Shown piece after piece: positions 1-42,569 of a stretch of DNA of 42,569 bases (position 1 is the first letter of the stretch; every line of letters starts with the position of its first letter). The notes under the pieces were generated by a model. It saw nothing but the letters and a program-made list of their open reading frames with translations. It was not told the origin of the DNA and made no database searches. The position numbers were made by a program, and so were the translations under genes. Origin of the DNA: Actinomycetes bacterium (GTDB lineage: Bacteria > Actinomycetota > Acidimicrobiia > Acidimicrobiales > Bog-793); contig JAJZLV010000019.1 in assembly GCA_021803215.1 (NCBI GenBank), positions 20,405-62,973 of the forward strand. The letters are read 5' to 3'.

Positions 1-190
1 GGCCGGTCGGCGTCCTGCCCGCCGGTCCCGGCGCGCCTTTGGCTCGCCGGCCTCGCTCTTGCCGGTCAGCGCCTCGGGCCCCGACGGTGGACAGGACCCT
101 AACCTGTGCGGCGGCGGCAGGCCGGCGCGCCGAGACCGCTTTGCAAAGGCGGCATCGCCCCAGGTGCCCGGGGACGAAAGGTGAGGACTC

Positions 191-691
191 GTGCAGCAAC
201 CCGCCAGCACCACTCCGCTGTTCGAGCTGGCCCGTCGCGCTCCGGCAGGCGGGCTGCTGCCCGTTCCCGACGAGCTCGCCCGCCTGCCCACCGGCTGCTT
301 CCTCGACGCTCTCGGCATGCGCCTCACCCATATCGGCCTGGGGCGATCGCGGGCGGAGATGGAGGTCACGAGCCTGCATCTCAACCAGCGGGGCAGCCTG
401 CAGGGCGGGGCGCTCGCCGCCTTCGCCGATGCAGCCGCCGGCTGGGCAAGCGACGGAGCCCTGCCAAGCGGCGATTTCGCCACCCTCAACCTCACCTGCC
501 ACCTGCTCGGCCGGGTGACCGCCGGCTCGCTGCTTGTCGCCGAGGCTCGGCCGGTCCATCTCGGGCGCAGCTCTCTCGTGCAAGAGGTCGACGTCTCTGC
601 AGCCCGCCAGGAGACGGGCGCCGAGAGCCGGCTGGTGGCGCGCTTCACCTGCACCCAGCTGGTTGCGTCGCTGGAGCCGCCGCGACCATGA
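191..691 (+). CDS. PaaI-like hotdog-fold thioesterase
   Basis: A 166-residue single-domain hotdog protein, probably hydrolysing an acyl-CoA thioester in the cytoplasm. The segment around residues 65-85 (NQRGSLQGGALAAFADAAAG) has the family pattern of an N/H-x-x-G-x-x-H/Q-G-G turn leading into the central helix; the usual His is replaced by Gln, which is tolerated in many PaaI/YbgC-type members. The GTG start at 191 is preceded by an AAAGGTGAGG purine stretch. The gene converges on the oxidoreductase at 713 with 21 bp between stops and no clear terminator. The substrate cannot be told from sequence, although the neighbouring CoA ligase operon makes a CoA ester plausible. Confidence 0.8.
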   Translation: MQQPASTTPLFELARRAPAGGLLPVPDELARLPTGCFLDALGMRLTHIGLGRSRAEMEVTSLHLNQRGSLQGGALAAFADAAAGWASDGALPSGDFATLNLTCHLLGRVTAGSLLVAEARPVHLGRSSLVQEVDVSAARQETGAESRLVARFTCTQLVASLEPPRP

Positions 692-712
692 GGCCTCCTC
701 GCGACCGGCGCC

Positions 713-1732
713 TCAGCCTGGCAGGTCCGCGGTGAGCAGCACTCGCCCCTTCACCCGGCGCGCCTCGAAGTCCTCGAGGGCGCTCTGCCAGGCCTCGAGA
801 GGGTAGGTGACCGCTGGCGGCGCGACCACTCGGCCGTCGAGGTGGAACGAGAAGATCTCCCGGTAGCACTCGTCGAGCAGCTCCGGCATCTGCTTGCGGT
901 AGTCGCTTATCTGGATGCCGGAGAGCTCGATGTTCTTCAAAAGCAGGTAGTTCGTCGCAACTGACGGGATCCGCCCGGCCGCGAAGCCGACGACCACCAG
1001 CCTCCCCCGCCATCCGAGCGCCCGGACCGCCCCGTCGAACGGGTCACCACCGAGCGGGTCGATCACGACGTCTACACCCTGGCCGTCGTTGAGCGCGTAC
1101 ACCTGCTCGCGCAGGCTCTCGCGAAGCTCCGGGCGGGAGAGGTCGACCATGCCGTCGGCGCCGAGCGCCTCGAGGTCGGCGTACCTGTCGGGCGAGGAGA
1201 CCCCAGCGAGGACGCGGGCCGCTCCCATCGCCCTCGCCAGCTGAACCGCCGCGCCCCCGACCGCACCGCTCGCTCCGAGCGCGAGAACCGACTCTCCGGG
1301 CACCAGGCGGGCCCGATCGCGAAGCGACACCCACGCGGTGTCGAAGCCGAGAGACATGGCACCGGCCTCGCTGAAAGAGAGGGTGTCGGGCAGGAGGTAG
1401 GCGCTGCGCTCCGAGACGACGAGAGCCTCCCCATAGCCCCCGTACTCCGCCATCGTGAGTACGCGGCTGCCCACCCGGAAACCTTCCACCCCGGGCCCGA
1501 CGGCGATCACCACGCCGGCGGGGCACTTTCCCGGCACGTAGGGCAGGGCCGGCTTGAACTGGTAACGGCCTCTCATGGTCAAGAGGTCGACGTAGTTGAC
1601 CGGGGCGGCGCGCACTGCGACCAGCAGCTGTCCGGGGCCAGGCTCGGGCACGGCCCGCTCCTCGAGGGAGGCCTCGGGCGGGAAGCCGAAGCTCCGCACC
1701 TGGACCGCCCGCATGGTCGCCGAGCGGGTCAT
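713..1732 (-). CDS. NADPH:quinone oxidoreductase-like MDR family protein
   Basis: A 339-residue zinc-independent medium-chain dehydrogenase/reductase of the quinone oxidoreductase/enoyl reductase type. The N-terminal GroES-like part contains APVNYVDLLTMRGRYQ; the Rossmann part contains LALGASGAVGGAAVQLARAMG for NAD(P)H binding and a VIDPLGGD segment. No structural zinc cysteine cluster is visible. The ATG at 1732 overlaps the TGA of the acyl-CoA ligase by 4 bp (ATGA), so it is the last gene of the leftward operon. A longer open frame to 1807 exists but would run into the ligase. In the operon it may reduce an enone or enoyl-CoA intermediate; that is inferred from position. Confidence 0.85.
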   Translation of the reverse strand: MTRSATMRAVQVRSFGFPPEASLEERAVPEPGPGQLLVAVRAAPVNYVDLLTMRGRYQFKPALPYVPGKCPAGVVIAVGPGVEGFRVGSRVLTMAEYGGYGEALVVSERSAYLLPDTLSFSEAGAMSLGFDTAWVSLRDRARLVPGESVLALGASGAVGGAAVQLARAMGAARVLAGVSSPDRYADLEALGADGMVDLSRPELRESLREQVYALNDGQGVDVVIDPLGGDPFDGAVRALGWRGRLVVVGFAAGRIPSVATNYLLLKNIELSGIQISDYRKQMPELLDECYREIFSFHLDGRVVAPPAVTYPLEAWQSALEDFEARRVKGRVLLTADLPG

Positions 1733-3456
1733 ACAGCCTCGTCCGCTCCGGTCGCCTTCGGGCTGAAGCGGATCGGCGTCGCGCTCACCCGCCCGCTGTC
1801 GAGCCACTCCACGAGACGTCGCTTGAAGATCTTGCCCGACGGCATGAGTGGCAGCTCGTCGAGCCGGAGGAAGTACTCGGGCATGTCGTAGCGGGACAGA
1901 CCGGCGGCATCCAGGTGCTCCAGCAGCTCCTCGGGCTCGATGGCGGTGCCTCGCTTCAAGCTCACGACAAGGCAGACCCGCTCACCGAGGCGCTCGTCGG
2001 GAAACGGGACGGCGGCCGCCTTGTCGACGGCGGCATGGCGGAGGGTGAGCCCCTCGATCTTCGCCGGGAAGATGTTGTGCCCACCCCGGATGATGATGTC
2101 CTTCTTCCGGCCGGTCACCTTCACGTTGCCGGCATCGTCCATCAACCCGAGGTCACCGGTGAGAAACCACCCCTGGCGGTTGAACGACTCCTCCGTCCCC
2201 CTCTGGTCGTCGAAGTATCCGAGCATGAGGCCGGCGCCGCGCCCGCCGATCTGGCCTATCTCACCGATCGGCAGCTCCAGGTCGGGATCCTCCTGCGAGA
2301 AGATCCTCACCTCGTAACCGGCGCAGGCGCGGCCCGAGGTTCCGACCACGACCTCGGCGGGATCGTCCGGCCTCGTGTAGTGGTGCGAGCCAGCTTCGGT
2401 CATGCCGTAGCCGCTCTGGGGGGTGACGCCGTGCGCCAGCAGTCCCTCGGCGACCGCCGCCGGCACGGCAGAGCCAGAGATGCGGAAGCCCTGCAGGCGG
2501 CCTCCTCGATCGAAGCCGCGCGCCCTCAGCTCGGCCAGGAGGTCGATGGCATGGGTCGGGACACCGAACAGGAACGTGGTGCCCGTCTCCAAGAGGCGGT
2601 CGAGCAAGCTGGCGCCTCTGGGCAGGTCGTGTACCACCAGCTCTCCGCCCTCCGTGAGGGCGAGGAGCATGGCCCCGAAGCCGAGGTTGTGGCTGAGCGG
2701 GGAGATGGAGTACACGACCGAGTCGGCGCCGAGCCGCCAGTCGCCGGCGAGAGACCGGACGGGGGCGAGCAGCGTGTTGTCCGAGTGCATCACGCCCTTC
2801 GGCTCCCCTGTCGTGCCTGAGGTGAAGGCGAGGTAGACGACGGTGTCCGGGGTGGTGGCCGGCGCGCTCGTCGGCTCGAGCGTCAGCTCGGGAAAGATGC
2901 CGGCGGTGCCTGCGGCTCGCGGGGGCACAGCGAGAGCAGCCTTCAACGTCTCGAGCTCCCCGGCACGCTCAAAGATGTCGGCCCGGCCGGCATCGGCTCC
3001 GTAGCCAGTTTCGGCTATGAGCGCCGCGGCGCGCATCCGGGAGAGCAGCTCGGTCACCTCGGCGACGGTGTGGTCCCTGTGCAGCGATGGCGAGCAGACA
3101 TAGCGATTGCGCGAGCAGGCGAGGAGTGCCACTGCCGTCTCGATGCGGCTCGAGAGCCACACGGCGACTCGCTGGCCGGGTCGGAGGCCGGCGGCCTCGA
3201 GGGCGCCGGCCAGCCGGTCGGCTGCGTCGACCAGCTCGGCATAGCTGGCCTGCCGGCTCGCCTCGCGGACGGCGACCTTGTCAGGGGTCACGGCGGAGCG
3301 CTGGCGGACCCGCCCGTAGATGGTCTCGGGCCGCCAGTGGCCGGCGGCATAGAAGCGGGCCAGCTGCTCGGCGTCGAGCAGTGTCAATATCGTGTTTCGC
3401 GGCGGTGGGCCGTCCTCGTCGGGCGCGGGAAGGGCGCCGGTTCCGTCGAGGCTCAT
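1729..3456 (-). CDS. AMP-dependent acyl-CoA synthetase/ligase
   Basis: A 575-residue ANL-superfamily adenylate-forming enzyme. The P-loop-like A3 motif FTSGTTGEPKGVMH lies at about residues 211-224, the A5 motif SGYGMTEAG is in the middle, the hinge/A8 region reads TGRKKDIIIRGGHNIFPAKIE, and the C-terminal catalytic lysine motif is PSGKIFKRRL. The family activates a carboxylic acid with ATP and transfers it to CoA. The ATG at 3456 overlaps the stop of the asparaginase-like gene (ATGA). An upstream open extension to 3537 would overlap that gene and is not needed. It probably turns the acid product of the upstream hydrolytic steps into a CoA ester; its substrate is unknown. Confidence 0.9.
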   Translation of the reverse strand: MSLDGTGALPAPDEDGPPPRNTILTLLDAEQLARFYAAGHWRPETIYGRVRQRSAVTPDKVAVREASRQASYAELVDAADRLAGALEAAGLRPGQRVAVWLSSRIETAVALLACSRNRYVCSPSLHRDHTVAEVTELLSRMRAAALIAETGYGADAGRADIFERAGELETLKAALAVPPRAAGTAGIFPELTLEPTSAPATTPDTVVYLAFTSGTTGEPKGVMHSDNTLLAPVRSLAGDWRLGADSVVYSISPLSHNLGFGAMLLALTEGGELVVHDLPRGASLLDRLLETGTTFLFGVPTHAIDLLAELRARGFDRGGRLQGFRISGSAVPAAVAEGLLAHGVTPQSGYGMTEAGSHHYTRPDDPAEVVVGTSGRACAGYEVRIFSQEDPDLELPIGEIGQIGGRGAGLMLGYFDDQRGTEESFNRQGWFLTGDLGLMDDAGNVKVTGRKKDIIIRGGHNIFPAKIEGLTLRHAAVDKAAAVPFPDERLGERVCLVVSLKRGTAIEPEELLEHLDAAGLSRYDMPEYFLRLDELPLMPSGKIFKRRLVEWLDSGRVSATPIRFSPKATGADEAV

Positions 3457-4451
3457 AGGCGGTCGAACATCTCCTGGACAGCCTCGGTATCGAAGGTCTT
3501 GGTGAGAGCGAGCAAGAGGAGCACCCGAGCCTTCCACGGCTGCAGGTTGTCAGCCGTCACGATGCCGCGGGCGGCCATCTTCGGAGAGCGGGGCACCCGT
3601 CCAGAGCCGACACGGCTCGCCTGGCAGACCACCACCCCCGCCTGGAGCGCCCGGTCGAGGGCGGCTTGTTCGCCCGCCGTTGGCCGCCCGGCGCCTGTGC
3701 CGGCGCTCACCAACCCCTTGCATCCTGCGGCCACTGCGGCGTCGATGAGTATGCCGTCGGCGCCGAGATAGGAGAGGACGACGTCCACCCTCGGCAGCTC
3801 TGTCAGCCGGTCCACGGCGAACAGGGCGCCTTCGGCGGGAACCCGAACAGGCCGGTGGTAGAAGACGACCCGCCCGTCGGCGTCGGCTGCACCGACAGGT
3901 CCGGCATCGGGTGATCTGAAGGTGTCCGGCCGGAAGGTATGGCTCTTGGTGACGTCCCTGGCGCTGTGAACGGTGTCGTTCATCGCGACGAGGGCGCCGA
4001 GGCCGCGGGCCGCCGGATCAGCGGCCACCTGCACGGCGCGCAGAAGGTTCAGCTGGCCCTCGCTGCCGAGCCCGTTGGCCGGCCGCATGGCTCCGACGAG
4101 GACGACCGGCTTCGGCGGGACGGTCGTGAGATGAAGGAAGTAGGCGGTCTCCTCGAGGGTGTTCGTGCCGTGGGTGATCACCACCCCGTCGACGTCGGAC
4201 CTGGCCAGCAGCCCGTTGACTGTTCTGGCGAGGGTGAGCCAATCACTCGGGGCAAACGCGTAGCTCGGCCTGCGCTCGAAGGGGACCTGCTCGATCTCGG
4301 CAAACTGCGATAGCTCGGGCACGGCGGCGACAATCTCCCCCGCGGGCAGTCGACGCTCGGTCTCGGTGTACCAGGCGAGGTCGAGGCGCGAGGCGCCGAG
4401 CGCGTCGATGGTCCCGCCGGCGCAGACAAGAGCGAGGTGCGGTCTCGTCAT
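3453..4451 (-). CDS. asparaginase/glutaminase-family amidohydrolase
   Basis: A 332-residue type I/II L-asparaginase-fold protein. The first catalytic threonine is in CAGGTID (T14). The second motif reads THGTNTLEETAYFL at about residues 93-106, and the lysine of the triad lies in SARDVTKSHTF. In classical bacterial asparaginases the second motif is HGTDT, so the Asp partner of the catalytic Thr is Asn here. This may define a subfamily with another amide substrate. The ATG at 4451 overlaps the upstream stop by 4 bp. No signal peptide is seen, so the enzyme is probably cytoplasmic. In the operon it may remove ammonia from an amide made by ring opening; this is inference. Confidence 0.88.
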   Translation of the reverse strand: MTRPHLALVCAGGTIDALGASRLDLAWYTETERRLPAGEIVAAVPELSQFAEIEQVPFERRPSYAFAPSDWLTLARTVNGLLARSDVDGVVITHGTNTLEETAYFLHLTTVPPKPVVLVGAMRPANGLGSEGQLNLLRAVQVAADPAARGLGALVAMNDTVHSARDVTKSHTFRPDTFRSPDAGPVGAADADGRVVFYHRPVRVPAEGALFAVDRLTELPRVDVVLSYLGADGILIDAAVAAGCKGLVSAGTGAGRPTAGEQAALDRALQAGVVVCQASRVGSGRVPRSPKMAARGIVTADNLQPWKARVLLLLALTKTFDTEAVQEMFDRL

Positions 4452-5395
4452 GGGCTCTGTCGGCACCAGTCGACGATCTGCCCCGGCGTGGCGAACCACA
4501 CCCCGGACTCCTCCCGCAGCCGGCCCAGCGCCGCCTCCAGCGCGCCGGAGCGAAACGCCTGTCCCGACACCCAAGGATGGACGTGCAGGCCAAGCAGCCG
4601 GCCCGAGCCGGTGGCGCCTTCGGCCGCCAGCACCAAGGCTGCCTCGATGATGCTCGCCGTGTAGTCCGCCGGGCTGACCCCCCGGACGAACATGGCGCTC
4701 AGGTCGCTCAGCTCCCAGGAGAGCGGGAAAGACCACAAGCCTCTGGCCGACTCGCCAAGGGCGCAAGGCTGGTCGTCATTGCACCAGTCCGCCATGTATC
4801 GTAGCCCGGCACCGGCCAGCACCGCAGGCGTGCGAGCGGACTGGCTGTTCTCCGGGCTGATCCACCCGGCCGGGCGAAAGCCGAGCCGCTCCTCGAGACG
4901 GCTCAGCGTGAGGGCCACGTAGTCGGCCTCCTCGTCGGAAGACATGAGCGAGGTGATGGGCCGGCTGGCGCTGAGACCGGCTGCGACGACCTCGTCGGCC
5001 GCCGGGACGAGATGAGCCATGAGGGCCGGGTAGTGCTCGGCCGTGAGAACGTCGACGGCCGCCGCCAGTGGAATGCCGAGGCGAGCTGCGATCTCGAGCA
5101 GGCGAAAGACGCCAACTCGATGGCCGAACTCCCTGTTCGACATGCGGGGGATGTCGGGGTAGGCCCCGATGCCGCGGCCACCCGGGGGTGGGACGGGCCC
5201 TGAGCCTTCCTCCTCCCACTCGACCGCACCGAGGTTGACGACCACGCTGACGGCGAGACCGGCCCCCTCCGGCCAGAGCAGCGGGCGACGAGCGGGAATC
5301 GGCTCCCACTCGAACCAGTCGTGGTCATATCCCGGGCGGGCCGGGCTCGTCCCGTCAGAAGATGGAGCGATGACGTTGCGGGCGGCGTCAGCCAT
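4448..5395 (-). CDS. polysaccharide deacetylase-fold protein, PuuE-like, second paralogue
   Basis: A 315-residue NodB/PuuE-fold protein related to the gene just upstream. Shared landmarks are LLWPEGAGLAVSVVVNLG (about 39-56), the GHRVGVFRLLEI helix, LGFRPAGWISPENSQS (171-185), GAGLRYMADWCNDD (195-208), and a C-terminal LHVHPWVSGQ (270-279). In the region aligned with MSHGLYNT of the paralogue this protein reads VVAAGLSASRPITSL, so the motif-2 histidine is missing. The ATG at 5395 overlaps the upstream coding sequence by 8 bp; an in-frame extension upstream would overlap it deeply. It may be a catalytic relative using a different metal set, or a non-catalytic partner of the first paralogue. 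Confidence 0.8.
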   Translation of the reverse strand: MADAARNVIAPSSDGTSPARPGYDHDWFEWEPIPARRPLLWPEGAGLAVSVVVNLGAVEWEEEGSGPVPPPGGRGIGAYPDIPRMSNREFGHRVGVFRLLEIAARLGIPLAAAVDVLTAEHYPALMAHLVPAADEVVAAGLSASRPITSLMSSDEEADYVALTLSRLEERLGFRPAGWISPENSQSARTPAVLAGAGLRYMADWCNDDQPCALGESARGLWSFPLSWELSDLSAMFVRGVSPADYTASIIEAALVLAAEGATGSGRLLGLHVHPWVSGQAFRSGALEAALGRLREESGVWFATPGQIVDWCRQSP

Positions 5396-6365
5396 GGGGC
5401 GCCACGCCCGGCTGGCAAGCGAGGTCAGCCTCCAAGTTGTGCGCCAGGTAGTGCTCGACGATCTCGCCGGCCCGCGCGAACCACACCCGATCGTGGCCTC
5501 GCAGGTGAGCCAGCAGGCGGTCGAGGTGGCGGACCCGGTGGGGCTGGCCCACGGCAAAAGGGTGGAGCGGGAGGCACATCAGCCGCCCACCCGGCTCTGT
5601 CCTGGAAGTCTCCCGGTCGGATGCCCCGCCGCACGCCTCGGCGTAGAGCCGGTCGAACTGGGCCATCGCCCGGTCGGCGTAGGCCGGGCCCTCGACGTGT
5701 GAGCGCATGAGGAGCGGGGCGTCGTTGAGCTCGTAGCTGTACGGGAGCGCCACCATCGGCCGCCCACTCGACGTCAGCAGGGGAGAGGGTCTCTCGTCGT
5801 GCACCCAGTCGGCGTGGTAGCGCATGCCCACCTCGGCCATCAGGTCGACAGTTCGCGGGCTGGCGCTGATGTTCGGGCCGAGCAACCCCTCGAAGTGACG
5901 GCCCGTGTGGCGCTCCAGCACCCGATTGCACTGGTGGAGGAAGGCAAGCTCCTCGTCCCGGCTCGTTCCCCAGAGATAGCGGGTGTTGTAAAGGCCGTGG
6001 CTCATGAACTCCCAGTCCCTCTCGATCATCGCCCGAGCTACCTCCGGGTAGTGGTCGAGAACGGCTGCGTTGAGCGAGACGGTGCATGGGACCTCATGGC
6101 GGTCGAGAACCTCGACCATCCGCCAGAAGCCGATGCGGTTCCCGTAGTCGTGGTAGGAGTACTTGCGGGTGTCCGGATGGGGCGTACGGGGGTAGGGGTC
6201 GACGGCGCCGGCAGGCGGCAGGTACTCGTAGTGCTCGATGTTCGGCACGACCCAGACAGCCACCACCGCGCCCCCCGGCCAGCGGATGGGGAGGCGGTCG
6301 ACGATGGGCGAGTAGGGGATCTTGTCGTGGACCGGCGCAAACGGTCGGCGATGGGGCCAGCTCAT
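5388..6365 (-). CDS. polysaccharide deacetylase/allantoinase PuuE-like protein
   Basis: A 325-residue member of the polysaccharide deacetylase superfamily, PuuE branch. The N-terminal strand is RWPGGAVVAVWVVPNIEHYE (29-48), followed by YGNRIGFWRMVEVL, the metal/motif-2 region EFMSHGLYNTRYLWG (119-133), LGPNISASPRTVDLMAEVGMRYHADW (162-187) and LPLHPFAVGQPHR (265-277). The PuuE branch includes cofactor-independent allantoinases that open a cyclic amide, and the canonical NodB Asp-Asp pair is not evident here. The ATG at 6365 overlaps the stop of the 2Fe-2S subunit (ATGA). Beside a molybdenum hydroxylase, a cyclic amidohydrolase role is more likely than cell-wall deacetylation, and no signal peptide is seen. 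Confidence 0.82.
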   Translation of the reverse strand: MSWPHRRPFAPVHDKIPYSPIVDRLPIRWPGGAVVAVWVVPNIEHYEYLPPAGAVDPYPRTPHPDTRKYSYHDYGNRIGFWRMVEVLDRHEVPCTVSLNAAVLDHYPEVARAMIERDWEFMSHGLYNTRYLWGTSRDEELAFLHQCNRVLERHTGRHFEGLLGPNISASPRTVDLMAEVGMRYHADWVHDERPSPLLTSSGRPMVALPYSYELNDAPLLMRSHVEGPAYADRAMAQFDRLYAEACGGASDRETSRTEPGGRLMCLPLHPFAVGQPHRVRHLDRLLAHLRGHDRVWFARAGEIVEHYLAHNLEADLACQPGVAPHG

Positions 6366-6940
6366 GGGGCGGCTCGCCCCGCGTCCTGCGGCCCGGTCGT
6401 CGGCTGAGCGCCGTCGGCGTCGCTCTCCTGACGCCGGGCAGCCACGGCGCGCACGGCCTCTTTCACGCTCTCGTAGCAGCCACACCTGCAGAGGTGGCCC
6501 TGCAGCCCCTCTACCACCTGCTCGTCAGTGAGCGGCCCCTCGGTCGCGTCGAGCAGGGCCTGCGCGCTGAGCAGGAAGCCGGGCGTGCAAAAGGAGCACT
6601 GAAACGCCTGGGAGCAGATGAACTGTCGCTGCAAGGTGCTCAGTTGACCCTCCGACTCGAGGCCCTCCACCGTCCTCACCTCGCGTCCGTCGAGCGCGTA
6701 GAGCGGCAGGATGCAGGCACTGACCGGCTCGCCATCGAGCAGGATCGTGCAGGTGCCGCAGACGCCGAGCGAGCAGGTCTCCCGCACGCCGTAGAGCCCG
6801 AGACGGCGCAGGAAGCCGGTGGCAGGTTCGGCCAGGCCGCCTTCGAGCACGGTCTCGACACCGTTCACGACACACGAGGCGGTCGCCTGGCCGGCCCTTT
6901 GTCCCAGGTCACCCCCGATCGCCTGGTCAGCACCAGTCAT
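6362..6940 (-). CDS. molybdenum hydroxylase 2Fe-2S subunit (CoxS/XdhC-type)
   Basis: A 192-residue iron-sulfur subunit of a xanthine dehydrogenase/CO dehydrogenase-family enzyme. The plant-type ferredoxin domain carries C56, C61, C64 (CSLGVCGTC) and C76. The helical second domain carries C115 and C118 (QCSFCTPG) with C151 and C153 (HLCRCGCY), the usual set for two 2Fe-2S clusters; LCRCTGY of most relatives is LCRCGCY here. It relays electrons from the molybdopterin centre to FAD. The ATG at 6940 overlaps the Mo-subunit stop by 4 bp. The N-terminal 20 residues and a hydrophilic C-terminal tail of about 25 residues extend beyond the typical 150-170-residue subunit. Confidence 0.93.
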   Translation of the reverse strand: MTGADQAIGGDLGQRAGQATASCVVNGVETVLEGGLAEPATGFLRRLGLYGVRETCSLGVCGTCTILLDGEPVSACILPLYALDGREVRTVEGLESEGQLSTLQRQFICSQAFQCSFCTPGFLLSAQALLDATEGPLTDEQVVEGLQGHLCRCGCYESVKEAVRAVAARRQESDADGAQPTTGPQDAGRAAP

Positions 6941-9276
6941 GTCCCCTCCATCGCGTCGAGGACCCGCTCTGGGGTCATCGGCAGGCGCCGCACCCTGACG
7001 CCGGCGGCATTCGCCACGGCGTTGCCGAGGGCGGCGATGACCGGCGGGAGAACCGTTTCTCCTAGACCGTGGATCTGTGCCTCGCCGGGCTCCTCGAGCA
7101 GCTCGACCTCGAGGCGCGCGGGCAGGTCGCCCATGGCCACGATGGAGTACTCGGAGAGGTTGGGGTTCGTCAGCACCCCGTTGTCGTAGATGAGCTCCTC
7201 GTAGAGGGCATGGCTCATCCCGAAAAGGGCACTGCCGTGCATCTGCAGGCGGGCGAGCTTGGGGTTTATCACCCGGCCCGCATGCGCGACGGCATAGAGC
7301 TTCCGCACATAGACCTTGCCGGTGGCCGGGTCGATCTCCACCTCGGCGGAGGCGGCTCCCTGGTGCCAGTGGTCGCTCGCCACCCCTTGGCCGGTCTCGG
7401 GGTCCAGCCCGCCGGAGGTGACGACCTCGCCGTCGCCGCTGATGCTGCCGGTCCGGGTTCTGTAGCAGACCTCGGCCACCGAGAGGCTGCGTGAGGGTAC
7501 GCCGGCGACAGAGACCAGCCCGTCCGCCACGACGAGGTCACCGGAATCGGCCTCCAGCAGCTCGCTCGCAAGGTGTCGGAGGCGCTCTCGCACGACGCGG
7601 GCCGCTTTTGTCACGGCGCCGCCCATAGCTCGGGTGGTGCGGCTGGAGCTGGTCGTCTGGTCGTAGGGCGTGTACCAGGTGTCGGGCGTCGTGACGTGCA
7701 CGCGCTCGACCGGGATGCCAACGGCGTCGGCGGCCAGCTGCGCCAGCACTGTGTGGGCCCCTTGGCCCATCTCGACTGCCGAGGTGAAGACCTGCATTGC
7801 TCCGTCGGCGTCGAGGCGGACGGCGGCGTGGGCCGTCGAAGGGGTGATGGTCGACTTGAGGATGACGGCGACCCCCTTGCCCGAGAGCCGACCCTCGGCT
7901 GACCTAGCCGCCTTCGAGTCCGGCGACCACTCGACGGCTGCAGCCGCCTTGTCGAGGAGCTGGTGCCAGTGCGCCTCGTGCATGGTCTCTCCGGTGGCGA
8001 AATCCTGCCCCTTTGTCAACAGGTTCCTCTTTCGCAGTTCGACCGGGTCCATGCCGAGCAGCTCGGCCAGCTCGTCCATCTGCTGCTCATAGGCCCATGC
8101 CGCCTGGGAGACGCCGTAGCCACGGTAGGCGCCGGCCGGCGGGAGATTGGTGTAGACGGCGTAGGAGTCGACACGGACGTGAGGGATGTCGTAGGGCCCT
8201 ACGCAGCTGTAGCCGCCGTTCTTAATCAGGCGGGGACTGATGTCGGCGTAGGCGCCGCCGTTGAAGAAGACCTCGACATCTCGGGCGACGAGGCGCCCAT
8301 CCCGGGTGGCGCCCGTCCTCATGCGGATAGTGGCTTCGTGCTTGGTGATCGAGATGAATTCCTCGTCTCGCGGCAGCACGAGCTTCACCGGGCGCCCCGC
8401 CTTCCAGGCGAGCGCGGCCGTGATCGGCTCGTACTTGGCGTAGGTCTTCGCCCCGTAGCCACCCCCGAGAGGCGGGACGACCACTCTCACGGCGGAGCTC
8501 GGGAGGCCGAACATCTCTGAGAGGGCGTCTCGCACGGCGAACGGCCCCTGCGTGCTGCTCAGGACGGTGAGCTCCCTCTTGCGCCCGTCGTAGGTGGCGA
8601 GCACGACATGCGGCTCCATGGTGACGTGCTGCACGGCCGGGCTGAAGTAGGTGCGGTCGACGACCACCTCGGCCTCGGCCAGTGCGGCCTCGACGTCTCC
8701 CCTGCGCAGCTGGAACCTCGTGCAGATGTTGCCGCCGGCGCCGGCGAGCTTGATGTCGCTGTAGCCCCTGTCGCGGGCTTCCGGCGGCCGGTCATGTACC
8801 AGAGGCGCTCCACCGGCCAGGGCCTCCTCGACGGTGGTCACTTTAGGCAGCTCGTCGTAGACGACCTCGATCAGCCCGAGAGCGGCCGCGGCTATCTCCT
8901 CCGTCTCGGCCGCCACGGCCGCGACCGGGTCTCCGGCAAAGCGAACCTTCGTCCCGCATACCACCGGTTGATCGCGCACGACCGGTCCGTGGTGACGGGC
9001 GGGAGCATCGGGCCGCTCGAAGTCCGCCGCGGTGAGCACCGCCACGACACCCGGCAGCTTCTCGGCCGCGCTGACGTCGATGGAGAGGATGCGAGCATGG
9101 GCATAGGGGCTTCGGGCCAGCCGAGCGTGCGTCATGTGCGGGATCTCGGCGTTTAGAGCGAAGTCGATCGTGCCGTCGACGCGTGACCTCGCCTCCAGCA
9201 CGTCGACGCTCTGCCCGACGGCGGCTCCGGCGGCGACGGCGACCGAAGTCCGCCCGTCATCGGGTTTCCCGGTCAC
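6937..9276 (-). CDS. xanthine dehydrogenase-type molybdopterin-binding subunit
   Basis: A 779-residue large subunit, normal length for three-subunit molybdenum hydroxylases. The N-terminal ald_Xan_dh a/b hammerhead spans roughly residues 28-140. The Mo-cofactor domains include STQGPFAVRDAL (241-252), PPLGGGYGAKTYAKYEP (268-284), PPAGAYRGYGVSQ (379-391, the xanthine-dehydrogenase-like A-[FY]-R-G-[FY]-G motif) and the C-terminal HGLGETVLPP with the catalytic base Glu near 740. The CO dehydrogenase signature VAYRCSFR is absent, so CO is not the substrate. The GTG at 9276 overlaps the FAD-subunit stop (GTGA) and follows an AACGGAG ribosome site. It hydroxylates a carbon next to nitrogen or an aldehyde; the exact substrate is unknown. 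Confidence 0.92.
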   Translation of the reverse strand: MTGKPDDGRTSVAVAAGAAVGQSVDVLEARSRVDGTIDFALNAEIPHMTHARLARSPYAHARILSIDVSAAEKLPGVVAVLTAADFERPDAPARHHGPVVRDQPVVCGTKVRFAGDPVAAVAAETEEIAAAALGLIEVVYDELPKVTTVEEALAGGAPLVHDRPPEARDRGYSDIKLAGAGGNICTRFQLRRGDVEAALAEAEVVVDRTYFSPAVQHVTMEPHVVLATYDGRKRELTVLSSTQGPFAVRDALSEMFGLPSSAVRVVVPPLGGGYGAKTYAKYEPITAALAWKAGRPVKLVLPRDEEFISITKHEATIRMRTGATRDGRLVARDVEVFFNGGAYADISPRLIKNGGYSCVGPYDIPHVRVDSYAVYTNLPPAGAYRGYGVSQAAWAYEQQMDELAELLGMDPVELRKRNLLTKGQDFATGETMHEAHWHQLLDKAAAAVEWSPDSKAARSAEGRLSGKGVAVILKSTITPSTAHAAVRLDADGAMQVFTSAVEMGQGAHTVLAQLAADAVGIPVERVHVTTPDTWYTPYDQTTSSSRTTRAMGGAVTKAARVVRERLRHLASELLEADSGDLVVADGLVSVAGVPSRSLSVAEVCYRTRTGSISGDGEVVTSGGLDPETGQGVASDHWHQGAASAEVEIDPATGKVYVRKLYAVAHAGRVINPKLARLQMHGSALFGMSHALYEELIYDNGVLTNPNLSEYSIVAMGDLPARLEVELLEEPGEAQIHGLGETVLPPVIAALGNAVANAAGVRVRRLPMTPERVLDAMEGT

Positions 9277-10148
9277 AGGCGGAAGGCTCCGTTTCTTGGG
9301 CTCGAAAGAGCCGCCTCGAGTGCCCTCGTCACCAGCCGCCCTGTCACCCGGCGCTTGTAGGCGGCCGAGCCGCGGACGTCGCTCAGCGGCTCGATCGCCT
9401 GTTGATAGGCCTCTCCCACCGCCCGGCAGCCATCGACCTCCAGCAAGGCGCCGTCGAGCATGCTCGTGACCTCGGCCAGCATGAATGGCGTGGCGGTGGC
9501 GCCTGCTACGGCCACCCGGACCTGCCCCACCCGACTCGAGTCGTCGCGCCCGACGTAGGCGGCGACTCCGATGCACGGCCTGTCCTCCATCGACCGGCTC
9601 ATGTACTTGAGGTAGGTGGTGCGCGCTGCACGCGGAGGCCGGGGGATGACCACCTCCGTCAGCAGCTCGTCGTCGGCGAGGACGGTCTCGTAGTAGCCGA
9701 CGAGGAATTCGGTGAGAGGTACCTCCCGCTCCCCGCGAAGGCTCTTCAACCGCACACGAGCACCGAGGCTGGCGAGCACCGCCGGCGGGTCGGAGGCATA
9801 GTCGGCCTCGCAGAGACAGCCTCCGATGGTCGCCCGACCCCGCACCCGGTGGTTGGCCACGAGAGCGACGGCGCCGGCCAGGGTGGGTAGCGCTGCAGCC
9901 AGCGGAGCTGAGCGTTCGAGCTCCCGAAGCGAGGTGAGCGCCCCCAAGCGGACGGTGTCATGCTCGACCGCCACGTAGTCGAGCTCCCGAACGTGCTCCA
10001 GGGCGACGAGCTGCTCGGGAAAGAGCAGCCCGGCTCGCATCATGAGCATCACCGCCGTGCCGCCCGCGACGAGCTTCGTGTCATCTCCGCCATCCGCGAG
10101 AGCGCGCAAGGTCTCTGAGAGAGTCTCTGGACGGAGCAGTCGCGGCAT
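9273..10148 (-). CDS. molybdenum hydroxylase FAD-binding subunit (CoxM-type)
   Basis: A 291-residue FAD subunit of the xanthine dehydrogenase/CO dehydrogenase family. The flavin-binding motifs are LVAGGTAVMLMMR (26-38) and the second motif ATIGGCLCEADYASDPPAVL, followed by the CO_deh_flav_C domain. It passes electrons from the 2Fe-2S subunit to the final acceptor. The ATG at 10148 is preceded by GGAAGGGAGGGGA, a strong ribosome site; an in-frame ATG 45 bp upstream lacks one. It is the first gene of the leftward operon, so the order is FAD, Mo, FeS, deacetylase 1, deacetylase 2, asparaginase-like, acyl-CoA ligase, MDR. Confidence 0.92.
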   Translation of the reverse strand: MPRLLRPETLSETLRALADGGDDTKLVAGGTAVMLMMRAGLLFPEQLVALEHVRELDYVAVEHDTVRLGALTSLRELERSAPLAAALPTLAGAVALVANHRVRGRATIGGCLCEADYASDPPAVLASLGARVRLKSLRGEREVPLTEFLVGYYETVLADDELLTEVVIPRPPRAARTTYLKYMSRSMEDRPCIGVAAYVGRDDSSRVGQVRVAVAGATATPFMLAEVTSMLDGALLEVDGCRAVGEAYQQAIEPLSDVRGSAAYKRRVTGRLVTRALEAALSSPRNGAFRL

Positions 10149-10169
10149 TCCCCTCCCTTCCTCGGTCTC

Positions 10170-10177
10170 GGTATACC
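10170..10177. promoter_or_regulatory. GGTATACC palindrome upstream of the molybdenum hydroxylase operon
   Basis: A perfect 8-bp palindrome sits 22 bp upstream of the FAD-subunit start codon. On the minus strand it supplies TATACC, which could serve as a -10 element, but no convincing -35 is seen at the right distance. It may be part of a promoter or operator for the eight-gene operon; evidence is limited to position and symmetry. A second symmetric element, CGTGAA with TTCACG separated by 7 bp, lies at 10209-10227. No regulator gene is adjacent. Confidence 0.25.
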
Positions 10178-10326
10178 AGAGTGCGCAGTCCACTAGACCT
10201 CAACCAAGCGTGAAACAGGCGTTCACGGGGTGCGGGGTGAAGAAAGACCAGGTGCTGCGAGGACTTTCCGACCGAAGTGGCGAGTAGTGATGCCGTCCGG
10301 CAGGTGTGTTCAGGTGAAGAGCCTTT

Positions 10327-10698
10327 TCACCCTTCCACCTCTCGACTGGCGACCTCTCGGAGCTTGAGCTCCGCCGCCTTGGCCGCTACCTCTCGCATCT
10401 GCTCGACGAGGCCTCGCAGCTGTCGGTCATTGGCGATCCACTCCTCATAGAGCGCCGCTTCGGCGGGGCTCAGGCGTCGGGTGACGGTCTTGCCTTGCAC
10501 CTTGGTCGTCCACTGGAAGTACGGGCCGTGGAGCTTGGGTGGATCGGCGTGGCACCGACAGCTCGCCGTGCCACAGCGGGTGAAGCGTCGGGTGACGCTG
10601 CCCGAGCTGATGAGCCCGATGCTGGGCAGCTGCCTGGCGATCTCGGTGTAGCGACGTTCGTACTCGGCCAACTGCCCGGTGCTGCTCGCCCTTCGCAT
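10327..10698 (-). CDS. DUF6788-like transposon-associated small protein
   Basis: A 123-residue protein of unknown function. The core reads CGTASCRCHADPPKLHGPYFQW (three closely spaced cysteines and a histidine, possibly metal-binding), followed by GKTVTRRLSPAEAALYEEWI and a helical C-terminus. This matches my recollection of DUF6788, often found beside transposases; the family name was not checked. The ATG at 10698 is chosen over the longer frame to 10734 because AGGAGGTGG lies 3-4 bases upstream. It is divergent from the IS1380 transposase with 89 bp between starts, so the two may share a promoter region and belong to one mobile unit. A role in transposition or regulation is unproven. Confidence 0.65.
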   Translation of the reverse strand: MRRASSTGQLAEYERRYTEIARQLPSIGLISSGSVTRRFTRCGTASCRCHADPPKLHGPYFQWTTKVQGKTVTRRLSPAEAALYEEWIANDRQLRGLVEQMREVAAKAAELKLREVASREVEG

Positions 10699-10751
10699 CG
10701 ACCACCTCCTGGAGATGAGTATCCACCCTCTCAAACCTAACAGTATGTACC

Positions 10752-10767
10752 CTGTCAGGTACAGCGC
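10752..10767. repeat. GTACC...GGTAC inverted repeat between divergent mobile-element genes
   Basis: The 89-bp gap between the DUF6788-like gene and the transposase contains GTACC CTGTCA GGTAC, a 5-bp inverted repeat with a 6-bp spacer. It sits about 20 bp upstream of the transposase start and could be an operator for both divergent genes or a transposase-binding site. Only the symmetry is visible. Confidence 0.35.
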
Positions 10768-10787
10768 AGAGGAGGGCAGGAGGCAGC

Positions 10788-12317
10788 GTGACGAACACCA
10801 AGGTGAGGCGGCAACGCAAGTTGGCAGCGGAGAAGGCCGCCGTCGAGCGGCGACTCAAGAACGCGGTGGCGATCAACCCTGCCGGCCCGGTGCTCGGACG
10901 GGCGAACATCGCCTACGAGCTCTCGACGCGCACCAAGGGGGTGGCGCACGGCGGCATGGGGATGATCGCCAAGCTCGTCGGTGCCGTGCACCTGGCCCAA
11001 GAGATCGACTCCTCGCTGCATCTGTTGAAGGTGCACAAGCCCTATTACGAGTCCGACCATGTGCTGAACATCGCCTACAACGCGCTGTGCGGAGGGCGGA
11101 CCCTCGATGATATCGAGTTGCGTCGAGGTGACGCTGTGTTCCTCGACGGTCTCGGGACCAAGAGCATCCCTGACCCGACGACCGCCGGGGACTTCTGCCG
11201 GCGTTTCGACAACGACTCGGTCCTCGCCCTTCAAGAAGCGGTCAACCGGGCCCGTCTCAGGGTGTGGGCCGAACAACCCGCATCGTTCTTCTCCACCCCG
11301 GCGGTCATCGACGCCGATGCGACCCTTGTGGGAACCACAGCAGAGACCAAAGAGGGCATGAGCATCTCCTACAACGGGATCTGGGGGTACTCGGCTCTCC
11401 TCGTCTCGCTCGCCAACACCAAAGAACCGCTCTACCTGGGCTTGCTCGGTGCGAACCGGCCCTCCCACGAGGGGGTCGTCGACTACTTCGACCGGGCGAT
11501 CGCGCTCTGCCGACAGGCCGGGTTCGAACAGATCCGCCTGCGCGGCGACACCGACTACGCGCTCACCACCCAGTTCGACCGATGGGACGACGACGGCGTG
11601 GCCTTCGTCTTCGGCCTCGACGCCCGGGCGAACCTCGTCAAGCGGGCCGACGGCTTGGACGAGGAGATGTACCACGAGCTCGTCAAAAGAGCCGAGCGGC
11701 AGATCGCGACCAAGGCGCGCACCCGCCCACACAACGTGAAAGACGACGTCGTGCGTGAGCGCAACTTCAAGGTGCTGCGCCAGAAGGCAGAAGACGTCGT
11801 CGAGTTCTCCTACCGGCCTGGGAAGTGCGAGCGCGACTACCGGGTGATCGCGCTCAGGAAGAACATCTCCGTCGAGCGCGGCGAGTTCGTTTTGTTCGAC
11901 GAGTACCGGTACTTCTTTTACATAACCAACGAAGAGGAGATGACCGCCAGCGAGGTGGTGGACCAGGCCCGTCAGCGTTGCAACCAGGAGAACCTGCACG
12001 CCCAGCTGAAGTCCGACGTCCGGGCCTTGCACGCTCCGGTCAAGACGCTCAACGCCAACTGGGCCTACATGACCATGGCCGCCATCGCCTGGAGCCTCAA
12101 AGCCTGGTGCGCACTATTGGTGCCGGTGAGCCCGCGCTGGGCCACGCGTCACAACGAGCAGCGTCGGCGCCTGCTCACCATGGAGTTCCACACCTTCTTG
12201 GCCGCCTTCATCGAGATCCCCGCCCAGATCGTCAGGACCGGACGACGCGTCCGGTGGCGCATCTTGGCCTACAACCCGTGGCTCGGTCCGTTCTTCCGCT
12301 TGCTCGACGCGATCTGA
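10788..12317 (+). CDS. IS1380-family transposase
   Basis: A 509-residue DDE transposase. Catalytic landmarks are VIDADATLVG with Asp near 175, RLRGDTDYAL with Asp near 254, and a C-terminal NQENLHAQLKSD region near residue 400 holding the acidic residue of the DDE fold. The N-terminus is a helical DNA-binding region, and PTTAGDFCRRF is typical of this family. The GTG at 10788 follows AGGAGG at 5-base spacing. The coding sequence looks intact, so the element may still be active. Terminal repeats and target duplication were not identified by eye. Confidence 0.88.
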   Translation: MTNTKVRRQRKLAAEKAAVERRLKNAVAINPAGPVLGRANIAYELSTRTKGVAHGGMGMIAKLVGAVHLAQEIDSSLHLLKVHKPYYESDHVLNIAYNALCGGRTLDDIELRRGDAVFLDGLGTKSIPDPTTAGDFCRRFDNDSVLALQEAVNRARLRVWAEQPASFFSTPAVIDADATLVGTTAETKEGMSISYNGIWGYSALLVSLANTKEPLYLGLLGANRPSHEGVVDYFDRAIALCRQAGFEQIRLRGDTDYALTTQFDRWDDDGVAFVFGLDARANLVKRADGLDEEMYHELVKRAERQIATKARTRPHNVKDDVVRERNFKVLRQKAEDVVEFSYRPGKCERDYRVIALRKNISVERGEFVLFDEYRYFFYITNEEEMTASEVVDQARQRCNQENLHAQLKSDVRALHAPVKTLNANWAYMTMAAIAWSLKAWCALLVPVSPRWATRHNEQRRRLLTMEFHTFLAAFIEIPAQIVRTGRRVRWRILAYNPWLGPFFRLLDAI

Positions 12318-12686
12318 CCGGCGCCGAACCGCTGTTGAGGGCCAGCCGGACCGGCTGGTTCGTCAGCGACCCATAAAACCGGTGATGACGCGTCACCGCG
12401 CGCCGAACACGGTCGAACCACACGTCCGGGCGGCCGTCAGGACCCACCAAGCCGCTTCGACGTGTCGGCGCACCCGTTCGGATCGGTTGAGACAGGCCTG
12501 TACCGTCGGAATCGCTTGTTTTAGGGTTAGGTGCTCGCCGTGGGGCCCGAGTCCTATCAGCCGGGAGGCCTCCTGAGGCTCCCCGTGAGCTGCCAGGTGT
12601 GGCCCTTCGGCGCCCCGGGTAGGTTGAGCTGCAGGCTCTCTCGTTCGGCGGGCTTCAGTCGCGGCGAAAGGCGATCGGAGACTCTC
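12318..12686. other. gene-free spacer between transposase and Ku, with two palindromes
   Basis: No supportable gene lies in these 369 bp. They contain CCAGCCGG-A-CCGGCTGG at 12342-12358 (8-bp arms around one base), TGACGCGTCA at 12386-12395 (perfect 10-bp palindrome) and ACAGGCCTGT at 12492-12501. The first two are within 80 bp of the transposase stop and could be the right end of the IS or a transcription block. The rest is probably the upstream region of ku; no clear promoter is seen. A short minus-strand open frame here lacks ribosome site and family features. Confidence 0.4.
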
Positions 12687-13721
12687 ATGGCCCGGGCGAT
12701 CTGGACAGGATCCATCAGCTTCGGTTTGGTCAACATCCCAGTCGGCCTCTACTCGGCGGTCTTTGAGAAGACCATCCGCTTCCACCAGCTCGAGCGTGGC
12801 ACCTCGGACCGCGTTCGCAACCGGCGCGTGAACGAGCGGACCGGCAAAGAGGTCGAGTACTCCGAGATCGTCAAGGGCTACGACGTCGGGGAGGGCCAGT
12901 ACGTCGTCCTTTCCCCCGCCGAGCTCGAGTCGGTCGAGCCGACCGGCAGCCGGACGATAGAGATAGACGACTTCGTCGACCAGGACGAGATAGACCCGAT
13001 CTTCTACGACCAGACCTACTACGTGGCCCCCAAGACCGCCGCCGCCGGCCGGCCCTACGCCCTGCTCGCCGATGCCATGCGGGAGGCCGGGAAGCTTGCC
13101 GTCGCCACCTTCGTCATGCGCTCGAAAGAGCACCTGGCGGCACTCCGGGTGCACGGCGAGGTGCTAGCCCTCGAGACGATGTACTTCGCCGACGAGATCC
13201 GCGATCCCCTACAGGAGATCGAGGTGCTGCCCTCCGGCGAGTCGCCGACGCGGCGCGAGCTAGAGACCGCCATCTCTCTCATCGAGTCCCTCAGCGCCAG
13301 CTGGGAACCGACCAAGTACCACGACCGCTTCCGCGCTCGGGTGGAGCAGCTCATCGAAGCCAAGCTGGCCGGACAACAGGTCGTCGCCAGCCGGCCGAAG
13401 GAGGCCGACAGCAATGTGGTCGATCTCATGGAGGCGCTGCAACGCTCGGTCGAGCGTGTTCGCAGGACAAGGACCGCAGAGCTCGCAGAGCCGGCCCGAG
13501 CATCGGCGCCAGAACAGACAGCGGCCGGCGCGAACACCTCCAAGTCGACCCCCGCCGACAAGAGATCCCGCCAGCCACAAGCTGAGCAGCTCTCGATGAT
13601 GAGCCGCGAGGAGCTGTACCACCCCGCCCAGGACATCAATCTCCCGGGCCGCTCGAAGATGACCCGCCAGGAGCTGCAAGAGGCCGTCGCGAGCGCCCGG
13701 GCGGCCCGCCGGGCTTCGTGA
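12687..13721 (+). CDS. ku: Ku protein, non-homologous end joining
   Basis: A 344-residue bacterial Ku homologue. The protein begins MARAIWTGSISFGLVNIPVGLY, the classic start of the Ku beta-barrel, and continues through ELESVEPTGSRTIEIDDFVD and DPIFYDQTYYVAP. The core ends near residue 260. The C-terminal extension is Ala/Ser/Thr/Lys-rich and ends in MSREELYHPAQDINLPGRSK, a SAP/Rho-N-like DNA-binding module seen in actinobacterial Ku. Ku binds broken DNA ends and recruits LigD; the ligase and polymerase parts of LigD follow directly. The ATG at 12687 has GGAG 8 bases upstream; the longer frame from 12531 adds unconserved residues. Confidence 0.95.
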   Translation: MARAIWTGSISFGLVNIPVGLYSAVFEKTIRFHQLERGTSDRVRNRRVNERTGKEVEYSEIVKGYDVGEGQYVVLSPAELESVEPTGSRTIEIDDFVDQDEIDPIFYDQTYYVAPKTAAAGRPYALLADAMREAGKLAVATFVMRSKEHLAALRVHGEVLALETMYFADEIRDPLQEIEVLPSGESPTRRELETAISLIESLSASWEPTKYHDRFRARVEQLIEAKLAGQQVVASRPKEADSNVVDLMEALQRSVERVRRTRTAELAEPARASAPEQTAAGANTSKSTPADKRSRQPQAEQLSMMSREELYHPAQDINLPGRSKMTRQELQEAVASARAARRAS

Positions 13722-13768
13722 GGGTCGGCTCGGCCGGCCAGAGCCACAACGATGGCGCCGAGGAGCCG

Positions 13769-14737
13769 ATGCCGCGCTCTTTGAAGCCGATGCTGGCCCA
13801 GCAGGGGGAGCTGCCCAGCGACGACAGCCAGTGGAGCTACGAGCTCAAGTGGGACGGCATCCGGGCCATCTCCTACATGGAAGGCGGCCAGCTGCGCATC
13901 GAGTCGAGGAACGGCAACGACTTGAGCGCCTCGTTCCCCGAGCTCGCGGCGCTCGGCCAGGTCTACGCCGAGCACCGGCTGGTCGTCGACGGCGAGATCG
14001 TCGCCTTCGGAACAGACAAGCGGCCCAGCTTCCAGGCGCTCCAGCCCCGCATCCACAACGCCGACGCTCGCAGGTCGGCTCGTCTGGCGGAGGAGCAGCC
14101 CGTCACCTATGTGGTGTTCGACCTCCTCTACCAAGACGGGCGCCTGCTGACCGAGAAGAGCTACCTCGGGCGCCGCCGGGCCCTCGAGGCCCTCGGGGTG
14201 GAGAAAGGGCCCTCTTGCGCCCTCAGCGTGCGCTTTGACGGCCCGGGGGCTGACGTCCTTCGGGTCAGCAAAGAGCAGGGCCTGGAAGGGGTCGTCTGCA
14301 AGAAGAACGCCTCTTTGTATCGCGCCGGACGGCGCTCTCCGGAGTGGACCAAGGTGAAGAACATCGAAGTGCAAGAGGTGGTGATCGGCGGCTTCACTCC
14401 CGGAAAGGGACGCCGGAGCGACCGGATCGGCTCGCTCCTGCTCGGCATCCCGCAGCCAACGGGCGGTCTGGCTTACGTAGGTCAGGTTGGGACCGGCTTC
14501 AGCGAGCGGCTCCTGGCAGAGCTCCGAGAGCTCCTCGAGCCGCTCGAGACAGGGCGCAGTCCCTTCTCGAACAGCGTGCCCTCCCGCTATGGCCGCGCCG
14601 CCACCTGGGTCGAGCCCCGCCTGGTGGGCGAGGTTGCCTTCGGGGAATGGACGAAGGACGGCAAGTTGAGGCACGCCTCCTGGCGCGGCCTCAGAGAGGA
14701 CAAGGAGCCGGCGGAGGTGGTGCATGAGCCCTGGTGA
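13769..14737 (+). CDS. ligD: ATP-dependent DNA ligase (LigD ligase domain)
   Basis: A 322-residue adenylating DNA ligase. The nucleotidyl-lysine motif is ELKWDGIR (Lys27), with ESRNGND (motif Ia), VVDGEIVAF (motif III), VVFDLLY (IIIa), LEGVVCKK (IV) and WTKVKN (V). An OB-fold with EVVIGGFTPGKG follows. It seals breaks in the Ku/LigD end-joining pathway. The ATG at 13769 has GAGGAG just upstream; an alternative GTG at 13718 overlaps the Ku stop as GTGA and would add 17 unconserved residues. In many bacteria this domain is fused with polymerase and nuclease domains; here it stands alone. Confidence 0.92.
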   Translation: MPRSLKPMLAQQGELPSDDSQWSYELKWDGIRAISYMEGGQLRIESRNGNDLSASFPELAALGQVYAEHRLVVDGEIVAFGTDKRPSFQALQPRIHNADARRSARLAEEQPVTYVVFDLLYQDGRLLTEKSYLGRRRALEALGVEKGPSCALSVRFDGPGADVLRVSKEQGLEGVVCKKNASLYRAGRRSPEWTKVKNIEVQEVVIGGFTPGKGRRSDRIGSLLLGIPQPTGGLAYVGQVGTGFSERLLAELRELLEPLETGRSPFSNSVPSRYGRAATWVEPRLVGEVAFGEWTKDGKLRHASWRGLREDKEPAEVVHEPW

Positions 14738-15644
14738 GAAGACGACGGTCGAGATCGAGGGCCGGGAGCTCCAGCTCAGCAACCTCGACAAGGTCCTCTT
14801 CCCGGACGGCTTCACGAAGGGGCAGCTGATCGACTACTACGTGCAGGTGGCACCCTTTCTCCTTCCCCACCTGAAGGACCGGCCCGTCACCGTCAAGCGC
14901 TTCCCGGAGGGCGTCGGGCGCTCCGGCTTCATCGAGAAGAACCTCCCGCCCCATGCTCCGGAGTGGATCTCGACCGTCGGGCTGCCACGCAAGGGGGCCG
15001 GCCGGGGCCAAAGGGGCGAGAGCTCCCGCGACGCCACCGAGTACGCCCTCGTCAACGACCTGGCAACGCTCGTCTGGCTCGCCAATCTGGCCGCGGTCGA
15101 GCTCCACACGCCGATGTGGAGGATCGGCCCAGATCACAAGCCGCGCTCCCCCGACCTGCTGGTCTTCGACCTGGACCCGGGCAAGCCGGCCGCCATGAGG
15201 GAGTGCTGCCAGGTTGCGATCCTGCTGCGCCGCGAACTCGAGGGCGAGGGGATCGGGCTCCTGGCAAAGACGAGCGGCTCGAAGGGCCTGCAGTGCTACG
15301 GCCGCATTGCCGGCCGGCGCTGGCCGCCCGGCCGCTCGAACGCCTATGCCCACGAGCTGGCCGAGCGGACCGAACGGGGCAACCAGGCTCTCGTCGTCTC
15401 GCGCATGGCGCGAGCTCTCCGTCCCGGCAAGGTCCTCATCGACTGGAGCCAGAACAACGCGGCGAAGACGACCGTCTCCATCTACTCCTTGCGAGCCGTA
15501 GCCTCCCCGGCGGTGTCGACGCCTGTCAGATGGGACGAGGTCGAGGCCTGTGCCTGCGCCGAGGTCCAGTCGCTCTCATTTCCGCCCGCCGAGGTGCTCG
15601 ACCGCCTGGAGAGGGCCGGCGACCTCTTCTCGCCGCTTTTGTAG
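14724..15644 (+). CDS. LigD-type DNA primase/polymerase domain protein
   Basis: A 306-residue archaeo-eukaryotic primase-family protein corresponding to the LigD polymerase domain. Landmarks are LSNLDKVLFPDGFTKGQLIDYY at the start, LKDRPVTVKRFPEGV, the metal-binding LVFDLDPG (D-x-D) near residues 147-154, KTSGSKGLQCYGRI, and the C-terminal IDWSQNNAAKTTVSIYSLR. It adds nucleotides at broken ends during end joining. It overlaps the ligase by 14 bp, implying translational coupling in a ku-ligase-polymerase operon. No 3'-phosphoesterase domain gene is seen in the window. Confidence 0.93.
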   Translation: MSPGEKTTVEIEGRELQLSNLDKVLFPDGFTKGQLIDYYVQVAPFLLPHLKDRPVTVKRFPEGVGRSGFIEKNLPPHAPEWISTVGLPRKGAGRGQRGESSRDATEYALVNDLATLVWLANLAAVELHTPMWRIGPDHKPRSPDLLVFDLDPGKPAAMRECCQVAILLRRELEGEGIGLLAKTSGSKGLQCYGRIAGRRWPPGRSNAYAHELAERTERGNQALVVSRMARALRPGKVLIDWSQNNAAKTTVSIYSLRAVASPAVSTPVRWDEVEACACAEVQSLSFPPAEVLDRLERAGDLFSPLL

Positions 15645-15648
15645 CCGG

Positions 15649-15848
15649 TCACGCCGTGCGGAACTGCTCGGCGTCCGGCTCCTTGAGCGTCAGGCCGTGC
15701 CCGGGACGGCGAGGCCCATCCGTACGGCCTGCTTCCTGCTGTAGCCGCCGTTGGCGTCGACGAACACTTCGAGCGCGTCGCCAACGACAGAGCGCACGAG
15801 TGAGCCCCGCTCCATGTCGCGGGTGGCTCTCGAGCCGTCGGTGCCGAC
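15649..15848 (-). pseudogene. remnant of an enolase-superfamily (mandelate racemase-like) gene
   Basis: Two pieces in different frames resemble one family. One frame, ending at a TGA at 15690-15692, reads LEVFVDANGGYSRKQAVRMG, the barrel strand with the metal-binding Asp of the mandelate racemase/muconate-lactonizing group. The other frame, ending at 15649, reads RPGHGLTLKEPDAEQFRTA and looks like the natural C-terminus of the same family. Roughly 150 residues expected between them are missing, so this is an internally deleted, frameshifted remnant. It abuts the sigma-factor remnant near 15850. Confidence 0.55.
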
Positions 15849-15849
15849 A

Positions 15850-15978
15850 GGTCGATTTGACCGTGCCCACCCGGTACCCGAGGACGTCAGCGACGTCGGC
15901 CTCGGTCATGTCGAGGTAGTAGCGCATAACCAGGATGGCCCTGCGGCGCGGTGGTAGGCGGTGGAGGAGTCGGCATCC
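15850..15978 (-). pseudogene. remnant of an ECF sigma factor, region 4 (SigE-like)
   Basis: The minus strand encodes LLHRLPPRRRAILVMRYYLDMTE followed by ADVADVLGYRVGTVKST, the region-4 helix-turn-helix of actinobacterial SigE-type ECF sigma factors, which normally read LPPRQRAVLVLRYYEDLSEAEIA. No matching region 2 is found upstream in any frame, and downstream the frame runs into unrelated sequence. It is therefore a fragment rather than a working sigma factor. The open frame 15649-16158 that contains it is a chance concatenation with the enolase remnant. Confidence 0.6.
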
Positions 15979-16067
15979 ATGCGTAGTATCCCGAGCAGTT
16001 CGACGACGCGGCGGGCAAGACGGTAGAGGAACTGAGCGCCGCGGCCGACGAGCCTCGCTATGGCTGG

Positions 16068-16171
16068 TCCTGGGGTATTCATCTGACCCGACCCGCAGGG
16101 CGGCCACCAGGGACTTCGCATCACAAGCCAGCCTCGTGGCCAGGGGCAGTCGGCTCAAGTGAATACCCCCA
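16068..16171. repeat. imperfect inverted repeat CCTGGGGTATTCA / TGAATACCCCCAGG
   Basis: GGGGTATTCA at 16072-16081 recurs inverted as TGAATACCCC at 16160-16169. With flanks the arms read CCTGGGG-TATTCA and, on the other strand, CCTGGGGGTATTCA, one extra G. About 78 bp lie between. It is just upstream of the toxin-antitoxin genes, among decayed sequence, and could mark the ends of a small non-autonomous element or an old recombination scar. Confidence 0.45.
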
Positions 16172-16237
16172 GGCTGGTCAAGCTGGCGATCGAGTAAATG
16201 GACCCTTCAGGTGGATGAATTCTTGTGACCGGCGATA

Positions 16238-16258
16238 GACTAAGTCCATGACTAAGTC
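16238..16258 (+). promoter_or_regulatory. tandem GACTAAGTC repeats over the antitoxin start codon
   Basis: GACTAAGTC occurs at 16238-16246 and 16250-16258, separated by CAT, so the two copies have a 12-bp period and the second lies over the antitoxin start. Phd/YefM antitoxins usually autorepress, and such repeats are a plausible operator. TAGACT at 16236-16241 might be a -10, giving a short leader; no good -35 is seen at 17 bp. Confidence 0.4.
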
Positions 16259-16481
16259 TGTTGGCGTCCACGAGGCCAAGACGCACCTGTCACGCCTGTT
16301 GGCTGATGTTGCCGCGGGGGAGGATGTCGTCATCACCCGCCGCGGCGAGCCGGCTGCTCGTCTCGTGGCCCTAGGTACTGGGACTCCTCGCTCCTTCGGG
16401 ATCGATCGCGGCCGTCTCGTCATCCCCGACGACTTCGACGCGGCGCTCGACGACGATGTCCTGGACGCCTTCGAGGCCTGA
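16248..16481 (+). CDS. Phd/YefM-family antitoxin
   Basis: A 77-residue antitoxin. The N-terminus MTKSVGVHEAKTHLSRLLADVAAGEDVVITRRGEPAARLV is the Phd/YefM DNA-binding fold, and the acidic C-terminus (PDDFDAALDDDVLDAFEA) is the toxin-wrapping tail. It would neutralise the PIN toxin two bases downstream and bind its own promoter. The ATG at 16248 overlaps direct repeats that may be its operator. The pair lies in a patch of decayed mobile sequence, consistent with horizontal gain. Confidence 0.88.
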   Translation: MTKSVGVHEAKTHLSRLLADVAAGEDVVITRRGEPAARLVALGTGTPRSFGIDRGRLVIPDDFDAALDDDVLDAFEA

Positions 16482-16483
16482 GC

Positions 16484-16870
16484 GTGCAGCTATTGCTCGA
16501 CACACAAGTCTTTCTTTGGCTGTTGGCCGAACCGGAGCGGCTTGGAAACCACATCGGCTCCCTCCAAGACCCCGGCAACCAGCTGTTCTTCTCTGCCGCC
16601 AGCTCCTGGGAGATCGCGATTAAGGCCCAAATCGGCAGGCTCGATCTGCCTGACGATCCTAAGCGCTACGTTCCGGACCGCATGCGGGCGATCGGGGCGG
16701 AGCCACTCCCGGTGCAGCACACTCACGCTCTGGCCGTGGGGGAGTTGCCGTCTCTTCATCGAGATCCCTTCGACCGGCTCCTGGTGGCGCAGGCTCGCGA
16801 CCTGCGTCTGCGGATCGTTACTGCCGACGCTCAGATTGCCCGCTACGAGGTGGAGACACTGCTGGTCTGA
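16484..16870 (+). CDS. VapC-like PIN-domain toxin ribonuclease
   Basis: A 128-residue PIN-domain protein. The acidic active-site set is visible: D6 in LLLDTQVFLWLL, E43 in SSWEIAIKAQIGRL, D94/D97 in HRDPFDRLLVAQA and D115 in VTADAQIARY. Proteins of this type cleave RNA and stop growth when the antitoxin is lost. The GTG start lies two bases after the antitoxin stop, so the two are co-transcribed. All expected acidic residues are present, suggesting an active toxin. The strong hairpin at 16907-16940 may end the transcript. Confidence 0.88.
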   Translation: MQLLLDTQVFLWLLAEPERLGNHIGSLQDPGNQLFFSAASSWEIAIKAQIGRLDLPDDPKRYVPDRMRAIGAEPLPVQHTHALAVGELPSLHRDPFDRLLVAQARDLRLRIVTADAQIARYEVETLLV

Positions 16871-16906
16871 TGTCGCTCCCGAGGATACAAAGGGGGCTGC
16901 GGTGCG

Positions 16907-16940
16907 CTCGACCTTCGGGTCTAAAAACCCGAAGGTCGAG
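16907..16940. repeat. perfect 14-bp inverted repeat (hairpin) after the toxin gene
   Basis: CTCGACCTTCGGGT at 16907-16920 pairs perfectly with ACCCGAAGGTCGAG at 16927-16940 around a 6-base loop CTAAAA. There is no U-tract after either arm, so it is not a classical terminator, although such a stem could still block transcription after the toxin gene. Its stem core ACCTTCGG is shared with the hairpin at 17970-17996 on the other side of the IS607/IS1182 patch. Confidence 0.7.
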
Positions 16941-17007
16941 ACAGGGGTTGCCAACTGCTGCGAGATACTGGACCATACAGCACAAACACACGTTCTAGAG
17001 ATACGAT

Positions 17008-17631
17008 GTGGGTGTGAACCTGACCCAGTGGGCGAGGCTGCAAGGGGTGCACCCGCAGACGGCATACCGCTGGTTCCACAACGGGACCCTGCCGGTTCCC
17101 GCGGTCAGGGTGAACGAGAGGACCATCCTCGTCTCTCCGGACACGATGGCAGAAAAGGTGAGCGAAGGCTTCGGGCTCTACGCCCGGGTCTCCTCCCACG
17201 ACCAGCGAGGTGACCTCGACCGACAGGTGGCTCGGCTCTCCGCGTGGGCCGCCAGGGCGGGAGTGCGAGTGGAGCGCATCGAGGTAGAAGTCGGCTCGGG
17301 GGTGAGCGGGGCCCGGTCCAAGGTGCGACGCCTGCTCTCTGACCCCAAGGTGACGACCGTGGTGGTCGAGCACCGTGACCGGCTCGGGAGGATGAACACC
17401 GAGCTCGTCGAGGCTGCGCTCTCGGCACATGGCCGGCGTCTGGTGGTCATCGACGACGGTGAATTCGACGACGACCTCGTCCGGGACATGACCGAGGTGC
17501 TGACGAGCTTTTGTGCGCGCCTTTACGGGCGCAAGTCCGCGAGGAACCGTGCGGAGAAGGCACTGCGCTGTGCTGCCAGGGACGTGGGGCCGATGGCGTT
17601 GTCGCACCCGGGGGAGGCGCTGGTCTTGTGA
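17008..17631 (+). CDS. tnpA: IS607-family serine recombinase transposase (TnpA)
   Basis: A 207-residue IS607-type transposase. It has a short MerR-like helix-turn-helix at the N-terminus (WARLQGVHPQTAYRWFHNGTLPVPA, residues 8-32), then a serine recombinase domain with the catalytic serine in GLYARVSSHDQRGDLDRQV (Ser62), GVSGARSKVRRLL, and VVVEHRDRLGR. The GTG at 17008 is used; a GTG two codons later is also possible. In IS607 elements tnpA normally overlaps tnpB, the RNA-guided nuclease gene; here tnpB is lost soon after its start. IS607 elements lack terminal inverted repeats, so the left end cannot be placed by eye. Confidence 0.88.
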   Translation: MGVNLTQWARLQGVHPQTAYRWFHNGTLPVPAVRVNERTILVSPDTMAEKVSEGFGLYARVSSHDQRGDLDRQVARLSAWAARAGVRVERIEVEVGSGVSGARSKVRRLLSDPKVTTVVVEHRDRLGRMNTELVEAALSAHGRRLVVIDDGEFDDDLVRDMTEVLTSFCARLYGRKSARNRAEKALRCAARDVGPMALSHPGEALVL

Positions 17632-17678
17632 GCCACAAGGTTCGCTACCCGGTGAGAGGCCGAGAGCAGCAGCGATAG
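17628..17678 (+). pseudogene. possible 5' stub of IS607 tnpB
   Basis: A GTG at 17628 overlaps the tnpA stop as GTGA, the usual tnpA-tnpB arrangement, and encodes VSHKVRYPV before continuing to a stop at 17678. The opening resembles the first strand of actinobacterial TnpB proteins, but only about nine residues are available. The rest of tnpB is absent; an IS1182-type transposase fragment in the opposite direction begins almost at once. The call rests mainly on gene order. Confidence 0.35.
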
Positions 17679-17899
17679 ATCGGCGAGAGGTCGAGGAGGT
17701 TCTCGACCACCTCAGAGACGAAGCGGGCCTCGTCGTCGTCGTCGAGCCACTCGTCGAGCGAGGGCCGGAGCAAGTAGCACTGGGACTGGTCGTATCGGCG
17801 GAAGGTCTTCGCCTCGCCGGCTGGAGCCGCGGGTCTCGGGGCTTCTGCCTCACCCATCTCCACCTCGAACAGCCCTGCTGTGGAAGCGGTCGTCGTCAT
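17645..17899 (-). pseudogene. truncated IS1182-family transposase, N-terminal fragment
   Basis: The 84-residue fragment reads TFRRYDQSQCYLLRPSLDEWL and ARFVSEVVENLLDLSPIY, the N-terminal segment of IS1182-type transposases, which usually continue to a DDE domain of about 450 residues. Here it stops soon after LSPIYR at 17645, next to the end of the IS607 unit, so the catalytic part is gone. The ATG at 17899 is the likely native start; an open extension to 17986 runs through the hairpin at 17970-17996. The junction with IS607 sequence lies at about 17655-17680. Confidence 0.7.
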
Positions 17900-17969
17900 G
17901 GACCCATTCTCGCTGTCCACCGGGCACTTCGCGAGCACCGCAACCGCCAGAACGCGCTGGTCACGGACC

Positions 17970-17996
17970 ACCTTCGGAGATTCCATCTCCGAAGGT
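17970..17996. repeat. perfect 12-bp inverted repeat (hairpin) upstream of the IS1182 fragment
   Basis: ACCTTCGGAGAT at 17970-17981 pairs with ATCTCCGAAGGT at 17985-17996 around a 3-base loop. It lies 70 bp upstream of the truncated transposase start and 30 bp past the exporter gene. The core ACCTTCGG is identical to that of the 16907-16940 hairpin. It could be an end structure of the IS or a stem that insulates neighbouring genes. Confidence 0.65.
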
Positions 17997-18025
17997 CACG
18001 CTGGCCAGGTTGTGACCCACGCTAC

Positions 18026-18772
18026 CTAGCCGGCGAGGAGCTTGAGGGCCGTCGTGAGGCCGAGCGCCAGCACGATGGCCCTGAAGACGACGGGCGGCAG
18101 CTTGCGCGCCACGTGGGCGCCGAGATAGCCACCGAGCAGGCTCGTCACGGCCAGCAGGCCGGCATCTGCCCAGGCGATGTCGCCATGGGCGATGAAGACG
18201 AGGGCTGCCGCCGTGTTGACGACCAGCGAGAGGAGGGCGCGCAAGCCGTTCGTGCGCACGAGCTCGTCTGGCAGCACGAGGCCGAGAAGACCGAGGAAGA
18301 CGACGCCGAGGCCGGCCCCGAAGTAGCCGCCGTAGATCGAGCCGACGAAGGTGCCCGCCTGGGCTGCCGGCGCCCGCCAACCGGGCCGGTCGACGCCCGG
18401 CCCGGCGGCCGCCGCCCGGGCTCGCACCCGGCGAGCCACGAGAGGCTGGGCTGCGAAAAGGGCCGTGGCGGCGAGGACTAGGTAGGGGACGATGGCCGAG
18501 AAGTCCTTCGACGGGGTGACGAACAACAGCACCGAGCCCACCACCGCCCCGAGGACGGCGGCCGGCGACAAGAGCAGGCTCCGGCGCCTCTGGGCGTTCA
18601 CCTCCCGCCTGAATCCGGCCACCCCACCGAGGTAGCCGGGCCAGATGCCGACCGTCGAGGTCATGTTGGCCCGAAGAGCCGGGAGGCCGACTGCGAGCAG
18701 GGCAGGGAAGGAGGCGAGCGTCCCCCCTCCTGCTGCCCCGTTTATGGTGCCGGCTGCCAGGCCGGCGAACAC
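18026..18772 (-). CDS. TauE/SafE-family sulfite/anion exporter
   Basis: A 248-residue polytopic membrane protein with about seven to eight hydrophobic segments. The repeated TauE signature appears as AAGTINGAAGGGTLASFPALL near the N-terminus and IYGGYFGAGLGVVFLGLLGLVLP in the second half. Members export sulfite, sulfoacetate or related anions across the cytoplasmic membrane. The start is uncertain: GTG at 18772 is the first conventional start not lying deep in dedA, whereas a CTG at 18799 would overlap the dedA stop as CTGA, has AGGGGG upstream and would give a more typical N-terminus. It is probably co-transcribed with dedA. Confidence 0.82.
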   Translation of the reverse strand: MFAGLAAGTINGAAGGGTLASFPALLAVGLPALRANMTSTVGIWPGYLGGVAGFRREVNAQRRRSLLLSPAAVLGAVVGSVLLFVTPSKDFSAIVPYLVLAATALFAAQPLVARRVRARAAAAGPGVDRPGWRAPAAQAGTFVGSIYGGYFGAGLGVVFLGLLGLVLPDELVRTNGLRALLSLVVNTAAALVFIAHGDIAWADAGLLAVTSLLGGYLGAHVARKLPPVVFRAIVLALGLTTALKLLAG

Positions 18773-18795
18773 TACGAGGGCGGTCTCGCCGCCCG

Positions 18796-19407
18796 TCAGC
18801 TGCTCGCCCCCTGCTCGCTCGCTCGCTCCCGCCGGGTCACGAGGTAGCGATGGCCGATGAAGGCCGCTATGGCCAGGATCGCGATCGCCGCCAGCAGGTA
18901 GCCGGCGTCGCTGAAGCCCTTGGTGATGCTGTGCCAGCTCGCTCCGAGCTCGTAGCCGACGATCGAGAGGACGGTGCACCAGATGAGAGAGCCGAGGGCC
19001 GTGGCGATACCGAAGCGCACCGGGTTCATCTCGGCCACGCCGGCGGGAAGCGAGATGAACGTCCTGATGAAGGGGAGAATCCGACCGAAGAAGACCGCCG
19101 GCTCGCCCCGGCGGGAGAACCACCGCTCCGCGCGGTCGAGGTCGGACTTGGTGAGAAGGACGAAACGGCCCAGCTTGTCGATGAGCGGGCGGCCGCCGTA
19201 GCGGCCGATGGCCCAGCCGACGTAGGAGCCGAGCAGCTCGCCGCTCGTCCCGAGGAGGATCACAGCGATGATGTTGAACTTGTGCGTGTAGGCGAGGTAG
19301 CCCGCGAAGCCGAGCGTGATCTCAGAAGGGATCGGGACACAGGCCGCCTCGGCGAAGGTGAGGACCGCGAGCGCGACATAGCCCCACGACTGCAAGAAGG
19401 ACTGCAC
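18796..19407 (-). CDS. DedA-family membrane protein
   Basis: A 203-residue SNARE-associated/DedA (VTT-domain) protein. The conserved features are FAEAACVPIPSEITLGFAGYLA near the N-terminus, GELLGSYVGWAIGRYGGRPLID, and RILPFIRTFISLPAGVAEMN, with the membrane-embedded Glu and paired Arg of the family. DedA proteins are membrane transporters or flippases, including undecaprenyl-phosphate recycling in some bacteria. The ATG at 19407 is the first good start. Its last codons contain a (GCTC)4 repeat and its stop overlaps the putative CTG of the exporter. Confidence 0.9.
   Translation of the reverse strand: MQSFLQSWGYVALAVLTFAEAACVPIPSEITLGFAGYLAYTHKFNIIAVILLGTSGELLGSYVGWAIGRYGGRPLIDKLGRFVLLTKSDLDRAERWFSRRGEPAVFFGRILPFIRTFISLPAGVAEMNPVRFGIATALGSLIWCTVLSIVGYELGASWHSITKGFSDAGYLLAAIAILAIAAFIGHRYLVTRRERASEQGASS
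18813..18828. repeat. (GCTC)4 tetranucleotide repeat in the dedA 3' end
   Basis: Four perfect GCTC units lie in the last codons of dedA. The repeat is not a multiple of three, so gain or loss of a unit shifts the frame. From the codon phases, gain of one unit would place the dedA frame in register with the downstream exporter frame, which is open through this region. Confidence 0.6.
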
Positions 19408-19709
19408 GCCCGTTTTCTACTACGGCGGCGAGAGCGCCGGAGGCCGGCCACGTTGAGCGGGCCGGAGGAGAGCGGGCGGCTCTCGGCGACTTCGGCTCGC
19501 GAAACTTGTGCTGAGCGGCGATCAGGCCGGGCCCGCGGCGGGTGGAGCTCTGGACCAGGGGCCTGACGGCGCCAGCCGCCTCCCCCGTGAGGGCCTGGCC
19601 CCGACCCCGGGGCGCCGGACAAGCCGGGCTTTTCGATCACGGCCGCCCGGCAGTCCGTGGCCGGAGCATCCAGACATCTGATACAGCCCCGGCGTAGCCT
19701 TTCGCCCTG
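19408..19709. other. divergent intergenic region dedA / RecB-like nuclease
   Basis: No gene is supportable in these 302 bp between the leftward dedA start and the rightward nuclease start. It presumably holds both promoters. TAGCCT at about 19695, nine bases before the nuclease ATG, could be a -10 of a near-leaderless transcript, but I see no convincing -35. No riboswitch-like or tRNA-like structure was recognised. Confidence 0.35.
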
Positions 19710-20555
19710 ATGCCAATCACCGCAGCTCCGCCGGCAAACCCTGGCGCCGAGGCAGCCAGGCCGGTACCGCTCCGGCTCCCGAGCACCCTCACGCCCTCGA
19801 AGATAAGCACCTTCACCAGCTGCCCTCTGGCATTCCGGTTCTCGGTGCTCGAGCGGCTGCCGGAGCCACCCTCGCTCCCTGCTGTCAGAGGGACGATCGT
19901 GCACAGGGCCCTCGAGCTGCTCTTTCTCCATGGCGCCGAGGGAGAGCGGGACAGGGCCACGGCCCAGGCATGGCTCGAGGAGGCTTTCGCTGAGCTCTCC
20001 CAGGCGGGCGGCGACGTGGCCGCCCTCGAGCTTCGGGCCGACGAGCGCCAGGAGCTGCTCGGCCAGGCGGGCCGGCTGCTAGATCACTACTACGAGATCG
20101 AAGACCCGAACCTGGTCCGTCCAGCCGGCATCGAGCTCGACATCGAGCTCGAGATGGACGGCCTCAAGCTGCGAGGCATCATCGACCGGCTCGACGTCCT
20201 GCCGGGCGGAGGCTTCGCCGTCGTCGACTACAAGACGGGCCGGGCTCCGCGACCGGAGCAGGCCAGGTCGAAGCTCTCGGGGGTCTACCTCTACGCTCTT
20301 CTGTGCGAGGAGGTGCTCGGCGAGCGCCCCCGGGCGGTCCGGCTGCTCTACCTGCGGGACCGGGTGGTCATCTCCGCCGAGGCGAGCGAGATGTCGCTGC
20401 GGGGTGTCCGCCAGCGGGCCGCAGCGGTCTGGAAGGCGATCGAGCGGGCCTGCGAGCGGGTCGACTTCCGCCCGAACCCTTCCGGCCTGTGCGGCTGGTG
20501 CTCTTTCCAGCAGTACTGCCCCGCCTTTGGCGGGGATCCCGACGCCCCGCGATGA
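19710..20555 (+). CDS. RecB/Cas4-like PD-(D/E)XK nuclease with four-cysteine cluster
   Basis: A 281-residue stand-alone PD-(D/E)XK nuclease related to the RecB C-terminal and Cas4/AddB nucleases. Landmarks are LTPSKISTFTSCPLAFRF (Cys38), RGTIVHRALELLF (active-site His), GIIDRLDVLPGGGFAVVDYKTGR with the D-x(n)-D-Y-K catalytic set, and the C-terminal CGWCSFQQYC (Cys261, 264, 270). The four cysteines match the 4Fe-4S arrangement of AddB and Cas4. It presumably processes DNA ends. There are no CRISPR genes nearby, so it is not called Cas4. The PAP2 gene overlaps its stop by 4 bp. Confidence 0.87.
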   Translation: MPITAAPPANPGAEAARPVPLRLPSTLTPSKISTFTSCPLAFRFSVLERLPEPPSLPAVRGTIVHRALELLFLHGAEGERDRATAQAWLEEAFAELSQAGGDVAALELRADERQELLGQAGRLLDHYYEIEDPNLVRPAGIELDIELEMDGLKLRGIIDRLDVLPGGGFAVVDYKTGRAPRPEQARSKLSGVYLYALLCEEVLGERPRAVRLLYLRDRVVISAEASEMSLRGVRQRAAAVWKAIERACERVDFRPNPSGLCGWCSFQQYCPAFGGDPDAPR

Positions 20556-21091
20556 GCACCCCGGTCTCGCGCCTGGACGACAGGGTCGACGGCCTCTTCG
20601 ACCGCCTGCGGGGCAACCCGCTCGCCGACCGGCTCTTCTACACAGCCTCGGCTCTCGGCGACTTCGGACTCCTCTGGGTGATGGCGGCGCTCCTCCGGGC
20701 CCTGCGGCGGCGCCCGAACGACGAGCGGGCTGCCGTGCGGGCGATCGTCGCGACTGCCCTCGAGTCTGTCTTGGTGAACGCCGGGGTCAAGTCGATCTTC
20801 GGCCGCGGACGACCGGTCTCCGAGCTCGTCCACCCCCTCCCCTTTCGCCAGCCTCTCACTTCGAGCTTTCCGAGCGGGCACGCCACGGCCGCCTTCTGCG
20901 CGGCGGTCCTCCTCTCGGACCAGGACGACATCAAGCCGCTCTACTTCGCCGCGGCCACCGTCGTCAGCCTGAGCAGGATCCACACCAAGATCCACCACGC
21001 CTCGGACGTGGTCGGGGGCGCCCTCATCGGCCTCGGCTTGGGTGCCATCGGACGCCGTCTGGCGCCGCTTCCGCCCAAGCGACCAAGCTGA
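20552..21091 (+). CDS. PAP2-family phosphatase
   Basis: A 179-residue membrane phosphatase of the PAP2 family. The three active-site motifs are present: KSIFGRGRP (K-x6-R-P), SSFPSGHAT (P-S-G-H) and SRIHTKIHHASDVVGG (S-R-x5-H-x3-D). Hydrophobic segments between them suggest a lipid phosphate or pyrophosphate substrate, such as undecaprenyl diphosphate or phosphatidate. The ATG overlaps the nuclease stop as ATGA, so the two are translationally coupled although the functional link is unclear. Nothing looks broken. Confidence 0.88.
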   Translation: MSTPVSRLDDRVDGLFDRLRGNPLADRLFYTASALGDFGLLWVMAALLRALRRRPNDERAAVRAIVATALESVLVNAGVKSIFGRGRPVSELVHPLPFRQPLTSSFPSGHATAAFCAAVLLSDQDDIKPLYFAAATVVSLSRIHTKIHHASDVVGGALIGLGLGAIGRRLAPLPPKRPS

Positions 21092-21159
21092 GGACCCGCG
21101 AGGCTGACAGGGCTCCTCGGAGCCCCGCCGCCACACCTGCGAGAGAAAGGCACAACCCA

Positions 21160-21669
21160 ATGAAGGTCGCCATCGTGATGGGGAGCGACTCCGACGCCGG
21201 CGTCATGAGCCAGGCGGCCGAGGCGCTCGAGGAGTTCGGCATCGAGTGGGAGATGAGGGTGCTCTCCGCCCACCGCACCCCCGATGACGCCATCGACTTC
21301 TCCCGCCGGGCGGCCTCCCGTGGCTTCCGGGTCATCATCGCCGGCGCCGGCGGCGCCGCCCACCTTCCAGGCGTCCTCGCCGCCACCACCACGCTGCCAG
21401 TCATCGGGGTCCCGATCGGCCTCAAGCACCTCGACGGGCTCGACTCGCTCCTCTCGATCGCCCAGATGCCGAAGGGCATCCCGGTCGCCACCGTGGCGGT
21501 CGACGGCGCCCGCAACGCCGGGCTCCTCGCCGTGAGGATCCTGGCCGTCGGCGACGAGAAGCTCACCAGCTCCTACGAGGCCTTCGTAGCGAAGATGGGC
21601 GACGAGGTGCGGCGCAAGGACGCCGCCTTGCAGGAGCGGTACAAGGCGGGCTCGGGCACTTCCAGGTGA
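21160..21669 (+). CDS. purE: 5-(carboxyamino)imidazole ribonucleotide mutase PurE
   Basis: A 169-residue class I PurE. It begins MKVAIVMGSDSDAGVMSQAAE, with the substrate phosphate-binding GSDSD motif, followed by VLSAHRTPD (catalytic His) and IIAGAGGAAHLPGVLAA. It interconverts N5-CAIR and CAIR in purine biosynthesis in the cytoplasm. The ATG at 21160 follows AGAAAGG. No purK is adjacent; purK and purE often pair, so the partner must lie elsewhere. Its stop overlaps the GTG of the deacetylase gene. Confidence 0.95.
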   Translation: MKVAIVMGSDSDAGVMSQAAEALEEFGIEWEMRVLSAHRTPDDAIDFSRRAASRGFRVIIAGAGGAAHLPGVLAATTTLPVIGVPIGLKHLDGLDSLLSIAQMPKGIPVATVAVDGARNAGLLAVRILAVGDEKLTSSYEAFVAKMGDEVRRKDAALQERYKAGSGTSR

Positions 21670-22529
21670 GCCAGGGGATGGTCCTTGCCGAGCGGCTCGG
21701 CTTTCCCGCCTCGGCGCGCCTTCTCATCGTCAACTGCGACGACCTCGGCTCATCCCAAGCGGCCAACTCGGGCGTCTACGACGCCCTCCGCCACGGGGCC
21801 GGCACCTCGGCCACCCTCATGGTGCCGTGTCCCTGGGCACGGGGAGCGGCCGCCGAGTACCGGGGCGAGGACGTGGGCGTCCACCTCACCCTCAACGCCG
21901 AGTGGGACCTGTATCGCTGGGGGCCCATCACCCAGGCACCCTCGCTCTTGGACGGCGACGGCGGCTTCCCACGGACCGTGCAGGACGTCTTCGACCACGC
22001 GGACCTGGAGGAGGTCCGCCGCGAGTGCCGGGCCCAGGTCGAGCGGGCGATCCTCTGGGGCTTCGACGTGAGCCACCTCGACTCCCACATGGGCACCTTG
22101 CAGCTCCGCCCAGAGTTCTTCGACGTCTACCTCGACCTGGCCGACGAGTTCTCCCTCCCGCTGCGGCTCTCGGGGGCCGAGACGGAGCGCCTCATCGGCT
22201 TCCCCTTCCGCCGGCTGGCGGCCGAGCGCGGCATCGCCTTCCCGGACCACTTCATCTACGTGCCGGGAGTCGGGAGCCGCCAGGCGGTCGACCCGCTCCT
22301 CTCCTCGCTCCCCCCCGGCGTCACCGAGGCCTACTTCCACCCGGCGGCCGACACGCCGGAGCTGCGCGCCATGGCGCCTGACTGGCGGGCGCGGGTCGAC
22401 GACCACGCCTACCTGCTGGACGAGGGCGGGCTGCGCAAGAAGGCCGACGAGAACGGCGTCACCCTCGTCGGATACCGAGAGCTGCGCGAGCTGATGCGCC
22501 GGGAGCGGGGAGCGGCTAGAACTCGGTGA
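21666..22529 (+). CDS. YdjC/ChbG-family carbohydrate deacetylase
   Basis: A 287-residue YdjC-like deacetylase. Metal-site landmarks are RLLIVNCDDLGSSQAANSGV (Asp pair near residues 25-26), DVGVHLTLNAEW (first His), VSHLDSHMGTLQLRPEF (second and third His), and EAYFHPAADTPE. The family removes acetyl groups from N-acetylated sugars such as chitooligosaccharides. The GTG at 21666 overlaps the purE stop as GTGA; an ATG four codons later is possible. It converges on the SCP2 gene and the coding ends overlap by 14 bp. Confidence 0.87.
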   Translation: MSQGMVLAERLGFPASARLLIVNCDDLGSSQAANSGVYDALRHGAGTSATLMVPCPWARGAAAEYRGEDVGVHLTLNAEWDLYRWGPITQAPSLLDGDGGFPRTVQDVFDHADLEEVRRECRAQVERAILWGFDVSHLDSHMGTLQLRPEFFDVYLDLADEFSLPLRLSGAETERLIGFPFRRLAAERGIAFPDHFIYVPGVGSRQAVDPLLSSLPPGVTEAYFHPAADTPELRAMAPDWRARVDDHAYLLDEGGLRKKADENGVTLVGYRELRELMRRERGAARTR

Positions 22530-22902
22530 TGGCGAGGATCTCGCCCTGGAGAGCCTTGTACTCGGGCGAGTTCGTGATCGGCAGGAGCGACATGAGCTTT
22601 GCCATGTTGCCCGACACCTTCACCCGGCCCTGCATGAAGGCGGCATTGGCGTCGAGCTCGCCCTTTTGGATGCGCACGGCGTCGTCGTAGCTCTGCGAGA
22701 GCGTCACCTCCGCGTCGGAGAGCTCACCGAGGCTCGACTCGACCAGCTTGCCGTTCTCGAGAACCCAGTAGTACTGGACGTCTCCCTCGGGACCGCCCGT
22801 GACGACGTACTGCATGCGGGCGGTGGCACCCGGGCGCTCCGGCTGGCCCTCGGCCAGCTTCCTGCCCTCGTCGAGCCACTCCTGGGTGAGGAACTTCGCC
22901 AT
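22516..22902 (-). CDS. SCP2-like sterol/lipid-binding domain protein
   Basis: A 128-residue single-domain protein resembling SCP2 sterol-carrier domains: YYWVLENGKLVESSLGELSDAEVTLSQSYDD followed by RIQKGELDANAAFMQGRVKVSGNMAKLMSLLP. The K/Q-G-x-x-(D/N)-(A/P)-x-x-A-(F/Y)-x-x-G-x-(V/L)-x-(V/I)-x-G pattern is characteristic. It probably binds a fatty acyl or other hydrophobic ligand; the function is unproven. AGGAGG lies six bases before the ATG at 22902, so the longer frame to 23148 is rejected. It shares 14 bp with the converging deacetylase gene. Confidence 0.85.
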   Translation of the reverse strand: MAKFLTQEWLDEGRKLAEGQPERPGATARMQYVVTGGPEGDVQYYWVLENGKLVESSLGELSDAEVTLSQSYDDAVRIQKGELDANAAFMQGRVKVSGNMAKLMSLLPITNSPEYKALQGEILAITEF

Positions 22903-22963
22903 CTCCTGCCTCCTTGTCGCCCGCGGGTCGCGGCCGATGATACTTAGGCCGCCCTGCGCCTTG

Positions 22964-23836
22964 CTATGTGAGCTCGATGCCGGCGAACAGGTCGTCCTCG
23001 GGCAGTGTCGTCTCGACCCGGCTCTCGGCGAGAATGTAGTCGTCGTAGGGGTAGATCTTCCTCGCCTCCTCCTCGGGCAGGCCGAACCAGAACTTCGAGG
23101 TCGGGTCGATCTGGGTCCCATGGGCCAGCAGGGCGTGGCGGCGGACATCCTCGAAGCCCGTCAGGTCGATCGAGGTGGTCACCTTCTCCTCCTCGCTCGC
23201 CCGCCTCTCGGCTCGCTCGAACCACGACTCGTCGTAGGGCGACTCGAGACCGAGCTCGAGGAACTTGGCATGGCTCTCGAGGATGCGCTTTCGCGACCAG
23301 ACCGTGTAGTAGAGCTTGAGCGGCTCGAAGGGCTCGCCCGCCTCCGGGTAGCGCGAGGGATCGCCGGCCGCCCCGAAGGCGGCCAGGGCGACCTCGTGCG
23401 CCCGGATGTGGTCGGGGTGGGGGTAGCCGGAGTGGTCCTCGCCGTAGCCGATCACGACTTGGGGGCGGACCCGTCGCATCACCGCCACCAGGCGGCCGAT
23501 CGCCTCGTCCAAATCGGCCGAGGCGAAGCAGGCCGGGTTGGCGTTGGCCTCGCTGCCGGGCATGCCGGAGTCCCGGTATCCGAGCAGCACGACCTCGTCG
23601 TATCCGATGACCTTGGCCGCCTCGGCGAGCTCACGGGCTCGCACGGCCGCCAGGTCGGCCCGCACCTCGGGGAGGTCCATGGCCGGGTTCAAGATCTCGC
23701 CTTCCTCGCCCCCCGTGCAGGTGACGAGGACGGTGCGGGCTCCGGCGGCCTTGTACTTGGCCACGGTCGCCGGCCCCTTGGAAGCCTCGTCGTCGGGATG
23801 GGCGTGCACCGTCAAGAGGCAAAAGCGCTCGTCCAT
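22964..23836 (-). CDS. mca: mycothiol S-conjugate amidase Mca
   Basis: A 290-residue LmbE/PIG-L-family zinc amidase. The zinc motif AHPDDE is at residues 12-17, the third zinc ligand is in SGYPHPDHIRAHE (HPDH at 140-143), and YRDSGMPGSEAN is typical of Mca. It cleaves mycothiol conjugates of electrophiles to a mercapturic acid and GlcN-Ins, part of actinobacterial thiol detoxification. The close relative MshB makes mycothiol instead; the length and the C-terminal FWFGLPEEEARKIYPYDDY fit Mca better. The ATG at 23836 is the first good start. Confidence 0.9.
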   Translation of the reverse strand: MDERFCLLTVHAHPDDEASKGPATVAKYKAAGARTVLVTCTGGEEGEILNPAMDLPEVRADLAAVRARELAEAAKVIGYDEVVLLGYRDSGMPGSEANANPACFASADLDEAIGRLVAVMRRVRPQVVIGYGEDHSGYPHPDHIRAHEVALAAFGAAGDPSRYPEAGEPFEPLKLYYTVWSRKRILESHAKFLELGLESPYDESWFERAERRASEEEKVTTSIDLTGFEDVRRHALLAHGTQIDPTSKFWFGLPEEEARKIYPYDDYILAESRVETTLPEDDLFAGIELT

Positions 23837-23883
23837 GGGCTGCGACGCTATCGAACGGGTAGCCGGGCGCTACAACCCGAGTC

Positions 23884-23910
23884 TTGACCAGCTCAGAGCG
23901 GGCGTACACT
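23884..23910 (+). promoter_or_regulatory. candidate promoter of the pspA operon
   Basis: TTGACC at 23884-23889 and TACACT at 23905-23910 resemble a vegetative -35/-10 pair with a 15-bp spacer, or 17 bp if the -35 is read as TCTTGA. They lie about 40 bp upstream of the pspA ATG. The short spacer makes this tentative. Confidence 0.4.
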
Positions 23911-23950
23911 CTTCTTAGGACTTCGCCCGGGCTGGAGAGGAAGGTACCTC

Positions 23951-24841
23951 ATGGGAGTGATGAAGCGCCTCACGTCGATCGTGCAGGCCAAGGCGAACAA
24001 GGCTCTTGACCGTGCAGAGGATCCCCGCGACACGCTCGACCTCTCCTACGAGAAGCAGCTCGAGCAGCTACAGCAGGTGCGCCGGGGAGTGGCCGACGTG
24101 GCGACCGCCAGGAAGCGGCTCGAGATCCAGGCCACCCAGCTGCAGCAGGCGGCCGCCAAGCTGCAGGACCAGGCCCGCCTGGCGCTCTCTCAGAACCGCG
24201 AGGACCTCGCCCGTGAGGCGCTCTCCCGCCGTTCGGGCATCGCCACCCAGCTCGAGCAGCTGAAGGGGCAGCACGACCAGCTCGTCCAGCAAGAAGAGAA
24301 GCTGGTCGCCACCACCCAGCAGCTCGAGGCGCGGGTGAGCGCCTTCCGGACCCAAAAGGAGTCCCTCAAAGCCTCCTACACCGCCGCCCAGGCCCAGACG
24401 AAGATCGGCGAGGCCGTCTCCGGCATCTCGGAGTCGATGAGCGACACCGGGCTCGCCATGCAAAGGGCCCAGGACAAGATCGAGCAGATGCAGGCCCGGG
24501 CGGGAGCCGTCGACGAGCTGCTCGCCTCCGGCGCCCTCACCGACCTGTCGGGCTCGAGCGATCCGCTCCAGGCCGAGCTCGACAAGACGAGCCAGCAGGG
24601 CCAGGTCGAGCTGGAGCTTGCCCAGCTGAAAGGCCAGCTCGCCCCACCGGCACCGAGCGGTGCCCTCTCGAGCGGGGAGGCCGCCAGCTCGGGCGGCCAG
24701 CCGAAGAACGACGACGGCGAGGCGGCTCCGGGCGAGCTGGCGGCCGAGCCGGGCTCGAGCCCCACGCCGGCCAGCGGGGCGGGCGGTGAGGAGCCCGCCT
24801 CGGACGACCTGTTCAGCCTGGGAGACGGGGGCCAGCCGTGA
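23951..24841 (+). CDS. pspA: PspA/IM30-family phage-shock/membrane-stress protein
   Basis: A 296-residue coiled-coil protein. The N-terminus MGVMKRLTSIVQAKANKALDRAEDPRDTLDLSYEK matches PspA/IM30, followed by about 170 residues of heptad-rich helix. The tail after residue 200 is a low-complexity Pro/Ser/Gly/Ala/Glu stretch ending DDLFSLGDGGQP. PspA oligomerises on the inner face of the membrane and maintains it under stress. GAGGAAGG precedes the ATG at 23951. It heads a pspA-pspAA-htpX-pspAB operon; PspA's stop overlaps the next start as GTGA. Confidence 0.92.
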   Translation: MGVMKRLTSIVQAKANKALDRAEDPRDTLDLSYEKQLEQLQQVRRGVADVATARKRLEIQATQLQQAAAKLQDQARLALSQNREDLAREALSRRSGIATQLEQLKGQHDQLVQQEEKLVATTQQLEARVSAFRTQKESLKASYTAAQAQTKIGEAVSGISESMSDTGLAMQRAQDKIEQMQARAGAVDELLASGALTDLSGSSDPLQAELDKTSQQGQVELELAQLKGQLAPPAPSGALSSGEAASSGGQPKNDDGEAAPGELAAEPGSSPTPASGAGGEEPASDDLFSLGDGGQP

Positions 24842-25131
24842 TCGTGCGGATCCTCGGCGAAGGTCAGTACGAGCTCCCCGCGGAGGAGCTGGCAGCGCTC
24901 GAGAACCTCGACCAGCAGCTGAACAGCGCCATCGAGGCCGGCGACGAGGGGCGATTCGACGCCGTGCTCGCCGAGCTGACCGCGAAGATCCGCCAGGGAC
25001 GAGAGCTGCCGGCGAGCACGATCGTGCCCTCCGAGCTCACCGTCCCCCACGAGGGCTCGACCCTCGACGAACTGCGCCGCCTCCTCTCCGAAGAGGATCC
25101 CGACACCGAAGCCGTTACAGAAGGAGCCTGA
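24838..25131 (+). CDS. pspAA: PspA-associated protein PspAA
   Basis: A 97-residue protein opening VIVRILGEGQYELPAEELAALENLDQQL and continuing through EAGDEGRFDAVLAELTAKIR to a region IVPSELTVPHEGSTLDELRRLLSEE. This is the PspAA domain found immediately after pspA in many actinobacteria. It is proposed to interact with PspA in envelope-stress signalling; the mechanism is not settled. The GTG overlaps the pspA stop (GTGA), implying coupled translation. Confidence 0.88.
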   Translation: MIVRILGEGQYELPAEELAALENLDQQLNSAIEAGDEGRFDAVLAELTAKIRQGRELPASTIVPSELTVPHEGSTLDELRRLLSEEDPDTEAVTEGA

Positions 25132-25132
25132 C

Positions 25133-26080
25133 TTGGCGACCCGCAGCCGCACCCGCTTTCCCGTCGACCGGGGCCTGAACGCCCGGATGATGGCGACCGT
25201 CTTCTTCCTCTTCATCTTCTACGCCATCCTCGTGACGGTGCTGCTCGCCGTCGTGAAGACCCTGGCGATCGTCATCCTCATCCCGGCGGTCCTCATATTC
25301 TTCCAGTACTACGCCTCTGACCGGATAGCCCTTTTCGCTATGCACGGGCGGGTGGTGAGCGAGAAGGAGGCGCCGAAGCTGCACGCTGTCGTCGACCGGC
25401 TCTGCGCCCTCGCCGACATGCCGAAGCCCCGGGTGGCCGTGGCAGACGTCGACATGCCGAACGCCTTTGCCACCGGCCGGAACCAGGACCACGCCGTCGT
25501 CTGCGTGACCACCGGCATCCTCCGCCGGCTCGACGAGCCCGAGCTCGAGGCCGTCCTCGCCCACGAGCTCTCCCACGTCGCCCACCGCGACGTGGCCGTG
25601 ATGACGATCGCGAGCTTCCTCGGCGTCATCGCCGGTTTCGTCACCCGCATGCTGCTTTGGAGCGACATGCTGGGCGGCCTCGGCGGCGGGCGGGGCCGCA
25701 GCAACCAGAACGCCGGGCAGCTCGTCCTGTTCGAGCTGGCAGCCCTCGTCTTCTCGGCCATCTTCTACTTCTTGAGCTTCCTTCTCATAAGGGCCCTCTC
25801 CCGCTACCGTGAGCTGGCAGCCGACCGGTCCGGAGCCATCCTCATCGGCCAGCCCCGCATCCTCGCCAACGCCCTCGTGAAGGTGACGGGCGAGATCGGA
25901 CGCATCCCGACCAAGGACCTCCGGACGGCCGAGACCTTCAACGCCTTCTTCTTCGCCCCGGCCTTCACCAAGGGCCGCGGCCAAGCCAGCATCTCCTCGC
26001 TCTTTTCCACCCACCCCTCCCTCGAGGTGCGCCTCGAGCAGCTCGCCAAGCTCGAGGCCCAGATGGGAAGGGCTGCCTGA
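25133..26080 (+). CDS. htpX: HtpX-like membrane zinc metalloprotease
   Basis: A 315-residue M48-family membrane protease. Two N-terminal transmembrane helices (about residues 20-60) precede the zinc motif LAHELSHVAHRD (HELSH at 144-148). Two further hydrophobic stretches follow, and the third zinc ligand is in SRYRELAADRSGA. HtpX-type enzymes degrade damaged membrane proteins, consistent with its place in the Psp operon. The start is TTG at 25133, supported by AAGGAG seven bases upstream; it begins one base after the pspAA stop. No ATG near the conserved N-terminus fits better. Confidence 0.92.
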   Translation: MATRSRTRFPVDRGLNARMMATVFFLFIFYAILVTVLLAVVKTLAIVILIPAVLIFFQYYASDRIALFAMHGRVVSEKEAPKLHAVVDRLCALADMPKPRVAVADVDMPNAFATGRNQDHAVVCVTTGILRRLDEPELEAVLAHELSHVAHRDVAVMTIASFLGVIAGFVTRMLLWSDMLGGLGGGRGRSNQNAGQLVLFELAALVFSAIFYFLSFLLIRALSRYRELAADRSGAILIGQPRILANALVKVTGEIGRIPTKDLRTAETFNAFFFAPAFTKGRGQASISSLFSTHPSLEVRLEQLAKLEAQMGRAA

Positions 26081-26086
26081 GAAGCG

Positions 26087-26677
26087 GTGCCTCGAATCTT
26101 CGACGTGATCATGGGGCGGACAAAGCCCGCCCAGGCCAACCTCGACGCCCTCTTCGGACTGGCTGGCGCCCAGGTCACCTTGCAGGCGTCGGAGTCGCTC
26201 GTGCCGGGGAGCGAGGCCGGAGTCTGCTACAAGCCGGCCGCCGGCAAGCCATTCAGCGAGGCGGCGGCCGAGGCCGAGGCCCTCCTCGACCTGCCCGAGG
26301 AGGACGGCACGAAGCCGGCCGTCCGCCAGGTCTCCGACAAGTACGGCTACCACTGGGTGCTGCCCGGCGCCTCGGACTTCCAGGTGCTGGTGAACCGGGT
26401 CCACATGATCAACTCGACTCTGCAGGACAACGGCTACGGCCCCCAGCTGCTCTGCTCGGTCTTCGGCTTCCACCCAGAGGGCGCCGCCCAGAGCTCTTCG
26501 AGCCTCTATCTCGTCTACCTCTACAAGAGGGGGACCTTCTACCCCTTCGCCCCGGCCGGCGGAGAGAGGCGCGACGTCGAGACCGAGCTCCGCCTGACAG
26601 AGGTGCTGCGCGACGACCTGAACATCGAGTCCGACAAGGAGCGCTGGATGGCCCTCTGGGGGCTTCCCGTCAGCTGA
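26087..26677 (+). CDS. pspAB: PspAB domain protein of the Psp operon
   Basis: A 196-residue protein opening VPRIFDVIMGRTKPAQANLDALFGL, with later SDKYGYHWVLPGASDFQVLVNRVHMINSTL and SLYLVYLYKRGTFYPFAP. I recognise this as the PspAB domain found with pspA, pspAA and htpX-type genes in actinobacteria. Its biochemical function is unknown. The GTG at 26087 is six bases after the htpX stop. Its TGA is immediately followed by the stop of the converging gene on the other strand (TGATCA at 26675-26680), so no terminator fits between them. Confidence 0.85.
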   Translation: MPRIFDVIMGRTKPAQANLDALFGLAGAQVTLQASESLVPGSEAGVCYKPAAGKPFSEAAAEAEALLDLPEEDGTKPAVRQVSDKYGYHWVLPGASDFQVLVNRVHMINSTLQDNGYGPQLLCSVFGFHPEGAAQSSSSLYLVYLYKRGTFYPFAPAGGERRDVETELRLTEVLRDDLNIESDKERWMALWGLPVS

Positions 26678-27757
26678 TCAGCGTCGGGCACCGGGTCGGC
26701 GGCGCCCTCTCCGGCCGGCCAGAGCCCCGGGCGAGGAGGCGAACGGGTCCCAGGCCGGCGGCGCCGTCGCCAGGTAGCGGTGCACCCTTTCGGCGATGAC
26801 CTCCGGCGCCAGCTCGCTGCAACCCTCGCCGCTTGGCCGAAGGCGGGCCACGATCGCAGCCGAGCCGTTTGCCGCCCAGGTGACGCCGCCCGGCTCCAGA
26901 CCGCTCAGCTCGAGCGCGAGCGGGCCGAGCTCCGGGCGAAGCGGCATTCGCCGGCTCACGTAGCGGACCCAGCTCTCGTATCGCAGGTAGAGCTCGCAGC
27001 GGGGACCGTCGAAACAAAGGATGCGGCCGCACGAGGTCGCCGAGTGGACCGCGGCCGCGTGGATCGGAAGGGCCCCGGCGGCCCCGGGCAGCCGGGCGGG
27101 CGACCCGCCCGCCCGGCTCACCACGGCCAGGTCGTCTGCCTGCTCGGAGAGCTCGACGGCGCCCCGGCCCAGGGCTGCCCGGCCCTCTTCGAGCAGGCCC
27201 ATCTCAGCGCCCCAGAGCGCCTCGTAGTCCTCCGGCCGGCTGAGCAGCTCCTCCACCCTGGGCAAGAGGGCCAGGTAGCGCTCCGAGGTGGAGGCCCCGC
27301 TGCCCGCTTCGAGCTCGGCCAGCGGAGCTACCGCAAAGGAGACGGCGGCGGCCCGCTTGGAGGAGACCACGCCGAAGTCGCCACAAGAGGCCACCTCGAG
27401 CACCAGGTCGGCCCGCCGGAGAGCGATCTCGGGCTCCATCATCGCGAAGACAGCCATGAGGCCGTCCTCGTCGAAGTGGTCGTTCGTGACCGCCTCGGCC
27501 TCACTGGCTCGCGCGAGGGCCTCCGCGACCGCCGCCCGCTCCGGCCGGCCGGCGCTCGTGAGGCCGAGCCGGTGGCGCCAGAACCGGAGCACGATCCCGA
27601 CAGAGAGGTCGTGGGCGAGCACGAGGGGGCTCGGGGCATGGGGCCAGTGTGAGAGCGTGAGGACGCTCGAGCGCCGGGCGGCCCCGTCCACCATCACATG
27701 GGGGCGGTCCTCGAGCTGCTCGAAGGGGCTGTAGCCGAAGCGGTGCGGCGCTGGCAC
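26678..27757 (-). CDS. uncharacterised protein, DUF6687-like
   Basis: A 359-residue soluble protein that I do not assign a function. Near the N-terminus it reads YSPFEQLEDRPHVMVDGAARRSSVLTLSHWPHAPSPL, and at about residues 90-100 TNDHFDEDGLMAVFAMMEP, an acidic-histidine cluster that could bind a metal. This matches my memory of the actinobacterial family DUF6687, unchecked. The last 20 residues are a basic Arg/Gly/Ala tail. The GTG at 27757 starts one base after the acyl-CoA dehydrogenase stop and follows GGAGGGCTGAG, so the two genes are co-transcribed and coupled. Confidence 0.7.
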   Translation of the reverse strand: MPAPHRFGYSPFEQLEDRPHVMVDGAARRSSVLTLSHWPHAPSPLVLAHDLSVGIVLRFWRHRLGLTSAGRPERAAVAEALARASEAEAVTNDHFDEDGLMAVFAMMEPEIALRRADLVLEVASCGDFGVVSSKRAAAVSFAVAPLAELEAGSGASTSERYLALLPRVEELLSRPEDYEALWGAEMGLLEEGRAALGRGAVELSEQADDLAVVSRAGGSPARLPGAAGALPIHAAAVHSATSCGRILCFDGPRCELYLRYESWVRYVSRRMPLRPELGPLALELSGLEPGGVTWAANGSAAIVARLRPSGEGCSELAPEVIAERVHRYLATAPPAWDPFASSPGALAGRRGRRRPGARR

Positions 27758-27758
27758 C

Positions 27759-29057
27759 TCAGCCCTCCAGCGCCGCCTCGTCGAGGAGCTTGGCGAAGCG
27801 GGCCAGGGCCTCTCGGCGCCGGGTCGGGACGTGCTCGCTCGGCACCTCGGTCCTCTCGTATCCCTTCAGCACCTGGCGGGCCACCGTCACCTTGTGCACC
27901 TCGTCCGGGCCGTCGTAGATGCGGGCCGCCCGGGCGGCCCGGTACATGTGCTCGAGCGGGAGGTCGGTCGAGAAGCCGAGGCTGCCGTGGACCTGGATGG
28001 CCCTGTCGATGACGTCGTGCAGCACCTTGGCGCCGTGGAACTTGATCAGGGCGATCTCGGTCCGGGCGGCCGCCGGACCCTTCTCGTCCATCTTCCAGGC
28101 GGCGTAAAGGGTCATGAGGCGGGCGGCCGTCATCTCGGCGAGCGACTCGGCCACCCAGTTCTGGACGGTCTGCTTCTCGGAGAGGTAAGAGCCGTGGGCA
28201 TACCGGCTGACGGCCCGCTCGCACATCATGTCGAAGGCCCGCTTCGACTGGCCGAGCCATCGCATGCAGTGGTGTATCCGCCCCGGCCCGAGCCGCAGCT
28301 GGGCGAGGCGGAAGCCGTCGCCCTCTCGTCCGATGAGGTTCCCCAAGGGGACTCGCACGTCCCGGTAGAGGATCTCGGAGTGGGCTCCGAACTTGCCGAA
28401 GTGCTCGGTCGGATCCTCCATCGTGGCGACGTCGCGGACTATCTCGACCCCGGGCGTGTCGGCCGGCACGACGATCATCGAACAGCCCTGGTAGGGGTGG
28501 ACGTCCGGATTGGTCACCACCATGACCAAGAGGATGTCGGCCACCGAGCCGTTCGAGGTGAACCACTTGTGGCCGTTTATGACCCACTCCTCGCCGTCTC
28601 GGACGGCCCTGGTCGCTATGAGGGTCGGGTCGGCTCCGGCTCCCGGCTCTGTCATCGAGAAGCCGGAGCGGAGCTCGCCGGCGAGGAGCGGATCGAGCCA
28701 CCTCTCTTTGTGCTCCGTGCGGCCGGAGGCCTCGATCCCGAGGGCGAGCAGCTCGGCGTTGCCCGAGTCGGGCGCGTTGTTCCCGAACACCACCGGGCCA
28801 TAGGCGCTCTGGCCTATGACCTCGTGCAAGAGCCCGAGCTTCACCTGGCCGAAGCCGCCGCCGCCGAGCTCGGGCGGCAGGTGGGCGGCCCAGAGCCCCT
28901 CCCGCTTCACCGCAGCCTGCAAGGGGGCGAGCGCCCTTTTCAGCTGCTCGGTCGAGAGCTCGATGGTCTCGAGCGGGAAGACCTCCTCTGCCATGAGGCG
29001 GCGCGCCCACTCGAGCTTCGCCTCGTACTCCGGCTCGGTAGAAAAGTCCCAACCCAT
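27759..29057 (-). CDS. acyl-CoA dehydrogenase
   Basis: A 432-residue FAD-dependent acyl-CoA dehydrogenase of the longer ACAD10/11-like type. Signatures are GFSMTEPGAGADPTLIATRA (flavin and substrate loop), NGHKWFTSNG, IQVHGSLGFSTDLPLEHMYRAARAARIYDGPDEVHK (C-terminal flavin-contact region), with the catalytic Glu/Asp region in between. It introduces a trans-2 double bond into an acyl-CoA and passes electrons to electron-transfer flavoprotein. The ATG at 29057 follows GAGGAG. It is followed within one base by the DUF6687-like gene; chain-length preference is unknown. Confidence 0.92.
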   Translation of the reverse strand: MGWDFSTEPEYEAKLEWARRLMAEEVFPLETIELSTEQLKRALAPLQAAVKREGLWAAHLPPELGGGGFGQVKLGLLHEVIGQSAYGPVVFGNNAPDSGNAELLALGIEASGRTEHKERWLDPLLAGELRSGFSMTEPGAGADPTLIATRAVRDGEEWVINGHKWFTSNGSVADILLVMVVTNPDVHPYQGCSMIVVPADTPGVEIVRDVATMEDPTEHFGKFGAHSEILYRDVRVPLGNLIGREGDGFRLAQLRLGPGRIHHCMRWLGQSKRAFDMMCERAVSRYAHGSYLSEKQTVQNWVAESLAEMTAARLMTLYAAWKMDEKGPAAARTEIALIKFHGAKVLHDVIDRAIQVHGSLGFSTDLPLEHMYRAARAARIYDGPDEVHKVTVARQVLKGYERTEVPSEHVPTRRREALARFAKLLDEAALEG

Positions 29058-29158
29058 GGCTTTCTCCTCGTGAGAACGCGGCCGAGCCCGGCCTGCGGCA
29101 AGACACTACGGCCGCTCTTGGCGGCCGGCGACCCGGCGGTGGCCGCCGGTTTGGCAGG

Positions 29159-29662
29159 ATGGTCCCCGTGGACCTGATCGGAGTCGTAGACACGATGTTC
29201 GCCCGCGTCGACATGGGTGCCTACGCGATAGACGAGCTCGAGTCCTGTCCTGGGTACGGCGAGAAGTTCGCGGTCGTGCACCGCACCGTGCCCGGCTTCA
29301 AGGATCTCGCCGTCTGCTGCAAGCGGCTCGTCGAGGACGAGGGCGTGAAGATCCTCGTCGCCCTCGGCATGCCGGGAAGGGCCGCCATCGACCAGGTCTG
29401 CGCCCACGAGGCCTCGCAGGGGATCATGCTCGCCCAGCTGCTCACCTCGACGCCGATCCTCGAGGTCTTCGTGCACGAGAGCGAAGAGGAGGATCCGGCC
29501 GCTCTCGTGCCTGTCTGCGAGAACCGGGCTCGCAAGCATGCCCGCAACGCCTACTGGATGCTCTACGAGCCAGAGCAGCTGACAAGGAGGGCGGGCCAGG
29601 GCGTGCGGCAGGGCTACGCCGACGCCGGCCCGATCACTCCGCCCGGCCCAGGCAGCTCCTGA
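29159..29662 (+). CDS. ribC: archaeal-type riboflavin synthase
   Basis: A 167-residue protein matching the archaeal riboflavin synthase family, related to lumazine synthase and unrelated to the two-domain bacterial RibE. Diagnostic segments are IGVVDTMFARVDMGAYAID (7-25), HRTVPGFKDLAVCCKRL (41-57), VALGMPGRAAIDQVCAHEAS (67-86), LEVFVHE (101-107) and a C-terminal RRAGQGVRQGYADAGP. The family converts two 6,7-dimethyl-8-ribityllumazine to riboflavin plus a pyrimidine. ATG at 29159 is used; GTG at 29168 has better AGGA spacing. No other riboflavin genes adjoin, and I see no FMN riboswitch upstream. Confidence 0.85.
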   Translation: MVPVDLIGVVDTMFARVDMGAYAIDELESCPGYGEKFAVVHRTVPGFKDLAVCCKRLVEDEGVKILVALGMPGRAAIDQVCAHEASQGIMLAQLLTSTPILEVFVHESEEEDPAALVPVCENRARKHARNAYWMLYEPEQLTRRAGQGVRQGYADAGPITPPGPGSS

Positions 29663-29920
29663 GCCGGACCCGGCCTGCGGCGCTCGAGGCCATCGCTGGC
29701 GTCCTCGGCTCCGTCCCTGGAAAGAGCCGTCCGGTCCCGTCGCCTGCTCCGCTCGCGGCGGTCGGCGGCTCCTCTTCGAGGTGGTGGCCTTCGGGTGACC
29801 GCCGGCCTCACCGGCGGGATGACAGCTCTCGGGAACGACGCTCTCGCCCTCTCTCGGGGAGCCGGCCCTTGTTCGCCTCGCGACGGCCTCGGGCGCTTCT
29901 CCGCCCGGTCGCCCGGGCCA
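29663..29920. other. gene-free spacer after ribC with GC hairpin
   Basis: No gene is supportable between the convergent ribC and exonuclease genes. CCGCCGG at 29799-29805 pairs with CCGGCGG at 29811-29817 around a 5-base loop. It lacks a U-tract, so it is only a weak candidate for a bidirectional terminator. Confidence 0.35.
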
Positions 29921-30760
29921 TCACGAGCCGGCTCTGCTCGGCGGCGCCGGGCGGCGGTCTAGGCCGGCGACCCAGTCGAGGTCGATCAGCAAGGGGGCAT
30001 GGTCAGAAGGGGGCCGCTCACCGCCCATTCCCTTGCGGGCTTCCCGGTCGATGAGGCCATAGGAGACCCGCTCGGCGAGCGGGCGGGAGACGAGGACATG
30101 GTCGATGCGCATGCCCCGGTGCTTGTGGAAGTCACCTGCCCGGTAGTCCCACCACGTGAAGAGCTGGTCGGTCTCGGGGTAGACGAGCCGGAAGGCGTCC
30201 GAGAGCCCCCACTCGATGAAGCGGTTGAAGGCCGCCCGCTCGGCCGGCGTGACGTGGGTGGCGCCGGCGAAGGACTTCGGGTCGAAGAGGTCCCGGTCCT
30301 CGGGGGCGATGTTGTAGTCCCCGCAGATGGCTATCGGATCCTCCGGCGAGCACTGCTCGGCCAGGTCGCGCCGGAGCCGCTCCAGCCAGGCCAGCTTGGC
30401 CTCGTAGTGCTCGCTGCCGACAAGGCGGCCGTTCGGGACGTAGACGCTCGCGACCAACACTCCGCCGCAGCGGGCCGAGAGGATGCGGCACTGCTCGATC
30501 TCGGCCGGCTCCTCGCCGACGAAGCCGGGCCGGGGCTCTTCGAGGCCGACCCGCGAGGCGATGGCCACTCCGTTCCAGCGGCCGTTTCCGTGGAAGGCCA
30601 CCTCGTAGCCGAGGGCGTTGAAGGCCATGACGGGAAAGGCCGCGTCGGCCAGCTTCGTCTCTTGCATGCACAAGACGTCCGGGGCGGCGTACCCGAGCCA
30701 CTCCTCCACCTTCGGGAGCCGGGCCTTCAGCGAGTTGACGTTCCAAGTGGCGATGCGCAC
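29921..30760 (-). CDS. xth: exodeoxyribonuclease III (AP endonuclease)
   Basis: A 279-residue endonuclease/exonuclease/phosphatase-family enzyme. Motifs are MRIATWNVNSLKARL at the start, DVLCMQETKL (metal-binding Glu), ASVYVPNG, ICGDYNIAPEDRDL (Asp/Asn pair), QLFTWWDYR, MRIDHVLVS and a final PPSDHAPLLIDLD (catalytic Asp-His). It cleaves at abasic sites and trims 3' ends in base-excision repair. GTG at 30760 is chosen because GGGGAAGG lies eight bases upstream; a TTG at 30778 would add six residues without a ribosome site. Confidence 0.93.
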   Translation of the reverse strand: MRIATWNVNSLKARLPKVEEWLGYAAPDVLCMQETKLADAAFPVMAFNALGYEVAFHGNGRWNGVAIASRVGLEEPRPGFVGEEPAEIEQCRILSARCGGVLVASVYVPNGRLVGSEHYEAKLAWLERLRRDLAEQCSPEDPIAICGDYNIAPEDRDLFDPKSFAGATHVTPAERAAFNRFIEWGLSDAFRLVYPETDQLFTWWDYRAGDFHKHRGMRIDHVLVSRPLAERVSYGLIDREARKGMGGERPPSDHAPLLIDLDWVAGLDRRPAPPSRAGS

Positions 30761-30799
30761 CTCGGAAGCCTTCCCCAACCGAGGGCGGCCCGCCAGCTC

Positions 30800-32470
30800 T
30801 CAGCCCGAGGCGACGTACTTGTCGAGGATGCTGATGGTCATCCCGCCGCTCGCGGTGCCGTAGACCTCCTCGGCGGCCGACGGGTCGAACTGCAGGCTGA
30901 AGGTGTTGGTGCCTATGACACCGCCGCAGGCCTGGATCTGGCCTGTCATCACCGAGTCGTTGGCGTAGGAGATCTCCCCCATCGAGTACAGCAGCACGTC
31001 GACGTTCGGATAGAAGTCGGTGGCGTTGCTGAAGCTCATGTCCACCGTCGAGGTCGAGCAGGTGTAGGTGGCGGGCGGGCTGGGCGGCGGCCCGTTCGCC
31101 TCGATGACCAGGTTCGGACCGGGCGAGCCGGCGGTCGAACAGATGCCGGAGTTCTCCGCCGTCGCCTCGCAGAAGGTGTTCGAGTTGGAGAAGGCGATCG
31201 TGCCCACGTCCAAGATGGTGTCGCCGCCGCTCGGGTTGAGCGCGAAGACCTGGGCGTTCTTGTAGGAGAGGTTGCAGCTCGGTGCCTCGTAGACCGTCTT
31301 GGTGCTCTGGGTCTCGAGCGCCGCCTGGAACGGGTCCGGGTAGGCGACGCTCGGTCCGCTCCCGGCCTCGTTCGAGATGCTCGCGAAGTACTGGGCGCAG
31401 GTGTAGCTGGCGTTCGGGATCTGAACGACGTTCCAGCCGGAGCTCGGAAGGGTGAGGTCGGGGAAGGTGCTGGCAGGCGGCATCGTCTCGGAGCTGAGCG
31501 AGGAGTCGTTCGGATAGGAGGTGCCGGAGATCACCCCGCCGCCCGAGACGGCGATGCTGCCGGAGGCATAGGCGTCGCCGCCGATCGTCCCGTCTGGCAC
31601 CTCGATGCTCCCGTTCGTCTCGGTGGCGTTGCCTGCGATGCTCGCCGTGCCGCTCAGGCAGATGGCGTAGTAGGTGAGGACTCCGCCCGAGCGCGAGGAG
31701 CCGCAGGAGGTCGAGGCGGTGTCGCCGCCGTAGGAGACGACGTTTCCCTTGATCGTGGCGCTGTTCTGCAGCTCGACGTAGCCGGCGCTCGTCACGTTGC
31801 CGTCGAAGGTGCAGCTGCCGCTGAAGTCGACCGGCTGGTAGGTGGTGACGCTCCCCATGCTCGAGGTCCCGTTCTGGCAGGTGACCTGCTGGCCGGCGTA
31901 GACATCGGGCGCCGCCGTCCCGGTTGTGAGACTGGCGGCGTTGTCGAGCACGATGTTGTTGGCTGTGTAGATGGCGTAGCCGACCTCGGCCTTGGTCGCC
32001 GCGCTGACGGCGATCTCGACGTCCTCTTTCATCGTGACGGTGGTCCCGCCCGGCGCCTTTCCGACCGAGGTGAGGGTGGCGTTCGTCGGCGGCGTGCTTC
32101 CTCCGAGGGTGCTCCCGGCGCCTTGGCAGGTGAGCGGGGTGCCGTTGGAGGAGTAGGCGATCGTCGTCGAGTAGGTGGAACCGGCGCCGGGCACCGCGAG
32201 CGAGCCGCCCGCCGAGCAGGGGAAGCTGCCGTAGGAGCTGACTGCTTCCATGGCCGCCAGCTCGCTGGCGAGGCCGGTCTGAGCCGCCATCTCGCTTTGA
32301 GAGTCGGTCTTGAACATCGTCGTGAACTGGAGCCCGCTCGTGGTGACGGCCATCGCCACACCGAGCGTGGCGATGAGCAGGACCGAGATGACGAGGACGA
32401 GGACGAGCACACCGCCCTCGTCGCTCGGCTGCTTCGCCTTCCAGGCGGTCGGCGCGGAGAGCCGGCCCAT
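30800..32470 (-). CDS. PilX-like membrane-anchored protein with long beta-rich surface domain
   Basis: A 556-residue protein with one N-terminal membrane helix (about residues 20-45, GGVLVLVLVISVLLIATLGVAMAV), short basic/hydrophilic N-terminus and a long Ser/Thr/Gly/Asn-rich exterior. The exterior contains many short V/I-x-G/S-N repeats such as NVTSAGYVELQNSATIKGNVVSYG and SIAVSGGGVISG, resembling a parallel beta-helix or polymer-forming fold, and about ten cysteines. The ATG at 32470 shares one base with the upstream stop (TGATG). It is third in a leftward cassette with two prepilin-like genes and is likely a minor pilin-like or surface adhesive component. No precise family is recognised. 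Confidence 0.7.
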   Translation of the reverse strand: MGRLSAPTAWKAKQPSDEGGVLVLVLVISVLLIATLGVAMAVTTSGLQFTTMFKTDSQSEMAAQTGLASELAAMEAVSSYGSFPCSAGGSLAVPGAGSTYSTTIAYSSNGTPLTCQGAGSTLGGSTPPTNATLTSVGKAPGGTTVTMKEDVEIAVSAATKAEVGYAIYTANNIVLDNAASLTTGTAAPDVYAGQQVTCQNGTSSMGSVTTYQPVDFSGSCTFDGNVTSAGYVELQNSATIKGNVVSYGGDTASTSCGSSRSGGVLTYYAICLSGTASIAGNATETNGSIEVPDGTIGGDAYASGSIAVSGGGVISGTSYPNDSSLSSETMPPASTFPDLTLPSSGWNVVQIPNASYTCAQYFASISNEAGSGPSVAYPDPFQAALETQSTKTVYEAPSCNLSYKNAQVFALNPSGGDTILDVGTIAFSNSNTFCEATAENSGICSTAGSPGPNLVIEANGPPPSPPATYTCSTSTVDMSFSNATDFYPNVDVLLYSMGEISYANDSVMTGQIQACGGVIGTNTFSLQFDPSAAEEVYGTASGGMTISILDKYVASG

Positions 32471-33111
32471 CAGCTCGTCGGCGTCGTCGTCGAGGCGGCG
32501 CACTCGGTCGGAAGCGCCGGTGAGTACGGGGTGGAGAAGGCCGATATGGCCGACTTGATCTCGAGGGTCTGGGTGAGGCGGCCGGGTCGCTCGCTCACCT
32601 GCAGGTCGACGACGACCTCCTGGGGCGAGCCCGGCGCCGCCGTCGGCTCTTGGAAGGGCGGGATCGTCGTGTTGTAGATGGTGCGAGCGACCGTCTCCCA
32701 GCCGTTTCCCGCCCCGCCCGGGGTGAAGCTCTCCTCCTGCATGACCCCGCTCGCCGGATCGACCACCCACTGCTCCCACTGCGGGACGCCCGAGGCCTCC
32801 ACCTGCTCGATGCGAAGGGCCCAGCCGCTCGTGGCCGTCTGGGCCGTCGTCACCTGGGTGGGAAGGCAGACCTGGCTGGCAGAGGCGACCTGGCGGTCGA
32901 GGTTCTGGATGGCGAGGTCGGCCTGCTCGGAGCCGATCGCGGTGCCCTGGGCCGAGGTGCTCGCCGTCGTGACGGTCTGGAAGAGCGAGGGGACGACCGA
33001 CATGATGAGGGCGCTCAGCGCCAGGGCCACGATGAGCTCGACGAGCGAGTAGCCGCGGTCCTCCCTCCGCCGCACGAGCCGGCCCCTTGTCCGGCGCAGG
33101 AACGAGCTCAT
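32470..33111 (-). CDS. type IV prepilin-like protein, PilW/PulJ-type
   Basis: A 213-residue protein with a class III signal peptide. The N-terminus is basic (FLRRTRGRLVRRREDRG), the prepilin peptidase site is G20-Y21, and the mature helix YSLVELIVALALSALIMSVVPS carries Glu at position 5. The rest is a pseudopilin-like globular domain. It would be cleaved and N-methylated, then incorporated in a type IV pilus or secretion pseudopilus. The ATG overlaps the upstream stop by 4 bp. The cleaving peptidase and assembly ATPase are not in this window. Confidence 0.85.
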   Translation of the reverse strand: MSSFLRRTRGRLVRRREDRGYSLVELIVALALSALIMSVVPSLFQTVTTASTSAQGTAIGSEQADLAIQNLDRQVASASQVCLPTQVTTAQTATSGWALRIEQVEASGVPQWEQWVVDPASGVMQEESFTPGGAGNGWETVARTIYNTTIPPFQEPTAAPGSPQEVVVDLQVSERPGRLTQTLEIKSAISAFSTPYSPALPTECAASTTTPTS

Positions 33112-33695
33112 GGCTGACCTATCGAGTCCTCCCCGACGACGCGGGCCTCTCCGCTCGGCGAATGCCAGGTGACGACCACGACGACGGTGACGAGCTTCGG
33201 GGCAGACGAGTCGATGGTGGGGTAGGCGTGCACCGTGTAGGTGACCCCCTCGGTGATCGTCGTCACCTCAGGCACGATGGGGGCCTCGGAGGTGTTGGTG
33301 TTGGCGGTAGGGACGATCGACGTCGAGTCGGGAACGACGGAGCCGTCGAGTGTCAACTGATAGTTGCTCCCGTTGAAGACGAGGTAGGGGTCGTTGGCGA
33401 CGCAGTTGCTCCCCCCGAGAGCCGGGCAGTCGACGTTCGGGTTGAGGCCCTGCTCGAGGTCCTGGAAGGGCATGGCGACCGCCTCGGCCATCGCCTCGGT
33501 GACGAGGCCGGTGGCGATCGAGTGCTCCTTGGCCAAAAGGGAGGCCTCCATCGTGTCCGTGATGGCCCGCTCGGCCCCGAGCAGGACGAGGGCGAGGAGC
33601 GTCATGGCCACGAGCACCTCGACCAGCGAGAAGCCGTCGTCGGCCGACGCCTGCCGGCGAGCCCGGCCGGCTCCCCACCGGGCGGCGCCGCTCAC
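33108..33695 (-). CDS. type IV prepilin-like protein, PilV/PulI-type
   Basis: A 195-residue prepilin-like protein. A basic leader ends at G21, followed by FSLVEVLVAMTLLALVLLGAERA with the conserved Glu at mature position 5. The C-terminal half is beta-rich, with a cysteine pair (VDCPALGGSNC). It is the first gene of the three-gene cassette. The start is GTG at 33695; the next gene overlaps its stop as ATGA. Like its neighbour it likely forms a minor pilin or pseudopilin. No promoter is obvious in the 89 bp upstream. Confidence 0.85.
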   Translation of the reverse strand: MSGAARWGAGRARRQASADDGFSLVEVLVAMTLLALVLLGAERAITDTMEASLLAKEHSIATGLVTEAMAEAVAMPFQDLEQGLNPNVDCPALGGSNCVANDPYLVFNGSNYQLTLDGSVVPDSTSIVPTANTNTSEAPIVPEVTTITEGVTYTVHAYPTIDSSAPKLVTVVVVVTWHSPSGEARVVGEDSIGQP

Positions 33696-33784
33696 GCTCG
33701 GCGCAGGGCCGCGCTGCGCGCGCTAAGTGCACACCTGCCCACGCTGAGTAGCCTAGCAGCCGCTGGCGGTGGTCGGAAGTCCCC

Positions 33785-34210
33785 TCAGGCGCTGACGAGC
33801 ACGAAGAGCAGATCCACCTCGCAGGCCGGGGCGCCCTTGACGGCGGCCTCGCCGTGGCCCCGGCCGGCCCGGGCCGAGAGGTGGGTGAGGGTGACGGCCA
33901 GATCGAGGGTCTCGCCCGGCAGCACCTGACGCCTGAACCTCGCCCTGTCGATGCCACCGAAGAGGGGGAGCTTGCCGGCGAAACGGCCGTCGGCCAGCAC
34001 CGCCGCTGCCCCGAGCTGGGCGAGCGACTCGACCATGAGCACCCCCGGCAGCGTCGGCCGGCCCGGGAAGTGCCCGCGAAAGAAGCTCTCCTCGCCGCTC
34101 AGGCGCCAGCGCCCCTTCGCCGAGCCGCCCGGGGAGAGCTCGGTTATCTCGCTCACGAGCAGAAAAGGCTCCCGGTGCGGGATGAGCTCGGTGATCTCCC
34201 AGCTGCGCAT
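33785..34210 (-). CDS. FabZ/FabA-like beta-hydroxyacyl-ACP dehydratase
   Basis: A 141-residue hotdog dehydratase. The opening ITELIPHREPFLLVSEI and the active-site helix FRGHFPGRPTLPGVLMVESLAQLGA (catalytic His in GHFPG, acidic Glu in MVESLAQ) match FabZ. It would dehydrate 3-hydroxyacyl-ACP in fatty acid or polyketide synthesis. The ATG at 34210 lies 11 bp after the stop of the NYN/S1 gene, so the two are likely co-transcribed. The C-terminal half is shorter and less conserved, so a FabZ-like paralogue is also possible. Confidence 0.85.
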   Translation of the reverse strand: MRSWEITELIPHREPFLLVSEITELSPGGSAKGRWRLSGEESFFRGHFPGRPTLPGVLMVESLAQLGAAAVLADGRFAGKLPLFGGIDRARFRRQVLPGETLDLAVTLTHLSARAGRGHGEAAVKGAPACEVDLLFVLVSA

Positions 34211-34221
34211 GGGTCCGGACG

Positions 34222-35667
34222 CTAGCTGGCGCTCCGCCGGGGACTGCGCCTCGGAGCGGGCTCTTTGCCGACGGCCTCTTTGCCGACGGCCTCTTTGCCT
34301 CCGGCCGCCTTCCTCGCCGGCGGCCGCTCGGCGGCGGTGGCCCTCTTCGCCGCTTCCTGTCGGCGGGCCGGCGCCTGCTCGACCCCGGCCTGGGCGCTGG
34401 TGGCGCTCTCCGCCATCTTTCTCGCCGCGGAGGCTCTCTTGGCCGGCTGCTTCCTCGCGGCTGGCTTCGTGGCCGGCGGCTTGGTGGCCGCCCTCTGGCG
34501 AGCCGGAGCGGCCGCCCGGCTCTTCACCGCTCTTTTGGCTCCGGACGCAGCCCTCTTCGAAGCCGGCTCGGGCGCCTCCTCGCTCGGGGCTGCCGGTGCC
34601 GGGGAGCCGGGCGGGGTTGGCTCCTTTCGGGCCCGGGCCCCTTTCGGAGCCGCCTCGCCGGCGGCGGCAGGTCCGGGCGCCGCGGTCTCGGCCTCGTCGG
34701 CCCGCCGGCGGGCGGCCTTTTTCGCCGCCGGCCGGCTGGGCGTCGCCTTCTTCTTCGCCAGGCGCAGCTCGGCGGCGATCGTCTCCTCGCTCGGGCGGCC
34801 GGAGACGGCCGCCACCCCGGGGATGGCGAGCTCGACCCCGCGGCGCTGCGGGTCGAGCGCCACGACCACGAACTCCCTCCGCTCGGTCTTTTTCACCACC
34901 TCCCGGGCGCTGCGCGGCGCCGGCACGGCCATGTTGGCGAGGGGCAGGTAGCACTGCGTGCCTTCGACCGTGACGACCGCGCCGTGCGAGGTGTAGCTCT
35001 CCACCTCTCCTGTCACCTCGGTCCCGAGCGGGTGGTCGGCGATGAACGAGATGAAGGCCAAAGGATCGTTGACGGCCGCCGCGGTCAGAGCCGGCCTCTG
35101 CCTGCGCCGGCTGCCGTCGGCCGGCTCATTTCTGACCGCGGCCGGCGGGGCGACCGCCTCCTTGGTGGCAGCTTCGATCGCCTTCGACACCTTGCGCTTG
35201 GCCTTGTCGTCCCCCTTCTGGTCCTTTACGGCCCGGCGGCTCTTCGGGCCCCGCACCGGCGTCCGGGGGCTGAAGATCCAGCCGATGCCCGGGACGGGGG
35301 TGGCCCCGAAGAGACGTCCCCGGTCGAAGAGCCAGGGGTGCTCGCCGTGGAACTCCTGGAAGGAGTCGTTGGAAAGGACCGTGGCGTCGATCTTCTCGGC
35401 GATCCGCAGCAAGAAGGCGTCGCCCCGCCCGATGGCGCCGGCCGGCGGATGGACGTACTCGCCCTTGAGGGCGGCTTCCTCGAAGCGGGCCAGCTCGCTC
35501 GGGTCGATCCGGTGGGAGAAGGTGGCGTCGACCACCACCGTCACCTCTGCCTCCGGCCGCTCGCGGCGCAGCTCCGCCACGGCCTCTTCGAGCTGGGCGA
35601 GGCTGGGGGCGCTCCGTCCCTCGGTGGCGAGGTTCGAGCCGTCGACGACGATGTGTTCGCGTGCCAT
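34222..35667 (-). CDS. NYN/Zc3h12a-type ribonuclease with S1 domain and histone-H1-like tail
   Basis: A 481-residue three-part protein. Residues 1-140 form an NYN/PIN-like nuclease: VVDGSNLATEG (D9, N12), VVVDATFSHRI (D47), RGDAFLLRIA (D83), TVLSNDSFQEFH (D101) and WLFDRGRLFG. Residues 205-285 form an S1-type RNA-binding domain (LGTEVTGEVESYTSHGAVVTV). From about 300 onward the sequence is Lys/Ala/Arg/Pro-rich with AKKKA, AAKKA, KPAAR blocks like bacterial histone H1-like tails. Together these suggest an RNA- or nucleoid-associated nuclease. ATG 35667 is preferred to a TTG at 35682. The extreme C-terminus contains a 15-bp tandem repeat. Confidence 0.8.
   Translation of the reverse strand: MAREHIVVDGSNLATEGRSAPSLAQLEEAVAELRRERPEAEVTVVVDATFSHRIDPSELARFEEAALKGEYVHPPAGAIGRGDAFLLRIAEKIDATVLSNDSFQEFHGEHPWLFDRGRLFGATPVPGIGWIFSPRTPVRGPKSRRAVKDQKGDDKAKRKVSKAIEAATKEAVAPPAAVRNEPADGSRRRQRPALTAAAVNDPLAFISFIADHPLGTEVTGEVESYTSHGAVVTVEGTQCYLPLANMAVPAPRSAREVVKKTERREFVVVALDPQRRGVELAIPGVAAVSGRPSEETIAAELRLAKKKATPSRPAAKKAARRRADEAETAAPGPAAAGEAAPKGARARKEPTPPGSPAPAAPSEEAPEPASKRAASGAKRAVKSRAAAPARQRAATKPPATKPAARKQPAKRASAARKMAESATSAQAGVEQAPARRQEAAKRATAAERPPARKAAGGKEAVGKEAVGKEPAPRRSPRRSAS
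34261..34305. repeat. 15-bp tandem repeat (three copies) in the NYN/S1 gene tail
   Basis: CTCTTTGCCGACGGC occurs twice in a row and a third time with two to three changes (CTCTTTGCCTCCGGC). It encodes repeating VGKEA units near the C-terminus. The unit is in frame, so copy-number change would alter tail length only. Confidence 0.85.
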
Positions 35668-35728
35668 TTGCGAACAAGTCAACCAGCAATCGGCAGGTCA
35701 CCGGCGGACCGCTACCTATCCTGGCCCC

Positions 35729-36403
35729 GTGCGACCCCGCGACCCGAGCAAGCTGGGAGACCCGGAGCGAGGGCTGAAGGCAGTCCTCTTCGACTTCGGC
35801 GGCGTCCTCACGACCAGTCCCTTCGAGGCCTTCACGAACTACGAGCGGGCCAACGGCCTCCCGGAGGGCTTCATCCGCTCCCTCAACGCCGCTGAGCCCC
35901 ACGACAACGCCTGGGCCCGGCTCGAGCGAAGCGAGATAACCGTCGCTCAGTTCGTCGTCGCCTTCGAGCAGGAGGCCGCGGCCGCCGGCCAGCGGATCGA
36001 CGGGGCCGCCGTGCTCGGCCTGCTCGGGGGCGAGATCCGCCCCGCCATGGCGCGGGCGGTCCGCCTCTGCCGGGAGCGCTACCTCGTCGGCCTCCTCACG
36101 AACAACTACCTGAGCGAGCAGGCAGCCCACGATCCGGGCGGTTCGATCGAGTCGGTGCTCGAGCTGTTCGACGAGGTCGTCGAGTCCTCGCGGGTCGGGG
36201 TGAGGAAGCCGGAGCCCGCCTTCTTCGAGATCGCCTGCGACCGCCTCGGCATAGAGCCGGCCGAGGCGGTCTTCTTGGACGATCTCGGCGTCAACCTGAG
36301 ACCGGCCCGGGCCATGGGCATGCGCACAGTGAAGGTCTCGGGCGAGAAGGAGGCCCTGGCCGAGCTCTCCCGGCTCGTCGGCCTCGAGCTCTCTGCCTGC
36401 TAG
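35729..36403 (+). CDS. HAD-superfamily hydrolase
   Basis: A 224-residue HAD-like phosphatase or hydrolase. Motif I is VLFDFGGVLTTSPFEAF (nucleophile Asp; the second Asp of D-x-D is replaced by Gly, as in the haloacid/epoxide-hydrolase-like branch), motif II is LLTNNY, motif III VGVRKPEPAFFEIA (Lys), and motif IV VFLDDLGVNLRPARAMGM. The substrate is not apparent. The GTG at 35729 is six bases downstream of TATCCT, suggesting a leaderless transcript. Its stop shares the CTAG at 36400-36403 with the stop of kgd on the opposite strand. Confidence 0.88.
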   Translation: MRPRDPSKLGDPERGLKAVLFDFGGVLTTSPFEAFTNYERANGLPEGFIRSLNAAEPHDNAWARLERSEITVAQFVVAFEQEAAAAGQRIDGAAVLGLLGGEIRPAMARAVRLCRERYLVGLLTNNYLSEQAAHDPGGSIESVLELFDEVVESSRVGVRKPEPAFFEIACDRLGIEPAEAVFLDDLGVNLRPARAMGMRTVKVSGEKEALAELSRLVGLELSAC

Positions 36404-39400
36404 GCGGGCGCCGGCCCGACCGAGCGCTCGAGGAGCTCGGAGGCCTCGAGCTGGTGGATGAGCGCCGAGCCGGTGGCCGGGCTGCCGCTCACCGGCCGGC
36501 TCACATGGCTCAGCTCCGCCCAGTCGCGAAGCAGGCGGTGGAGCCGGCCGTGCACGTAGGTCCAGGCGCCCATGTTCTCCGGCTCGTCCTGCAAGAAGAG
36601 GACCTCTTCGAGGTTCGGGTAGGCCCCGAGCGCCGCCGTCAGCTCCGGCTCCGGCCAGGGGTGGAGCTGCTCGATCCGGATGACTGCGGCCGGCGCCTGG
36701 CCGGCCGCCACCCGGGCGTCGCGCCGGGCGATCGCCTCGTAGGAGACCTTCCCCGAGCAGAGCACGACCCGGCGGACCGCCGCCGGGTCAGGCTGGCCCG
36801 GGTCGGCGAGGACCGGCTGGAAGTGGCCCTCCGTCAGCTCGCCCACCTCGGAACGAGCCGGACGGGCCCGCAGGAGCGACTTCGGCGTCAGAACGACGAG
36901 GGGACGCCGAGTCGGCCGCTTCGCCTGCGCCCGCAGGAGGTGGAAGTACTGGGCCGCCGTCGTCGGCTGGGCGACGGTCATGTTCCCCTCGGCGCAAAGG
37001 AGGAGGAAGCGCTCGAGGCGGGCCGAGGAGTGCTCCGGACCCTGGCCCTCGTAGCCGTGGGGAAGGAGCAGGACGAGTGAAGAGGCCTGGTCCCACTTCT
37101 CGCCGGCCGCCGCGATGAAGTTGTCGATGACGATCTGGGCGCCGTTGGCGAAGTCGCCGAACTGGGCCTCCCAGGCGACGAGGCCGCCAGCCGCCTCGAC
37201 CGAGTAGCCGTACTCGAAGCCGAGGGCGGCGTACTCGGAGAGAAGCGAGTCGTAGACCATGAACCTGCCGGGCCGCTCCACAGCCAGCTCGGAGCGGCTC
37301 GCCAGGTTCTGGAGCGGCACGTACTCGTCGCCCGTCTCGTAGTCGAACAGGACGGAGTGGCGCTGGCTGAATGTGCCGCGGCGGCTGTCCTGGCCGGCCA
37401 GGCGCACGTCGGTCCCCTCCGCCAGCAGGCTCCCGAACGAGAGCGCCTCGCCGAGAGCCCAGTCGACCTCGCCTGCGGCGTAGAGCTCGGCCCGCTGGTG
37501 GAGCTGACGACCCAGCTTGGGGTGGACCGTGAACTCCGGCGGTGGCTCGTGGATGAGGCCTGAGAGGGCGTCGAGGGTCGCCCGGGGCGCACCGGTCGCG
37601 ATGCCCGAGAGGGGCGGCGCCTCGGCCGGCTTCCTCCGTCTCAGCGTCTCGAGCTTGGGCGGCGCCGCGGCTCTCGTCTCGTCGAGCGCCTGCTGGAGGC
37701 GCTTCGAGAAGTCCTCGAGAGCCTGCTCGGCCTCTTCGATCGTGATGTCGCCTCTCTTCACGAGCGACTCGGTGTAGAGCTTTCGCACCGAGCGGTGCTG
37801 CTCGATCTCCCGGTACATGAGCGGCTGGGTGTAGCTCGGGTCGTCGCCCTCGTTGTGGCCGTGCAGCCGGTAGCAGACCATGTCGATGACGACGTCTTTG
37901 TTGAAGCGCTGGCGGAAGGCGACCGCCAGGCGCGCCACCCGCACGCAGGCCTCCGGGTCGTCGCCGTTCACATGGAAGATCGGCGCCTGCACGGTCTTCG
38001 CGACGTCGGTGCAATAGGGCGAGGAGCGGGCCGACTCGACCGGCGTGGTGAAGCCGAGCTGGTTGTTGATGACGAGGTGGATCGTGCCGCCGGTTCGGTA
38101 GCCGCGCAGCTGCGAGAGCTCGAGGGTCTCCGCCACGACGCCCTGGCCGGCGAAGGCGGCGTCTCCGTGGATCAGCACGGGCAGCACCGGGAAGGTTCCG
38201 AGGTCCTGGTGGCCGTCCTGGCGGGCCCGCGCCATCCCCTCGACCACCGGGTCGACCGCCTCCAGGTGGGATGGGTTGGAGGCCAGGCTGATGGCGAGCT
38301 CCTGCCCGTCGCGAGCCTGGAACTTGCCCGAAGCTCCCTTGTGGTACTTGACGTCACCCGATCCCTGCACGCTCTCGGGGTCGACGTTCCCCTCGAACTC
38401 GGCGAAGATCTCACGGTAGGACTTGCCGACGATGTTGGCGAGGACGTTCAGGCGGCCCCGGTGCGCCATGCCCATCACGGCCTCGTCTATGCCCGAGCGG
38501 ATCGCCTCGTCCAAGACGGCGTCGAGGAGCGGGATGGCCGACTCGGCGCCTTCGAGCCCGAAGCGCTTCTGGCCGACATAGCGGGTGTGCAAGAAGCGCT
38601 CGAAGGCCTCCGCCGCGTTGAGGCGCTCGAGGATGTGGCGCTGCTCCTCGGCCGAGAGGCCGCCCGAGACCCCTTCGACCTGGCTTTGTATCCAGCTCTT
38701 CTGCTCGGGATCTTGGATGTGCATGTACTCGATGCCGATCGTCCGGCAGTAGGCGTCGCGCAGTATCCCGAGGATGCGCGAGAGGGGGAGCTCGCTCTCG
38801 CCGCCGAGGCCGGTCGTGACGAACTCCCGCTCGAGGTCGAAGACGGTGAGCCCGTAGGTGAGCGGGTCGAGCTCGGGGTGGAGAGCCTTGGCCCGGCGGT
38901 GGAGCGGGTCGAGGTTGGCCATCAGATGGCCTCGCACCCGGTAGAGGTTGATCAGCTGCTCCACGAGGGCCTGCTTCTTCAGCCGGCCGTGCTCTCCCTC
39001 GGCCCGCTTGACCGGGTTCATGTCCTGGTGCCAGCGAGCCGGCTGGTAGGGCACCTCGAGGGCGTCGAAGATCGAGTCGTAGAAGTCGTGCTGGCCGACC
39101 AGCAGCTCGTGCAGGTGGGTGAGGAAGAGGCCGGACTCGGCCCCTTGGATTATCCGGTGGTCGTAGGTGGAGGTGAGCGTCACCACCTTCGAGATGCCGA
39201 GCTCGGCCAGGGCCTCCGGGTCGGCCGCCGCCCACTCGGGCGGGTAGGCGAGGGACCCGACGCCGATGATGGCCCCTTGGCCCGGCATGAGACGGGGCAC
39301 CGACTGGGTGGTGCCGAGCGTTCCGGGGTTGGTGATCGTGACCGTCACGCCGGCGAAGTCCTCCAGGGTGAGCTTGTTCGTCCTCACCTTGCGGACGAGG

Positions 39401-40107
39401 TCCTCGTAGGCGTGGAGGAAGGTGTTGAACTCGAGGGTGTCGGCCTCCTTCACGCAGGGAACCACGAGCGACCTCGTGCCGCCGGGCCGCTCGACGTCGA
39501 CGGCGATGCCGAGGCCGACGTGCTCGTGGCGGACGACCCCGGGCGTCCCCTGGCCGTCGCTGTCCTCGAGGTACGAGGAGTTGAGCGCCGGCACAGCTCC
39601 GAGAGAGCGCACCACGGCCCAGCCTATGAGGTGGGTAAAGCTCACCTTCCCGCCCGTGGTGCGGCGCAGGTGGTTGTTGATGATCCGGCGGTTCACCTCG
39701 AGCAGCTTGGCCGGGACCGGGTGGACGCTCGTGGCCGTCGGGACCGCCAGCGACTGCTTCATGTTCTCGGCGATCCGGGCAGCGACGCCTCTCAAGGGCT
39801 CGGCCCGCTCCGGCCCGCCCGGAGCGGGCCTGGCAGCGGCCGCAGCCGGGCCAGGAGCCGGTGGGGACGGGGCCGGCGGAGGAGCGGCGGTGCTCGGGGG
39901 GAGCGGGGCCGGGGCCCCAGCAGGCGCCGCCGAGCCGTTCGACGGTGCCGGGGCGAGCCGCGAGCTCTTGTAGTCGGCAAAGAACTCTCGCCAGCTCTCG
40001 GAGACCGAATCCGGGTCGGAGAGATAGGCCTCGTACATCTCCTCGACCAGCCACACATTGGCCCCGAAGGCCCCGGCCGGTACGTCACGCATGGAATCGG
40101 TAGCCAC
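36400..40107 (-). CDS. kgd: multifunctional 2-oxoglutarate dehydrogenase/decarboxylase Kgd
   Basis: A 1235-residue actinobacterial E1-E2 fusion. Residues 1-50 are the E1 N-terminal segment (NVWLVEEMYEAYLSDPDSVSESWREFF), 55-100 a Pro/Ala linker, about 105-340 an E2-type acyltransferase domain with the TYDHRIIQGAESG motif, and about 360 onward the thiamine-diphosphate E1 domain with GMAHRGRLNVLAN, GDAAFAGQG and HGHNEGDDP, then the pyrimidine-binding and C-terminal domains. It oxidises 2-oxoglutarate to succinyl-CoA with E3, or decarboxylates it. There is no lipoyl domain, as in the mycobacterial enzyme. GTG at 40107 is used; an ATG five codons on is possible. Confidence 0.96.
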   Translation of the reverse strand: MATDSMRDVPAGAFGANVWLVEEMYEAYLSDPDSVSESWREFFADYKSSRLAPAPSNGSAAPAGAPAPLPPSTAAPPPAPSPPAPGPAAAAARPAPGGPERAEPLRGVAARIAENMKQSLAVPTATSVHPVPAKLLEVNRRIINNHLRRTTGGKVSFTHLIGWAVVRSLGAVPALNSSYLEDSDGQGTPGVVRHEHVGLGIAVDVERPGGTRSLVVPCVKEADTLEFNTFLHAYEDLVRKVRTNKLTLEDFAGVTVTITNPGTLGTTQSVPRLMPGQGAIIGVGSLAYPPEWAAADPEALAELGISKVVTLTSTYDHRIIQGAESGLFLTHLHELLVGQHDFYDSIFDALEVPYQPARWHQDMNPVKRAEGEHGRLKKQALVEQLINLYRVRGHLMANLDPLHRRAKALHPELDPLTYGLTVFDLEREFVTTGLGGESELPLSRILGILRDAYCRTIGIEYMHIQDPEQKSWIQSQVEGVSGGLSAEEQRHILERLNAAEAFERFLHTRYVGQKRFGLEGAESAIPLLDAVLDEAIRSGIDEAVMGMAHRGRLNVLANIVGKSYREIFAEFEGNVDPESVQGSGDVKYHKGASGKFQARDGQELAISLASNPSHLEAVDPVVEGMARARQDGHQDLGTFPVLPVLIHGDAAFAGQGVVAETLELSQLRGYRTGGTIHLVINNQLGFTTPVESARSSPYCTDVAKTVQAPIFHVNGDDPEACVRVARLAVAFRQRFNKDVVIDMVCYRLHGHNEGDDPSYTQPLMYREIEQHRSVRKLYTESLVKRGDITIEEAEQALEDFSKRLQQALDETRAAAPPKLETLRRRKPAEAPPLSGIATGAPRATLDALSGLIHEPPPEFTVHPKLGRQLHQRAELYAAGEVDWALGEALSFGSLLAEGTDVRLAGQDSRRGTFSQRHSVLFDYETGDEYVPLQNLASRSELAVERPGRFMVYDSLLSEYAALGFEYGYSVEAAGGLVAWEAQFGDFANGAQIVIDNFIAAAGEKWDQASSLVLLLPHGYEGQGPEHSSARLERFLLLCAEGNMTVAQPTTAAQYFHLLRAQAKRPTRRPLVVLTPKSLLRARPARSEVGELTEGHFQPVLADPGQPDPAAVRRVVLCSGKVSYEAIARRDARVAAGQAPAAVIRIEQLHPWPEPELTAALGAYPNLEEVLFLQDEPENMGAWTYVHGRLHRLLRDWAELSHVSRPVSGSPATGSALIHQLEASELLERSVGPAPA

Positions 40108-40249
40108 CGCTGTTCGATCCTATCCGGGAGGAGGGCAGGCTCCCCCTCGTCTCGGCGGCCGCTGGGACGCGCCGGAGGAGCCGCCGTCGAAGCCGGGGCC
40201 TTTTTCTTCTGATTGGAGGCTTTCTGGCCGGCACTGATAGGACGGTGCC

Positions 40250-41032
40250 ATGGAGGCAAGCGCTCTTCTCGTCGACGAGCTGCCCTCCGACGCCGGCCCG
40301 CGGTCTCCCCTCGTGGTGCTGGTGCACGGTTCGATGGACCGCCACACGAGCTTCGCCCGCATCCGGAACCGGCTCGTCGAGAGCTGCCACGTCGTGAGCT
40401 ACGACCGGCGGGGCTACGCCGGCTCTCGGGCGGTCAGCCCACCGGCAAGAGGGCTCGAAGACCATCTGGCCGATCTCGCCAAGGTCGTGGCCGGCAGGAG
40501 CGCCACCCTGGTCGGCCACAGCTACGGAGGCACCCTCGTCCTCGCGTTCGCCGCCCGCCACCCGGAGCTGACGGCGTCGCTGCTCGCCTACGAGCCGCCG
40601 CTCTCCTGGCTCGAGTGGTGGCCCACCCGGGGCGAGCGCAGCCGCCCCTTCGGAGAGATGAGCGGGCCGGAGGCGGCCGAGTCCTTCCTCGTCCGCATGC
40701 TCGGCGAGCGCTACCACCGGCTCCCTCTCCGCACGAGGGAGGAGGCCGCCCTGGACGGCGACGCCCTCGTGAGAGAGCTGACGGCGCTCCGGGCCGATCC
40801 GCCGCCTTTCGAGCCCGAGGAGATCACCCCGCCCGCCCTCGTCGCGAGAGGAGAGAACGCCTCTTCCCATCAGATGAGAGGGACGGAGCTGCTCGTGGCG
40901 AGGATGCCGAAGGCCGAGCTGCGCCTGATCGCCGGCGCCGGTCACGACGGCCACCGGAGCCACCCCCGCCAGTTCGCCGCTCTCGTGCTGGAAGCGGTCG
41001 CCCTCGCCGGCACCGTGGAGTCCCAGGCCTAG
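40250..41032 (+). CDS. alpha/beta hydrolase
   Basis: A 260-residue alpha/beta-hydrolase-fold protein. The oxyanion-hole region is VVLVHGSMDRHTSF, the nucleophile elbow is VGHSYGGTLV (Ser near residue 91), and the catalytic His is in AGAGHDGHRSHPRQF near the C-terminus. The acidic member is not assigned with certainty. The substrate is unknown; esterase or epoxide-hydrolase-type activity is possible. TGATAG at about 40225, 20 bases before the ATG, may be a -10. The next gene starts 12 bp downstream. Confidence 0.88.
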   Translation: MEASALLVDELPSDAGPRSPLVVLVHGSMDRHTSFARIRNRLVESCHVVSYDRRGYAGSRAVSPPARGLEDHLADLAKVVAGRSATLVGHSYGGTLVLAFAARHPELTASLLAYEPPLSWLEWWPTRGERSRPFGEMSGPEAAESFLVRMLGERYHRLPLRTREEAALDGDALVRELTALRADPPPFEPEEITPPALVARGENASSHQMRGTELLVARMPKAELRLIAGAGHDGHRSHPRQFAALVLEAVALAGTVESQA

Positions 41033-41044
41033 GCTTCGCGCCCG

Positions 41045-41947
41045 ATGCGGATCCTTCTCAGCGGTTCGACGGGCTTCATCGGCCGGGCGCTCGCCGAGGC
41101 CCTCTCTGCCCGGGGCGAGACGGTCGTCCGGCTCTCGCGAGAGCCCGGCCCGGGCGAGATCGGCATCGATCTCGAGAGGGGCCGACTCGAGCTGGCGCGC
41201 CTCGACCGGGCGAGCCTCGGGGGACTCGACGCCGCCGTCCACCTGGCCGGCGCGCCGATCCTCCGCCGCTGGAGCGCCCGGCAGCGCGAGGCGATCATGT
41301 CGAGCCGGGTGGCGCTCGGGCACCTCCTCGCCCGCTACCTCGGAGGGCTCGAGGAAAGGCCGCGGGTCTACGTCACGGGCTCGGCTGTCGGCTACTACGG
41401 AGACAGGGGCGAGGAGCTGCTCGACGAGGAGAGCAGCGCCGGGAGCGGTTTTTTGGCCGACCTCTGTCGGGCCTGGGAGGCCTCGGCCGCCCCGGCGGCT
41501 CAGGCCGGCATAAGGACCGTCGCCGTCCGCAGCGGCATCGTGCTCGGACGGGGAGGCGCCCTCAAGGCCCAGCTACCCCTCTTTCGGGCCGGGCTCGGGG
41601 CTCGCCTCGGCACCGGCCGGCAGTGGACGAGCTGGATCTCGCTCGAGGACGAGGTGGGTGCTCTGCTGCGGGCGGTCGACGACGAGCGGATCGCCGGCCC
41701 GCTGAACGCCGTCTCGCCGAACCCGGTGCGCAACAGCGAGCTCACGGCGACTCTCGCCCGGCTGCTCAACCGGCCGGCGCTTCTCTTCGTCCCCGCTCCC
41801 CTCCTGCGGCTCGGCCTCGGCCGGGGGCCGGCAGACGAGATGCTCCTCGCCAGCCAGCGGGTCCGCCCGGCCGTGCTCGAGCGGGCCGGTTTCGCCTTCT
41901 CCCACCCCGAGCTCGAAGGGGCGCTCCGAGCGGTCATGGCGCGTTGA
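41045..41947 (+). CDS. SDR39U1/TIGR01777-type NAD-dependent epimerase
   Basis: A 300-residue atypical short-chain dehydrogenase. The nucleotide-binding motif is GSTGFIGRALAEAL at the N-terminus. LDAAVHLAGAPI and YVTGSAVGYYGDRGEE (catalytic YxxxK-like region of this branch) follow, then SGIVLGRGGALKAQLPLFRAGLG, WTSWISLEDEVGAL and a DUF1731-like C-terminus (PADEMLLASQRVRPAVLERAGF). The cellular function is not well defined, with links to cell division in some bacteria. It is probably co-transcribed with the hydrolase upstream. Confidence 0.9.
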   Translation: MRILLSGSTGFIGRALAEALSARGETVVRLSREPGPGEIGIDLERGRLELARLDRASLGGLDAAVHLAGAPILRRWSARQREAIMSSRVALGHLLARYLGGLEERPRVYVTGSAVGYYGDRGEELLDEESSAGSGFLADLCRAWEASAAPAAQAGIRTVAVRSGIVLGRGGALKAQLPLFRAGLGARLGTGRQWTSWISLEDEVGALLRAVDDERIAGPLNAVSPNPVRNSELTATLARLLNRPALLFVPAPLLRLGLGRGPADEMLLASQRVRPAVLERAGFAFSHPELEGALRAVMAR

Positions 41948-42569
41948 GCCTCGCGGTGCTATTTCGGCCTTCGCCTGGTTCCAGGCTCGCCGGCGCGTTC
42001 GGCAGGGTCCAAGGCAGCGGGCCGAGCAGGCCACCGGCCCGACACCCCGCCTCTCCCCGGGCTGGCGCCGGGGCAGATGGCCAGCGCGACGAGCGCCCGG
42101 CGGGCTGCCAGCTGGTTGCTCACCAGGTCCAGGCCCCAGTTGGAGGCGAGCCGGCCAGCGCCGGCATGAGAGATCTCGCCGAGGGGTCGTGGTTGTCCGG
42201 GTCCAGCTCGAAGCGATGCGCCCGCTGGGCCAGCCTCACGCGGCCTAGGCCTTCCCCCAGCCGGGCCAGTTGACGGTCCAGCTCGCCTCGACGGTCGGCC
42301 GAGGACGAAGAGGCGCAGATGGCCCGGCGGCTGGCAACTACAGCTGGCTTTTGCTGAAAGGATCGTGCCGGTGGCGAGCTGGTGAGCGGCCGCGGCAGAC
42401 GTCAGCCCGGCACCAGCGAGCGGTGCTCTGGCGGCTCACCCAGCTGGTCCTCGCTCACCCGGACGACTTCTTGGGTCGAGTGCTGGCGCGGTGGCTTGGC
42501 TCTTCGGCTGGGTCCCGACCAGGTCGTTGAGGTGGCACTTCAGCGCACCGACCTGGGACCCGCAGTGGA
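41948..42569. other. terminal 622 bp with no intact gene
   Basis: No long open frame with a ribosome site or family motif is supported here. On the minus strand, short stretches have protein-like composition, for example ELDRQLARLGEGLGRVRLA and RAHRFELDPDNHD at about 42170-42300, and LASNWGLDLVSNQLAARRA at about 42090-42150, but they lie in different frames broken by stops. This may be a decayed gene or transposase remnant. A plus-strand open frame at 42270-42530 has biased composition and no recognisable domain. Confidence 0.35.

Follow-up and report, generated by a model that had tools for sequence, protein, structure and literature searches.

Riboflavin synthase is essential to the production of vitamin B2 and has been discussed as an antibacterial target. 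The trimeric bacterial enzyme, RibE (TIGR00187), and the archaeal type belong to unrelated families, the latter sharing its superfamily with the lumazine synthase RibH (TIGR00114), and the archaeal enzyme of solved structure that bears on the gene considered here is that of M. jannaschii (PDB 2b98/2b99).

Archaeal-type riboflavin synthases are already known from actinobacteria. In roseoflavin-producing Streptomyces, RibE2 is encoded in the rosB cluster together with rosB, ribX and ribY, as a riboflavin synthase additional to a separate RibE, and it has been attributed to horizontal transfer (PMC11039241). The same arrangement is found on a plasmid of S. camelliae, whose copy lies within a roseoflavin cluster, is 63% identical to the protein described here and was the only relative in the plasmid collection; the viral and phage collections held none.

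The present gene, from a genome of the Acidimicrobiales, encodes the same type of protein as RibE2 but has neither such neighbours nor a RibE for company. Whereas RibE2 is an additional enzyme within an antibiotic cluster, this one lies outside any such cluster and is very probably the sole riboflavin synthase of its organism, ribE having apparently been lost through non-orthologous gene displacement. It differs from its archaeal counterparts in its bacterial host, where it occurs alongside a bacterial set of RibD, RibBA and RibH. The literature searched, largely outside the subscription journals, contained no account of an archaeal-type riboflavin synthase in Acidimicrobiales, nor of its serving as the only such enzyme there.

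The gene, its product and its neighbours

The open reading frame at 29159–29662 on the forward strand of the window (the whole stretch of 42,569 nucleotides that was analysed) encodes 167 residues and contains all the protein segments from which a sequence-only reading had recognised an archaeal-type riboflavin synthase. At the level of sequence this identity is confirmed. The product matches the profile TIGR01506 (ribC_arch) with 180.3 bits (E 2e-53), the curated NCBIfam equivalog cut-off being 100.55 bits, and the alignment is full-length, pairing residues 7–159 with positions 2–151 of the 151 in the profile. Solved structures matched at E 0.001 comprised only the M. jannaschii enzyme (2b98, E 1e-50), to which the product is 55% identical, and constructs derived from it. 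The residues that are invariant in riboflavin synthases of this type are retained (D11, T12, K48, D49, M71, D78, C81, H83, E102, F104, H127 and N130), as is the C-terminal AGxGxRQGxxxxGP motif, which has no counterpart in RibH.

The Pfam assignment is to DMRL_synthase (PF00885, 47 bits), a superfamily common to riboflavin synthase and RibH, and would also suit a divergent second lumazine synthase, or another enzyme of the same fold, in a genome whose RibE was missed through assembly gaps. However, the lumazine synthase model TIGR00114 gives the product 25.1 bits, far under its cut-off of 84.6, and residues that are invariant in riboflavin synthases yet different in RibH are kept in the alignment. 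The genome separately encodes a true RibH with a full score, and the archaeal-type gene never occurs together with RibE in a sample of 198 genomes, so that a second lumazine synthase is extremely unlikely. The earlier reading had named two outcomes that would count against it, a grouping with lumazine synthases and homologues already assigned to another reaction; neither was found, and the only annotated bacterial homologue, that of the roseoflavin cluster, is called ‘riboflavin synthase’.

Homologues open with ‘M/V-D-x-I-G-V-V-D’, three codons downstream of the ATG at 29159, and because they begin there, the GTG at 29168 is the likelier start; the true product is thus probably 164 residues long. 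Membership of the family predicts catalytic activity as a riboflavin synthase, and a pentameric assembly is expected on the same grounds. The enzyme would convert two molecules of 6,7-dimethyl-8-ribityllumazine to riboflavin and a pyrimidine, the same reaction and place in the pathway as expected of the unrelated RibE.

The gene stands alone, as first described, outside any riboflavin operon. Its divergent neighbour is an acyl-CoA dehydrogenase gene (27759–29057, reverse strand; PF00441, PF02770 and PF02771), and its convergent neighbour is an Exonuclease III-like gene of the Exo_endo_phos family (29921–30778, reverse strand; PF03372), which is retained in near relatives and is not thought to be functionally linked to the synthase. 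A copy of the acyl-CoA dehydrogenase, 65–92% identical, lies directly upstream of the synthase in genomes of families f1, f23 and f45. A functional link with this flavoprotein was considered but is less likely than shared inheritance of gene order, the adjacency being seen in three families and absent from many. At none of the 122 homologous loci (flanks of 1.5 to 5 kb per side) is the synthase gene accompanied by ribD, ribBA or ribH. The reported lack of an FMN riboswitch also held, with no Rfam match either in the window or in the 20 kb around the ribD-ribBA-ribH cluster found elsewhere in the genome.

Other genes in the region are conserved to differing extents. A DUF6687 protein (26678–27757) lies beside PspAB and an M48 peptidase, a group that is kept near the synthase gene in close relatives. 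An open reading frame of 659 residues (30800–32779) has no Pfam match and is kept within the genus; its N-terminal hydrophobic stretch resembles those of pilus-associated PilX-like proteins.

The riboflavin pathway in the host genome

The host genome is a draft of 2.64 Mb in 148 contigs, 95.5% complete, with a listed contamination of 0.06%. The remaining riboflavin genes lie on another contig (C48) in the order rpe, a moaB-like gene, ribD, ribBA, ribH and hisG. The stop codon of ribD and the start of ribBA are separated by 13 bases, and ribE is absent between them. No match to either TIGR00187 or Lum_binding, models that both score in 11 of 14 control genomes, was obtained anywhere in the 95.5% complete genome. 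Because the genome is a draft, the absence of RibE rests on these models together with the agreement of relatives.

In the pathway proposed, the ordinary bacterial ribD-ribBA-ribH cluster, itself seen in the sequence, would supply the upstream steps. Phosphorylation of the product would fall to a riboflavin kinase and its adenylation to a FAD synthetase, two proteins whose genes are both present: the FAD synthetase is encoded on C48 (L041:3163-4110), and a kinase domain is not detectable in its C-terminal part, whereas the riboflavin kinase, a stand-alone protein of 135 residues, is encoded on contig C100 (L261:1707-2114). The usual bifunctional RibF is therefore split, in this genome, into two proteins encoded on separate contigs.

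In a metagenome-assembled genome the synthase gene might sit on an archaeal or otherwise foreign contig that was binned by accident, and its nearest relatives are indeed all from metagenome-assembled genomes, with the exception of Aciditerrimonas ferrireducens. Against this, a 94% identical copy occurs with unchanged gene order in a genome of the same genus (G212), which rules out an accident of binning, and other family members have the gene too. The isolate record of A. ferrireducens MV1 carries it at 78%, and the listed contamination is low. For practical purposes the isolate and the conserved synteny dispose of a binning error, and we give it next to no credence. The nearest named records are otherwise Acidimicrobiales and Acidimicrobiaceae metagenome-assembled genomes, in agreement with the actinobacterial host proposed at the outset; the best 80 contig matches for the synthase are nearly all Acidimicrobiales-like.

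Distribution and history in the Acidimicrobiales

Archaeal-type synthases, counted when above the TIGR01506 cut-off, occur in 29 of the 198 genomes sampled from the order and RibE in 126, a count that leaves out one genome (G103) with a match at E 7e-4; none has both and 43 have neither. The mutual exclusion is significant by Fisher's test (p 2e-15, shared ancestry being ignored). A true RibH above its cut-off was present in all 39 archaeal-type genomes tested. The archaeal type without RibE spans about ten families, and in a sample of 396 genomes from the phylum it is restricted to the order Acidimicrobiales.

Among the 43 genomes with neither synthase, 38 also lack ribH and, having neither riboflavin synthase nor lumazine synthase, seem to have lost the pathway. 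These predicted riboflavin auxotrophs (38 of 198; for example G006, G051, G176 and G158) include single-contig genomes such as G006, which is 99% complete. The remaining five are draft genomes, and in two of them ribH lies near a contig end. One genome, G193, belongs to an archaeal-type genus and has ribH, with neither type of synthase found.

Gene order follows the type of synthase. RibE-type relatives have ribD-ribE-ribBA-ribH, in one case (G032) also with moaB before and hisG after, and archaeal-type genomes have ribD-ribBA-ribH-hisG, with no ribE in the position it normally occupies. At some point in the evolution of the order the archaeal-type enzyme would already have been in place when ribE dropped out of the operon, an order of events that we infer. 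Two family members depart from the RibE arrangement: at loci L208 (G198:C74) and L246 (G205:C113), the 2 to 3 kb or so flanking ribE on each side contain neither ribD, ribBA nor ribH.

A special-purpose or backup enzyme beside a normal RibE, for which RibE2 is the precedent, would be at home in genomes that carry both types, and two family-level relatives (G217 and G223) seem to do so. Each of these has ribH twice, once in a cluster with ribE and once in a cluster lacking it, and their ribE-cluster contigs (L258, G217:C321, and L256, G223:C8) are 99.4% identical over 4.9 kb although the genomes are assigned to two genera. This suggests contaminating contigs common to both, which is the simplest reading; a recent transfer could also account for them. 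RibE was found neither in the host genome nor among the 29 archaeal-type genomes sampled from the order, and no ros-like neighbours lie near the gene within the window. A backup role is accordingly very unlikely. Of the two possibilities first offered, replacement of RibE or an acquired backup, it is the former that has stood: replacement is most likely because the genome lacks RibE, the otherwise present pathway is encoded by an operon without ribE, and the two types exclude each other among relatives.

There is good support for the archaeal type having taken over from RibE, as the only riboflavin synthase, in part of the order, across about ten families. In an rpoB phylogeny built from 30 genomes, the type switches about four times, at least three of these switches being forced, and family f1 forms a single clade of mixed type (support 98/94). 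The ribBA tree divides f1 by synthase type, and rows from RibE operons cluster together (98/96) apart from archaeal-type rows, with the exception of the long-branched G032; the ribE operons of f1 also lack the hisG neighbour. These patterns only suggest a return to RibE in some f1 lineages, through uptake of a ribD-ribE-ribBA-ribH operon in its entirety. Tested on ribBA, such an exchange was not significant, a single f1 clade not being rejected by the AU test (p 0.24). The combined history, of displacement across the families followed by a return of some f1 lineages, is offered tentatively, with the balance slightly against it. The tree of the synthase itself (157 columns) is poorly resolved and fixes neither the position of the Streptomyces sequences nor the number of gains; the ultimate donor may have been an archaeon, a group represented in the comparison by a single sequence.

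Significance of the probable displacement

Displacement of RibE by the archaeal-type enzyme would make these bacteria a natural instance of a core-pathway enzyme being exchanged outright for an unrelated one, with a riboflavin synthase derived from lumazine synthase acting alone; both the intact and the ribE-less versions of the operon exist in close relatives. The lumazine synthase cage of some bacteria encloses the trimeric RibE (PMC13376624), which raises the question of what becomes of the cage when riboflavin synthase is a pentamer. For genome annotation the finding carries a warning, in that the absence of RibE from these organisms does not imply riboflavin auxotrophy.
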